From an uncultured Acidobacteriota bacterium (lineage in GTDB: Bacteria > Acidobacteriota > Vicinamibacteria > Vicinamibacterales > UBA2999): a stretch of 46,773 bases of DNA. Location of the stretch: positions 14,203 to 60,975 of the forward strand of contig CADEFD010000002.1 of assembly GCA_902826515.1 (NCBI GenBank), given 5' to 3'. Positions within the stretch are counted from its first letter, which is position 1; each line of letters begins with the position of its first letter. The notes under the pieces were generated by a model. The model was not told the origin of the DNA, searched no databases, and worked only from the letters and a program-made list of their open reading frames with translations. The position numbers and the translations under genes were made by a program. Of this stretch, positions 1 to 46,773 are shown piece after piece.

Positions 1-767
1 TCATGGCGCATCCGGAGATTCCGCACGGCACGATCCGCCTCGGCTTCACGCCCGACGAGGAAATCGGCCGCGGCGCCGACCACTTCGACGTGGCGCGTTT
101 CGCCGCCCGCTACGCCTATACGATGGACGGCGGCCAGCGCGGCGAACTCGAATACGAGAGTTTCTCGGCCGATGCGATGACGGTGACGTTCCGGGGCTTC
201 AACACGCATCCGGGCTACGCGCGCGGCCACATGGTGAACGCCATCAAGCTGGCGGCGCGTTTCATCGACCGCCTGCCGCCCGATCGCCTGTCGCCGGAGA
301 CCACCGCGAACCGCGACGGCTTCGTGCATCCGTACGTGATGCAGGCGTCGGTGGATCGCACCTCGGTGAAGCTCCTGCTGCGCGATTTCGACACCGCCGA
401 GCTCGCGCGCAGGGCCGCGTGGCTGCGGGCGCTCGCGCAGGAGGTGGTGGACGGCGTGCCCGGCGCGGCAGTGGACGTGCAGGTCGAGGCGCAGTACCGC
501 AACATGCGCGAGGTGCTCGATGAGCATCCGCTCGTCGTGGAGCGCGCGCGTCAGGCGTTCGCTCGCCTGGGCATCCCCCCGCGCGAGCGGCCGATTCGCG
601 GCGGCACCGACGGCTCGCGGTTGTCGTTCATGGGGCTGCCCACGCCGAATCTCTTCGCCGGCGAACAGAACTTCCACTCACGGCTCGAATGGGTCTCGGT
701 GCAGGACATGGAGAAGGCCGTCGAGGTGATCGTCGAGCTGGCCAGGGTGTGGGAGGAGGGCGCGTGA
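1..767 (+). CDS. pepT: Peptidase T (tripeptide aminopeptidase), 3' part
   Basis: This is the C-terminal 254 or so residues of an M20B zinc aminopeptidase that releases N-terminal residues from tripeptides in the cytoplasm; the start lies before the window. The visible part opens just before the TPDEEIG motif, which carries the catalytic Glu and a metal-ligand Glu of M20 enzymes. It continues with the dimerisation (lid) region around NTHPGYARGHMVNA and ends with GGTDGSRLS and the ligand His in NFHSRLEW. Full-length PepT is about 410 residues, so around 155 residues are missing upstream. The stop overlaps the next start as TGATG, so the two genes are probably co-transcribed. The family assignment is secure. 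Confidence 0.95.
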   Translation, partial: MAHPEIPHGTIRLGFTPDEEIGRGADHFDVARFAARYAYTMDGGQRGELEYESFSADAMTVTFRGFNTHPGYARGHMVNAIKLAARFIDRLPPDRLSPETTANRDGFVHPYVMQASVDRTSVKLLLRDFDTAELARRAAWLRALAQEVVDGVPGAAVDVQVEAQYRNMREVLDEHPLVVERARQAFARLGIPPRERPIRGGTDGSRLSFMGLPTPNLFAGEQNFHSRLEWVSVQDMEKAVEVIVELARVWEEGA

Positions 768-1678
768 TGCGCGCCGTGTTTGCCGGGCTCGTGCTCTGCC
801 TGGCCACCGCCGCGCAGGCGCAGGAGTACCCGGCACACACCGGGAAGGTCAACGACTTCGCGCCGGTGCTCGCACCGGCCGAACGCGACGACCTCGAGCG
901 GCGGCTCGCGGACCTCGAGCGGACGACCTCGGCGGAGGTGGCGGTGGTCACGCTGCCCACGCTGAACGGCCGCCCGCTGGAGGAGTACGCCACCGGCCTC
1001 TTCAACGCCTGGGGCATCGGCAAGCAGGACCGCGACAACGGTGTGCTCGTGCTCGTCGCCGTCGAAGACCGGGCGATGCGCATCGAGGTCGGCTACGGTC
1101 TCGAGGGTGTCCTGCCGGACGGCCTTGCCGGCGCCATCATCCGCGAGACGTTTCTGCCGAAGTTCCGCGACGGCGACTTTCGTGGCGGCCTGCTCGACGG
1201 CACGGCGCGTGTCATCGAGATCGTGCGGCGGAACGAGACGCTGACCGCGGCGCAGCTCGCCGCGCTCGACGCGGCGGCGCGCGACGCCGGGAAATCGTGG
1301 GGTTTCGCCGCTTTTTTCGCGCTCTTCGTCGGCATCGGCGCGTTTTCGGGCGGCACCGCCGCCGGATCGCGCGTCATCGTGCAGCTGCTCTTCGGCCTCT
1401 GCTTCACCGCTGGCGCACTCTTCATGGCGAGGGAGGTCGCACCACGAGCCGCCGTGGTGCTGCTGGTCGTCCTGGCCATCGCGGTGGCAGTCGCGGGCTA
1501 CGTGCTCGGGCGCCGGCCCTCCTGGAAACGCAGCCTGCGCGGCCCCGGTCGCGGCGCGGGCTGGATCGCCAATGGCAGCGGCGGCGGGTCCGGCTCGTCG
1601 TCCGGCGGGTCGAGCAGTTCCGGCAGCAGCTTCGGCGGCGGCAGTTCCGGAGGCGGCGGCGCGAGCGGACGCTGGTAG
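767..1678 (+). CDS. TPM-domain (YgcG-type) membrane protein
   Basis: A 303-residue exported protein with a signal peptide of about 19 residues ending AQA, then a TPM domain (about residues 22-150, with TSAEVAVVTLP, DNGVLVLVAVEDR and IEVGYGLEGVLPD). Three hydrophobic segments follow (about 180-270), then a Gly/Ser-rich tail ending in Arg-Trp. This is the classic layout of YgcG-type proteins, in which the TPM domain sits outside the cytoplasmic membrane. TPM domains are linked to photosystem repair in plants and to membrane-protein quality control, but the bacterial role is not settled. The start was chosen because its ATG overlaps the peptidase T stop (TGATG) and gives a clean signal peptide. 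The gene ends 10 bases from the end of the convergent neighbour. Confidence 0.85.
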   Translation: MRAVFAGLVLCLATAAQAQEYPAHTGKVNDFAPVLAPAERDDLERRLADLERTTSAEVAVVTLPTLNGRPLEEYATGLFNAWGIGKQDRDNGVLVLVAVEDRAMRIEVGYGLEGVLPDGLAGAIIRETFLPKFRDGDFRGGLLDGTARVIEIVRRNETLTAAQLAALDAAARDAGKSWGFAAFFALFVGIGAFSGGTAAGSRVIVQLLFGLCFTAGALFMAREVAPRAAVVLLVVLAIAVAVAGYVLGRRPSWKRSLRGPGRGAGWIANGSGGGSGSSSGGSSSSGSSFGGGSSGGGGASGRW

Positions 1679-1688
1679 CAGGTCGCGG

Positions 1689-2462
1689 CTACGGCTGCGG
1701 CGGCGCGGCCTTCTCGGCGCCGCTGTAGCTGAACTCGGCAGTGGCCGACCCGCCAGGCGCGACGTCCACGGTGGCCGTGAGCGGGCCGTAACGTTCGTGC
1801 CACACCTGCACCACGCGGCGGCCGGCGGGCACGTCGCGAATCTCGAACGTGCCGGCCGTGCCCGTGACGGCGAAGTACGGATGGTCCACCACGGCCACGT
1901 AGACGTTCATCCAGCCGTGCACGTCGCAGGTCACGCGCAGCATCTTCTCTTCGTGCGCCATCACGACGGTGAAAGGCGGGCGGCCCACGACCTGACTCAC
2001 GTTGAACGTGTTGCCCTTCGCCGAGAGGGCGTGCACGTTGTGGAGGGTGGGATCGGCGTTGCGCACCTCGAGCGTCTGCCCGCGCTGCATGGCAAGCACG
2101 CGCGGACGGAACATGCAGCCCTGCTGATCGAGCACCACACGCGAGGCGGGCGCCGGCGCACCCGGCAAGGGCCCCCGGACTTCGACGAACACGTTCGCCA
2201 GGGCGCCGTCGGCGGCCTGCACCACGAAGTCGTGCGTGGGCCGGATGTCGCCGTAGGCGCGGCCGCACGCCGGGTCCACACCCATCCGCACCACGGGGTT
2301 GACCGGGGCGGGGCCGGTGAGCCGCACGCGGCCGGTGATGGTGCCGGTGCCACCGGGCTGGGGGCCGACCGTCGCGGCCGGCGACGCCCCGGCAGCCGCC
2401 ATCGTCGCGCCGAACATCGCGGCGGCGACCGCGGCCACCGCCGCCCGCCGCGCCGGTGTCAC
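1689..2462 (-). CDS. Exported carboxypeptidase-regulatory-like / cupredoxin-like protein
   Basis: A 257-residue exported protein. The start is a GTG whose bases overlap the stop of the cytochrome gene upstream (GTGA), followed by a signal peptide rich in Ala. The N-terminal half begins with GTITGRVRLTG, typical of carboxypeptidase regulatory-like (transthyretin-type) beta-sandwich domains. The middle has His-Asn-Val-His followed about 45 residues later by CDVHGWM. The spacing Cys-x2-His-x2-Met is that of the copper-binding loop of plastocyanin-type cupredoxins, so copper binding in the periplasm is possible. The C-terminal part (TFEIRDVPAGRRVVQVWHE) looks like a second regulatory-like unit. 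Linkage to a CxxCH cytochrome fits electron transfer. Copper binding is my inference. Confidence 0.7.
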   Translation of the reverse strand: MTPARRAAVAAVAAAMFGATMAAAGASPAATVGPQPGGTGTITGRVRLTGPAPVNPVVRMGVDPACGRAYGDIRPTHDFVVQAADGALANVFVEVRGPLPGAPAPASRVVLDQQGCMFRPRVLAMQRGQTLEVRNADPTLHNVHALSAKGNTFNVSQVVGRPPFTVVMAHEEKMLRVTCDVHGWMNVYVAVVDHPYFAVTGTAGTFEIRDVPAGRRVVQVWHERYGPLTATVDVAPGGSATAEFSYSGAEKAAPPQP

Positions 2463-3115
2463 TGCGGCTTCCGGCGCATCGACGGCAAAACCGCCGGTGC
2501 GCCTCCTTTCGGATACCAGTACTCGCTGTGGCACGCCTCGCAGGCGCGGTCCAGCAGGTCCCCGGCTTCCGAGAGCTGGTCCACGTTCTTCGCGTCGGCG
2601 GCGCGAATGGCCAGCACGGCGGCGTCGATGAGTCCTTGAGAGAGGCGCGCGAACTTCGTCCGGTCGCGGTCGATCAGGATCTGAATCTGTTCGGGCGGCA
2701 GGTCCTCCGGGGCGGGCGGCTCGTCGACCAGACTCGGAATGGGCGTGGCCGGCGCGACCTTGCGGCCGGGCACGCGCAGCAGGTTGGCCGATTCCGCGAG
2801 GATGAGGGCATGGCGCCGCACGGCGTACCAGTCTTCGTTGGTGCGCGGCACGGTCTCGACCACGCCGGCCGCCGTGATGTCGAACGACACCGAGTCCCAG
2901 ATCGTGTCGGCCGACGGATCGATCACGCCGTGCATCAGTTCCTTGATCGTGCCGGTGATGACGTAACGCGAGGTCGGCGTCGAGCGCGGCTGCGCGACCG
3001 GGGCGGCGCCGACGGCCGCGGGCTTCGCCGTGGAGCCCGGCGTCTGCGCCGCCGCGAGATCCGGCACGGCGATGAGCGCCGCCAGCACGGGAACGATCCA
3101 GGAAGACGTTCGCAT
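2459..3115 (-). CDS. Exported c-type cytochrome with one CxxCH site
   Basis: A 218-residue exported protein with a signal peptide (hydrophobic core WIVPVLAALIAV, cleavage near LAAAQ). The only heme-binding motif is CEACH close to the C terminus (about residue 199), followed by SEYWYPKGG. A single CxxCH near the end of a helical protein resembles class II (cytochrome c prime-like) proteins. The region before it, with DRDRTKFARLSQGLIDAA, is predicted helical. The start was taken at 3115 because a GGAG box lies 6 bases upstream and because the longer alternative has no signal peptide. It is translationally coupled to the cupredoxin-like gene that follows. The physiological partner is unknown. 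Confidence 0.75.
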   Translation of the reverse strand: MRTSSWIVPVLAALIAVPDLAAAQTPGSTAKPAAVGAAPVAQPRSTPTSRYVITGTIKELMHGVIDPSADTIWDSVSFDITAAGVVETVPRTNEDWYAVRRHALILAESANLLRVPGRKVAPATPIPSLVDEPPAPEDLPPEQIQILIDRDRTKFARLSQGLIDAAVLAIRAADAKNVDQLSEAGDLLDRACEACHSEYWYPKGGAPAVLPSMRRKPQ

Positions 3116-3189
3116 CACACACTCCATGCAACGGGACAGGCGCCTGTCCGGCGTTGATGGTAGACCATACGCGCATGCGGCACGCACGG

Positions 3190-3195
3190 TAGAAT
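3190..3195 (+). promoter_or_regulatory. Probable -10 box (TAGAAT), short or absent leader
   Basis: TAGAAT lies 9 bases before the GTG start at 3205 in the divergent gap between the cytochrome gene and the first DUF6644 gene. No Shine-Dalgarno-like stretch lies between them, so transcription would begin at or very near the start codon. Confidence 0.45.
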
Positions 3196-3204
3196 CACCG
3201 CGCT

Positions 3205-3696
3205 GTGCACGAATGGCTCGTGTGGCTGGAATCGACGGCCGTCTCCACCTGGGTGCGTGAGTCGGGATCGCTCTGGGCGTACCCGATGGTGCTCACCGCG
3301 CACACGGTGGGCATGAGCCTCCTCGTGGGCGCAAACGCCGTGGTGAACCTTCGCCTGCTCGGCGTGGCCCCGCGCGTGCCGCTCGGACCGCTGGCGGTCG
3401 TGTTCCGCGCGTTGTGGGCCGGCGCCGCCATCAGTCTCGTATCGGGGCTGCTGCTCTTCGGCGCCGACGCCTCGACGAAAGGCGCCACCACGGTGTTTTT
3501 CGTGAAGCTGGCATGTATCGCCGCGGCGATCGTGGTGGCCTGGCGGCTGCGGCGCGCCTTCGCCGGCGCCGACGCCGCCGACAACGCCGTGCCGTCCGGA
3601 CCCTCGCGGCTGCTGGCCGTGGTGTCGCTGCTGCTGTGGGCCGGGGCCATCACGGCCGGCCGCTTCATGGCGTACCTCACGCCGGGGCCGTCGTAG
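3205..3696 (+). CDS. DUF6644-family membrane protein, copy 1
   Basis: A 163-residue integral membrane protein with four predicted segments (about residues 25-52, 68-90, 100-118 and 132-155). It resembles the DUF6644 family, whose function is unknown. Shared family features are a His in the first segment (TAHTVGMSLLVG), NLRLLGVAPRVPL at the end of that segment, and a GRFMAYL ending. A GTG start is used; it is preceded by a TAGAAT box. It is followed after two bases by a second, diverged copy, so the two may form a heterodimer. The conserved membrane His residues would allow heme or metal binding, but that is only a guess. Confidence 0.7.
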   Translation: MHEWLVWLESTAVSTWVRESGSLWAYPMVLTAHTVGMSLLVGANAVVNLRLLGVAPRVPLGPLAVVFRALWAGAAISLVSGLLLFGADASTKGATTVFFVKLACIAAAIVVAWRLRRAFAGADAADNAVPSGPSRLLAVVSLLLWAGAITAGRFMAYLTPGPS

Positions 3697-3698
3697 CG

Positions 3699-4202
3699 AT
3701 GGGCACCGCCGAACTGGAACAGTTCGCCGCCTGGCTGCGCGAGACGGCGCCGTCGCAGTGGGTGCGCGCGTGGCCGTGGACGTGGGCCATCTGCGAGACC
3801 CTGCACTTCATCGGGCTCTCACTCGTCATCGGCATCATCGGACTGCTCGACCTGCGGCTGATGGGCTTTCTGCGCCGCATCCCGCTGGCGGCGCTGCGGC
3901 CGCTGCTGCCGTACGGCATCGCCGGCTTCGTCCTGAACGCCGTGACCGGCGTCGTCTTCTTCGTGGGCACGCCGGAGCAGTACGTGACCAACATCGCCTT
4001 CGCGATGAAGATGTTGTTCCTGGTGCTGTCGGGCCTGAACGTGCTGTTCTTCGAGACACGGCACGGCCACCGCGTGCTCACGCTCGCCCCCGACGCGCCG
4101 ATGCCGGCGGCGTTCAGGCGGGCGGGTGCGATCTCGCTCGTCTGCTGGCTGATGGTGCTGTACTGGGGCCGGATGTTGCCCTACATCGGCAACGCGTTCT
4201 GA
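3699..4202 (+). CDS. DUF6644-family membrane protein, copy 2
   Basis: A 167-residue membrane protein with four hydrophobic segments, related in layout to the gene just before it. Matching motifs are ETLHFIGLSLVIG with a central His, DLRLMGFLRRIPL, a Lys in the third segment (AFAMKMLFLVL), and WGRMLPYIG near the C terminus. It starts 2 bases after the stop of copy 1 and is certainly in the same transcript. It ends 16 bases before the convergent DUF6152 gene. The function is not known. The conserved HFIG and Leu-Arg-Leu motifs in both copies suggest shared structural or cofactor roles. Confidence 0.7.
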   Translation: MGTAELEQFAAWLRETAPSQWVRAWPWTWAICETLHFIGLSLVIGIIGLLDLRLMGFLRRIPLAALRPLLPYGIAGFVLNAVTGVVFFVGTPEQYVTNIAFAMKMLFLVLSGLNVLFFETRHGHRVLTLAPDAPMPAAFRRAGAISLVCWLMVLYWGRMLPYIGNAF

Positions 4203-4218
4203 CCGCCCCCTGGGGGGA

Positions 4219-4605
4219 CTAGCCGCGGCGCCCCACCGGCGTGCCGTCGAGCAGCGTGAAGCGGGCGCCGGTCATGCCGTGCGAGCCGGGCGCGCGCGAG
4301 GGGCTGCCGACCACCTTCACCACGGTGCCCACCGGCAGCGTCGCCGGCGTCCAGCCGAGCGAGGCCGCGGCGGCCATCTCGATCTGCCACTCGACCTTCT
4401 GGCCCTTCTCGTCGGTGCCTTCGAGGAACACCCACGAGTGCGGGTTCTTGAGCAGCACGCGTGTCACCGTGCCCTGCGTCTCGACCTTCTTCGTTTCGTC
4501 GTAAGCGGCAGCGGCCGAATGATGCGCGGCCAGCGGCCCGGTGCTCGCGAGCAGGGCCACGGCGACAGCCGCGGCCACGATGCCTCTGCAGAAAGGAACG
4601 GTCAT
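4219..4605 (-). CDS. DUF6152-family exported protein
   Basis: A 128-residue exported protein with a signal peptide ending near LAAHHS. After cleavage the mature protein would begin with the His-His-Ser motif typical of the DUF6152 family. It continues with GTVTRVLLKNPHSWVFLEG, the most conserved part of that family, and an OB-like beta pattern (VGTVVKVVGSPSRAPGS). The paired His at the mature N terminus would suit metal binding, but no function is established. A GAGG box precedes the start. The gene follows an exported protein of unknown family (4630-5448) by 24 bases in the same direction and converges on the DUF6644 pair. Confidence 0.75.
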   Translation of the reverse strand: MTVPFCRGIVAAAVAVALLASTGPLAAHHSAAAAYDETKKVETQGTVTRVLLKNPHSWVFLEGTDEKGQKVEWQIEMAAAASLGWTPATLPVGTVVKVVGSPSRAPGSHGMTGARFTLLDGTPVGRRG

Positions 4606-4629
4606 TGGGAACCTCGCGTGTCTCGTCGC

Positions 4630-5448
4630 TTACTTGTACTTGGCCGGGATGAACTGCACCGACATGCGGGCGGTTTCCGGGTCACAGTCGAACGGCTTCA
4701 GCTTGTAGCCGGCCGCCGCCGGCAGCCAGCGCATCGTGTACGAGGCCGGCTGGCGCAGGAACATCGGATCCTCGACGGTCACGGTCGCCTTGAGCTGCTC
4801 GCCGTCGCGCCAGTAGCGCTCGGTCACCTTCTTCTGCGGCGACGACGGAATGCCGTTGTAGTCGTCGAAGCCGGTGATGTCGAACACGAAGTGGGTCGTG
4901 GTCACGATGAGGGCGTCGCCCTCGTAGCGGCCCACCGAGAGCCCCTGGATGCCGTAGTCGCTCACCTTCGGTTCGCGGCCGTCGAGCCACACCGTGCGCA
5001 GCTGGTCGTCCTTCTCGTAGCGCAGCAGCACGCGGTCGGGCCACTGCACGATCTCCATGTAGTACGGATCGAACTCGATGGCCGGCGGCGTGGCCGGCTG
5101 GCAGTCGTACTTCGGCGACAGCGGCTCGTCGAAAATCTTCTGGAAGGCGAGGCCGCGTTCGTTGAGCACCGGGAAGTTCGACACGTAGTTCGCGTCGGCC
5201 TTGGTGCCATCGGGCAGCGTGCGGCCCACGGCCATGGTGCGCGCCCACGGGATCGTCTCGGAGTTGATCGGGTGGGCGCGGCCGGTGCCGTCCCAGACGC
5301 CGGCCAGATTCGGCACGGGCGAAGCCGCCTGTGCGGCCTGCGCGCGCAGGCGCGGCGTGGGATCGTCGGTCGTGGCCACAAGCGCCCCGGCGCACAGCGC
5401 CACGGCTATGTAGCGTGCGCGAACCAGTCGGCCGGTCCTGCTCTTCAT
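4630..5448 (-). CDS. Exported protein of unknown function (GVWD type)
   Basis: A 272-residue exported protein with an N-terminal hydrophobic segment and cleavage near RAQAAQA. The mature start, VPNLAGVWDGTGR, is a pattern common in exported acidobacterial proteins that often accompany DUF6152. Conserved-looking stretches are YYMEIVQWPDRVLLRYE, GREPKVSDYGIQGLSVG and TTTHFVFDITGFDDYNGIP. The alternating pattern and the phrase-like repeats suggest a beta-rich, lipocalin-like fold, but no catalytic motif is visible. An AGGAG box sits 6 bases before the ATG. The 24-base gap to the DUF6152 gene implies one transcript. Confidence 0.65.
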   Translation of the reverse strand: MKSRTGRLVRARYIAVALCAGALVATTDDPTPRLRAQAAQAASPVPNLAGVWDGTGRAHPINSETIPWARTMAVGRTLPDGTKADANYVSNFPVLNERGLAFQKIFDEPLSPKYDCQPATPPAIEFDPYYMEIVQWPDRVLLRYEKDDQLRTVWLDGREPKVSDYGIQGLSVGRYEGDALIVTTTHFVFDITGFDDYNGIPSSPQKKVTERYWRDGEQLKATVTVEDPMFLRQPASYTMRWLPAAAGYKLKPFDCDPETARMSVQFIPAKYK

Positions 5449-5601
5449 GCTCGCTCCTGACGGTCGTCACGGCGCGCGCGGCCGCGCGGCGAGCCGGGGC
5501 GGCGCCAGCCCGGTCGCCGGCCACAGGCACCGGGGCCGTAAGGATACGCGCACAGCCCGGCCCGACTCAATGTCTGCCGGCGCGTTGGCCGGCGGCGGCG
5601 A

Positions 5602-6819
5602 TCACGGCCGGTAGGCTTCGAGCACGACCTCCATGCGGCGATCGAACTTGTAGCCGGGGCCCACGGCGGCCCACACGGCCCGGTAGCCCTCGGCGCCGCG
5701 TTCGTTCAGCGCCAGGCACGCCGCACATGTCTGCTCGGTCTCGGGCGGCGGGCCGAATCCCACGAACCCCACGCCGCCGAGTTGCCCGCGATCGTCGGTC
5801 GAACGCGGAAACACGCCGGTCACGCCGTCGTAGCGGTAGCCGGCGAGGCGGCGGTCCTGCACGAAGTGCCGCACGAGCGCGCCCTCGTCGCGGGCGTAGG
5901 CGCCGCCCACGAGGCGGCCGTCGCCAGTGACGTCGAGCGTCTCGTCGAGGTTCCAGGTCGTGGCCCGGTGCCCCTCGGGCGGCGCGGCCCGCCGGCCCAC
6001 CGGCCGGATGAACAGCAGCTCGGCGCGGTCGAGCATCGTCCAGAGCGCCTCCACTTCGAAGCCGCGCCGCCGCTGCCGCTCGATGTGGTCGTTCAGGTTG
6101 GTGCGCGGCGAAGTCGCCGGCACCGCCGTTTCGTAGGCGGAGCCGGTGCCGTCGTCGTGCAGCAGGAACAGAATCCGCTCGCGTTCGCGCGTCACGGAAA
6201 GCGGCCCCAGCCACAGGGCCTGGGTCACGCGGAAGCTGGCGCGCGTGGCGGCGACGAAGCCGTCCCAGCCGCCCTTCTCCGTCGTGGCCTCGACGACGCG
6301 CGCCGGTCGCGGCACGGCGCCGGGCGCCTTCTCCAGGATGGCGACGTAGAGCGCCGGGTGTTCCCCGAGATCGTAGAAGCGGATCGCGTCGCCGCGGCGG
6401 GTCGTGGGCCGGAGGTAGTTCTGCGTGACGGTGAGCGCCGTCACGCCGAAGCCGTCGCCGGTGCGCCCGGCCACGCGCGTCTGGAGATCCGCGGCGGTTT
6501 CGGCAGTGAGAATCACGAACTGCGCCGGGTTCACCGGCTCACCGAGCGGCCTGGCGAGGATTACCGTGACCTCCTCGGCAAGCAGCGGGGGGCGCGGCTG
6601 CACCACGGTCGCCAGGCGGTAGCCCTGCGCGCCGAGTGCGTTCATGCGCTCTTCGAGGTCGAAGCCGTACCGGCGGACCTCGGGCACGAAGCCGCTGACG
6701 ATGCGATGGTCCCAGCGCGGATCGGCCGCGGCGGCGCCCACCGGCACGGGGGTCGCGGACGGACAGGCGATCAATGCGGCGGCGGCGACGAGGCTCAGGC
6801 GACGAAGGACACGCGACAT
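5602..6819 (-). CDS. Probable lipoprotein with DUF4177-like internal repeats
   Basis: A 405-residue exported protein. The start at 6819 gives a basic N terminus (SRVLRR), a hydrophobic stretch, and the lipobox-like Leu-Ile-Ala-Cys, so the mature protein would be anchored by the Cys. At least three segments share a pattern of a helix with Leu, then Gly-x2-Gly-Tyr/Phe, then a beta strand: LGAQGYRLATVV (early), RQRRRGFEVEALW (middle) and LNERGAEGYRAVW (near the end). That pattern resembles DUF4177-like units. No enzyme motif is visible. It is the last gene of the minus-strand signalling block, 47 bases after the histidine kinase, and has its own possible promoter box (TAGAAT on the minus strand at 6847-6852). 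Confidence 0.55.
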   Translation of the reverse strand: MSRVLRRLSLVAAAALIACPSATPVPVGAAAADPRWDHRIVSGFVPEVRRYGFDLEERMNALGAQGYRLATVVQPRPPLLAEEVTVILARPLGEPVNPAQFVILTAETAADLQTRVAGRTGDGFGVTALTVTQNYLRPTTRRGDAIRFYDLGEHPALYVAILEKAPGAVPRPARVVEATTEKGGWDGFVAATRASFRVTQALWLGPLSVTRERERILFLLHDDGTGSAYETAVPATSPRTNLNDHIERQRRRGFEVEALWTMLDRAELLFIRPVGRRAAPPEGHRATTWNLDETLDVTGDGRLVGGAYARDEGALVRHFVQDRRLAGYRYDGVTGVFPRSTDDRGQLGGVGFVGFGPPPETEQTCAACLALNERGAEGYRAVWAAVGPGYKFDRRMEVVLEAYRP

Positions 6820-6866
6820 GTCAGCCCTCACGGCAGGTGAGCGGCCATTCTACGCGCGGTGCCGCG

Positions 6867-7637
6867 TCACGCGCCCGGAGCGGCGGCCTGCGGCAGGTCG
6901 ATCGTGAAGGTGGTGCCCTGTCCGGGGGCGGTGGTCACCTGGATGGCCCCGCCGAGTTCGTCGACGATTGCGCGGACGACGGCCAGGCCGAGCCCCGAGC
7001 CCTTGCCTTCCGGCTTGGTCGTGAAGAACGCGTCGAACATGCGGTCCTGCACGGCCGGGTCGATGCCGCGGCCGTTGTCGGCCACGACGATCCGGGTGAG
7101 CTGGGCCGGCGGTCCGGCGGCGTCACCGCCGGAGCGGCGGTCCACGACGTCGCGTACCGAGATGCGCAGCGTGCCCCCCGACGGCATGGCGTCGCGGGCG
7201 TTGCCGGCGAGATTCACGAGCACCTGCTCGATCTGACTCGCCTCGGCCAGCACCCACTGCGCGGTCGGGCCCGGATCGATCCACACCTGGATTGCATCGC
7301 CCGTGACCCGCCGCAGCAGCGCGTCGGCCGAGGCCAGCACGGCGGCGACGTCGACGGCCGCGGCCGGCGCGCCGGCGGGCCGGCCGAGCGCCAGGAACTG
7401 CCGCGTGAGCGACGAGGCGCGTTCGCCCACACCGACGATCTCCTGCATGAGTTGCCGCGCACGCGGGCTCAGCGACTCGTCGTCGAGCGCCAGCTCGGCG
7501 CAGCCGATGACCAGCACCAGCAGGTTGTTGACGTCGTGCACCGTGCCGGCCGCCAGCCAGTGCAGTGACGGGTCACGCGCGCGGTCGAACTCGTGCTTGC
7601 TCACGGGGCCTTCACTTCGGGGGGAGTGCTCTGTCAC
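6867..7637 (-). CDS. Soluble sensor histidine kinase
   Basis: A 256-residue kinase with no membrane segment and almost no input domain. The H-box is GTVHDVNNLL (phosphorylated His about residue 35), the NtrB-like type with Asp-x-Asn-Asn. It is followed by a four-helix dimerisation region, the N-box LVNLAGNARDAM, the G1-box ADNGRGIDP, the F-box DAFFTTKPEGKGSGLGL and a final GQGTTFTIDLP. The GTG start at 7637 is supported by a strong GGAGGAGG 8 bases upstream. No response regulator is adjacent, so its partner lies elsewhere or is one of the two unknown paralogues just upstream. Lack of a sensing domain suggests control through protein contact. Confidence 0.9.
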   Translation of the reverse strand: MTEHSPRSEGPVSKHEFDRARDPSLHWLAAGTVHDVNNLLVLVIGCAELALDDESLSPRARQLMQEIVGVGERASSLTRQFLALGRPAGAPAAAVDVAAVLASADALLRRVTGDAIQVWIDPGPTAQWVLAEASQIEQVLVNLAGNARDAMPSGGTLRISVRDVVDRRSGGDAAGPPAQLTRIVVADNGRGIDPAVQDRMFDAFFTTKPEGKGSGLGLAVVRAIVDELGGAIQVTTAPGQGTTFTIDLPQAAAPGA

Positions 7638-7645
7638 GCGCGGGG

Positions 7646-7653
7646 CCTCCTCC
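7646..7653 (-). promoter_or_regulatory. Ribosome binding site fixing the GTG start of the histidine kinase
   Basis: GGAGGAGG on the minus strand, 8 bases before the GTG at 7637. It decides the start because the reading frame stays open far upstream into the neighbouring gene. Confidence 0.75.
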
Positions 7654-7689
7654 GGACGAAGCGCCCCGCGCACTTGCCGCGCCGCGCGG

Positions 7690-8175
7690 CTATTCCTTGG
7701 GTTCCCACGTGCACCAGTAGCCGGCGATCCGGGCCGTGGCGCCTTCGGTCGTGTCGTGTTCGCGGCCGCGCGCGCGCCGCGCGGCATGCAGCTGGCAGTA
7801 CCGCTCCACATCGGCCGAGGCCCGGCGGATGTCCTCGAGGCTGATCGTCGCCGCGCCGCCGGCGTAGCGCACCGCCCGCTCGCCGAGCATCATCGCCACC
7901 GCGGTCACCGTCTGCCGGTCCTCGAGCCAGCGGTTGCCGAACTGGCGCATCGCCGCGAGGAACTTCGGCCGGAAGTTCCGGCGGATGTGACACACCGCGT
8001 CGAAGTCGAGCGCCGCGCGCAGGCCCACGCCCTGGCCTACGGCGAGGCAGCAGTCGTCGACGATCGCGTCAACGGCCCGTTCGAAGGCCAGCGTCTGGTC
8101 GGATCCGCCGTCGATGGTGGTGTCGAAACCGGGAGCGATCGGGCGAATGTCTGAACGCGTCATGTCGGTGTTCAT
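7690..8175 (-). CDS. Unknown protein, tandem paralogue A
   Basis: A 161-residue soluble protein of no family I recognise. Residues of about 35-130 align by eye with the gene just upstream (8214-8564) at about 40 % identity. Shared blocks are IVDDCCLAVGQGVG, AALDFDAV, the FLAA-x4-GNRW stretch, DRQTVTAVAMMLGERA and ADVERYC. The N terminus (about 30 residues) and the C terminus (HDTTEGATARIAGYWCTWE) are unique to this copy. The pattern suggests an all-helical fold with two conserved Cys, one near the start and one near the end of the common core. A GGAGG box is 5 bases before the ATG. The gene lies between the Ser/Thr kinase and the histidine kinase, so a signalling role is likely but unproven. 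Confidence 0.6.
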   Translation of the reverse strand: MNTDMTRSDIRPIAPGFDTTIDGGSDQTLAFERAVDAIVDDCCLAVGQGVGLRAALDFDAVCHIRRNFRPKFLAAMRQFGNRWLEDRQTVTAVAMMLGERAVRYAGGAATISLEDIRRASADVERYCQLHAARRARGREHDTTEGATARIAGYWCTWEPKE

Positions 8176-8213
8176 CGAATCCTCCGTGTCCTTTGGTAAA
8201 CGAGCGCACAGGG

Positions 8214-8564
8214 TCAGGCGATGGCCGCGGGCATGTCGGGGCTGAGCCCCTCACGCACGGCATTCATGCGGCAGCCGGTCTCGACGTCGCGCGAGGCCAG
8301 CTCGGCGGCGCGCAGGTCGATGGAGGGGGAGGAGGCGGCGTGGAAGAGCGCGCGCTGGCCGAGGTACCGGCCGACGGCCGTCACGCGCGGCCGGTCGGCC
8401 TCGTAGGAATTGCCGAGCACGGTGATGGCGTGGAGGAAGAAGCGGCGGTAGCGGTCGCGCCACCAGGCGAGGGCCGCAAAATCCACCGCTTTCTCCGTGC
8501 CGATGCCCTGGCCTGCCGCAAGCAGGCAGTCGTTGACGATGAAATCGATCTGGTCGGCGGACAT
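8214..8564 (-). CDS. Unknown protein, tandem paralogue B
   Basis: A 116-residue soluble protein that is essentially only the common core shared with paralogue A. Matching blocks are IVNDCLLAAGQGIG, KAVDFAAL, FFLHAITVLGNSY, DRPRVTAVGRYLGQRA and RDVETGC. No membrane segment or enzyme motif is visible. A GAGGAG box precedes the ATG by 5 bases. It follows the Ser/Thr kinase gene by 91 bases and precedes copy A by 38 bases, so all are probably one transcript. The shared GQGxG turn and the conserved Cys near each end are the features to track in a family search. No function can be given. Confidence 0.6.
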   Translation of the reverse strand: MSADQIDFIVNDCLLAAGQGIGTEKAVDFAALAWWRDRYRRFFLHAITVLGNSYEADRPRVTAVGRYLGQRALFHAASSPSIDLRAAELASRDVETGCRMNAVREGLSPDMPAAIA

Positions 8565-8655
8565 GGCGTCTCCTCGTGCGCGGTCGAGCCGCTACAGGGG
8601 AGAACGCCGGGGGGCGCGATCTCGTACAGGCGCCGCGGGAGGCGGGCGCCGGCGC

Positions 8656-11424
8656 TTACGGGAGGCGGGTGCGAAGGGCCCGCAGCGCCGTACGGACGTC
8701 GGCGGCGCTGGCCGGGCGGCGGCTGGCGACTCGCGACAGCGCGTCGTTCAGATACGCCGCCACCGCGGCCGGACACTCGGGGCGCACGTCGCGGAGGTCG
8801 GCGACGGTCGTGTGCTGGATGGCGTCCACGACCTCCGGCACCGGGCGTCCCGCGAAGGGATGGCGGCCGGCCATCGCCTCGTAGAGCACCATGTGCAGGC
8901 TCCAGAGGTCGAAGGCCTCGAGCGGCGGCGCGCCGGCCAGCGCTTCGGGCGACAGGTAAAGCGGCGTGCCCACCACCTGATGCGTGATCGTGAGGGTGGA
9001 CGACGCGTTCAGGTCGCGCAGCCGCGCCGCGAGTTCGGCCGGATCGGCGGGCATCACGGCGGCCGCCGCATCGGGCCCCTTCGAACGGTCGAGCATCGCC
9101 GCGAGTCCGAAGTCGAGCAGCTTCGGCACGCCGTCGGCGGTGTAGCCGATGTTGCTCGGCTTGATGTCGCGATGCAGCACACCCGAGCCGTGCACGCGGT
9201 CGAGCACGTCGGCCAGCATGATTCCGAGGTCGAGCGTCTCGTCCACCGGCATCGGGCCGCGCGCCAGCCAGTCGAGCAGCGTGCCGCCTTCCAGGAACTC
9301 GACGATGAGGATCGGCGTGTCGCGCCATTCCTCGGCGCCGTAGATCGTCGCCAGGTTCGGATGCAGCACCGAGGCCATCGCCCGCGCCTCGCGCCGCAGG
9401 CGTTCGGCGTATTCACGGCGCATCGGCGGCAGCGTCTTGATGGCCACCTTGCGGTCGAGCGCCATGTCGGTGGCGAGGTAGACGACGCCCGTGCCGCCGG
9501 CGCCGAGGAAGCGCTGCAGGCGGAACTTCGCGTTGACGAAGAGCGGCAGCACGGCGGGCCGCGTGGCCGTGCCGCAGCGGCAGCGGCGTGTGTCGGGGCT
9601 CGACGTCTCGGAGCAGTTGGGGCACCACGTCGCCGGTTCGTCCTGCCACGCCACGCCGCCCGCGCGCGGCGCCGGCGCACCGGCAGCCGCGGCGGTGCGC
9701 GTTTCGCGCAGCCAGCGGTTTTCGAGCTGCATCGCCGCCTGGCCGCACATCGCGGTGGCCAGCGCGACGTGGCGCTCCGTGTACGGCAAGTCGCTCGTGC
9801 CCGGACCGATCGCCACGACGCCCAGCAGTTCACCCGACGCGCCGACGAGCGGCGAGAGGACCTGCGCGGCGGTGGCGGCAATCCAGTCCTGATCCGCCTC
9901 GGGCAGCAGGCGCGCGAGCGCCGAACGCGCGTCCAGCAGCACCTCGCTGCGCGTCGTGTGCAGCAGATCGCCCAGCACGGAGTGACGCGGCAGCGGCGGC
10001 GCCGAGCCGTCGAGCGCCACGAGGCTGTCGGCGTCTTCGGCCAGCAGCAGCACCGTCACGCGGACGGCGTGCAGGGCGGCGGCGAGTTCTTCGGCGAGCG
10101 CGACGCTGATGCCGCGCAGGCTCTCGCTGCCGCGGAAGCGCCGCTCGAGGCGCGCCAGCACTTCGGCGGGGTCGAGCGGCTCGCGCAGGAACCAGCGGTC
10201 CACCGCGCCGATGAGCTGCGGCCGGAAGGTCAGCGCCAGCAGGCCGGTGCACGAGAAGGCGACGAGGCCGGCCGGGTGCCGCGTGTTCACGTACTGCACG
10301 AACGTCAGGCCGCGGTTCACGATCACATCGAGCGCGAGGTAGGTGACGGGCCCGAGGATCGCGGCCCAGATCGCGTACCGCGCCAGCGCGTACTGCAGCG
10401 TGGCGCGAATCACGAACTGCAGATCCATCACGCGGTTCACGGCCACGGCGTAGGCCGTCATCGGCACGATCGAGCCGAGCGCGAGATAGACGACGAGGCC
10501 GACGCGGCCGCGCACCTGCTCATCGCGCAGCGCCGGCACGAAGGGCGTGGCGATGACGGCGACGATGAGCGGCGCGAAGCCGAGGGCGAGCGCGCCGAGG
10601 AACCAGGCCACCTTGCGGCGGCGCTCCGCGGTTTCGACGCGGTAGCGCGCCACGAGGAACGCCACGGCCGGCACGGTCAGCGCGAAGAGCAGCGGCCAGT
10701 ACATCGACTGCGGCGCCTGACGGTCGAAGGCCGCGACGATCGCCGCGAGGCGCGGATGCAGGGTGGCCGACGCCTGCGCGCCGGCGAGCGTGATGAGGAA
10801 CAGCCCCGCCCCCGTGGCCGCCGCCGCGGTGATGAACGCGCCGGCCACGAGGCGCGCCCGCCGGGTCAGCGGCTCGCTCGGGAAACTCCACGCGAAGAGC
10901 CACACGCCGAGCGCGAACATCGACTCGGGCCGCAGCACCGCGAGCGCCGCCACGATCATGCCGGCCGGGCCGGTGATGCCGGCAAAGAACGGGTCGACGA
11001 ACGAGGCGGCGATCGTGAGATAGAGGCCGCCGAGCAATTGCAGCCGGCGATCGCGGCTGCCGCCGAAGACGAGCAGCAGCCCGCCCACGCCGAAGATGCC
11101 GAGATTGAGCGCGAAGAGGCCCGCCGGCGACGGCGCCCGCCCGATGGCGGCCGGCAGCACGGCGAAGGCCACAATCACCTTGATGGCGGCCAGTGTCACG
11201 CCGGCCACGAACGCCGCCACCACCGCCTGGCGCAGCCAGGGACGGCGAGCCGCGAGCCCGGCGCTCTGACGGCCACGCATCGCGGCGATGACGCGCAGTT
11301 GATGAATGAGATTGGCGTCGGCGGCCCCACCCGCCGCACCTTCCGCGGCGCGCCAGTCGATCGTGGCGCCGTCGGCGAGCGCGGCGGCCAGCGCGTCGGG
11401 GCGGGCTTCGCGCCTAGGCTCCAC
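8656..11424 (-). CDS. Membrane Ser/Thr protein kinase with GAF and zinc-ribbon regions, kinase at C terminus
   Basis: A 922-residue protein kinase with an unusual order. Residues of about 60-420 carry many hydrophobic segments. A GAF-like region follows (about 440-575), with LSPLVGASGELLGVVAIG. Next is a zinc-ribbon-like pattern, CPNC then ten residues then CRCG (about 595-612). A complete Hanks-type kinase occupies about 632-922: glycine loop GAGGTGVVYLA, VAIKTL Lys, catalytic HRDIKPSN, DFGLA, and GTPLYLSPE. Most bacterial kinases of this kind have the catalytic domain first. The gene's start overlaps the end of the ECF sigma factor by 11 bases. Sigma factors of this arrangement are known to be controlled by their partner kinase, so sensing of a membrane or cytoplasmic signal is likely. 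Confidence 0.9.
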   Translation of the reverse strand: MEPRREARPDALAAALADGATIDWRAAEGAAGGAADANLIHQLRVIAAMRGRQSAGLAARRPWLRQAVVAAFVAGVTLAAIKVIVAFAVLPAAIGRAPSPAGLFALNLGIFGVGGLLLVFGGSRDRRLQLLGGLYLTIAASFVDPFFAGITGPAGMIVAALAVLRPESMFALGVWLFAWSFPSEPLTRRARLVAGAFITAAAATGAGLFLITLAGAQASATLHPRLAAIVAAFDRQAPQSMYWPLLFALTVPAVAFLVARYRVETAERRRKVAWFLGALALGFAPLIVAVIATPFVPALRDEQVRGRVGLVVYLALGSIVPMTAYAVAVNRVMDLQFVIRATLQYALARYAIWAAILGPVTYLALDVIVNRGLTFVQYVNTRHPAGLVAFSCTGLLALTFRPQLIGAVDRWFLREPLDPAEVLARLERRFRGSESLRGISVALAEELAAALHAVRVTVLLLAEDADSLVALDGSAPPLPRHSVLGDLLHTTRSEVLLDARSALARLLPEADQDWIAATAAQVLSPLVGASGELLGVVAIGPGTSDLPYTERHVALATAMCGQAAMQLENRWLRETRTAAAAGAPAPRAGGVAWQDEPATWCPNCSETSSPDTRRCRCGTATRPAVLPLFVNAKFRLQRFLGAGGTGVVYLATDMALDRKVAIKTLPPMRREYAERLRREARAMASVLHPNLATIYGAEEWRDTPILIVEFLEGGTLLDWLARGPMPVDETLDLGIMLADVLDRVHGSGVLHRDIKPSNIGYTADGVPKLLDFGLAAMLDRSKGPDAAAAVMPADPAELAARLRDLNASSTLTITHQVVGTPLYLSPEALAGAPPLEAFDLWSLHMVLYEAMAGRHPFAGRPVPEVVDAIQHTTVADLRDVRPECPAAVAAYLNDALSRVASRRPASAADVRTALRALRTRLP

Positions 11425-12010
11425 GCGCCATCTCCTCGCCGAGCCGCAGCAGCGCCCGCCGCACCGCCAGCCGCGCCGCTTCGGCCGAGGGCTTCTTGAG
11501 CACGAGCGCGATCTGGTCGTAGCTGTAACCGAGTTCGATGCTCGCGAGAATGGCCTGCCGGTCGGCGCGGCGCAGCCGCTTCAGCCCGGCCTCGTAGCGT
11601 TCGCGATCGGCGGTGCCGATGGCCAGCTCGAGCGGCGACCGGCCGCCGTCGACGAACCGATCGTCGAGTTCCCCCGGCGCGGGATGACGCGCCGCATGAC
11701 GGAACTGATCCCGCACGCGGTTCACGAGCGAGCGCCGCAAATACCCGAGCAGCGCCCCTTCGCGCTGCGGCTGGAACGTGCCGAGGTGCTTCAGCGTGTG
11801 CAGCACCGTGTCCTGCACGTAGTCGGCGGTGTCGGCGGCGTTGCGTGCCCAGGTCGGCACGCGGCGGTGCGCCCAGCGGTGCAGGCGCGGCACGTAGCGC
11901 GCGAACAGCTGGTCGAGCGCGTGGTCGTCGCCGGCGCGGGCGCGGACCAGCAGCTCATCCGACGCAGGGTTCGACGGGGGGCCGCCAGGCGGCGTACGGC
12001 CGGAGTCCAT
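11414..12010 (-). CDS. ECF-type RNA polymerase sigma factor
   Basis: A 198-residue sigma-70 family factor. Region 2 covers DELLVRARAGDDHALDQLF through DYVQDTVLHTLKHL, with the typical Asp-x-Val-Gln-Asp. Region 4 covers about 140-190, with LRRADRQAILASIELGYSY and the helix-turn-helix DQIALVLKKPSAEAARLAV. No C-terminal extra domain is present. It overlaps the Ser/Thr kinase start by 11 bases, so the two proteins are made together. This matches kinase-associated ECF groups, in which phosphorylation of the sigma factor by the kinase replaces an anti-sigma factor. The start at 12010 was chosen because the open frame further upstream runs antisense into the next gene and carries no sigma motifs. 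Confidence 0.9.
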   Translation of the reverse strand: MDSGRTPPGGPPSNPASDELLVRARAGDDHALDQLFARYVPRLHRWAHRRVPTWARNAADTADYVQDTVLHTLKHLGTFQPQREGALLGYLRRSLVNRVRDQFRHAARHPAPGELDDRFVDGGRSPLELAIGTADRERYEAGLKRLRRADRQAILASIELGYSYDQIALVLKKPSAEAARLAVRRALLRLGEEMARGA

Positions 12011-12109
12011 GGATTGGGATCGACGGATTCTCCTCTCCCGATTCCGCCCGCGCAAGCCTTTCGACGGGGCGCGGCGTACGAATTCGCGGCTTCCGGCGTT
12101 CTTGTTCGC

Positions 12110-12535
12110 ATGGACGTGACACTGAGCACGTGGATCTGGGTGGCCGGACTGGGCGGGGCGGGCGGCGTGGCGAGCGCCTGGCTGACCCGGCAACGCGGCG
12201 CCCTGCTCATCCGCCTCGGACACCTGGCGGTGGCGGCCGGGATTGCCGCCGGCACGGCCGCCGCCACGGCGTGGATGATCGCCAGCACCGACGCGCCCAC
12301 CCTCTGGATCGGCACACGGGCCTTCCCCGCCGCGCTCGCCTTCTTCTGGATCGGCTTCGTCACCGCGGGGTGGATGGCCGCCGAACGCGACAAGCTGCTG
12401 CTGCGCCAGGCGGTGTGCCGGGCGGCGACCGCCCCGGCTGCACACCCCGACACGGTGCGGGCGCTGGCCGAGGCCTCGCCTGACGTGGTCTACGAAGCGG
12501 TGAAGGCGCTGGTGCCGCGCCGGGTGGTGCACTGA
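12110..12535 (+). CDS. Unknown membrane protein
   Basis: A 141-residue protein with three predicted membrane segments (about residues 5-25, 34-55 and 65-87) and a soluble C-terminal part of about 50 residues (LRQAVCRAATAPAAHPDTVRAL and ASPDVVYEAVKALVPRRVVH). I do not recognise the family. It is divergent from the ECF sigma factor, with 99 bases between the starts, and ends 28 bases before a convergent NTF2-like gene. No clear ribosome binding site is visible, so the start rests on the position of the first membrane segment. Confidence 0.55.
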   Translation: MDVTLSTWIWVAGLGGAGGVASAWLTRQRGALLIRLGHLAVAAGIAAGTAAATAWMIASTDAPTLWIGTRAFPAALAFFWIGFVTAGWMAAERDKLLLRQAVCRAATAPAAHPDTVRALAEASPDVVYEAVKALVPRRVVH

Positions 12536-12563
12536 GCCTCCACGCCGGCGGCGGCGCGGGAGC

Positions 12564-12956
12564 CTACAGGAGCTGTTCCATCAGCTGACCGGTGTCGGTC
12601 ACGCCCCAGTGCTCGACGATCTTCCCATGTTCGAAGCGCAGCACATCGGCCACCGGCACGAGCATCGGCTTGCCTTTCGACGGGATGCCGAGGAACTCGG
12701 CGCGCTGGATGCCCTGCATGGTGGCGCGCACGAACACCTTGTCGCCTTCCGCGCCCATGTCTTCGACGTTCATCGCGAAGTCGCTGAACGACGCGTGCGC
12801 CATCATGAAGAACTCGCGCAGGCCCTCGCGGCCATCGGCGTCGGTCGGCACCGCTTCGTGCTCGATGAAGTGTTCGGCCACGAGGTCGTCGATCGCCTCG
12901 AACCGGCCGTCGGTGAGCGCGGCGTAGAAGTTGCGGGCCAGCGTCTTGATGTCCAT
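12564..12956 (-). CDS. SnoaL-like (NTF2-fold) ester-cyclase-type protein
   Basis: A 130-residue cytoplasmic protein with the cone-shaped NTF2 fold. Typical SnoaL-like motifs are NFYAALTDGRFEAIDDLVAE, FIEHEAVPTDADGREGLREF, and the ending VPVADVLRFEHGKIVEHWG with the conserved Asp and Trp. Such proteins range from polyketide cyclases to proteins with no known reaction. No polyketide genes are near, so a small-molecule hydratase, isomerase or binding role is more likely. An AGGAG box sits 5 bases before the ATG. No operon partner is apparent: neighbours on both sides are separate. Confidence 0.85.
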   Translation of the reverse strand: MDIKTLARNFYAALTDGRFEAIDDLVAEHFIEHEAVPTDADGREGLREFFMMAHASFSDFAMNVEDMGAEGDKVFVRATMQGIQRAEFLGIPSKGKPMLVPVADVLRFEHGKIVEHWGVTDTGQLMEQLL

Positions 12957-13025
12957 CGGATCTCCTGAGGGGGTATGCGGAAGCGGGCGGGCCGTCCCCT
13001 CAGCCCCACCCGGCGGAGAACGCGC

Positions 13026-13949
13026 CTAGGGCCGCGGCGGGGCGACGGGGGTGCGCCGCAGGCGCAGGATATCGGCAAACGACAACGATCCGGCGAAGCG
13101 CTGGTCGAGCGCGCCAGTGCGAGCGGTCAGGTCCGCGTCGGCGGCCATGGCGCCGCTCATGGCGATGACGACGTCGTTATCCGCCGGCGCGGCGCCGTAG
13201 ATCGCCACCGGCCCGAACACCTCGGATACGGCGGCGATGTCGTCTGCCACCCCGGCATGCTGGTTGATGTTGAACGCCACGACACCGCCGGGCGCCAGTG
13301 CCGCCTTCACGCGGCCGAGGAACGCGACGGTCTTGAGACGGGTCGGCACGCCGGTGCCGTCGGTGTCGCCCGAGGGACGCAGGAAGGCGTCCATGAAGAT
13401 CACGTCGTAAGGCTCGTCGATCGCCTCGATGAACGCCACGGCGTCGGCGGTGACTACGCGGACGTTGCCGCCGGAGCGCACGCCGAAGTACTGGTCCGCG
13501 AGGCGCACGACCACCGGGTCGATCTCGACGGCGTCCACGCGCACGCCCGGCGCGTGATGGGCCAGGAAGCGCACCATCGCGCCGCCCCCGAGACCCACGA
13601 CGAGCACCCGCCGCGGCTGCGGCTGGTAGAGATAACTCGCGAACATGCTGCGGGCGTACGGCGACGCCAGGGTCTGCGGCGCCGTCAGGTCCACGCGGCT
13701 CTGCACGAGTTCCCGGCCGTCATCACGCACGAACGTCAGCAGCCGCACGTCGCCGTCGCGGCGCACGCGGATCGTGGAGTAGGCCGACGTCTCTTCGTGC
13801 TCGAGGACGCCGAGGGTCTGTCGCGCGGACCTGGACCACACGACCAGGGCAGCCGCCGCGGCAAAGAGCGCCACCGCCGCGAGCGCCGGGGCCAGCGCGC
13901 GTCTGGCGCGGGCCCGCGGGCGTGTGGAGTGCTGGCTGGCCGCGCTCAT
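13026..13949 (-). CDS. Membrane-anchored spermidine-synthase-like protein
   Basis: A 307-residue protein with one N-terminal membrane segment (about residues 20-40) followed by a spermidine-synthase-type Rossmann domain. Visible motifs are SAYSTIRVRRDGD, VLVVGLGGGAMVRFL (the nucleotide loop), VDAVEIDPVVVRLA with the acidic residue, and YDVIFMDAF. The catalytic Asp pair of true polyamine synthases is not clearly kept (FMDAFLRPSGD). Similar proteins are widespread, usually of unproven substrate. The N-terminal segment would leave the domain either in the periplasm or tethered in the cytoplasm. No polyamine genes are adjacent, so I would not name it speE. Confidence 0.75.
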   Translation of the reverse strand: MSAASQHSTRPRARARRALAPALAAVALFAAAAALVVWSRSARQTLGVLEHEETSAYSTIRVRRDGDVRLLTFVRDDGRELVQSRVDLTAPQTLASPYARSMFASYLYQPQPRRVLVVGLGGGAMVRFLAHHAPGVRVDAVEIDPVVVRLADQYFGVRSGGNVRVVTADAVAFIEAIDEPYDVIFMDAFLRPSGDTDGTGVPTRLKTVAFLGRVKAALAPGGVVAFNINQHAGVADDIAAVSEVFGPVAIYGAAPADNDVVIAMSGAMAADADLTARTGALDQRFAGSLSFADILRLRRTPVAPPRP

Positions 13950-14029
13950 GTGCGCCTATTCTGACAAACTTGCCCCGGGCGGGCACATACCGCGGCTCCG
14001 CCGGGGCGCCGACGCACGCATGACCGCCG

Positions 14030-14956
14030 CTACTGACGCGCGCTGGTCGTGACCTTGCCTTTGGTGGCGATGGCGGTCCTGATGAGCGCGACGGTGCGTT
14101 CAGCCCGGGCGTCGACGATCTGCTTGGCCCACGCCAGCGCGCGTTCCTTGTTTGCGATCGAGACGCCGTTGATGGTCGCCGTGCCGGCCTTCACGCGTTC
14201 CGCCCAGCGCACCGAGGCAGGATCGGTCAGCATCATGTTCAGCGTGATGCCGGGGCTGTCGTGCAGACCGTCGTCGGCCTGCCCGTCCTTCACGACCCCC
14301 AGCTGGCGCAGCACGTTCGGCGTGCCGGGCGGCGCCGTGTAGTACTCGCCGATGTGGGCGACGACGGGCGAGCCGTTCCATTCGGAGTTCAGTTTTTCGG
14401 CCACGGCCTTCTGACCGGCCTGATTGCCGCCACTGTCACCGATGAGGATGACACTCTGGAAACCGTGCGCGCGAAGGCTGCGGACGACGTCCTCGAGCAC
14501 GGCCTGGAAGGTCTCGTCGCGCAGACTGATCGTGCCGGGGCTGCGCATGTGCCCGGACGGCGGCTCGATGCGGCCCTCGGGCACGAGCGGCAGGATTGGC
14601 GCACACAGCGCATTGCCGAGCTTGCGGGCGATGACCTCGCAGTTGGTCCTGAGCACGTAGTTGTGTTTGCCGAGCACGAGCCACGGGCCGTTCGGTTCGA
14701 TCCCGCCCGTCGGCACGATGGCCGTGGTCCGGCCCGCCGTGAGCGCGTCGCGCACGTCCATCCACGTCATCTCTTCGAGCCAGACGGTTGCGGCCGGCGG
14801 CAGCGGGTTCGGCGTGTCCTTGCAGTTGTAGGGATTGTCGCGGCAGTCGCCACCGCCCATCGAGCGCGGGTCGGGCTCGCGGCGCGGCTGCTGGGCAAGG
14901 GCGAAGGCGCTCGTCAGGACGAACGTGGTGGCCAGGGCGAGGAGGGCGGGCCTCAT
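14030..14956 (-). CDS. Exported creatininase-like protein with altered metal site
   Basis: A 308-residue exported protein with signal peptide (cleavage near ALAQQ) and a creatininase-type fold. The family start motif appears as PTGGIEPNGPWLVLGKHNY. In true creatininase this region reads Glu-x-His-Gly-Pro-His and supplies metal ligands. Here only the Glu is kept; the His positions are Asn and Trp. The later Asn-Gly-His-Gly-Gly loop reads IGDSGGNQAG. The helix that normally contains Glu reads HDSPGITLNMML. The enzyme is therefore either inactive as an amidohydrolase or uses another site. It is transcribed away from the M1 peptidase, with 51 bases between the two starts. Confidence 0.75.
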   Translation of the reverse strand: MRPALLALATTFVLTSAFALAQQPRREPDPRSMGGGDCRDNPYNCKDTPNPLPPAATVWLEEMTWMDVRDALTAGRTTAIVPTGGIEPNGPWLVLGKHNYVLRTNCEVIARKLGNALCAPILPLVPEGRIEPPSGHMRSPGTISLRDETFQAVLEDVVRSLRAHGFQSVILIGDSGGNQAGQKAVAEKLNSEWNGSPVVAHIGEYYTAPPGTPNVLRQLGVVKDGQADDGLHDSPGITLNMMLTDPASVRWAERVKAGTATINGVSIANKERALAWAKQIVDARAERTVALIRTAIATKGKVTTSARQ

Positions 14957-14963
14957 GGGCGGG

Positions 14964-14969
14964 ATTGTA
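14964..14969 (-). promoter_or_regulatory. Probable -10 box (TACAAT) of a leaderless transcript
   Basis: TACAAT on the minus strand lies 7 bases before the ATG at 14956 with no ribosome binding site between. It faces the box of the divergent M1 peptidase gene, 26 bases away. Confidence 0.5.
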
Positions 14970-14995
14970 GAGGAAACACGCGGCGCCGGCCCGCA

Positions 14996-15001
14996 TATGA
15001 T
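14996..15001 (+). promoter_or_regulatory. Probable -10 box (TATGAT) of a leaderless transcript
   Basis: TATGAT lies 6 bases before the ATG at 15008. That distance leaves no room for a 5' leader or a Shine-Dalgarno site. Confidence 0.5.
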
Positions 15002-15007
15002 CGGCCG

Positions 15008-16648
15008 ATGATTCGCCCGGCTCGTCTCGCCCTGCCGTTCGTGCTGCTGATGCTCGTGACGTCCGGCCGCGCCGGCGCCGACACCTATCCGCGTCAGCCG
15101 GCCGTGGACGCCCGGCACTACGTGTTTCGTCTCACACTGCTGACGGGCGAGGCGAACGAGATCGAGGGCGAGGCCGCCGTCACGCTCCGGGTGCTGACGG
15201 CGGGCCTGCGGGAGGTGGCACTCGACCTCGCCACGCCGCGCGCCGACGGCAAGGGCATGACGGTGGCCGCCGTCACCTCGGCCGCCGGGCCGGTCGCGTT
15301 CACACATCGCGACAACCGGCTGCGGCTGACGTTGCCCGCCGGCCTCGCGGCGGGGCAGGACGTGACCGTCACCATCACATACCGCGGCATCCCGGCGGAT
15401 GGCCTGCGCCTCATCACCAACATCCACGGCGAGCGCGTGGCGTTCAGCGAGAACTGGTACAACCGCGCGCGGCAGTGGCTGCCGATGATTGACCACGTGG
15501 CCGACAAGGCGACCGGCGAGTTCGTCATCACGACGCGGGCCGACTACCAGGTCATCGCCAACGGCGCGCTCGTGGAGCAGGTGGACCTCGACGGCGGCCG
15601 GCGCCGCACGCACTGGCGGCAGGACGTGCCGATCTCGTCGTGGCTCTACGCCGTGGGCATCGCCCGCTTCGCCGTGCGCCACGCCGGACTCGTGCGCGGC
15701 GTGCCGCTCGAGTACTGGGTGTTCCCCCAGGATGCGGAGAAAGGCTTCGCGCTCTTCGAGAAAGATGCGCGCCGCTCGTTCGAGTTCTACGCCGACTACG
15801 TGGGCCCGTTCGCGTATCAGAAGCTCGCGCACGTGGAAGCGGCCGGCATGGGCGGCGGCACCGAACACGCGAGCAGCATCTTCTACGGCGAGAAGGGCAT
15901 CACCGCCGGCAACGGCCCGGTCGTGCACGAGGTCGCGCACCAGTGGTTCGGCAATGCCGTGACCGAACACGACTGGAACGACATCTGGCTGAGCGAAGGT
16001 TTTGCCACCTACTTCACGCTGCTCTACACCGAACACGCCGAAGGGCGCGACGCGTTCGTCGAGGGCCTGCGCCGCAGCCGTGCCACGGTGCTGAAACTGG
16101 AAGCGAGCTTGCCGAACACGCCGGTCGTGCACGTGAATCACGACGACGCGGCGCGCGAGCCCACCAACCAGCTCGTCTACCAGAAGGGCGCGTGGGTGCT
16201 GCACATGCTGCGCGCGCAGGTGGGCACGGAGACCTTCTGGCGCGGCATCCGCGACTACTACCGGCAATACGTGAACACCACGGCCTCCACGGACAACTTC
16301 CGGCAGGTGATGGAGCGCGCGTCGGGGCAGGACCTGACGTGGTTCTTCCGCCAGTGGCTGAACCGCGCCGGTGTGCCGGCGGTGTCGGGCACGTGGCGGT
16401 ATGATGCCGCGGCCCGTGAAGTCGTGATCACGGTGCGGCAGACGCAGGCCGCCGACCCATACCGGCTGCAGCTCGGCGTGGGCGTCATCGCCTCCGAGGG
16501 CGCGCTGCCGAACGTGCGGCAGATGGCCGTGGACGGCCGCGAGACCACGATACGCGTGCCCGCCGCCAGCGAACCGGCCGCGGTCGTGCTCGACCCGGCC
16601 GTGACCACGCTCGCCGACGTCGGGACGTTCACGAAGGTGCGGCCCTAG
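15008..16648 (+). CDS. Exported M1-family metallopeptidase (aminopeptidase N type)
   Basis: A 546-residue exported zinc aminopeptidase. After a signal peptide (cleavage near RAGA) comes the N-terminal saddle domain (about residues 28-210), then the catalytic domain with the substrate-anchor motif GMGGGTEHAS in place of GAMEN. The zinc site is HEVAHQWFGN followed 18 residues later by Glu in WLSEGFATY. All catalytic residues are present. It is short: the long C-terminal helical domain of PepN is missing, as in many environmental M1 proteins. It likely trims peptides in the periplasm. It is followed after 9 bases by the PLP lyase gene, whose GGAGG box overlaps this gene's stop codon. Confidence 0.92.
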   Translation: MIRPARLALPFVLLMLVTSGRAGADTYPRQPAVDARHYVFRLTLLTGEANEIEGEAAVTLRVLTAGLREVALDLATPRADGKGMTVAAVTSAAGPVAFTHRDNRLRLTLPAGLAAGQDVTVTITYRGIPADGLRLITNIHGERVAFSENWYNRARQWLPMIDHVADKATGEFVITTRADYQVIANGALVEQVDLDGGRRRTHWRQDVPISSWLYAVGIARFAVRHAGLVRGVPLEYWVFPQDAEKGFALFEKDARRSFEFYADYVGPFAYQKLAHVEAAGMGGGTEHASSIFYGEKGITAGNGPVVHEVAHQWFGNAVTEHDWNDIWLSEGFATYFTLLYTEHAEGRDAFVEGLRRSRATVLKLEASLPNTPVVHVNHDDAAREPTNQLVYQKGAWVLHMLRAQVGTETFWRGIRDYYRQYVNTTASTDNFRQVMERASGQDLTWFFRQWLNRAGVPAVSGTWRYDAAAREVVITVRQTQAADPYRLQLGVGVIASEGALPNVRQMAVDGRETTIRVPAASEPAAVVLDPAVTTLADVGTFTKVRP

Positions 16649-16657
16649 GAGGCGATG

Positions 16658-17803
16658 ATGGACAGCCTGACCAGACGCGGATTCGTGGAGTCACTGGGCG
16701 CGGCCGCCGGCCTGAGCCGGCTGCCGATGCCCGAGGCGCCCGACGCGCCGCTCGACGACAAGACCGTGCGTCTGTCGGGCGACGGCAACGGCCAGTCGCC
16801 GGCGGCGTTTGCGGCGCTACTGCAGCGACTCACGGCCGCGCGCGACGTCGGCGAAGACTCGTACCTCCTCGGCGGCGAGGTGGCCGCCTTCGAGCGGCAC
16901 TGGGCCGCGCTGCTCGGTAAGGAAGCCGCGGTCTTCATGCCGTCTGGCACGCTCGCCAATCATCTGGCGCTGCGCGCGCTCGCCGGCACCCGGCGCCGGG
17001 TCATCGTGCCGGAGATGAGCCACATCTACAACGACACCGGCGACGCGTGCCAGACGCTGTCGGGCCTGACGCTGATGCCGCTGGCGCCGCGCGCCGCCAC
17101 GTTCACGACCGCCGATGTGGAAGCGGTCGTGACCCGCACGGCCGGGGGACGCGTGGCCACCGTCGTCGGCGCCATCGCCATCGAAAGTCCGATTCGCCGT
17201 CTCTCGGGTCAGATGTTCGACTGGGCGGAGGCCCGCCGCATCACGGCGTACGCGCGCGAACGTGGCATCGGCACGCACCTGGACGGCGCGCGGCTGTTCA
17301 TCGCCTCGGCCTACACCGGCATCACCCCCGCCGAGTACGCCGCGCCGTTCGACACCGTGTACGTGTCGCTCTGGAAGTACTTCAACGGCGGCCAGGGCGC
17401 GATTCTCGCCGGCCCGAAGCGCCTGCTCGACGACATGTTCCACACGCGCCGGATGTTCGGCGGCAATCTCGCCGTCGGCTGGCCGGCGGCGGTGGTCGCC
17501 GGGCACTACATGGACGGCTTCGTCGATCGCCTGAAGGGTGCCGTGCGCGTCTCCGAGGAGGTGTACGGCGGGCTGGCCTCACACCCCCGCCTCGCCATCT
17601 CGCGCGTGCCGCAGGGCACGAACGTGGCGCACGTCACGCTGCGCGGCGTGGAGCCGAAGACGGTGGCGTCCAGGCTGCTCGCGGCGGGCATCCGGATGCC
17701 GGCGGCGGCACCCGACGGCGTCGTGACCTTCAGCGTCAACGAGACGTGGGTGCGGCTGCCGGCGGCCGAGATCCTGCGCGCGTTCGAACGGGCGCTCGCG
17801 TAG
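16658..17803 (+). CDS. PLP-dependent aldolase/lyase with a Tat-like signal
   Basis: A 381-residue fold-type I PLP enzyme of the threonine aldolase / beta-eliminating lyase family. Motifs are PSGTLANHLALRAL (phosphate binding), EMSHIYNDTGD, HLDGARLF with the Asp that contacts the ring nitrogen, and SLWKYFNGGQGA with the Schiff-base Lys. The N terminus reads TRRGFVESLGAAAGL, a twin-arginine pattern, so the folded enzyme with its cofactor may be exported. The second ATG was chosen because it stands 5 bases from GGAGG at 16648-16652; the one at 16655 stands only 2 bases away. Substrate is unknown. The 3' end overlaps the convergent serine hydrolase gene by 68 bases. Confidence 0.85.
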   Translation: MDSLTRRGFVESLGAAAGLSRLPMPEAPDAPLDDKTVRLSGDGNGQSPAAFAALLQRLTAARDVGEDSYLLGGEVAAFERHWAALLGKEAAVFMPSGTLANHLALRALAGTRRRVIVPEMSHIYNDTGDACQTLSGLTLMPLAPRAATFTTADVEAVVTRTAGGRVATVVGAIAIESPIRRLSGQMFDWAEARRITAYARERGIGTHLDGARLFIASAYTGITPAEYAAPFDTVYVSLWKYFNGGQGAILAGPKRLLDDMFHTRRMFGGNLAVGWPAAVVAGHYMDGFVDRLKGAVRVSEEVYGGLASHPRLAISRVPQGTNVAHVTLRGVEPKTVASRLLAAGIRMPAAAPDGVVTFSVNETWVRLPAAEILRAFERALA

Positions 17804-19262
17804 CGATGGGCCCGGGCGCGGCGCCGCGGGACGGCTCGACGGCCGCCACGAGGGCCGCCAGTGACTGGTTCAGGAGCTTCGTGCCCACGGGCGCCCCGCG
17901 TTGATGCCCCATCCGCACGATCACGAGATCGTGTGACGGCACGATGAAGGTGTGCTGCCCGCCGGCGCCCGACATGAAGTACGCGTCGCGCGGCAGGTTC
18001 CACTGCCCTTCGCCGTTCACCCAGAACTGCCCGCCGTACTCGCGACGTTTCCACGCCGGTGCCGGCGTGCGGACGAACGTCGTCCAGCCCTCGGGCAGCA
18101 GGCGCTGCCCCTGCCACACGCCGTCCTGCAGATAGAGCATGCCGAGCCGGGCCCAGTTGCGGGCGGTGCCGTAGTCGTAGCCGCTCAGCAGGAAGTTGCC
18201 CCAGGGATCGGGCTCGAGCACCTGCCGCCGGATGCCGACGTGGTCGAAGAGCGCCCGCTGCGGATAGGTCAGGTACTCCTCGCCCTGCTGCTCGACGGCC
18301 TGGCGCACGAGGAAGCCGAGGGTCATCGGATCGACGTTGCGGTAGCGTCCCACGGTATTGGGGGCGAACTCGACCGGCGACGAAATCGCATACCGGAAGG
18401 CGTCGACGGCGCCGGCGTAGATGAAGAAGTGATCGTGGTACTGGGTGTGCGGGTCCATCCAGCGATCGTCCTGGCCGGTGAAACTGAGGCCGCTCGACAT
18501 GCGCATGATGTCGCGCACGCGAATGGCCCCGCGCGGATCGCCGGGACGGCGCCAGTCGGGCACCGGCGCCGGGTCGTCGAGCCCGAAGGCGCCACGTTTC
18601 ACGACCAGCCCGACGAGTGTGGCCGTGAGGCTCTTCCCCATCGACCAGCTCTCGAGCTGTGTGTCCTTCGTGATGCCGGGCATGTATCGCTCGCCGATGA
18701 TGCGGCCCTTGTGGACGACGACCATCGCGGCCGTCAGTCCGCCGGGATCGGCAAACGCGAGATCGACGGCGGCCGCCACCCGCGCGCGATCGAGACCGGC
18801 CGGCCACGGCGCCGGGTCGGCGGCGTCGCCCATCGGCCACGGCTGCGCGGCGGCGTCCGGCAGTGTGGTGCGCACGGGGACGGGCGTGAAGAACACCCGG
18901 TCCTGTCCCTCGGGGTGAATCACACAGCCCTGATCGCCATAGAAGGCCGCCGTCCGCGTCACCCCCTTGAGCGTCACGCGCACCCGCCTGGCCGCGCGGT
19001 CGACGTCGGCGGTCACCGGCTCGGTCTGATAGGGCGCCGTCATCAGGAACGACGCGCTGTTGCGCCTGACCTCGTCTTCCTCGCGTCCGGAGACGAAGAC
19101 GCCCGAGCACAGGATCTTCGCGTAGCTGGCGGCGCCGAGCGAGACCGGCGACTGGTACGGCACATCCGGATGATGGGACCGCGTGGGGGGCACGGCCGGC
19201 TGCGCCACGAGCGCCGTGCCGCTTGCCGCGAGCAGGAGGACGAGGGACAGGCGTCGCGTCAT
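17736..19262 (-). CDS. Exported serine hydrolase (beta-lactamase fold)
   Basis: A 508-residue exported protein with a signal peptide (hydrophobic core LSLVLLLAASGTALVA). The catalytic Ser-x-x-Lys is in SWSMGKSL, and the Tyr of the second motif is likely in GRYRNVD. The fold is that of class C beta-lactamases and penicillin-binding-protein-like esterases such as EstB; the substrate cannot be told. The domain seems to end near QSLAALVAAVEP. The last 27 or so residues (Pro, Arg and Ala rich) are coded by DNA antisense to the convergent PLP lyase gene, a 68-base tail-to-tail overlap. The start at 19262 gives the better signal peptide; an ATG 9 bases upstream is also possible. Confidence 0.88.
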   Translation of the reverse strand: MTRRLSLVLLLAASGTALVAQPAVPPTRSHHPDVPYQSPVSLGAASYAKILCSGVFVSGREEDEVRRNSASFLMTAPYQTEPVTADVDRAARRVRVTLKGVTRTAAFYGDQGCVIHPEGQDRVFFTPVPVRTTLPDAAAQPWPMGDAADPAPWPAGLDRARVAAAVDLAFADPGGLTAAMVVVHKGRIIGERYMPGITKDTQLESWSMGKSLTATLVGLVVKRGAFGLDDPAPVPDWRRPGDPRGAIRVRDIMRMSSGLSFTGQDDRWMDPHTQYHDHFFIYAGAVDAFRYAISSPVEFAPNTVGRYRNVDPMTLGFLVRQAVEQQGEEYLTYPQRALFDHVGIRRQVLEPDPWGNFLLSGYDYGTARNWARLGMLYLQDGVWQGQRLLPEGWTTFVRTPAPAWKRREYGGQFWVNGEGQWNLPRDAYFMSGAGGQHTFIVPSHDLVIVRMGHQRGAPVGTKLLNQSLAALVAAVEPSRGAAPGPIATRAPVRTRAGSRPPAAAPTSR

Positions 19263-19277
19263 GGCGCGCATCCTACC

Positions 19278-20717
19278 TCAGGGCAGCCGCGGTACCCGCG
19301 TCAGCAGGCCCTCGGGCCGCATGGCCGCTTCGATTTCCTGCGGTGTGCTCGCAAGCGTGGGCGTGAAGTTCTCCATGCCGGTCTTCGTGATGACGATGGT
19401 GTCCTCCATGCGGACGTAGAGCTTCTCGTCGGGGATCCACATCATCGGGTCCACGGTGAACACCATGCCTTCGCGGAACGGCTGCCCCCAGATGACGCCC
19501 GGATCGTGCACCGTCATGCCCACGGGGTGCTGCAGGTGGCCGCGGAACGACAACATCTCCTCGGCCGCCTTGTGGTGCGCGGGCGAGGCGAAGGAGGTGC
19601 GGGCGAGCACCGGCTCCATGTCGCGCCGCGCCTTGACCAGCACGTCTTCCGGCGTCACGCCCGGCCCGATGTGGCGGAAGAATGCGGAGCGGTACTCGAG
19701 GATGAACGTGGCAAGCGTGCGCTGCGCGGCGGTGTAGGTGCCGTTCACGGGCCACATGCGCGTGACGTCACTCGTGTAGTAGCGCAGGTCGGGTGCGTAG
19801 TCCATCAGCACCATGTCGCCGGCCTTCAACGGATCGAGGTTGCGGGAGTAGTGCCCCATCCAGGCGTTGGTGCCGCCGCCGGCAATCGGGTTGTAGCCCT
19901 CGAATCTGGCGCCGTTGGCCAGGAACGTGAACCTCGCGGCCGCGGCGATCTGGTACTCGAGGACACCCGGGCGCGTGCTCTTCATCGCCTCGAGAATGCC
20001 GAGCGCCGCGAGCTCCGACGCCTGGCGGATGAGCGCGATCTCCCGGGGGCTCTTCGTCTGCCGCAGCGTGTCGAGGACGGGCGTCAGGTTGCGGCGCTCG
20101 AGTGACGGGTAACGCGCCTCGATGAGCGCGAGGAAGTGCGCCTCGCGCGACGGGCGCCCGTCCCACGGATCGGCCGCCACGCCGGCCTGGTGACCGAGGA
20201 TCTCGTCGCGGCTCTGCGCCTCGCCTTCCGCCGGACCGAAGGGCACGTAGAGCACCGGCCGCGGCGCCCGCAGCATCGTGTTGAAGGTCTGCCGCGAGAG
20301 CAGCTCCACCGGCGCCACGTCGTCGGCGCCGGTCAGCCGCTTCACCTCCGCGTGATCTTCGGCCGACCATACGGTGCCGGTGCTGCGCTCGAGCGCCTCG
20401 TTGCGGTGCGAGAGATACAGCACCGTGCGGCGCGTCCGGCCGTCGAGCACGAGGTACGCATGCGGGCTCTCGATGCCGCTCAGGTAGTAGAACTCGTTCG
20501 ACTGCCGGAACACCTTGAAGCCGTCGACCCCGGGGGCGCCCTGGATGATGGCGATGGCCTGCGGCCCGATGGCGTCGAACACCCGGTTGCGCCGGGCGAC
20601 GAATTCCTCGACCGGAAAGTCGGTCTGGAACGGCGCGACGCCCTGGCCGTGCAGCAGCACGGCGGACGTGAGTCCGAGAATCAGCAACACCACCGTGCCC
20701 GCGCGCTTTGCTGCCAT
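19278..20717 (-). CDS. Exported M24B peptidase (Xaa-Pro aminopeptidase type)
   Basis: A 479-residue exported protein with a signal peptide (cleavage near LLHGQG), an aminopeptidase P N-terminal domain (about residues 35-200, with QSNEFYYLSGIESP) and a creatinase-fold catalytic domain. The metal ligands read Asp in MDYAPDLRYYTSD (two Asp), His in LQHPVGMTVHDPG, and Glu in VRMEDTIVI. The usual Glu of the Val-Glu-Pro motif is Asp here (FTVDPMMW). Members of the group remove N-terminal residues before proline. A second, canonical copy is at 42986-44368. The start was taken at 20717, where the signal peptide begins. A TGTGA/TCACA repeat lies directly upstream of the start codon. Confidence 0.88.
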   Translation of the reverse strand: MAAKRAGTVVLLILGLTSAVLLHGQGVAPFQTDFPVEEFVARRNRVFDAIGPQAIAIIQGAPGVDGFKVFRQSNEFYYLSGIESPHAYLVLDGRTRRTVLYLSHRNEALERSTGTVWSAEDHAEVKRLTGADDVAPVELLSRQTFNTMLRAPRPVLYVPFGPAEGEAQSRDEILGHQAGVAADPWDGRPSREAHFLALIEARYPSLERRNLTPVLDTLRQTKSPREIALIRQASELAALGILEAMKSTRPGVLEYQIAAAARFTFLANGARFEGYNPIAGGGTNAWMGHYSRNLDPLKAGDMVLMDYAPDLRYYTSDVTRMWPVNGTYTAAQRTLATFILEYRSAFFRHIGPGVTPEDVLVKARRDMEPVLARTSFASPAHHKAAEEMLSFRGHLQHPVGMTVHDPGVIWGQPFREGMVFTVDPMMWIPDEKLYVRMEDTIVITKTGMENFTPTLASTPQEIEAAMRPEGLLTRVPRLP

Positions 20718-20718
20718 G

Positions 20719-20730
20719 TGTGATCTCACA
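20719..20730. promoter_or_regulatory. Inverted repeat TGTGA-TC-TCACA next to the start codon
   Basis: A short inverted repeat that begins one base upstream of the ATG of the M24 gene (minus strand). Its half-sites look like CRP half-sites but the spacer is 2 bases rather than 6, so a CRP site is unlikely. A repressor operator is possible but unproven. Confidence 0.2.
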
Positions 20731-20808
20731 GTGGACGCATGGTAGCGGCTTCGGCTGCGGGCGGCCACCTCGACGGGTGCGGATCCGGCCGCGTGGTTCC
20801 AACCAACG

Positions 20809-20835
20809 GGCAGCCGGCGCCATCCAATGGCTGCC
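20809..20835 (+). other. Hairpin in the leader of the HEAT-repeat gene
   Basis: GGCAGCC and GGCTGCC form a 7-pair stem with a 13-base loop, about 22 bases before the ATG at 20858. It is stable but may be chance in GC-rich DNA. Confidence 0.25.
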
Positions 20836-20857
20836 TCACTTTTCAGGAGCGACATCG

Positions 20858-22069
20858 ATGACTGCCCTGCTGCTTGCGGCCGTACTGGCCACGCAACCCA
20901 CCGACCTGCGCGACGCCGACGCGGTCACCCGCCTTCTCGCGTCGTTGCGTGCTGCCGAGCCGGCGGTGTGCGAACTGGCCGGGCGGGCGCTCACGAACTT
21001 CGGCGGCTGGGGCAACTGGAGCGGCGACGAGCCGATGCCCACGCCGATGCCGATTCCGATGCCGATGCCCTTTGCCCATCGCGGGCCGTCGATTGCGGTG
21101 GGCGGTCCGCGGGCACGCACCAGTCTCGGCGCGCCGGCGCTGGCCGCGTTCCGCGCGGCGCTGCGCGATCCGAGTCATTGCGTGCGGCGGATCGCCGCCC
21201 GCGTCGTGGCGCGCGAGGAGCCGTCGTGGGCGGTCAGCGAGTTCACCGCGCTGGCAAAAGACGCGGCCGCGGGCTACCGCGAAGTGGGGCTGCTCGGCCT
21301 CGGCGAACTCGAAGACCGCGCCACGCTCGGCATCATCACGAACGGCCTCGGCGACAAGGACATCGCCGTGCGCGCGATGGCGGCGTGGGCGCTCGGCGAA
21401 CTCGAGTTGCCCGAATCAGTGCCGGCGCTCGGACGCGCCCTTTCCGATCAGGCGCCGCTCGTGCGACGGCGCGCCGCGTGGGCGCTCGGCCAGGTTGAAA
21501 GTGTGTCGGCCGTGCCGCTGCTGCGCGGAGCACTGCGCGACAGCGACGGCGACACCCGCCGCACGGCGGTGTGGGCGCTCGGCGAGATCGAGGATCCGAG
21601 CGCCGTCGAGGCGCTGGCGACGCTCGTGACCGACGGCGACGCGCGGGTGCGCCGCATGGCGGCGTGGGCACTCGGCGAAATCGAAAGCAGCCGCGCGGTG
21701 CCGGTGCTGGCGCGACTTCTCGGCGACGCCGACCGCGACGTGAAGCTCACGGCGATCTGGGCCCTCGGCGAGATCGAGTCCTCCGACGCCGTGAGCGTGC
21801 TGGCGCCCGCGCTCAAGGACGCTGAGCCCGGCGTGCGCCGCATGACCGTGTGGGCGCTCGGTGAGATCGAGTCGTCTTCCGCGGTACGGTATCTCACGCC
21901 GCTCCTGAACGACGCCGACGCCGACGTGCGGGCGGTGACCGCCTGGGCGCTCGGCAGCATCGAAAGCCTGTCGGCGCTGCCCGCGCTCGAAGCGGCGAAA
22001 GCCGACCGCGCGCCGGCCGTGCGGCGCGCGGTGCAGTGGGCGATCGACCAGATCGACGATCGGCGCTAA
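20858..22069 (+). CDS. HEAT-repeat protein
   Basis: A 403-residue protein. The N terminus is weakly hydrophobic (TALLLAAVLA) and may be a signal peptide. A Met-Pro-rich low-complexity stretch sits near residue 60-75 (PMPTPMPIPMPMPF). From about residue 165 to the end there are seven almost perfect 31-residue HEAT-like units, each with the core Trp-Ala-Leu-Gly-Glu and a following Val-Arg/Pro pattern. At DNA level the repeat period is 93 bases, with the Trp codons at 21386, 21479, 21572 and so on. Such solenoids serve as protein-binding scaffolds. Related genes often follow BlaR1/BlaI regulators, but none is present here. An AGGAG box 8 bases before the ATG fixes the start. Confidence 0.88.
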   Translation: MTALLLAAVLATQPTDLRDADAVTRLLASLRAAEPAVCELAGRALTNFGGWGNWSGDEPMPTPMPIPMPMPFAHRGPSIAVGGPRARTSLGAPALAAFRAALRDPSHCVRRIAARVVAREEPSWAVSEFTALAKDAAAGYREVGLLGLGELEDRATLGIITNGLGDKDIAVRAMAAWALGELELPESVPALGRALSDQAPLVRRRAAWALGQVESVSAVPLLRGALRDSDGDTRRTAVWALGEIEDPSAVEALATLVTDGDARVRRMAAWALGEIESSRAVPVLARLLGDADRDVKLTAIWALGEIESSDAVSVLAPALKDAEPGVRRMTVWALGEIESSSAVRYLTPLLNDADADVRAVTAWALGSIESLSALPALEAAKADRAPAVRRAVQWAIDQIDDRR

Positions 22070-23310
22070 TCCCGCGCCTGGCGGCGTTTCCGCAGAAAGG
22101 TCCGCTCGGCGTCGTTCGCAGTCACGGCGATCGCCGCCTCGTAGGCGAGGGCGGCGTCGTCGCGGCGGCCCAGACGCCGCAGCAGATCGGCGCGCACCGC
22201 GTGGAACAGGTGGAAGCCGGCGAGCGGCAGCGGCTCGACCAGGGTCAGACCGGCGGCCGCGCCGTCCACTTCGGCCACCGCCACCGCCCGATTGAGCGCG
22301 ACGATCGGCGTGGGCGTCAGGCGCAGCAGGTGGTCGTAGAGCTGCACGATCTGTCGCCAGTCGGTGTGCGCGGATGTGGCGGCAGCGCTGTGCACGGCGT
22401 TGATGGCCGCCTGAATCTGATACGGCCCGGGCTGATTGTCTGCCAGACATTGCCGCACCAGCGCCTGCCCCTCGGCGATGAGCGCCGGGTCCCAGCGCGC
22501 GCGATCCTGATCCGCGAGCAGCACCAGATCGCCGTCCGCCGTCACCCGCGCCGAACGGCGCGACTCGATGAGCAGCATCAGCGCGAGCAGGCCCCGCACT
22601 TCCGGATCCCGCGGCACGAGCGACTGCAGCAGGCGCGCCAGCCGGATCGCCTCGACGCAGAGGTCATCGCGGCCGAACCGCTCACCCGCGGCGGCCGCAT
22701 AGCCTTCGTTGAAGACGAGATACAACACGGCTTCGACAGCGGCGAGCCGCGCCGGCAGGTCGCGATCCTCCGGCACGCGATAGGGAATGCGCGCATCCCG
22801 GACCTTCCGTTTGGCCCGGGCGAGGCGCTGGGCCAGGGTGGCTTCCGGCACGAGGAAGGCGCGCGCGATGGCGGCGGTCGAGAGTCCGCCGAGCAGGCGC
22901 AGGGTGAGCGCCACGCGGACGTTCAGCGCGAGGGCCGGATGACAACAGGTGAAGATGAGCCGCAGCCGGTCGTCGGGCCACGCGGCCGCTCCAGCGTCCG
23001 CATCGCCGGCGTCGGCGGCGGCGGCGAGGCGCAGCCACTCGGCCTCCTCGTGCCGCGCCTCGCGTGACGACTCGCGGCGCAGCCGGTCGATGAGCTTGTG
23101 CCGGGCCGTGGTGATGATCCAGCCGGCCGGCGCCGGCGGCACACCGGTTGCGGGCCAGCGTTCGAGCGCGGCGATGAAGGCGTCCTGCACCGCCTCCTGC
23201 GCGAGATCGATGTCGCCGCAGAGGCGCACCAGCACCGCCACGGCGCGGCCGTACTCCGCGGTGAAGACACGCTCCACCGCGGCGGCATCGGTCGCAGACG
23301 CCTCGGCCAT
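22066..23310 (-). CDS. ECF42-type sigma factor with C-terminal TPR-like extension
   Basis: A 414-residue protein. Residues 1-170 carry sigma regions 2 and 4 (ERVFTAEYGRAVAVLVR, AQEAVQDAFIAALERWP, and a helix-turn-helix around STAAIARAFLVPEATLAQRL). The remaining 240 residues are an all-helical extension with the family signature YLVFNEGYAAAAGE, then ARLLQSLVPRDPEVRGLLALM, and a TPR-like ending. This is the layout of group ECF42, which lacks an anti-sigma factor, and in which the C-terminal extension is needed for activity. It is paired with a YCII (DGPF) protein, as in the group generally. The ATG overlaps the YCII stop (TGATG). Its stop codon overlaps the HEAT gene's stop. Confidence 0.92.
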   Translation of the reverse strand: MAEASATDAAAVERVFTAEYGRAVAVLVRLCGDIDLAQEAVQDAFIAALERWPATGVPPAPAGWIITTARHKLIDRLRRESSREARHEEAEWLRLAAAADAGDADAGAAAWPDDRLRLIFTCCHPALALNVRVALTLRLLGGLSTAAIARAFLVPEATLAQRLARAKRKVRDARIPYRVPEDRDLPARLAAVEAVLYLVFNEGYAAAAGERFGRDDLCVEAIRLARLLQSLVPRDPEVRGLLALMLLIESRRSARVTADGDLVLLADQDRARWDPALIAEGQALVRQCLADNQPGPYQIQAAINAVHSAAATSAHTDWRQIVQLYDHLLRLTPTPIVALNRAVAVAEVDGAAAGLTLVEPLPLAGFHLFHAVRADLLRRLGRRDDAALAYEAAIAVTANDAERTFLRKRRQARD

Positions 23311-23651
23311 CAGTGCCGGAACGGCCGCACTTCGATGGGAAGGGTCGTGGCGCGGGCGAGTTTGCGGCCCCACTCGAGTGCGGCGTCCAGATCCGGCGCC
23401 GTCACCACCGTGAAGCCGCCGAGGTGCTCCTTCCCCTCCACGAAGGGGCCATCGGTCACGAGCACGTCGTCCGCGCCGGGCCGCAGCACCGTGGCGCTGC
23501 CGGCGTCGTGCAGTCCGCCGGCGAACACCCAGGCGCCGGCGGCCTGCATTTCCTCAGTGAGAGCGCCCACGTCGCGCATGATGCGTTCGAGGTTCACGGT
23601 GGCCGGCGGTGGTCCGTCGGGCTGGTAGATGCTGAGCAAGTACTTGGTCAT
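23310..23651 (-). CDS. YCII-related (DGPF) protein, partner of ECF42
   Basis: A 113-residue soluble protein of the YCII superfamily. The diagnostic motif is TDGPFVEGKEHLGGF, from which the DGPF name comes, and the fold is a ferredoxin-like alpha/beta sandwich. The His and Asp residues that line a possible active site in YciI are only partly visible. Genes of this family are the main known neighbours and likely targets of ECF42 sigma factors; their reaction is unknown. It heads the two-gene operon, with a GGAGG box before the ATG, and stops in a TGATG overlap with the sigma gene. Confidence 0.9.
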   Translation of the reverse strand: MTKYLLSIYQPDGPPPATVNLERIMRDVGALTEEMQAAGAWVFAGGLHDAGSATVLRPGADDVLVTDGPFVEGKEHLGGFTVVTAPDLDAALEWGRKLARATTLPIEVRPFRH

Positions 23652-23751
23652 GTCTGCCTCCGCTCACTATACGAACGGCGGACCGCCAGATCGACGAAAC
23701 AGCACGCCGGCAGCCGGCATCTGTAGGAAGTGGTTCGGCGCAGTCCGTCGA

Positions 23752-23757
23752 TACCCT
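23752..23757 (+). promoter_or_regulatory. Probable -10 box (TACCCT), short or absent leader
   Basis: TACCCT 9 bases before the ATG at 23767; no Shine-Dalgarno site lies between. The same hexamer occurs before the Kelch gene at 41844-41849. Confidence 0.4.
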
Positions 23758-23766
23758 CCAGACACC

Positions 23767-24225
23767 ATGCCGACACCTGCCGTGCGTCTCCGTCTCATCG
23801 ACATCGTCGCCATTGCCGCCGCGCTCTACGCGTCCAGCGTGCTCTTCCCCTTCGCCATCGACAAGCTGACGGGCACCGGCAGTTCGATCGAGGGCTTCGC
23901 GCAGATCGGCGCGGGTCTCGGCGTTGACCCGACGTTCTTCCGGTACTTCGTCGGCGTGCAGGAGCTGCTGGTGGCGCTGGGTCTGGCCGCGTCGCTCGTC
24001 GCGTTTCTGGCCTGGCTGCCGGCCGCGCAGCGGCTGGCCCGGTTCGGCGTGCAGCTGGCGGCCCCCGGACTGGTGGCGACGATGATCGGCGCCCTTGCCA
24101 CCGAATATCTCGTGCGCCCGGGCCAGCAGGACTGGCTGGTGGCGATCGCGCTGCGCCTCATCGCAGTTGGCGTGCCGCTCACCGTGTGGAGCGTCGTGCG
24201 TTTCGGCTGGAGGCCACGGATCTAG
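23767..24225 (+). CDS. DoxX-like membrane protein
   Basis: A 152-residue protein with four predicted membrane segments (about residues 8-30, 58-82, 88-112 and 120-142). The length and the pattern (a segment ending with FAIDKLTG, then GLGVDPTFFRYFVGVQELLVALG) resemble DoxX or DoxX-like proteins, membrane subunits found with quinol-linked or thiosulfate oxidation, though most have no proven role. The annotation is therefore only at family level. Its stop codon overlaps that of the convergent flavin monooxygenase gene within the bases CTAG. Confidence 0.55.
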   Translation: MPTPAVRLRLIDIVAIAAALYASSVLFPFAIDKLTGTGSSIEGFAQIGAGLGVDPTFFRYFVGVQELLVALGLAASLVAFLAWLPAAQRLARFGVQLAAPGLVATMIGALATEYLVRPGQQDWLVAIALRLIAVGVPLTVWSVVRFGWRPRI

Positions 24226-25235
24226 CGCCGCATCACCTGCGCGGCGAAACGCTCCATCTCTTCGGCCTGCGGGCTCATCTGCAGCAGCAGCAAGTCAAGG
24301 CCAGCCGCTTCGTAGGCGTCGATCCGCTCGCGCAGCTGTTCGGGCGTGCCTACGAGGTTCGGCCGCAGGCCGCGGTTCGACACCGCGTATTCCTGGATCT
24401 GCATCTCGCGTTCGAGCTGCGTGCCCGACAGCCAGTCGTTGAAGTTGGCGTAGCCGGCCGGCAGTTCTGACACGGCCGTGATGCGCGCCAGCTCGCGCGC
24501 CGCTTCGGCTTCACTGTCGCGCACGATCGCATAGGCGGCCATGCCATAACGCAGCGGCGCCTTGCCGGTGGCGGCGCGGCGGCGGGCCATGTCGGCGATC
24601 TTCGGCGCCACGACCTCGACCGCATCGCCGTGCATCACGTAGGCGTCACACCGCTCGGCGATGAGCGCCTTGGCGGCCTCGCTTTCACCGCCGGCGTAGA
24701 TGACGGGGGGCCGCGCGGGCTTCGGGGCGCAGATGGCGTGCTCGGTCGTGTAGAACGCGCCACGGAAGTCGAACGTCTCCTCGCGCCACATCCCCTTGAC
24801 GACCGTGAGCCATTCGCCGGTGCGCGCATAACGATCGTCGTGCCGATCGAACGGCAGTCCGAAGCGGCGGGCCTCATCCGCCCACCAGCTCGACACCACG
24901 TTGAGCGCCAGACGGCCGCCGGCGATGTGGTCCACATTTGCCGCCATCTTGGCGAACGCCGCCGGCTGATGAAAGTTGGGGCGCACGGCCACCATCAGCT
25001 CCAGCCTGCTGGTGACGGCGGCCAGTGCCGCCGCCGTGGACCACGCATCGAGCGCGGGCGCGCTGATGCCCTTGATGTCGTTCATGTGCAGTTCGGCGAT
25101 GAGCGACAGGTCGTAGCCCCACTGCTCGGACTTGACGGCGAGGTCGCGGACGTAGGCCCAGGTCGCCTCCATGTGCTCGTCCGGGACATTACGCAGCCAA
25201 CCGCCGAACACCGGCATCCAGTAGCCGTACTTCAT
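24222..25235 (-). CDS. LLM-class flavin monooxygenase (SfnG/SsuD-like)
   Basis: A 337-residue luciferase-like monooxygenase that would use reduced FMN from a partner reductase to oxidise a small substrate. The TIM-barrel pattern is clear: MPVFGGWLRNV at the N terminus, the flavin-site stretch LALNVVSSWWADEARRFG, HDDRYARTGEWLTVVKG, and GGESEAAKALIAERCDAYVM. The region most resembles dimethyl-sulfone and alkanesulfonate monooxygenases, so a sulfur compound is a plausible substrate. No reductase or sulfonate transporter is close by, which makes the substrate uncertain. The start is the ATG at 25235, and the gene is divergent from the YHS protein. Confidence 0.85.
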   Translation of the reverse strand: MKYGYWMPVFGGWLRNVPDEHMEATWAYVRDLAVKSEQWGYDLSLIAELHMNDIKGISAPALDAWSTAAALAAVTSRLELMVAVRPNFHQPAAFAKMAANVDHIAGGRLALNVVSSWWADEARRFGLPFDRHDDRYARTGEWLTVVKGMWREETFDFRGAFYTTEHAICAPKPARPPVIYAGGESEAAKALIAERCDAYVMHGDAVEVVAPKIADMARRRAATGKAPLRYGMAAYAIVRDSEAEAARELARITAVSELPAGYANFNDWLSGTQLEREMQIQEYAVSNRGLRPNLVGTPEQLRERIDAYEAAGLDLLLLQMSPQAEEMERFAAQVMRR

Positions 25236-25365
25236 GATGTCGTCACACTTCCGGTCCGCACCCACATCGTGCCTGCATCGATGCTCGCGGCGGCGGCAAG
25301 GTTTCAGCCGGCGGCACCGCGCACCGCGCAGACACGTCGCACCACGCGCCGACATCTGAGCGGGC

Positions 25366-25836
25366 ATGACGATGATTCGCGCGTGGTTCGCCGCATTGAC
25401 CTTCATCATCGGAGCCGCGATGCCAGCGCTGGCACAGGGGCCGCCGGCATCAGCGGTGAACGTGGATGCCGAGGGTGTCGCCCTGCATGGACACGACCCG
25501 GTGGCCTACTTCACCGAGGGCAAGGCCGTGCCCGGGGTGGCGCGATTCGAACACCAGTGGAACGGGGCGCGCTGGCGGTTTGCGAACGCGGCCAATCGCG
25601 ATGCGTTCGCGAAGGCGCCCGACAAGTACGCGCCGCAGTTCGGCGGCTACTGCTCGTGGGCCGTCAGCCGCAACTACACGGCGGATGTCGACCCCAACGC
25701 GTTCGCGGTCGTGAACGGCAAGCTGTACCTCAACTACTCGACCGACGTGCAGACCCGCTGGCGGGTCGATCGCGACGGCAACATCACGAAGGCCGAAGGC
25801 AACTGGCCCGGCCTGCGGGCCAGGGCGCCGAAGTAG
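25366..25836 (+). CDS. Exported YHS-domain protein
   Basis: A 156-residue exported protein with signal peptide (cleavage near PALAQG). The YHS-like region spans about residues 32-110: VALHGHDPVAYFTEGKAV, ARFEHQWNGARWRFANAANRD, and KYAPQFGGYCSWAVSRN, with one Cys. YHS proteins of this exported kind are common next to metal or redox genes and probably bind a metal. The ATG at 25372 would also leave an intact signal peptide. It ends 9 bases from the convergent large hydrolase gene. Confidence 0.8.
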   Translation: MTMIRAWFAALTFIIGAAMPALAQGPPASAVNVDAEGVALHGHDPVAYFTEGKAVPGVARFEHQWNGARWRFANAANRDAFAKAPDKYAPQFGGYCSWAVSRNYTADVDPNAFAVVNGKLYLNYSTDVQTRWRVDRDGNITKAEGNWPGLRARAPK

Positions 25837-25845
25837 GCTCCGGCG

Positions 25846-27741
25846 TCAGCGAGGCCAGTGCGCGTCGATTCTCGATCGCACGCTCGCGGCGTCCTCCGGC
25901 AGCAGGTATCCGCCCTTCACCAGGGCGTCGGTGACGGCAGAGGCCTTCGCCAGATACGCGTCCTTCGTGGGGTAGCGTTCTTCCACGCTGAGGCGCGGAT
26001 CGCCTGCCGTCTCGCGCCCGGCCTTCGTCGTCGCGAACGGCAGCGCCATGCCGAGCAGATTCACGAGCTGATTCGTGCCGCCAATCGAGGCGTTGCGGAA
26101 GTTCCAGCCGGTGTACGTGGCCATCGGCACCTGCTGCTCCGCCGTGCGGATGCCGGCCAGCTCGTTGCCATCGGCATCCACCTGCGGCACGAGAAACGGC
26201 AGGTTGCGGCCATCCACGCGCGGTCCCTGGATGAGGGCGGGGCTCTGCACGCCGGGCAGCGTCGGGAACCGGAGCTTCGTGACCGGCACGAGCGTGCCGC
26301 CGGCGATCGTCGGCACCTGCGAGGGCGGCGGCGGCGTGCCGTTCACCACCCAGTCGGTCATCCCTGCAAGCAGCGCGCGCATCGTCCACCAGTACTCGAG
26401 CGGATTGGCCGGCTGCTGCCCCTGTCCGCCGGCCGGCACGGGGAACGGCGCCGACGAATGCTGCGCGCCGGTCAAGAAATAGGCGCGCACGTTCGGCGGC
26501 AGCACGAGATCACGTTTGCCGTCGGGTGTCGTGTGAACGAGCGCCGCGGCACGTCCGCCGCCCCAGTACTCCACCGCGGTGTTCGTGAACATCACCTTCG
26601 GCTGCGTGGCCCGCGCGCGGGCGTTGTCGAGCAGGCCGTCGGTGCGCCGCGATGCCGGATCGCGCTCGGCGCTCGTGGCGAACGGGAACTGCGTGGTCGA
26701 GTACATCGAGAGCGCCGTGGGCTGGGCGCCACGCACGTTGATGCTGAGGCGCGCCGCGCCGGCGATGTGCACCATCACGCCGTCGAGCACCTGCCGTCCC
26801 TGTTCGTCGGTGTTGAAGCCGTCGTAGAGGAAGCTGCGCAGGAACCGGCCGCTCTGCGAGGAGCCGAAGCCGATGAGTTTCTCCGCCTTGGCCACGGCGT
26901 CGGGCGCGTGTTTGATCCACGTCGCGAAATCGCGGTACGCGGCGAGTCCCAGCCCCGACACCGGCCATTCTGTCGGGCGATAGATGAGTTCGTAGGTGCG
27001 GCCCTTCTCGAAGCCGCCGGTGAGCGTGATCTGGTTGCCGCGCATCGTGAAGCGCTCGCGCGCGATGACGGTCTTCGCGCCGAACTCGCCGTCGCGCACG
27101 CTGAGCGTGGTGTCGCGCGCGTTGTCGTCGGTGGGCCGGTAGCCGGCCAGGTCGCCCACGGTCTGCGGACCGTCGTCGTTCGGGGTGAAGCTGGCGCGGA
27201 TGACGTCCGACACCCCGCGCGCCGACGGGATATGGATGGCCATGCCGGCGCCGCGTTCCGCCTCGCCCTGGCGGCCGCTGACCCGGCGGATGTCGAACTC
27301 CCAGCCCACCCACACCACGGTGTAGCCGCGCCGCATCAGGAAGCCGTCGCCGAGGTCGGCGTCGGTGACGGGGTCGTTCGTCGCGCCGCGATTGAAGCCG
27401 CCGAGCACGATCTTGCGGCCGCGGTTGAGCACGTCCACGAGCGCCACGCCGTTCGACGTTGCGGCGTCGAGCGGGCGCAGGATGTAGACGTCGCTCGAGA
27501 ACTCGACCTTGCCGTCGAGGTTCACGGGGGCCTTGTCCACGTCGGCGATCACAGCGTTGCCGGGGGCGCGCGGGTTCACGGCGAAGTGTGCGATGCCGAC
27601 GATCTTCTCGTAGCCGGAGTTGCCGATGGGCACGCGGCTCGTGATCTCGAACCGCGTCACATCCGCGCCGGCCGGGCCGGCGGCCACGACGAGCAGGCAG
27701 ACGACGACCAGGGAGCGCGGGAGGGCGAGGAACCTCGACAT
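25846..27741 (-). CDS. Large exported alpha/beta-hydrolase-domain protein
   Basis: A 631-residue exported protein with a signal peptide (hydrophobic core LVVVCLLVVAAG, cleavage near GADV). It matches the large alpha/beta-hydrolase domain family (Abhydrolase_10). The likely nucleophile elbow is LIGFGSSQSGRFLRSF, followed by the family stretch YDGFNTDEQGRQVLDGVMVH. Other conserved-looking parts are TGAQHSSAPFPV and NPLEYWWTMRALL with a C-terminal His. The substrate is unknown; relatives are usually called only hydrolase domain proteins. The start is supported by the signal peptide and by a TATACT box 7 bases upstream. It overlaps nothing; the methyltransferase gene upstream ends 50 bases away. 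Confidence 0.8.
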   Translation of the reverse strand: MSRFLALPRSLVVVCLLVVAAGPAGADVTRFEITSRVPIGNSGYEKIVGIAHFAVNPRAPGNAVIADVDKAPVNLDGKVEFSSDVYILRPLDAATSNGVALVDVLNRGRKIVLGGFNRGATNDPVTDADLGDGFLMRRGYTVVWVGWEFDIRRVSGRQGEAERGAGMAIHIPSARGVSDVIRASFTPNDDGPQTVGDLAGYRPTDDNARDTTLSVRDGEFGAKTVIARERFTMRGNQITLTGGFEKGRTYELIYRPTEWPVSGLGLAAYRDFATWIKHAPDAVAKAEKLIGFGSSQSGRFLRSFLYDGFNTDEQGRQVLDGVMVHIAGAARLSINVRGAQPTALSMYSTTQFPFATSAERDPASRRTDGLLDNARARATQPKVMFTNTAVEYWGGGRAAALVHTTPDGKRDLVLPPNVRAYFLTGAQHSSAPFPVPAGGQGQQPANPLEYWWTMRALLAGMTDWVVNGTPPPPSQVPTIAGGTLVPVTKLRFPTLPGVQSPALIQGPRVDGRNLPFLVPQVDADGNELAGIRTAEQQVPMATYTGWNFRNASIGGTNQLVNLLGMALPFATTKAGRETAGDPRLSVEERYPTKDAYLAKASAVTDALVKGGYLLPEDAASVRSRIDAHWPR

Positions 27742-27748
27742 GCGGCGC

Positions 27749-27754
27749 AGTATA
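27749..27754 (-). promoter_or_regulatory. Probable -10 box (TATACT) of a leaderless transcript
   Basis: TATACT on the minus strand, 7 bases before the ATG at 27741, with no ribosome binding site between. Confidence 0.5.
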
Positions 27755-27791
27755 GTGCGCCGCGTTCGAAGCGTGCCGGTGCGGGTGTTGC

Positions 27792-28637
27792 CTACTCGGG
27801 CTTCTTCTGGGCGACGAGACGCACGAGCCGGGTCGTCTGCGGGTCCCATTCGGACACCGCCTCGGTATCTTCGAAGCGCAGGATCCTGAAGGACGAGAAC
27901 GCGCCGAGCAGGTCCGCGGGATCGATGTCCACGGGGCGGCGCTGCGGCGCGCTCCGGTCGGACGCGAAGCTCTCGACCACGACCACCCCTCCGGGTCGCA
28001 GCGCCCGAAGCAGGCGCGCCGAGTAGGCCGGCGAGGCAATGATGCCCGGGCCGTAAATCACCGCGACCAGGTCCCACTGATTCGTGCCGAGGTCGAACTG
28101 CTCGTCGCTGCTCTGCACCGCGGTGAGGCTGACGCCGGCGCGGGCGGCCTGGGCCCGGGCCACGGCCAGGCCTTCGGCGGAGACATCGAAACCCGTGACC
28201 GTCCAGCCCTTCGCGGCGAGCGCGACGGCGTTGCGTCCTTGCCCCATGCCGACGTCGAGGGCCCGGCCCGCAGGGCGGCCCGCGATGGCCGCCATCAGCA
28301 GCGCGCTCGGCGCGGTCGAGAAGTTGGGCGTGGCGCTGGCGTAGATGCGATCGAACATCAGCGGCCAGGCGTCGTTGCGGTCGCGCATGAGGCGCATCAC
28401 GATGCCCATCTCGCGGCCGGCGTCCGCGGGGGATCGCCCGTCGGCGCCGAGGCTCTTCTGATAACCCTGCAGGATCTCGAGCGGTCCACTCGCCGCTGGT
28501 GCGGCCCGCAGCCAGGCAAGAAAGCGCGCCCACGCCGCATCGTCGGAGGTCTGGGCGTGCACGGCGAGAGCCGAGACGAGCACACACGCCAGCGCGGCGC
28601 CAATCACACTGCGTCGCGAGGCGGGAATGATGGTCAT
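27792..28637 (-). CDS. Exported class I SAM-dependent methyltransferase
   Basis: A 281-residue protein with a clear Rossmann methyltransferase domain: ALDVGMGQGRNAVALAA (SAM loop), VTGFDVSAEGLAVARAQ (acidic residue), WDLVAVIYGPGI and RALRPGGVVVVESF. What is odd is the N terminus: a signal-peptide-like segment ending VHAQ, preceded by SRRSVIG, a pattern close to the twin-arginine motif. If real, a folded methyltransferase would be exported, although SAM is not expected outside the cytoplasm. Retention as a membrane-anchored cytoplasmic enzyme is an alternative. A TATGCT box stands 5 bases before the start. Confidence 0.8.
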   Translation of the reverse strand: MTIIPASRRSVIGAALACVLVSALAVHAQTSDDAAWARFLAWLRAAPAASGPLEILQGYQKSLGADGRSPADAGREMGIVMRLMRDRNDAWPLMFDRIYASATPNFSTAPSALLMAAIAGRPAGRALDVGMGQGRNAVALAAKGWTVTGFDVSAEGLAVARAQAARAGVSLTAVQSSDEQFDLGTNQWDLVAVIYGPGIIASPAYSARLLRALRPGGVVVVESFASDRSAPQRRPVDIDPADLLGAFSSFRILRFEDTEAVSEWDPQTTRLVRLVAQKKPE

Positions 28638-28642
28638 GCGGC

Positions 28643-28648
28643 AGCATA
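28643..28648 (-). promoter_or_regulatory. Probable -10 box (TATGCT) of a leaderless transcript
   Basis: TATGCT on the minus strand, 5 bases before the ATG at 28637. It is close to the divergent box at 28674-28679. Confidence 0.45.
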
Positions 28649-28673
28649 GCGCAGAGTTCGGGACCAGTCGCGA

Positions 28674-28679
28674 TACGCT
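28674..28679 (+). promoter_or_regulatory. Probable -10 box (TACGCT) before a short leader ORF
   Basis: TACGCT lies 6 bases before an ATG at 28686 that opens an 8-codon reading frame ending in an overlap with the ybaK start. Confidence 0.4.
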
Positions 28680-28685
28680 GGCGGC

Positions 28686-28712
28686 ATGCACCAGCGTGGG
28701 TGTCCTCTATGA
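28686..28712 (+). CDS. Possible 8-codon leader ORF coupled to ybaK
   Basis: The frame reads Met-His-Gln-Arg-Gly-Cys-Pro-Leu-stop. Its TGA overlaps the ATG of the YbaK-like gene (ATGA), and a -10-like box sits 6 bases before its ATG. If transcription is leaderless, ribosomes would start here and reinitiate at ybaK. It is very short, so chance is not excluded. Confidence 0.3.
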   Translation: MHQRGCPL

Positions 28713-29170
28713 GCCTCCAGTCCGTCGTGTCGTTCCTGGCCGCTCACGCGCCCGACATTGCCGTCATCGAACTCCAGGCCAGTACCGCCACCGTCGCGCA
28801 GGCGGCCGAGGCCCACGGCGTGGAACCGGGGCGCATCGCCAAGACCCTGTCGCTACGTATGGGCGGCGAGGTCGTGCTGCTCGTGACCCGCGGCGACGCC
28901 CGGCTCGACAACCAGAAGTTCAAGGCGGCGTTCCGCGCCAAGCCGACGATGCTCGACGCATCGGAGGTGGAGGCGGAAACCGGGCATCCGGTGGGCGGCG
29001 TGAGCCCGCTCGGGCTGCCGCGTCCGCTGCGCGTCTACCTCGATGTCTCGCTCAGGGCGTTCGAGGAGGTGCTGCCGGCGGCTGGCGCCACCAACGCGGC
29101 GGTGCGGATTGCCCCCGAACGCCTGGCGACGCTCACCGGCGCCACGTGGGTGGATGTGACCCGCTCCTGA
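28709..29170 (+). CDS. YbaK/EbsC-type aminoacyl-tRNA deacylase
   Basis: A 153-residue cytoplasmic protein of the YbaK/ProX superfamily, which removes wrongly attached amino acids (for example Cys) from tRNA(Pro). Seen motifs are RIAKTLSLRMGGEVVLLVT with the conserved Lys, RLDNQKFKAAF, the Gly-Gly-Val-Ser-Pro-Leu-Gly loop (VGGVSPLGLP), and a C-terminal APERLATLTGATWVDVT. The full family length is about 155-160, so it is complete. It has an ATG that overlaps the stop of the short leader ORF. It is divergent from the exported methyltransferase. Confidence 0.88.
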   Translation: MSLQSVVSFLAAHAPDIAVIELQASTATVAQAAEAHGVEPGRIAKTLSLRMGGEVVLLVTRGDARLDNQKFKAAFRAKPTMLDASEVEAETGHPVGGVSPLGLPRPLRVYLDVSLRAFEEVLPAAGATNAAVRIAPERLATLTGATWVDVTRS

Positions 29171-29205
29171 ATCCCCGGCCGGCCGCGCGTGGTCTAACAG
29201 CGATA

Positions 29206-29991
29206 ATGAGCGCCTTGGAATACGAGCGCTTCGCCGACATCTACCGCGTCTGGACGGCCACGGCCGGCTCCACCCACGCCAACCATCCGTTCTACGTCGA
29301 GGCGTATCTCGCCGCCGGCGGACCGGTGGTGGAACTGGGCGTGGGTGACGGACGCATCGCGGTGGACGCGGCGGTGCGCGGCTGCCACGTCGTGGGCGTG
29401 GACCTGTCGCCGGCGATGCTGGCCCTCTGCCGCGACCGCGCCGCCGCCGCCGGCGTGCGCGATCGCCTCACGCTGCTGCAGGGCGACTTTCGCAGCTTCG
29501 AGCTGCCCGAACCAGCCGCGCTCATTGCGCTGCCGTATCACAGCCTCGGCCACCTCACGACGCTCGACGCGAAGCGCGAGGCCCTGCGCCACATCCACAC
29601 GCAGCTGCGGCCCGGGGGCCGGTTCGTCTTCGACGACTTCCTGATGACGCCCGATCGGCTCGACCACATGCGGCGCGTGCAGCTGCGCGCCGAATACGAC
29701 ACGCCTGAGGGCCAGCACGCGCTGCTCTGGGTCACGTCGCTCATCGACGAAGGCGCGCAGACGATGCGTGTCGTCACCTGGGAAGACCTGCTCGACGAGG
29801 ACGGCGTGATGATGCGCCGCCGTTATCGTCCGCTGTCACTGAGCTGGATCACGCCGGCGCAGGCCGCGGCGCTGCTCGCCGACGCCGGCTTCACGGTGGA
29901 ACGCTGCCTCGGGGCCTTCGACGGCACGCCGTTCGTGGACGACACGGCCGAGGAACAAATCTGGATCGCACGGAAGGACGCGGCGGCATGA
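29206..29991 (+). CDS. Class I SAM-dependent methyltransferase
   Basis: A 261-residue cytoplasmic methyltransferase: the SAM loop is VVELGVGDGRIAVDAA, the acidic residue follows in VVGVDLSPAMLALCRD, then LLQGDFRSFELPEP, and the fourth strand LRPGGRFVFDDFLM. Substrate is unknown; the family covers many small-molecule and protein targets. Its stop overlaps the ATG of folB (ATGA), making it the first gene of a tight operon running to 32795. Its linkage with two pterin-type genes may be meaningful but is not proof of a pterin substrate. Confidence 0.85.
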   Translation: MSALEYERFADIYRVWTATAGSTHANHPFYVEAYLAAGGPVVELGVGDGRIAVDAAVRGCHVVGVDLSPAMLALCRDRAAAAGVRDRLTLLQGDFRSFELPEPAALIALPYHSLGHLTTLDAKREALRHIHTQLRPGGRFVFDDFLMTPDRLDHMRRVQLRAEYDTPEGQHALLWVTSLIDEGAQTMRVVTWEDLLDEDGVMMRRRYRPLSLSWITPAQAAALLADAGFTVERCLGAFDGTPFVDDTAEEQIWIARKDAAA

Positions 29992-30344
29992 CGGGCACGA
30001 CCGGACTGAAGCACCTGCAGGTGGACTGCATCATCGGCATCTATCCGCACGAGCGGGCCGCCACGCAGACCGTCTACCTCGACATCGAACTCGACTACGA
30101 CTTCGCCGCGCCGGCGGCCTCCGATGCGATTGCGGACGCGGTGGACTACGACGGCATCGCCGCCGCTGTCACCAGGCTGCTGCAGGAATCGCGGTTCCAG
30201 TTGATCGAGACGATGGCCGAACGGGCGGCCGCGCAACTGCTCGCCGACGTGCCCGCGGCCACCGCCGTGCGCATCGAGGTGCGGAAACCCGCCGCCGTGC
30301 CGGCCGCCGCGTGTTCGTTCGTGCGCGTGGAGCGCCGGCGATGA
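29988..30344 (+). CDS. folB: Dihydroneopterin aldolase
   Basis: A 118-residue enzyme of the tunnelling-fold family that converts 7,8-dihydroneopterin to 6-hydroxymethyl-dihydropterin and glycolaldehyde in folate synthesis. Conserved parts are VDCIIGIYPHERAATQTVYLD (the Gly-Ile-x-x-x-Glu-Arg motif), DYDGIAAAVTRLL, and FQLIETMAERAA with the catalytic-site Glu-Thr. It overlaps both neighbours by four bases (ATGA). The length and motifs match FolB well. A FolX-like epimerase is an alternative; the next gene, a pteridine-reductase-like SDR, would suit either. Confidence 0.85.
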   Translation: MTGTTGLKHLQVDCIIGIYPHERAATQTVYLDIELDYDFAAPAASDAIADAVDYDGIAAAVTRLLQESRFQLIETMAERAAAQLLADVPAATAVRIEVRKPAAVPAAACSFVRVERRR

Positions 30345-31072
30345 GCGCCGCACCGGATCGCCGCGTGGCCGTGGTCACCGGTGGCGCCAGGCGGCTCGGC
30401 CGCCACCTGTGCCTGTCGCTGGCGACGCGCGGCTACGACGTCGTCATCTTCTATCGTTCGTCCGACGACGACGCCCGCACGCTCGAAGAGGAGATTGCGG
30501 CAGCCGGTCACCGCGCACGCGCCGTCAAGGTGGACGTGGCCGACAAACATGCCGTGGCCGCGGCCTTTGCCGGCATCGGCGCCGCCGAAGGACGCGTGGA
30601 CCTGCTCGTGAACAACGTCGGCAACTACAACCCGCAGGACGTGACCGCGCTCGATCCGGACGTGTGGGACGAGACCATCGCCGCGAACCTCTCCGGCGCG
30701 TACTACTGCTGCCACGGCGCGCTGACCCTGATGCCGGACGGCGGCAACATCATCAACATCGGCATGGCGGGCCTCGAAGGCATCCGCGCGAACACGCGCG
30801 GCGCCGACTACTACGTGAGCAAGACCGGTCTGCTCGTGCTCACACGCGCGCTGGCCGCCGCCTACGCGCCGCGGCAGATTCGCGTCAACATGGTGTCGCC
30901 CGGACAGCTCGAGAACTCGGTGGATCTGCCGCCGGCCGATGAAATCAGCCGCTGGGTGCCGATGGGCCGCTCCGGCACGCTCGACGACATCGCCCAGGCC
31001 GTGCACTACCTGCTCGATGCGACTTATGTGACCGGCCAGAACATCGACGTCGCGGGCGGCTACCGGCTCTGA
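30341..31072 (+). CDS. Pteridine-reductase-like short-chain dehydrogenase
   Basis: A 243-residue SDR. Its NADP-binding motif is TGGARRLGRHL, which fits the TGxxxRxG signature of pteridine reductases (PTR1) and FolM rather than the usual TGxxxGxG. The catalytic residues are Tyr and Lys in YYVSKTGL, with Asn in LVNNVGNY. FolM reduces dihydromonapterin and dihydrofolate, and can replace dihydrofolate reductase. The gene sits directly downstream of folB with an ATGA overlap, which supports a role in pterin or folate reduction. No separate dihydrofolate reductase gene is visible in the window. Confidence 0.8.
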   Translation: MSAAPDRRVAVVTGGARRLGRHLCLSLATRGYDVVIFYRSSDDDARTLEEEIAAAGHRARAVKVDVADKHAVAAAFAGIGAAEGRVDLLVNNVGNYNPQDVTALDPDVWDETIAANLSGAYYCCHGALTLMPDGGNIINIGMAGLEGIRANTRGADYYVSKTGLLVLTRALAAAYAPRQIRVNMVSPGQLENSVDLPPADEISRWVPMGRSGTLDDIAQAVHYLLDATYVTGQNIDVAGGYRL

Positions 31073-32229
31073 TGCCGCCAGCGTCCGCGCTCGTGCCGCT
31101 GTGGGACCGGGCGGCGGAATGGCAGCGCCGGCTGGCGATGGTCGAGGCCGCGCGCTCCTTCCTGTACCTCTCGACCTTCTACATCGAACACGACGCCTAC
31201 GGCTCCGGCATGCTGGCGGCGCTGCGGCGGGCGCAGCAGCGCGGGGTGGCGGTGTCATTGCTCGTGGACGCCTTCGGGCAGCGCCTCGGCGGCGTGCTCA
31301 TGACGGCGGCGCAGCGCGCGGCCCTGGCGGGCGAACTCGACGGCGTGCGCAAAGATGGCGGCACGGTGGCCGTGTACGCGCCGGCGCACCAGGTGCAGCG
31401 GCTGCTCGGCGGCGGCCAGCACGTGAAGATCCAGGTCTCCGAGGCCGGCGAGGCGATCGTCGGCAGCAGCAATCTCACGAAGTCGTCGTTCGAGGCGTGG
31501 AACGAATACGCGGTGGCGGTGCGGGGACCGATCGCGGCGGCGCTGCTCGAGAGCCTGCGCGCCTTCGGCGGCACGGTCGCGCCGGCACATCTTGCGACGC
31601 TGGCCACAGTGGCCGATGCGGATCCGGCGCCGGCCGACCTCGCACTCGACTACTGGTACTGCAACCCGAACAGCACGCAGGGCCGGATGGGCCCGTTCGG
31701 CTGGCGCGGCGAGAACGCCGTGACGGACCGGATGATCGAGATGCTCGACAGCGCGCGCTCCTCGGCCTCAATCACGAGCTTCTACTTCAAGCCGGTGGCA
31801 CCGCTGCTCGAGGCGGTGCTGCGGGCCGCCCGCCGCGGTGTGGTGGTGGAGGTGTTCCACTCGCACCGCGACGCTCTGCCGGCCACGGATCTGGCGTGGA
31901 TCGCGGCTGCGGCCAGCTATCCGCGGCTGCTCGACGCCGGCGTGCGGATTCACGAGAACCGGCGCGGCGAACACTCGAAGATCGTGCTCATCGACGACGC
32001 CTGGGCCGCCTTCGGCAGCTACAACTTCGAAGACGCCGCCCACGATCGGCTGGGCGAACTCATGCTGGCGAGCCGCGACCCGCGCGCGGTCGAGCCGGTC
32101 CGGGCCATTTTCGATGACCTGCGACGGCACCCCGAGAACGTGCTGGTGACGCGCGAGTCATTCAGCGAGCTCCCGCCGCGCGTGGCCACCCGTGTGGCAC
32201 GATACGGCCGCTTCAAATGGTGGATGTGA
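31072..32229 (+). CDS. Phospholipase-D-like protein with one degenerate HKD motif
   Basis: A 385-residue protein of the PLD superfamily, with two half-sites as in cardiolipin synthases and related nucleases. The second half-site is canonical: HSKIVLIDD followed by AAFGSYNFE. The first reads HVKIQVSEAGEAIVGSSN: His and Lys are kept but the Asp position is Glu or shifted. No membrane segment is obvious, so it may be soluble and act as a nuclease or phosphodiesterase rather than as a lipid synthase. It overlaps the SDR stop (TGATG) and runs into the CYTH-like gene. Confidence 0.8.
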   Translation: MPPASALVPLWDRAAEWQRRLAMVEAARSFLYLSTFYIEHDAYGSGMLAALRRAQQRGVAVSLLVDAFGQRLGGVLMTAAQRAALAGELDGVRKDGGTVAVYAPAHQVQRLLGGGQHVKIQVSEAGEAIVGSSNLTKSSFEAWNEYAVAVRGPIAAALLESLRAFGGTVAPAHLATLATVADADPAPADLALDYWYCNPNSTQGRMGPFGWRGENAVTDRMIEMLDSARSSASITSFYFKPVAPLLEAVLRAARRGVVVEVFHSHRDALPATDLAWIAAAASYPRLLDAGVRIHENRRGEHSKIVLIDDAWAAFGSYNFEDAAHDRLGELMLASRDPRAVEPVRAIFDDLRRHPENVLVTRESFSELPPRVATRVARYGRFKWWM

Positions 32230-32795
32230 TGCGTTTCACCGAGATCGAACACAAGTTCGTGCTCGACGACGGCTTCGACCTGGGGGCGTTTCGGGCGGCG
32301 CTCGGGGCGCTCGGGCCGGAGCGCACGGACACCCTGCAGGTGCGCGACCGCTACTTCCTGACGGCCGACGGCCAGGCGCGGCACTACATCCTGCGCCACC
32401 GCTTCGACCACGAGCTGCACCAGCTCACGATCAAATCGCTCGCCTCCGATCCGGAGGTGCGCGACGAGATCAACCTGGATCTTGGGCACCACAAGGGCGA
32501 CCAGGCCGCCCAGGTGGACGCGTTCACGGCGCGCATGGGCGTCGTCTGGCGCGATGAACTGCAGAAGGCGCTCGAGGTCTGGTACTTCGCCGACTGCGAA
32601 GTCGTGCACTACGTAGCCACGAGTGGCGACCGCACGGTGCGCTGCGTCGAGTTCGAGGCCGTGCGGCAGGCGTCGGTGCCCGACGCGCTGGCCGTCATCG
32701 CGCGATACGAACAGGCCACCGGGTTCGATCCCGCCACGCGATCGCGACAGTCGCTCGTAGACCTGCTGTTCCCCGGGGTACTCGAGGCCCGCTAG
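32229..32795 (+). CDS. CYTH-like (triphosphate tunnel) protein
   Basis: A 188-residue protein that starts with FTEIEHKFVLDDG, which resembles the EXEXK motif of CYTH (triphosphate tunnel metalloenzyme) proteins. Further charged strand pairs follow as expected for a tunnel: VRDRYFLT, YILRHRFDHELHQLTIKS, EINLDL and RCVEFEAV. These enzymes cleave tripolyphosphate, thiamine triphosphate or make cAMP; which is not visible. The ATG at 32229 overlaps the PLD-like stop (TGATG) and is preferred over the ATG at 32217. It ends in a four-base CTAG overlap with the convergent gene. The fold assignment is moderate in strength. Confidence 0.55.
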   Translation: MRFTEIEHKFVLDDGFDLGAFRAALGALGPERTDTLQVRDRYFLTADGQARHYILRHRFDHELHQLTIKSLASDPEVRDEINLDLGHHKGDQAAQVDAFTARMGVVWRDELQKALEVWYFADCEVVHYVATSGDRTVRCVEFEAVRQASVPDALAVIARYEQATGFDPATRSRQSLVDLLFPGVLEAR

Positions 32796-34024
32796 CGGAT
32801 CTCGTCGCTCGGCGTGCCTTCCGGGATGAGAATCGCCAGGTCGAAACCGAAGATGAGCCGCAGCAGGCGCGGATCGAGGCCGGCCTCACGGTGGGCCCAG
32901 CGCCGGATCTCGCGGAAGTCGAAGAGCGACCAGCCCTGTTCGGCGAGCGCGCGCTCGAACACCGGCTTGGCGTACGGGAAGTCGGACACGCCCGGGCCGA
33001 TCTGGTCCACGGGCGCGGCGATGAACGGCTTGCCCACACCGGCGAATCGGCGCTGGTTGCCCTTCACCGCCATGATCAGGATGTGCAGGGATGGGGTGCC
33101 GAGGCCATCGGCCACCTCGGCGATGTAGTTGCCGATCTCCCGGCTGTTGAGGGTGTTGAACCCTTTCATGACATGCAGCGCGCCGAACTTGAAGAGCGTC
33201 GGCGACGGCACGCTGCGGCGATCGGGCGGCAGCTGCGCGACGTAGTACCGCTTCATCAGCGCCGCCCGCGTGAGATTGCTCTCGAATCCCGAGCGCGCGT
33301 TGAGGGCGTAGATCTCGCGGCTGTCGAGCAGCGACGCGACGAGCGCCGCATCGTCGACCCGGCCGGCGGCGCCGACACGGTCGCGCAGGCCGGTGAGCGC
33401 GTCGGCGGAACCGGTGAGCATGAAGAGGTCGAGCGGGTTTCCCGTGGCCGCCGCCTTCTCGTAAGCGTCGCGCTCCTGCGCGAGCAGCCCCGGCAGCGCC
33501 GGGTCCGGTGTGCCGATCGACTCGAGCAGCATCCGGCTCGCCCCCATCAGTTCCTGGTCGATGCCGACGACGCGCAGACCAGGGCCGGCCGCGGCACGCG
33601 CGTCCCGCAGGAACGCGAATTCCTGCCGAAGATTGTAGAAAGCAAGACTGAAGGGGTAACGCCGCATCCAGGCGGCGATGTCGGCGTCCGGATCGGCAGC
33701 CGCGAGCACGCCGGTCAGCTGTCGTCCGGCCTCCGGGCCAACTTCCACCACGATGTCGCGCGTGCCGCGTGCCGCCAGTTCGCGGAACACCGCCGCGGAG
33801 AAGAGCGGCACTTCCGCGAGCCCGTGGTCCTCCCCAAGAAGCACGTACGGCGTGGCCGCCATGGCCGCCCGCAGCACGTCGGCCCCCGCGCCTTCGAGAC
33901 GTCCATCGCGGACGACGATCGGCCGGCGGGCCGCCGTCAGCATGTCGTCCAGAGACGGGGCCTGCGCACGGGAGGGCGCGGCGGCGGACAGCACCGCGAA
34001 GAGAGTCAGGGCCGATGCACGCAT
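32792..34024 (-). CDS. Exported ChaN/erythromycin-esterase-like protein
   Basis: A 410-residue exported protein with a signal peptide (cleavage near SRAQA). Residues 55-105 read PYVLLGEDHGLAEVPLFS, then a strand with DIVVEVGPEAGRQL. The Leu-Gly-Glu-x-His-Gly pattern with a following Glu is shared by the ChaN/EreA-like clan of metal-binding or hydrolase proteins. The rest is a helical core of unknown role, with a conserved-looking HVMKGFNTLNSREIGNYIAE. I cannot assign a substrate; antibiotic esterase activity should not be assumed. It is single-gene, convergent with the CYTH-like gene, and the 102-base gap upstream has no clear motif. Confidence 0.5.
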   Translation of the reverse strand: MRASALTLFAVLSAAAPSRAQAPSLDDMLTAARRPIVVRDGRLEGAGADVLRAAMAATPYVLLGEDHGLAEVPLFSAAVFRELAARGTRDIVVEVGPEAGRQLTGVLAAADPDADIAAWMRRYPFSLAFYNLRQEFAFLRDARAAAGPGLRVVGIDQELMGASRMLLESIGTPDPALPGLLAQERDAYEKAAATGNPLDLFMLTGSADALTGLRDRVGAAGRVDDAALVASLLDSREIYALNARSGFESNLTRAALMKRYYVAQLPPDRRSVPSPTLFKFGALHVMKGFNTLNSREIGNYIAEVADGLGTPSLHILIMAVKGNQRRFAGVGKPFIAAPVDQIGPGVSDFPYAKPVFERALAEQGWSLFDFREIRRWAHREAGLDPRLLRLIFGFDLAILIPEGTPSDEIR

Positions 34025-34126
34025 ACCGCCACAGACGGCATCGGGCCCGCGCTTGTTCGACAGGTGCTGCCGGACCGGCCGTATGGCCGGGCCGGGCGGT
34101 GGGACAAAACGCAGCGTGACGTCGGC

Positions 34127-35221
34127 TCAGCCGTCGAGGCGCATGCCCTTGCGGCCGCCACGCACGAGAGCGCTCTTGCCTTCCGCGGCTTCGACGAGCC
34201 CGCGCGCCATCACGGCACAGCGATCGGCGAGCGCCGCCGCGCCGTCGTGCAGCGCGGTCGAATCCTGCACGTGGCGCTCGTTGTTCTCCATGTCTTCCGC
34301 CGACCAGCCGCGCGAGTGGGCGATGTAGGGGAACTGCGGAAACTGCAGGCCGAGTTCGGCGAAGAAGCCGAGCATCTGGCCGGCCACCGCCTGCACGTTG
34401 TCCTGTCCGCCGGTGATGATGAAGCCGGCCACCTTGTTGCGCAGCAGGTGCTTGTTGGCGATGGTCTCCTGGTTCTGGATGCAGTTCATCCGCTCGGCCA
34501 TCTTGTAGTAGAGACTGCTCGCGCCGCCCCAGCGGATCGGCGTCGCGACGAGCACCGCGTCGGCCCAGTGCACGACCCCCTCGTACACACGATCCATCTG
34601 GTCGTCGGCGTCCATCTGCGTGATCGAACACGGCCACGTGCAGGCGCGCGCCGCCTTGCTGTAAAACCCTTCGCAGGTGCGGAAGTTCAGATCGCGCAGC
34701 TTCACGAGACGTGTTTCGCAGGCATCCTCTGCCGCGGCACATTTGAGCGCGTGTTCGAGCAGCGCGTCCGACGTGCTGTAACGCGGATGTTCGGTGGTCA
34801 TCGCCGTGGTCGAGATGCCGAGGATGCGGATCGGGCCCGCCTCGCGCTGCACCGGACGCGCCAGCGGGTGCGGGGTGTGCGGCGCCTTGGCACGCGTTGA
34901 GCTTGCGGTATTGCGGATGAACACACGGCCGCCTTCGACCTTCACGTCGTACGCGGGCACCCGATCGGCTTCGTATCCGGGCTCACCGACACCGGTGCGG
35001 CAGTGGAATTTCCAGTAGTGCCACGGGCACACCACGTAGTCGCCGTCGAGGCTGCCCTTGCCGAGCGGCCCGCCCACGTGATTGCACACGCCCGAGATCG
35101 CGCCGAAGACCCCGTCCTTGCAGGTGAGGGCCACTTTGGTGCGCCCGACCAGCACTTCCTGCACCGGCCGCGCCGCCAGATCGGCAGCCGCGCCCGCATC
35201 GGTCCACGTATCGTCGCTCAT
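34127..35221 (-). CDS. Rieske / flavodoxin-like fusion oxidoreductase
   Basis: A 364-residue soluble protein. Residues of about 1-105 are a Rieske [2Fe-2S] domain: CNHVGGPLG and CPWHYWKF give the two Cys-x-His pairs that bind the cluster. The remainder is an NAD(P)H-dependent FMN-reductase/flavodoxin-like domain, with GISTTAMTTEH at the phosphate loop, ATPIRWGGASSLYYKM and FIITGGQDNVQAVAG. A Cys-rich insert (TCEGFYSKAARACTWPCS) sits between the first strands. The fusion suggests electron flow from reduced flavin to the Rieske centre. GGAG sits a few bases before the ATG. It is divergent (67 bases) from the membrane redox operon, which carries a second Rieske domain. Confidence 0.85.
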   Translation of the reverse strand: MSDDTWTDAGAAADLAARPVQEVLVGRTKVALTCKDGVFGAISGVCNHVGGPLGKGSLDGDYVVCPWHYWKFHCRTGVGEPGYEADRVPAYDVKVEGGRVFIRNTASSTRAKAPHTPHPLARPVQREAGPIRILGISTTAMTTEHPRYSTSDALLEHALKCAAAEDACETRLVKLRDLNFRTCEGFYSKAARACTWPCSITQMDADDQMDRVYEGVVHWADAVLVATPIRWGGASSLYYKMAERMNCIQNQETIANKHLLRNKVAGFIITGGQDNVQAVAGQMLGFFAELGLQFPQFPYIAHSRGWSAEDMENNERHVQDSTALHDGAAALADRCAVMARGLVEAAEGKSALVRGGRKGMRLDG

Positions 35222-35259
35222 GCGCTCTCCATCGCCTCCGGACGCTCGAAGCCTCGCAG

Positions 35260-35265
35260 TATAGT
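35260..35265 (+). promoter_or_regulatory. Probable -10 box (TATAGT) of the membrane redox operon
   Basis: TATAGT in the 67-base divergent gap, 23 bases before the ATG at 35289. A GAGGG stretch between the two could serve as a ribosome binding site, so this transcript has a short leader. Confidence 0.45.
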
Positions 35266-35288
35266 AGGCGGGGCCGAGGGCCGACCGC

Positions 35289-35504
35289 ATGCTTCTCTGG
35301 CTCGAGACGATCGTGATGACATGGCTGGCAGCCGGCCTGATCGTGGCCGTGCCTTTCCTTGCCTTCGCCGTGGGCCGCGTGATCGAAGGCGCCGCCGGCA
35401 GTTCACTGCTCTTCCGCCTGATGATGCTCCCCGCCGCCACGCTGCTGTGGCCCGTGGTGCTGCACCGGTGGCTCACGGCGCGCCGGCCGGAGCACCACGC
35501 ATGA
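35289..35504 (+). CDS. Small membrane protein of the redox operon
   Basis: A 71-residue protein with two predicted membrane helices (about residues 8-30 and 40-60) and a basic C-terminal tail with paired His (RRPEHHA). I do not recognise the family. It is the first gene of an operon linked by four-base overlaps to the 31-residue protein (35501) and, through it, to the large redox fusion. The context suggests a small accessory subunit of a membrane electron-transfer complex. Confidence 0.55.
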   Translation: MLLWLETIVMTWLAAGLIVAVPFLAFAVGRVIEGAAGSSLLFRLMMLPAATLLWPVVLHRWLTARRPEHHA

Positions 35505-35596
35505 CGCGCGGTCAACGCGCCCTGCACCGCCGGCTGTGGCTCGTGCTGGCGCCGCTGCTCGGGCTGCTCGTCGCCTTCGCGGTGCTGTCGCGATGA
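35501..35596 (+). CDS. 31-residue single-pass membrane micro-protein
   Basis: A very short gene linked by ATGA overlaps to both neighbours (35501-35504 and 35593-35596). The product has a basic start (TRGQRALHRR) and one hydrophobic helix (LWLVLAPLLGLLVAFAVL). The strict overlap on both sides argues that it is translated. Single-helix subunits of this size occur in cytochrome complexes, so it may be a small subunit of the neighbour's complex. Confidence 0.5.
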   Translation: MTRGQRALHRRLWLVLAPLLGLLVAFAVLSR

Positions 35597-37422
35597 GCCA
35601 GACCTTCGTCGCGGTGCAGTGGAACCGGCGCAAGTACGTCTACGACGCCTGCGTCGTCGGCGGTATTGCCGTCTATCTGTGGTTGTTTCCGTGGGTGAGC
35701 CGGATCGTGCTCCGCGGCGAGCAGGCCATCACGCCGGAGATCCTCGGCATGCGGGCGTGGGGCTCCTGCGCCTTCCTGATGCTCACGGCGATCCTGTGCC
35801 TCGGGCCGCTCGCGCGCCTCGACCGGCGTTTCCTGCCGCTCGTCTACAACCGCCGCCATTTCGGCGTGATCTTCTTCGTGGTCGCCGCCAACCACGCGCG
35901 CCAGGTGCTCGACTTCTATCACGCCTACGGTCGCGTCCCGAAACTCGAGTCGCTGCTCACGAACGACGTCGCGTTCACCGGCGCCTCGGCGCCGTTTCAG
36001 CTCTTCGGCGCTGCTGCGCTCGCGATCTTCTGCGTGATGGCGGCAACCAGTCACGACTTCTGGCAGAAGGTGCTGGGCGGACGCGCGTGGAAATCGCTGC
36101 ACATGCTGGTCTACGCCGGCTACGCGCTGGTCATCGCGCACGTGGCCTTCGGCGCGCTGCAGTTCGAGACATCGCCCTGGCTCGCCGGCGCGGTGGCCGC
36201 CAGTGTCGGGCTCGTCTCGGCGCTGCACGTGACCGCCGCGCTCCGATCGACGGCGGCTGACGGCGCCCCGGCCGGTTCGATCGTGGAACTCGACGGCGCC
36301 CGGTGGGTGTCGGCGGGACCAGCCGCGGCGCTCGTGCCTGGCCGCGCGCGCCGGCTCGTGATGCCCGGCGGAGAGAACCTGGCGCTCGTGCGCGACGGCG
36401 ACGCCATCTGGGCGCTGCACGGCGTGTGCGCCCACCAGGGCGGCCCGCTCGCCGAGGGCCGCGTGCGAGACGGCTGCCTGACGTGCCCGTGGCACGGCTG
36501 GGAGTACCGTGCGGCCGACGGCCAGTCGCCGCCGCCTTTCACCGAGAAGCTGCCCACACATCGCGTGCGGCTCGATGGCCGCGGACACCTGCTCGTGGAC
36601 GTCGCCGGGCAGCCGCCGGGCACACCGTGTGAGCCGGTGCGGCTGGCGTCCGGCGGCACGCCGGCACCCGACGCCTCCAGCGACGACTTCTTCGTGGGAT
36701 ACCTGCCCATGAGCACCCGGGCCACACGCTTCAGCCTGGCGAGCGCGGGCGCCATCGCCGGCGCGGTGCTGGTCGCCGGTCTCGTGCTCGCGGCCTTCGA
36801 GCGGAGCCCCGGGGCGAACCTCAGGCCCGGCGTCTACGGCGCGCGCCATGCCGGACTGCTCTTCCAGCTGCCGTATCCGCATCTGCGCACACTCGACGCC
36901 GACGGCGCCGTCGTGACGCTGCTCTTCACGGGCTGGACGAAGAACAACCCGGACGTGCCGGCCGACAAGGTGGCGCAGGCCGTGGTCGTGAGCGGCAATG
37001 TCTACGAACGCGGCGGGCTCCACATGTTCGAGGGTGCCGGCGGCTTCGACGCGGCCACCGATCTGCCGGCCGGCGATCTCGCGCGCCTGCGCGCGGTGGC
37101 CGACGACGACCTCGGCGAGGTCACGCTCGCCGGCGAGATCGTGGACTCGAAGTGTTACGCGGGCCGCATGCGCCCGGGCGTCGGCCACGGGCATCGCGCC
37201 TGCGCGCAGTTGTGCATCCTGGGCGGCATTCCGCCGGTGCTCGTGACGGCCGGCACCGACGGCGGTGAGATCCACTACGTGCTGGCCTCGCAGGCCGGCG
37301 GCCGCATCAACGAGGCGGTGGCGCCGTTTGCCGCCGAACCCGTCGAGGTGCGCGGGCACCTCGTCCGGCAGGGCGACCTGCACGTGCTGCGGGTCGACCC
37401 GGCCGGGATCCGGCGCCAGTGA
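35593..37422 (+). CDS. Membrane heme (MsrQ-like) / Rieske / Cys-rich domain fusion
   Basis: A 609-residue protein with three parts. Residues 15-215 have six predicted membrane helices of the ferric reductase-like/MsrQ type, with heme-ligand His candidates in RRHFGVIFF, AANHARQVLDFYH, TSHDFWQ and WKSLHMLVYAGYALVIAHV. Residues of about 230-345 form a Rieske domain (CAHQGGPL and CPWHGWEY). A seventh helix (about 377-400) puts the last 200 residues on the opposite side of the membrane. These carry GEIVDSKCYAGRM and HRACAQLCILGGIPP, three Cys and nearby His in a conserved-looking pattern. Electrons could thus pass between a soluble donor, Rieske, hemes and the distal domain. The start overlaps the micro-protein stop. 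Confidence 0.85.
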   Translation: MSQTFVAVQWNRRKYVYDACVVGGIAVYLWLFPWVSRIVLRGEQAITPEILGMRAWGSCAFLMLTAILCLGPLARLDRRFLPLVYNRRHFGVIFFVVAANHARQVLDFYHAYGRVPKLESLLTNDVAFTGASAPFQLFGAAALAIFCVMAATSHDFWQKVLGGRAWKSLHMLVYAGYALVIAHVAFGALQFETSPWLAGAVAASVGLVSALHVTAALRSTAADGAPAGSIVELDGARWVSAGPAAALVPGRARRLVMPGGENLALVRDGDAIWALHGVCAHQGGPLAEGRVRDGCLTCPWHGWEYRAADGQSPPPFTEKLPTHRVRLDGRGHLLVDVAGQPPGTPCEPVRLASGGTPAPDASSDDFFVGYLPMSTRATRFSLASAGAIAGAVLVAGLVLAAFERSPGANLRPGVYGARHAGLLFQLPYPHLRTLDADGAVVTLLFTGWTKNNPDVPADKVAQAVVVSGNVYERGGLHMFEGAGGFDAATDLPAGDLARLRAVADDDLGEVTLAGEIVDSKCYAGRMRPGVGHGHRACAQLCILGGIPPVLVTAGTDGGEIHYVLASQAGGRINEAVAPFAAEPVEVRGHLVRQGDLHVLRVDPAGIRRQ

Positions 37423-38513
37423 CCACCGGCGCCCACCTTCCAGCGGCGCGGCCGCCGCGCGTCTGGTTCGTCGATGTGGTGCGCCTGCTCGCCTCGCTGC
37501 AGATGGTCAACGGCCACACCATCGATGCCGTGCTGCTGCCGTCCATCGAGCAGGGCCCGATCTTCGACACCTACAACTGGGGACGCGGGCTGGTGTCGGT
37601 CTGCTTCCTCATGGTCGCCGGCATGGCGTTCCACCTGAGTTCGCTCGCGCGCTACGAACACCATCGGCGCAATCCGGCGGCGATCCGGCGGCGGTTCCGC
37701 CGCGCGCTCGTGGTCATCGCCGGCGGCTATTTCCTCGGCTTCCCGTGGGCGGCCACGTCGCCCGACCCGGCGCAGGCGCAGCTCGCCTGGACCTACTTCT
37801 TCTCGGTGGGCATCCTGCACAGCATCGGCGCGGCGCTCATCATGCTGGAGCTGCTCGTGCTGGCCTCGCAATCGGCGCGGCAGGTGGTGGGGGCGGCCGC
37901 GGCGCTCGCGGTGCTGGCCTTCGCGCTGGCCCCGGCGGCCGATGCCACGCTGGCGCGCGGCACCATACATCCGCTGCTCAACTGGATCTCGCACGGCGGC
38001 GGCTCGCCGTTTCCCCTGCTGCCCTGGACCGGCAACGTCTTTGCCGGCGTGGTGATGGGATGGATCGTGCTGCCGCAGGGCGGCCACACACCGCATCGCG
38101 TCATCTGGGCGCGCCTGGCGGCGCTCGCCGCCGTCGTCGGTCTCGTGGCGCTCGCCGCCCAGGCCTCGCCGTGGACACTCGTGCAGGCCACGACGCACCC
38201 GTCGGCGCGGCCCGCCTTCGTCGTCTCGAACCTGGCAGCCGTGCTGGTGCTCACGCTGCTGCTGTCGATCGTCACGGCGCCTATGCACACGATGCCGCGC
38301 CTGCTGCGGATCCTCTCGGGCGAGACGCTGACGATCTACATGTTCCACCTCATCGTGCTCTTCGGCTTCAACCTCCAGCTGGCGCGCCGCATCGGCGCCA
38401 CGCAGACGCTGCCGCAGGCGCTCGCCCTGGCCGCCGGCATGATTCTGCTGACGAGCGCCTACGCGCTCGCGTGGCACCACGTCAAAGCACGCCGTCGCGC
38501 GCACACCGGCTGA
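37419..38513 (+). CDS. Multi-pass membrane acyltransferase-like protein
   Basis: A 364-residue membrane protein with about ten hydrophobic segments. The N-terminal part resembles the heparan-alpha-glucosaminide acetyltransferase-like/DUF1624 group and related acyltransferases: RVWFVDVVRLLASLQMVNGHTID with a His in the first helix, then NWGRGLVSVCFLMVAGMAFHL. A late LTIYMFHLIVLFGFN is typical too. The GTG start overlaps the stop of the redox fusion (GTGA), so it belongs to that operon. The acyl acceptor is unknown. A link to the redox proteins is only from position. Confidence 0.6.
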   Translation: MTTGAHLPAARPPRVWFVDVVRLLASLQMVNGHTIDAVLLPSIEQGPIFDTYNWGRGLVSVCFLMVAGMAFHLSSLARYEHHRRNPAAIRRRFRRALVVIAGGYFLGFPWAATSPDPAQAQLAWTYFFSVGILHSIGAALIMLELLVLASQSARQVVGAAAALAVLAFALAPAADATLARGTIHPLLNWISHGGGSPFPLLPWTGNVFAGVVMGWIVLPQGGHTPHRVIWARLAALAAVVGLVALAAQASPWTLVQATTHPSARPAFVVSNLAAVLVLTLLLSIVTAPMHTMPRLLRILSGETLTIYMFHLIVLFGFNLQLARRIGATQTLPQALALAAGMILLTSAYALAWHHVKARRRAHTG

Positions 38514-38584
38514 CCGGCCACCTCGGCCGCGGCGCTCAGGATTCGCCCTCGCCGGCCGATTCTCCGGAACAGAGGAGTTCCGAC

Positions 38585-39940
<1,356 letters not shown>

Positions 39941-39981
39941 AACGCGCCGCACGGCGGTCGTCTCGTGATAGGACTGGTCGC

Positions 39982-40815
39982 ATGCGCGGACTACTGGGCG
40001 TCAGCGTGCTGCTGATGTGGAGTCTCGCCGGCCCGGCCGCCGCGCCAGCCCGGTCGGCCGCCGGCTTCGATCACACCTACGCGGACTACGGCACACTCGT
40101 GGCGGCGCATCTGGACGGATCGCGCGTCAACTACGCGCGGCTGGTGGCGAACCGCGCCGACCTCGACCGCGTGGCCGCGGCATTCGGGAGGGTCACACAG
40201 CCGGAGGAGGCGGCATGGCCGGCATCGCAGCGCATGGCCTACTGGATCAACGCCTACAACCTGTTCACGCTGAAGGCGGTGGTCGACCACTATCCGATTC
40301 GGGGCCGCTGGCTGAGTTTCTACCCGAAGAACAGCATCCGCCAGATCGATGGCGTGTGGACGACGTTGCGGTGGAGCGCCGGCGGACGGCAGGTCACGCT
40401 CGACGACATCGAACATCGAATCCTGCGCCCGGAGTTCGCGGATCCCCGCGTCCACTTTGCCGTGAACTGCGCCTCGCTCGGCTGCCCGCCGCTCGCCCGC
40501 GAGCCGTTTCGCGGCGACCAGCTCGACGCACAGCTCGACGCGGCCGCGGTGCGCTACCTGTCCGGAGCCACCGGGCTCGTGGTGAGCGGGACGACCCTGC
40601 GCCTGTCGAGCATCTTCAAGTGGTATGGCAGCGACTTCGAGGCGCGGTTCCTGGCGCGCGGTCCGGCCGGACGGCGCGGCACCGAACGTGCCCTGCTCGG
40701 CATGGTCGCCGCGTACGGGCCCGCCGCCGCCCAGGCACTGGCCCGGGATACACGGACGCGGATCGCCTGGCTCGACTACGACTGGACGCTCAACGACGTC
40801 ACGGCTGGCCGGTGA
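39982..40815 (+). CDS. Exported DUF547 protein
   Basis: A 277-residue exported protein with signal peptide (cleavage near AAGFD or a little before). The DUF547 domain is recognised by SRVNYARLVANRADLD, AYWINAYNLFTLKAVVDHYP, FAVNCASLGCPPLAREPF with two Cys, and RLSSIFKWYGSDFEARF. The Cys and the conserved His and Asp hint at a papain-like or transglutaminase-like fold, but no activity is established. It starts 41 bases after the histidine kinase stop, so the two may be one transcript. Confidence 0.85.
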   Translation: MRGLLGVSVLLMWSLAGPAAAPARSAAGFDHTYADYGTLVAAHLDGSRVNYARLVANRADLDRVAAAFGRVTQPEEAAWPASQRMAYWINAYNLFTLKAVVDHYPIRGRWLSFYPKNSIRQIDGVWTTLRWSAGGRQVTLDDIEHRILRPEFADPRVHFAVNCASLGCPPLAREPFRGDQLDAQLDAAAVRYLSGATGLVVSGTTLRLSSIFKWYGSDFEARFLARGPAGRRGTERALLGMVAAYGPAAAQALARDTRTRIAWLDYDWTLNDVTAGR

Positions 40816-40830
40816 GACGCGGCGGCCCGC

Positions 40831-41328
40831 TCAGCGCGGCAGCGCGTTCCACTCGGCTTCGGTGATGGCCTCGAGCTGACGCTCCATCACCATCTGCCAT
40901 CCGGTACCGGTCTTGACGAGGAGCGCTTCGAATCGCACGTAGCCCGGCGTGCTCACGCCCGCTTTGTCGATGGTGCCGTAGCGGAACGCGCCGGCTTCAA
41001 AAGCGGTCGTGGCGTCGTCCTGGCGCATCGTGAATCGAAACTCGACGTAGGCGCGGTCGCCGTTCGCCCTGGCGGTGACCATGTCGCGTCCCCAGCGCAC
41101 GAGGGCGTCGGCGATGGGCGTGGTCCCCTTCTGCGACACGAGCACCGCGGCGGGATGGTACACGCGGCCCATGGCGACGATGTCGTGATCGACGACCGAC
41201 TTCGCGACCGCCTGCCACACCTGGCGGTCGATGTCGGCCGAAGACTGGGCCGCGGCGGTGGACGGCAACGCCGCAGCGGCGAGAGCGAGGACGAGGGACA
41301 CGGAACGGAGGGAGAACGCGATCATCAT
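40831..41328 (-). CDS. Exported NTF2-like (SnoaL/DUF4440-type) protein
   Basis: A 165-residue exported protein with a signal peptide (cleavage near STAAAQS). The mature part has the NTF2 pattern: an opening helix (VVDHDIVAMGRVYHPAAVLVSQ), the curved strand (AYVEFRFTMRQDDATTAFEAG), and VRFEALLVKTGTGWQMVMER. It is likely a small hydrophobic-cavity protein in the periplasm. The start at 41328 has a GAGG box 5 bases upstream; a GTG 6 bases earlier and an ATG 3 bases later are alternatives. It is the second of two tandem NTF2-like genes. Confidence 0.75.
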   Translation of the reverse strand: MMIAFSLRSVSLVLALAAAALPSTAAAQSSADIDRQVWQAVAKSVVDHDIVAMGRVYHPAAVLVSQKGTTPIADALVRWGRDMVTARANGDRAYVEFRFTMRQDDATTAFEAGAFRYGTIDKAGVSTPGYVRFEALLVKTGTGWQMVMERQLEAITEAEWNALPR

Positions 41329-41349
41329 GAGCACCTCGTGGCGTGCGGG

Positions 41350-41799
41350 CTACTGCACCGCCGTGTAGTGGCCGTGTATACAGAGCCAGCGGCCGCCCTC
41401 GCGCACGAAGATGCGCGTCGACTTACCGCGCGACGTGAAACGTTTGCCCTCGATCGTGCCGGCGTCGGTCCAGTAGTAGGTCACCCAGGCGGTGTCGCCG
41501 CGCACGGTGACGACCGGCTGATGCATGTCGGTGTGCACGCCGCTCGCGCGCTGCAGGTAGGCACGGTAGTTGCGCACCTCGGCGTCCTTGCCCTCGGTGA
41601 TGTAGGTGTCGTTCTCGCCGAAGGAGGTGAAGTCGGGATGGACGTAGGTCGCATACCGGTCGACGTCGCCCTTTTCGATCGCGTCCCACATCGCCACCAT
41701 CGCCGCCTTGATCTCGGCGACGTCTGCCGTGGTCGACGGCTGCGCCGTCGCACCGGCCGGCAGCATCGCCATGAACGCACACATCAACAGGCTTCGCAT
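41350..41799 (-). CDS. Exported NTF2-like (DUF4440-type) protein
   Basis: A 149-residue exported protein with signal peptide (cleavage near ATAQP). The core of the NTF2 fold is clear: AAMVAMWDAIEKGDVDRYATYVHPDFTSF, then NYRAYLQRASGVHTDMHQP, DTAWVTYYWTDAG and RIFVREGGRWLCIHGHYTAV. The Asp-Tyr-x-x-x-x-His-Pro-Asp start is typical of the ketosteroid isomerase-like group. The gene lies 21 bases before the related gene at 40831-41328, in the same direction. The pair may have arisen by duplication, although the sequences have diverged strongly. Substrates are unknown. Confidence 0.8.
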   Translation of the reverse strand: MRSLLMCAFMAMLPAGATAQPSTTADVAEIKAAMVAMWDAIEKGDVDRYATYVHPDFTSFGENDTYITEGKDAEVRNYRAYLQRASGVHTDMHQPVVTVRGDTAWVTYYWTDAGTIEGKRFTSRGKSTRIFVREGGRWLCIHGHYTAVQ

Positions 41800-41843
41800 C
41801 GCTGTTCCCCCGGCGGCCGCGCAGCCGCGTGTGGCCGCCATGA

Positions 41844-41849
41844 TACCCT
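41844..41849 (+). promoter_or_regulatory. Probable -10 box (TACCCT) of a leaderless transcript
   Basis: TACCCT 6 bases before the GTG at 41856, with no ribosome binding site between. It would drive the Kelch, M24 and selenoprotein operon. Confidence 0.45.
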
Positions 41850-41855
41850 CGCGCG

Positions 41856-42989
41856 GTGCCGCGATACCTGACGACCGCCGCATGTGGCGCGCTCGTGACG
41901 CTGACCGCCGCGTGCGGATCGCCGGTGCCGCCGGCGGGTGGCGGTGCAAGCCCGCTGACTGACGCGCCGTCCCACGTGTGGGCCGTGACTGACGGGCCCG
42001 ACCTGCCGCGCGCGGTCGGCAACAACGCCGTCGCAGCAGCGACGCTGCACGGGCGTCCGTGGCTCTTCACCTTCCTGGGCCTCGAGCCGGGCAAGGACCA
42101 CCGCGCCATCACGACGCAGGCGTTCGCGCTCGATGTCGAGCGCGGACACTGGGAGACGTTGCCGGCCGTCCCGGGGCGTGTGGGCCGGCTCGCCGCCACT
42201 GCTCAGGCGGTCGGTGACCGTGTCTACGTGTTCGGCGGCTACGAGGTGGCGGCCGACGGCAGGGAGACCACGAGTCCCGCCACGGATATCTACGTCGTCA
42301 GTGAGCGGCGCTACATGCGCGGCGCGGACCAGCCGGTGCCCCTCGACGACGCCGTCTCGGGGGTGTGGCGCAACCGCCTGATCTACCTGGTCAGCGGCTG
42401 GTCGACGGATCGGACCGTGTCGACGGTGCAGGCTTACGATGCGGCAGCGGATCGCTGGGTGGCGGCGACGCCCATCCCCGGCACGCCGGTCTTCGGACAT
42501 GCCGGCGGGCTCATCGACGACACCATCGTCTATTGCGGCGGCGCGCGGATGCTCGATGCCGGCACCCCCAAGTACGGGATCAGCCACGAGTGCTTCCGCG
42601 GTGACATCAATCCCAGCGACCCCGCATCGATCGCATGGCGTGCCATCGCCACGCATCCAGGCGCACCACGTTACCGTGCCGCCGCCGGACCGGTGCGCAC
42701 GCCCGACACGACGGGCATCATGTTCGTGGGCGGCACGGCCAACCCCTACAACTACAACGGCATCGGTTACGACGGCCGGCCGGCCGAACCAGAGGCCGCC
42801 ACCTGGATGTACGACGTGAGGCGCGACACCTGGGTGGCGGGTCCCGGCCTCGATCTCCCGACCATGGACCACCGCGCGCTCGTGCACGCCGCCGATGCGT
42901 GGTGGGTCGTGGGCGGCTTCACGGGCCGACAGGCCGTGACCACGCACGTGACGCGTCTCTCGACCTCGACGCCCTCCCCACACCGATGA
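41856..42989 (+). CDS. Kelch-repeat lipoprotein
   Basis: A 377-residue protein with a lipobox (Leu-Thr-Ala-Ala-Cys) after a short hydrophobic stretch, so it is probably anchored in a membrane facing the periplasm or outside. The repeats typical of a Kelch beta-propeller are visible: AATAQAVGDRVYVFGGYE, RNRLIYLVSGWSTD, VQAYDAAADRWV, and ATWMYDVRRDTWVAGPG with Gly-Gly and Trp at the right spacing. Kelch propellers serve as protein-binding or enzyme modules. It uses a GTG start and is followed by the M24 peptidase with an ATGA overlap. A binding partner for the peptidase is conceivable. Confidence 0.82.
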   Translation: MPRYLTTAACGALVTLTAACGSPVPPAGGGASPLTDAPSHVWAVTDGPDLPRAVGNNAVAAATLHGRPWLFTFLGLEPGKDHRAITTQAFALDVERGHWETLPAVPGRVGRLAATAQAVGDRVYVFGGYEVAADGRETTSPATDIYVVSERRYMRGADQPVPLDDAVSGVWRNRLIYLVSGWSTDRTVSTVQAYDAAADRWVAATPIPGTPVFGHAGGLIDDTIVYCGGARMLDAGTPKYGISHECFRGDINPSDPASIAWRAIATHPGAPRYRAAAGPVRTPDTTGIMFVGGTANPYNYNGIGYDGRPAEPEAATWMYDVRRDTWVAGPGLDLPTMDHRALVHAADAWWVVGGFTGRQAVTTHVTRLSTSTPSPHR

Positions 42990-44368
42990 CGACTACCACA
43001 GGCCGGCGCCTCCTCCTGAGCGCACTCGTTGCCGTCGCGATCGCGCCCCTGGCCGCGCAGTCCACGCCCGAGCAGCGGTACTTCGAATGGACGGACCTGC
43101 CGTTTCCGGCCTCCGAGTACGCAGCCCGGCGTGGCGCCCTGTCGAGCGCGCTGCGGGCGAGCGGCGGCGGGGTGTTCCTGTCGCCGGCGGCCAGCGGCGT
43201 CTCGGAGGGGTTCACCTTCCGGCAACTCGATACCTTCTGGTATCTCACCGGACTCGAGTTCCCCGACGCCGTGGCGGCCCTCGACGCTGACCGCGGCCTC
43301 ACCATCATCTACGCGCCCCCCCGCGACCCCCGCTTCGAGAATCCCTCGCGGCGCAACGACTTTCCGGGGCGGCCGCTCCAGGCGGATCCGGGCATCGGCG
43401 CGCGTGCCGGGCTGTCGGACATCCGCCCCCTCGCACAACTCGGCGCGGACCTCGCCGCCTTGGTCGCGGAAGGCCGCCTGTTGCGTGTGGACCCGGGATC
43501 ACCGGCGGCCGTGACGAGGTCCGCCGATGACCAACCACAACCCGCCGCCCCGCTGGCTCACTTTGGCGCCTGGATTCTGCGCCAGCACCCGGCGGCACGA
43601 GTGCAATCGGCGTATCGGGACGTAGCGCTCACGCGCATGATCAAGTCGCCGGCCGAAATTGCCCTCATGCGGCGCGCGGCGCGGCTCGGCGTCGACGGCA
43701 TCGCCCACGCGGCGCGCTTCGTCAGGGACGGCATCGACGAACGCGGGCTCGAAGCCGAACTGGAGGCGTTCTACAAGCGCGGCGGCGCCGCGAAACTCCC
43801 CTTTGCCTCGATCATCAAGTCGGGCCCGAACGCCCTCTGGCCGTGGCGAATCCTGGCGACGCACAACGACCGCCGCAATCGCACGATGAAGAACGGCGAG
43901 CTGGTGGTCTTCGACGTCGGGTGCGAACTGTACGGCTACGTCAGCGACACGGGACGCACGTTCCCCGTGTCGGGGCGCTTCACGGGCGACCAGCGCGCGG
44001 TGCTGGAGATGGAGGTGCGCGTATCAGACGCCATCATCGCCGCGATGCGCCCGGGCGTGACCCTTGGTGACGTCCAGCGCGTGGCCGAACGGGCGATTCC
44101 AGAGGAGGCCCGGCCGTTCATGCAGACAGGCTCGTTCTTCGGCCACCATCTCGGACTCTCATCGGGCGACCCGTCGGTTGACGACGTGCCGCTGGCACCC
44201 GGCATGGTCATCACGGTCGAGCCGTGGTACTACGACCACACACGTGGAATCAGCGTGTTCACCGAAGACGTCGTTCTCATCACTGCTGACGGGCGCGAGA
44301 ACCTCACCGCCCACGTCGCCCGCACGCCTTCAGGCCTTGAAGCCCTGATGCGCGGCGCGCGGCGGTGA
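42986..44368 (+). CDS. Exported M24B peptidase (Xaa-Pro aminopeptidase), canonical site
   Basis: A 460-residue exported protein with signal peptide (cleavage near PLAAQS), an aminopeptidase P N-terminal domain (about residues 35-190, with FTFRQLDTFWYLTGLEF) and a complete catalytic site. The metal ligands are Asp in VFDVGCELYGYVSDTGRTF (two Asp), His in GHHLGLSSG, Glu in ITVEPWYYD and Glu in FTEDVVLI. It is a paralogue of the gene at 19278-20717, which has an Asp in place of the first Glu. It overlaps the Kelch gene by four bases and the AhpD-like gene's open frame by four bases, so the three are one operon. The substrate is probably proline-containing peptides. Confidence 0.9.
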   Translation: MTTTTGRRLLLSALVAVAIAPLAAQSTPEQRYFEWTDLPFPASEYAARRGALSSALRASGGGVFLSPAASGVSEGFTFRQLDTFWYLTGLEFPDAVAALDADRGLTIIYAPPRDPRFENPSRRNDFPGRPLQADPGIGARAGLSDIRPLAQLGADLAALVAEGRLLRVDPGSPAAVTRSADDQPQPAAPLAHFGAWILRQHPAARVQSAYRDVALTRMIKSPAEIALMRRAARLGVDGIAHAARFVRDGIDERGLEAELEAFYKRGGAAKLPFASIIKSGPNALWPWRILATHNDRRNRTMKNGELVVFDVGCELYGYVSDTGRTFPVSGRFTGDQRAVLEMEVRVSDAIIAAMRPGVTLGDVQRVAERAIPEEARPFMQTGSFFGHHLGLSSGDPSVDDVPLAPGMVITVEPWYYDHTRGISVFTEDVVLITADGRENLTAHVARTPSGLEALMRGARR

Positions 44369-44385
44369 CAGACCGCGAGGCCATC

Positions 44386-44919
44386 ATGGCGTTCATCCGC
44401 TACATCCCCGCCGACACACTCGCCGAAACGGATCGTGTCGCCGACTCCGACAACATCATCCAGGTGCATGCCGTGCATCCCGCAGTGATGCGCCAGCACT
44501 GGGAGCTGTACAAACAGGTGATGCATCGCGCCGGGCCGCTCAGCCGCCGCGAGCGTGAGCTCATCGGCGTCCGCGTCTCGGCACTGAATGGCTGCCACTA
44601 TTGAGTGCACCATCACGGAGCGGGTCTCCGTGTGATCCTGTCGACAGCGGGCCTCGCCGCCGGCGCGCAGGACGCCGTCGTGGCGGGACTGCAGACGTCG
44701 CCGCGTTCGGCGCCCGGACTCTCGCCGCGGGAGGACGCACTGCTCGACTACGCCGAGGTATTGACCCTGACACCGGCAGCGGTCCAGGCGCATCACATCC
44801 AGCGGCTTCGCGACCAGGGACTCGACGACCGGGCCATCCACGACACCTGCGCCGTCGTGGCGTATTTCGCCTTCGTGAATCGCATCGCCGACGGCCTGGG
44901 CGTGGAGCTCGAGAGCTGA
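44386..44919 (+). CDS. AhpD-like (CMD-fold) protein, probable selenoprotein with in-frame TGA
   Basis: A 177-residue peroxidase-related protein in the carboxymuconolactone-decarboxylase/AhpD superfamily, interrupted by one in-frame TGA at 44602-44604. The motif before it is GVRVSALNGCHY and the frame continues as VHHHGAGLR, so the active site reads Cys-His-Tyr-TGA-Val-His-His-His. In Cys relatives the fourth position is Cys, the peroxidatic residue, so Sec at residue 73 (Cys at 70) is the simplest reading. The downstream part keeps family features (LSPREDALLDYAEVLTLTP, ALVAYF-type helix, FVNRIADGLGVELE). A SECIS-like hairpin follows. The start at 44386 follows a GAGG box; a GTG at 44365 overlaps the M24 stop. 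No selA/B/C/D is in the window. Confidence 0.85.
44614..44632 (+). promoter_or_regulatory. Candidate bacterial SECIS hairpin
   Basis: CACGGAG (44614-44620) pairs perfectly with CTCCGTG (44626-44632), a 7-pair stem closing a 5-base loop CGGGT at 44621-44625. The loop starts 17 bases after the TGA and has a G at its second position. Bacterial SECIS elements have the apical loop about 16-37 bases after the UGA, with a G among the first two loop bases, so the fit is good. An AT/AT pair with a 2-base bulge could extend the stem. Confidence 0.75.
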
Positions 44920-44989
44920 GGGACGCGCGGGCAGGTGGCGGGGCGGGAACTTCGGCAGCCGTGACGTTGTTCAGGCAGGAATGACCCGC

Positions 44990-46474
44990 ATGCGAATTGC
45001 ACTCGTGGTGCTGCTGGCCGGCGCCGCGGCTCTGGCACAGCCGGGCGTCCCGCCCATCGACGTGTTCCTCGCCGCCGGTTCCCTGGACGAACGCCAGTCG
45101 CGCGCCGCCCTCGACGCGATCGCCCCTGTGTGGCGCGACGACTACGCGGCGATGATCATCGACCTCGCGCGGCTGTTGCGCCCGTCGGCAGCCGCCCCGG
45201 ACGACCCCTCCACGGCGGAGTTCGCGGGCGGCGGTGATCCCGGCGACGACAGTGGCGGCGGCAGTCTGCGGCGCGACGACATGGGCGGCGCGGTACGGCG
45301 GCGTCCGTCACAGGAAGGGCTGACCCGCGCGCGGCTCATCCAGTTCCTCGAACGTCGCACCGGAAAGCAGTTCGATCCGCAACTGCGCGAATGGCGCCGC
45401 TGGGTCTGGTCGCGCCCCTATCAGCCGCACCCCGACTACGCGCGCTTCAAGAGCCTGCTCTACAGCCGCATCGACCGGCGCATGGCGCGTTTCTTCCAGC
45501 CGGGCGCCAGGGCGCTCATCCGGCTCGACGAAGTGGACTGGGGCGGCGTCACCGTCAACGGCATTCCGCCGCTCTACTATCCGAAGGTCGTGCCCGCGGG
45601 CGACGCCCGCTATCTGCGTGACAACCACGTCGTCTTCGGCCTGGTCGTGAACGGCGAGGCACGCGCGTACCCGAAACGTATCCTGGCCTGGCACGAGATG
45701 GCGCGCGACAAGGTGGGCGGCGTGGAACTGCACGTCGTCTACTGCACCCTGTGCGGCACGGTCATCCCTTACGAGAGCGTGGCCGCCGGACGCACGTGGC
45801 GGCTCGGCACGAGCGGCCTGCTGTACCGCTCGAACAAGCTCATGTTCGACGAAGAAACCGGCAGCCTGTGGTCCACACTCGAAGGCCGGCCGGTCATCGG
45901 CGAACTGGTCGATCGCGGCATCGAGCTGCGGTCGCGGCCCGTCGTCACGACCACCTGGGGTGAGTGGAAGGCGCTGCATCCGAACACCACCGTGCTGTCG
46001 CTCGACACCGGCCACGAGCGCGACTACACCGAAGGTGCGGCCTACCGCGACTACTTCGCCGACGACACGCTGTACTTCCAGGTGCCCGGGGACGACAAGC
46101 GGCTGAAGAACAAGGCGGAAGTGCTCACGTTCAAGGTGCGTGCGCCGGACGGCGTCACCGTGCCGGTCGCCATCGCGCAGGCGCGGCTCACGCGCCAGCC
46201 GGTGTATCCCTTCGAGACAGCCGGCCGCCGCTTCCTCATCGTCACCAGCCGACGCGGCGCCAACCGGGTGTATGCCCTCGGCAGCAGCGACGTGGCGTTT
46301 CAGGCGGCCACGCCCCCCGCCGACGTCGTGCGGGACGGCAGCGGCCGGGAATGGCGCGTGACGGAAGACGGGCTTGTCGGGCCAGACGGCACGACGCTGC
46401 CGCGCACGAGCGCCCAGCGGGCGTTCTGGTTTGGCTGGCGGGCGCAGTATCCGGAGACGCTCCTTGTCCAGTAG
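44990..46474 (+). CDS. Exported DUF3179 protein
   Basis: A 494-residue exported protein with a signal peptide (hydrophobic core IALVVLLAGAAALA). The N-terminal 110 residues include an acidic, Gly-rich low-complexity stretch (GGGDPGDDSGGGS). The DUF3179 domain follows (about 180-350), with its typical parts: FGLVVNGEARAYPKRIL, VYCTLCGTVIPYES with two Cys, GLLYRSNKLMFDEETGSLWS and GRPVIGEL. The conserved Cys pair suggests a redox or metal site, but function is unknown. The start at 44990 was preferred: AGGA stands 9 bases upstream. An ATG at 44981 is possible. Confidence 0.85.
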   Translation: MRIALVVLLAGAAALAQPGVPPIDVFLAAGSLDERQSRAALDAIAPVWRDDYAAMIIDLARLLRPSAAAPDDPSTAEFAGGGDPGDDSGGGSLRRDDMGGAVRRRPSQEGLTRARLIQFLERRTGKQFDPQLREWRRWVWSRPYQPHPDYARFKSLLYSRIDRRMARFFQPGARALIRLDEVDWGGVTVNGIPPLYYPKVVPAGDARYLRDNHVVFGLVVNGEARAYPKRILAWHEMARDKVGGVELHVVYCTLCGTVIPYESVAAGRTWRLGTSGLLYRSNKLMFDEETGSLWSTLEGRPVIGELVDRGIELRSRPVVTTTWGEWKALHPNTTVLSLDTGHERDYTEGAAYRDYFADDTLYFQVPGDDKRLKNKAEVLTFKVRAPDGVTVPVAIAQARLTRQPVYPFETAGRRFLIVTSRRGANRVYALGSSDVAFQAATPPADVVRDGSGREWRVTEDGLVGPDGTTLPRTSAQRAFWFGWRAQYPETLLVQ

Positions 46475-46504
46475 CCGCGGCACGGCGGGACAGACGAGGC
46501 GCGC

Positions 46505-46773
46505 ATGCTGACCGACACGCTCTGCACAGAGTGCGGGCTCTGCTGCGACGGCACCCTCTTCGGCGATGTCGAGCTCGCCGGACGACGCGAAGCGATCAGG
46601 CTCGAAGCACTCGGCCTCGACGTAGACAGCGACGACGCCGACGTGGAGCTGCTCGCCCTGCCGTGCGCGGGCCTGCGCGGCACGCGCTGCGGCGTCTATA
46701 CCCATCGCCCGCAGTGCTGCCGCACCTTCGAATGCCGGCTGCTGCAGCAGGCACAGCGCGGCGAGGTGACCGC
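46505..46773 (+). CDS. Cysteine-cluster (YkgJ-like) protein, 5' part
   Basis: The first 89 residues of a protein that runs off the window. It opens with DTLCTECGLCCDG, a Cys-x2-Cys-x2-Cys-Cys cluster, followed later by LPCAGLRGTRCGVY and RPQCCRTFECRLL. This pattern is that of YkgJ-type zinc/iron-chelating Cys-cluster proteins, eight or more Cys in conserved spacing. Function is unproven; binding of metal is likely. It follows the DUF3179 gene by 30 bases and may be in the same transcript. Confidence 0.75.
   Translation, partial: MLTDTLCTECGLCCDGTLFGDVELAGRREAIRLEALGLDVDSDDADVELLALPCAGLRGTRCGVYTHRPQCCRTFECRLLQQAQRGEVT

Follow-up and report, generated by a model that had tools for sequence, protein, structure and literature searches.

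A recurrent cluster of exported and membrane proteins in Acidobacteriota with predicted copper-binding and redox features

Results and discussion

Gene content of the cluster

The window, a 46,773-nucleotide stretch of DNA from an uncultured Acidobacteriota bacterium, carries near its left end six genes that a sequence-only reading had grouped as one cluster at 1689-5448, and all six were called at about those coordinates. The cupredoxin-like gene and the CxxCH cytochrome gene run leftward, two tandem four-helix membrane genes run rightward, and DUF6152 and GVWD again run leftward. Genes were called with a simple codon-usage caller, so their starts are uncertain and the values below approximate.

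1689..2462 (alternative start 2438), minus strand: cupredoxin/carboxypeptidase-regulatory-like protein, exported; lineage-local companion outside the core (gene call)
1908..1928, minus strand: CDVHGWM (Cys-x2-His-x2-Met) of the cupredoxin-like protein (sequence)
2459..3127 (start 3127, 3115 or 3088), minus strand: c-type cytochrome, exported, cytochrome c'-like; frequent partner
2528..2542, minus strand: CEACH, the CxxCH heme-attachment motif of the cytochrome (sequence)
3128..3204, no strand: spacer separating the cytochrome gene from the divergent DUF6644-like gene; likely a shared promoter region, judging from the gene calls
3205..3696, plus strand: DUF6644-like membrane protein, type 1, first of the pair (PF20349 below cut-off, A6 alignment, tree)
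3301..3303, plus strand: conserved membrane His33 of type 1 (43 of 43 type-1 rows reaching the column, types assigned by identity to a few seeds)
3699..4202, plus strand: DUF6644-like membrane protein, type 2, second of the pair; predicted four-helix membrane bundle (model, A6, tree)
3804..3806, plus strand: His36 of type 2, an invariant membrane residue that lines up with CopD His164 in A7 numbering (37 of 37 type-2 rows, types assigned in the same way)
4219..4605, minus strand: exported DUF6152 protein with a predicted OB fold; copper-binding candidate (PF19649 match and model)
4519..4524, minus strand: His28-His29 of DUF6152, predicted first two mature residues (invariant in A5)
4438..4440, minus strand: His56 of the DUF6152 Asn-Pro-His motif (invariant in A5)
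4630..5448, minus strand: GVWD protein, exported, upstream of DUF6152 in the same direction (co-occurrence, conserved residues)

The sequence-only reading was partly confirmed: its genes and motifs stood, and its naming of two DUF6644 proteins was only half borne out by Pfam. DUF6152 is secure, with a PF19649 match over residues 18-111 (E 6.6e-21, 74.7 bits against a gathering score of 27) that is its sole Pfam match at E <= 10, with no CopC domain (PF04234). The "two DUF6644 proteins" hold as homologues of that family and not as Pfam members: the first scores 19.3 bits against DUF6644 (PF20349; E 0.0014), below the gathering score of 27, and for the second no DUF6644 match was reported at E <= 10 by HMMER, whose filters drop most matches above 0.1. 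A second locus in the same genome holds a tandem four-helix DUF6644 pair that does pass the PF20349 cut-off, and because the window proteins are 33-37% identical to that pair we regard them as homologous to DUF6644. They share its tandem four-helix arrangement and differ in being below the cut-off or unmatched. The cytochrome has its CEACH near the C-terminus, as expected of the CxxCH cytochrome proposed earlier, and scores 19.9 bits against cytochrome c' (PF01322), below the gathering score of 26.5. The 4-base overlap between its gene and the cupredoxin-like gene suggests that the two are probably coupled. The cupredoxin-like protein has the Cys-x2-His-x2-Met motif and no Pfam cupredoxin match; its only Pfam match is a sub-threshold carboxypeptidase-regulatory domain (CarboxypepD_reg), and its homologue L076 reaches 20.0 bits for cupredoxin against a cut-off of 27. 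For GVWD, neither Pfam (E <= 10) nor NCBIfam (E <= 0.1) gave a match.

A core unit across genomes

Co-occurrence of DUF6644 and DUF6152, the check that the sequence-only reading had put forward, was strongly positive in both genome sets. Among the matches listed for 59 genomes, DUF6644-like, DUF6152 and GVWD genes are present in 37, 37 and 39 respectively; 35 genomes have all three families and 20 have none. Two genomes have DUF6644-like without DUF6152 and two the reverse, again among the matches listed, and all four are less than 88% complete; the GVWD genome set is the union of the other two. Genera g1 and g11 each include one member (G001 and G029) without all three families among the matches listed. 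In 149 Acidobacteriota genomes, each at least 90% complete, the matches listed place DUF6644-like genes in 17, with DUF6152 in 14 of these, DUF6644-like alone in 3 and DUF6152 alone in none. By the same matches, DUF6644-like genes occur in 14/14 genomes with DUF6152 and in 3/135 of the rest (p 4e-17 by a Fisher test that ignores kinship).

The second locus of the same genome repeats the arrangement, with a cytochrome, two DUF6644 genes, DUF6152 and GVWD, followed by a PQQ dehydrogenase, and its proteins, cytochrome included, are 28-37% identical to those of the window. GVWD, DUF6152 and the DUF6644-like genes are thus shown to be co-inherited, clustered and present as a second, diverged set in one genome. 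Taken together, the co-occurrence and the second set define the core as GVWD, DUF6152 and the DUF6644-like pair, with the cytochrome a frequent and the cupredoxin a local companion. A chance pile-up of six genes is ruled out by the neighbourhood counts at the loci and by the phylum-wide co-occurrence.

The membrane pair and its similarity to CopD

The conserved His noted earlier in the DUF6644 helices is found in 80 of the 80 A6 rows that reach the column (the 81st stops short there), and each protein has one invariant membrane His and one invariant Lys. In a tree of the 58 of 81 A6 rows that lie in tandem, first and second genes form two clades with support of 100/100; the pair is made up of two ancient clades. 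The predicted type 2 model is a four-helix membrane bundle with a pLDDT of 95.8.

No solved relative of DUF6644 was found by sequence, where a cannabinoid receptor ranked first (E 0.025), or with Foldseek (best E 1.1). The VIA structural rows for a DUF6644-like protein all score below the noise level given for helical bundles, a range in which true kinship may still lie. The DUF2214 model (PF09980) resembles the family in giving 17 weak matches (1.7e-7 to 9.5e-4), at least 12 of them on DUF6644-like genes by coordinates, and departs from it in having no match over cut-off in 40 genomes.

A link to the copper importer CopD comes from profile comparison. The DUF6644-like profile aligns by hhalign with the C-terminal half of CopD at a score of 27.5, with hhalign's own probability at only 9.5%; the reversed profile scores 14.2, and none of 60 block shuffles exceeds 19.3. 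His36, Gly45, Gly84 and Lys104 are aligned with the A7 invariants His164, Gly173, Gly225 and Lys251 of CopD, and a plain alignment with E. coli YebZ shows the first three matched there as well. The CopD Pfam model matches one DUF6644-like gene weakly, and neither window membrane protein matches it at E <= 10 (PF05425, gathering score 32.1). The pair appears distantly similar to CopD, a similarity that favours copper no less than heme. We also considered whether CopD and DUF6644 replace one another across genomes; among the matches listed, 12 of 60 genomes of the class have CopD, some alongside DUF6644-like genes and some not, and the idea was dropped for want of a pattern.

Redox neighbours of the pair

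Neighbourhoods were compared at 45 named loci, found by scanning with two peptide patterns of the second membrane protein and hence biased to its close relatives; several come from one genome and many are ended by contig ends. Some duplicate loci fetched another way, and as these are the same DNA, near and far counts are from the named set only. A parting of the cluster's two halves in every relative, which would have spoken against the earlier reading, did not occur for the cytochrome and mostly did for the cupredoxin. At 20/45 loci a CxxCH gene of any kind is no more than three genes from the pair; at the same distance a cytochrome of the window's family is found at 6/45, and the cupredoxin at one, in a close relative. 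With this single locus, and absent from the genome's second locus, the cupredoxin was rejected as a core member.

CxxCH genes make up 23 of the 246 genes within three genes of the pair and 3 of the 172 six or more genes away; leaving out the window's cytochrome family the counts are 17/240 and 2/171, assuming its 6 and 1 members were all counted. A tally of neighbour families covered 127 of 154 eligible near genes and 126 of 126 far genes, leaving out five labelled families, genes of more than 1200 or fewer than 120 residues, and loci L083/L084. Cytochromes, PQQ, tannase and regulators are among the 25 most frequent families close to DUF6644-like genes, and copper genes are not. MBL-fold genes are not enriched (3/127 near, 2/126 far), and outer-membrane barrels are commoner far away (8) than near (3). 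Around DUF6152, in neighbourhoods tallied by themselves with no far control, we find amidohydrolases, MBL-fold hydrolases, tannase/feruloyl esterases and PQQ dehydrogenases.

These counts bear on a reading close to the earlier proposal of a small metal- or heme-based electron-transfer unit, of which the co-occurrence and the cytochrome link were upheld and the cupredoxin link mostly was not. Here the pair would be a b-type heme protein, using its invariant His to connect the quinone pool with periplasmic c-type cytochromes, and DUF6152 and GVWD would be accessory or substrate-binding parts. The CxxCH enrichment, with or without the window's own family, the cytochrome and PQQ families nearby and the cytochrome in both loci of the genome all fit, and the best structural rows include a two-heme bundle and cytochrome bd. 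HemJ is a heme-b protein of similar layout to the DUF6644-like proteins; across 60 genomes of the phylum its Pfam model gave no match that reached the cut-off. However, those structural rows lie under the helical-bundle noise level, and with one invariant His per protein a bis-His heme would require both subunits. Moreover, 25/45 named loci, some of them truncated at a contig end, lack any CxxCH gene up to three genes away, and the invariant His-His of DUF6152 is left unexplained. We consider this reading rather unlikely.

A candidate copper site in DUF6152

The mature N-terminal His-His of DUF6152, predicted earlier, is present by sequence position in 76 of 77 non-redundant genes, the exception being ended by a contig end. 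Among the 76 complete sequences tallied, the two His directly follow an Ala/Gly signal-cleavage-type site in every case, and a Pro-His motif, [NSD]PH, lies 26-29 residues past them in every case. All three His positions are invariant among sequences down to 27% identity with the window protein, and Trp73 and Glu76 are at least 90% conserved (A5). In one crude scan, HH stood at the predicted cleavage site of 34/49 DUF6152 proteins, 0/172 other proteins and 0/68 GVWD proteins. The window's genome has a third DUF6152 that is not part of the tally; it retains His-His, and the His that follows 27 residues later belongs to Gly-Ala-His rather than Pro-His. From this pattern, His-His and Pro-His together are a possible copper histidine brace.

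The DUF6152 model (pLDDT 87.8) is predicted to be an OB fold, and its OB-fold matches are nucleic-acid binders. By sequence, the best PDB row was an adhesin (E 0.0017), in which no single stretch passed and which we took as chance. The nucleic-acid-binding matches could favour a reading without metal, in which DUF6152 and GVWD would be ligand-binding or secretion-accessory proteins, the His-His would serve signal-peptide processing or protein contact, and the DUF6644 pair would be a small-molecule permease or chaperone. GVWD also suits it, as its conserved residues are Cys116/Cys255, Asp227, a Glu and an Arg, with no conserved His set. The invariance of three His in such diverged sequences, and the absence of HH at the cleavage site of the other exported proteins scanned, argue against it, and we judge it unlikely.

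Copy number raises a different prospect. One 3.5-Mb genome has at least 120 DUF6152 copies, several genomes have more than 60 among the matches listed, and a set of 20 loci holds 25 DUF6152 genes and no DUF6644-like gene; on plasmids DUF6152 gave no match. GVWD lies within two genes of DUF6152 in 25/25 cases at these 20 loci. DUF6152-GVWD could then be secreted copper enzymes of the oxygenase or peroxygenase type, GVWD forming the substrate pocket and DUF6152 holding the copper, with the DUF6644 pair and the cytochrome feeding in electrons or copper. The constant pairing and the catabolic families near DUF6152 and near DUF6644-like genes agree with this, and so many paralogues per genome suit substrate-specific enzymes better than a carrier. 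Around DUF6644-like genes, however, the MBL-fold and outer-membrane barrel counts speak against it, and such enzymes seem improbable.

A proposed copper module on a new fold

Overall, these exported and membrane proteins form a unit that has been conserved again and again and that probably binds copper and feeds envelope redox chemistry. We tentatively propose, with somewhat less than even confidence, that it is a copper module resembling CopC/CopD, built on a new fold and linked to oxidation in the periplasm. DUF6152 would be exported and its signal peptide removed just before His-His; the amine thus freed at the N-terminus could then hold copper together with His1, perhaps His2, and the Pro-His histidine, much as in CopC and DUF1775 on other folds. 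The two DUF6644-like proteins may form a heteromeric pair of 4+4 helices that acts jointly as an eight-helix CopD and either receives copper from DUF6152 or exchanges electrons with that protein. GVWD would be the periplasmic partner of DUF6152, and the module would serve oxidations in the periplasm that involve the c-type cytochromes and PQQ dehydrogenases encoded nearby.

Several features recall CopC-CopD/YcnJ (PF04234, PF05425). According to two papers, CopC and DUF1775, both with an N-terminal His, often neighbour CopD, and YcnJ requires His24 (CopC) and His295 (CopD) (PMC12362106, PMC13344008). Likewise, DUF6152 is a small exported protein with a predicted mature N-terminal His beside an invariant-His membrane protein, and the DUF6644-like profile matches four invariant residues of CopD. 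Unlike that system, the cluster has a predicted OB fold in DUF6152, divides the membrane part between two four-helix genes and includes GVWD, which has no counterpart there; nor are copper genes among the frequent neighbours listed near DUF6644-like genes. One of the papers also describes a monohistidine brace in YcnI (DUF1775), where a Trp and a Glu matter and which neighbours CopD-type genes (PMC12362106), as DUF6152 neighbours the CopD-similar pair; its N-terminal His has a predicted equivalent in DUF6152, and DUF6152 Trp73/Glu76 recall its Trp and Glu. The YcnI fold, by contrast, is cupredoxin-like, and DUF6152 adds the conserved Pro-His.

Weighing against a copper module are the low hhalign probability and lack of a CopD model match for the window proteins, the absence of copper genes from the 25 most frequent neighbour families, a DUF6152 copy number odd for a copper carrier, the many DUF6152 loci without DUF6644-like genes, and the Gly-Ala-His of the third DUF6152.

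Gene order and presence or absence across genomes here link three uncharacterised families to a proposed joint role; our full-text literature search, which mostly excluded subscription journals, returned no paper on "DUF6152" or "DUF6644". If DUF6152 holds copper, it would present an N-terminal-His copper site on an OB fold, and CopD-type membrane partners would come in more forms than are known so far. It is tempting to speculate further, as a long shot, that DUF6152 and GVWD together make up secreted oxidising enzymes of a new, mononuclear-copper class, with an OB-fold subunit bearing an N-terminal His-His/Pro-His copper site, a fast-diverging GVWD that sets the substrate, and a DUF6644 heterodimer and c-type cytochrome that supply electrons or copper. 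Were this true, the family, with at least 120 copies in one genome, would be a periplasmic counterpart of the cytochrome P450 expansion. Given their copy numbers, DUF6152 and GVWD are a large and unexplained part of what some uncultured bacteria export.

Layout and family assignment of the cluster

Gene calls place six genes at 1689-5448, in three directional groups, on an Acidobacteriota-type genome of 5.85 Mb in 418 contigs:

1689-2462, leftward (-): cupredoxin-like gene, overlapping the cytochrome gene by 4 bases
2459-3127, leftward (-): cytochrome gene
3205-3696, rightward (+): first DUF6644-like gene, 2 bases from the second
3699-4202, rightward (+): second DUF6644-like gene
4219-4605, leftward (-): DUF6152 gene, 24 bases from the GVWD gene and convergent with the pair
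4630-5448, leftward (-): GVWD gene

The DUF6152 assignment made in the sequence-only reading has clear Pfam support, and a domain test did not place the protein in CopC. GVWD, an exported protein, has no Pfam match. The naming of two DUF6644 proteins stands as to family but not as to Pfam: the first matches DUF6644 below threshold, the second does not match, and by Pfam thresholds the pair belongs to neither DUF6644 nor CopD. Yet the pair and DUF6644 are one family, since an above-cut-off DUF6644 pair elsewhere in the same genome is 33-37% identical to it. For the second membrane protein, the closest named matches come from two MAGs titled Acidobacteria (94% and 90% identity).

Co-occurrence across genomes

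Among the matches listed for 59 genomes, a set made up of the window's own genome and its relatives up to order level, DUF6644-like genes occur in 37, DUF6152 in 37 and GVWD in 39; 35 genomes have all three families and 20 have none. Genomes with GVWD are exactly the union of those with DUF6152 and those with DUF6644-like genes. Two carry DUF6152 and GVWD without DUF6644-like genes (G021, G056) and two DUF6644-like genes and GVWD without DUF6152 (G027, G046), all four being 74-87% complete. Breaks also fall within genera: G001 (g1, 100% complete) and G029 (g11, 97% complete) lack all three among the matches listed, and their congeners are positive. Across the phylum (149 genomes, completeness at least 90%), the 14 genomes with DUF6152 are a subset of the 17 with DUF6644-like genes, again among the matches listed; each of the other three has a single match, which is partial in one genome and lies at 1e-11 to 1e-12 in the remaining two. 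The co-occurrence of DUF6644 and DUF6152 that had been proposed as a check is therefore borne out in both samples.

Gene order around the membrane pair

A genome scan gave 46 named loci, with titles mostly of Acidobacteria, some of Gammaproteobacteria and two of Acidimicrobiia (one doubtful); a DUF6644-like gene was called in 45. Their 49 runs comprise 42 pairs, 4 single genes and 3 longer arrays. DUF6152 is found within three genes of them in 27/45 loci, GVWD in 23/45, any CxxCH gene in 20/45 and a cytochrome of the same family as the window's in 6/45. Counted per gene against positions at least six genes away in the same loci, DUF6152 makes up 32/246 near versus 7/172 far, GVWD 34/246 versus 9/172, and CxxCH genes 23/246 versus 3/172. 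The order GVWD-DUF6152-first-second, co-directional, is found in seven loci (L085, L087, L088, L089, L096, L098, L104), and the convergent layout of the window also turns up in other families, G088:C274 and G238:C44 among them.

Two titles deserve comment. The DUF6644 pair of L095 (CALQCC020000045.1), a MAG titled Bordetella parapertussis, nests with Bryobacterales, and the bin is probably mislabelled. The Acidimicrobiia title of L105 (VFYY01000117.1) looks wrong because its genome, G159, shares DUF6152 match coordinates and scores with G018, a member of the window's own family; L104, from the same study, may be affected too.

The strongest single item of gene-order evidence is a second locus in the window's genome (L201, on G000:C39), which reads cytochrome, two DUF6644 genes, a 330-residue gene, DUF6152 and GVWD, with a PQQ dehydrogenase beyond. 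The five members common to both loci are 28-37% identical to their counterparts, the GVWD match spanning 107 residues. In this genome, then, the unit includes the cytochrome and leaves out the cupredoxin. The suggestion that the two halves of the cluster stay together thus survives for the cytochrome, given its recurrence here and the CxxCH enrichment, and largely fails for the cupredoxin, near DUF6644-like genes in 1/45 loci and absent from L201.

The families near DUF6644-like genes include, per 127 genes, Cytochrome_CBB3 (7), Cytochrom_C (5), CytoC_RC (4), PQQ (4) and tannase (4); all five fall outside the 25 families listed in the far set (126 genes), which limits each to at most one occurrence there. 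A catabolic picture is opposed by MBL-fold genes (3 near of 127, 2 far of 126) and by outer-membrane barrels, which are commoner far (8 of 126) than near (3 of 127). The cluster had also been read as a small electron-transfer unit. We regard this as unlikely, although two observations keep it alive: cytochromes and PQQ dehydrogenases are enriched near the pair, and copper genes are absent from the neighbour families listed.

The DUF6644-like membrane pair

The conserved histidine noticed earlier in the DUF6644 helices is confirmed: in an 81-sequence alignment, His36 (type 2 numbering) is present in 80/80 sequences reaching that position, and Gly39, Gly84, Lys104, Gly157 and Arg158 are invariant. 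The protein is modelled as a four-helix membrane bundle (pLDDT 95.8); neither sequence nor structure search found a solved relative. A profile of nine CopD proteins aligned with the DUF6644-like proteins over 101 columns (score 27.5, P 0.0034; hhalign probability only 9.5%), against 14.2 for a reversed profile and a maximum of 19.3 in 60 block shuffles. His36, Gly45, Gly84 and Lys104 align with invariant residues of the CopD set. The CopD model weakly matches one DUF6644-like gene (G042:C37, E 1.9e-4), and DUF6644-like genes account for at least 12 of the 17 matches of the DUF2214 model, all weak.

A tree of 29 tandem pairs separates first from second genes into two clades (100/100 support), a split that spans Acidobacteriota and Gammaproteobacteria; a single row is misplaced, and it belongs to an array longer than a pair (L092), where the first/second labels are off. 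An ancient pair, kept jointly, suggests a heterodimer. At some loci the second protein has about 150 additional N-terminal residues with several conserved His, for which no significant Pfam match was found. This fused membrane stretch carries HIHLLLNH, THE and RHPEI motifs (for example L081:7488-8432 and L080:13201-14148).

DUF6152 and a possible role in copper handling

Five positions are invariant among 43 DUF6152 sequences (His28, His29, Gly45, Pro55 and His56), and conservation reaches 90% or more at Trp73 and Glu76. Of the 77 non-redundant genes tallied, one is cut by a contig end; in the other 76, the residue before His-His is Ala (74) or Gly (2). Position -3 is occupied by Val, Ala, Leu, Thr or Ile in 72 of the 74 sequences that extend far enough, and Pro-His follows after 26 to 29 residues in 76/77 (28 in 63). 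The mature N-terminal His-His proposed earlier accordingly sits at a predicted signal-cleavage-type position in 76/77 genes. A crude scan found His-His directly after the predicted cleavage site in 34/49 DUF6152 proteins, 0/68 GVWD and 0/172 other proteins; a single His occurred there in 4/172 of the last. The genome's third DUF6152, outside this tally, has Ala-His-His, and the His 27 residues further along belongs to Gly-Ala-His rather than Pro-His. Its gene (L202, 9000-9371, -) is solitary, beside what appear by eye to be iron-sulfur cluster assembly genes.

The structure is predicted to be an OB fold over residues 38-120 (pLDDT 87.8). Its best VIA match, PriB (Z 8.8, rmsd 3.0, 82 aligned), barely exceeds the typical best Z for unrelated models, yet the rows for DUF6152 are consistently OB folds; the best Foldseek E is 0.0019 (Rim1), with none at 0.001.

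Of known arrangements, CopC/CopD-type copper import comes closest: there, a small exported protein with a mature N-terminal His stands next to a membrane protein in which a His is essential. Bacillus subtilis YcnJ requires both CopC His24 and CopD His295, and CopC and DUF1775 genes are frequent neighbours of CopD genes (PMC13344008, PMC12362106). With this as the nearest parallel, we tentatively favour copper handling, in which DUF6152 would be the candidate exported binder and the DUF6644 pair its membrane partner. The ligands of the copper histidine brace are a His at the free N-terminus and one further His (PMC10952591); the predicted mature N-terminal His of DUF6152 and a further conserved His would be a candidate match.

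A copper enzyme seems distinctly improbable, and is kept in play by the extreme number of DUF6152 copies, taken with the presence of GVWD as a partner. At least 120 copies occur in G153 (3.5 Mb, the genome behind L113), and several genomes exceed 60. Further counts are at least 91 in G155, 74 in G160 and 68 in G154, these four genomes spanning 3.5-5.7 Mb. In 20 further loci picked for DUF6152, from genomes mostly rich in copies, GVWD lies within two genes of DUF6152 in 25/25 cases, and no DUF6644-like gene was called. Across 112 aligned GVWD sequences, which are diverse, two Cys are each conserved at 96%, Asp227 is invariant and no His is conserved.

Other genes in the window

Three further observations concern the leftward (-) strand. 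Adjacent small Cys-containing proteins at 7690-8175 and 8214-8564, without a Pfam match at E<=0.1, look alike by eye around 'AxGQGxG' and 'LGxRA'. An exported protein with a CAAC motif (5602-6819), its family not recognised, matches DUF4177 weakly (E 0.1). The large protein at 8656-11424 appears, by eye only, to combine a membrane part with a C-terminal part resembling a kinase and with a zinc-ribbon-like CPNC...CRC.
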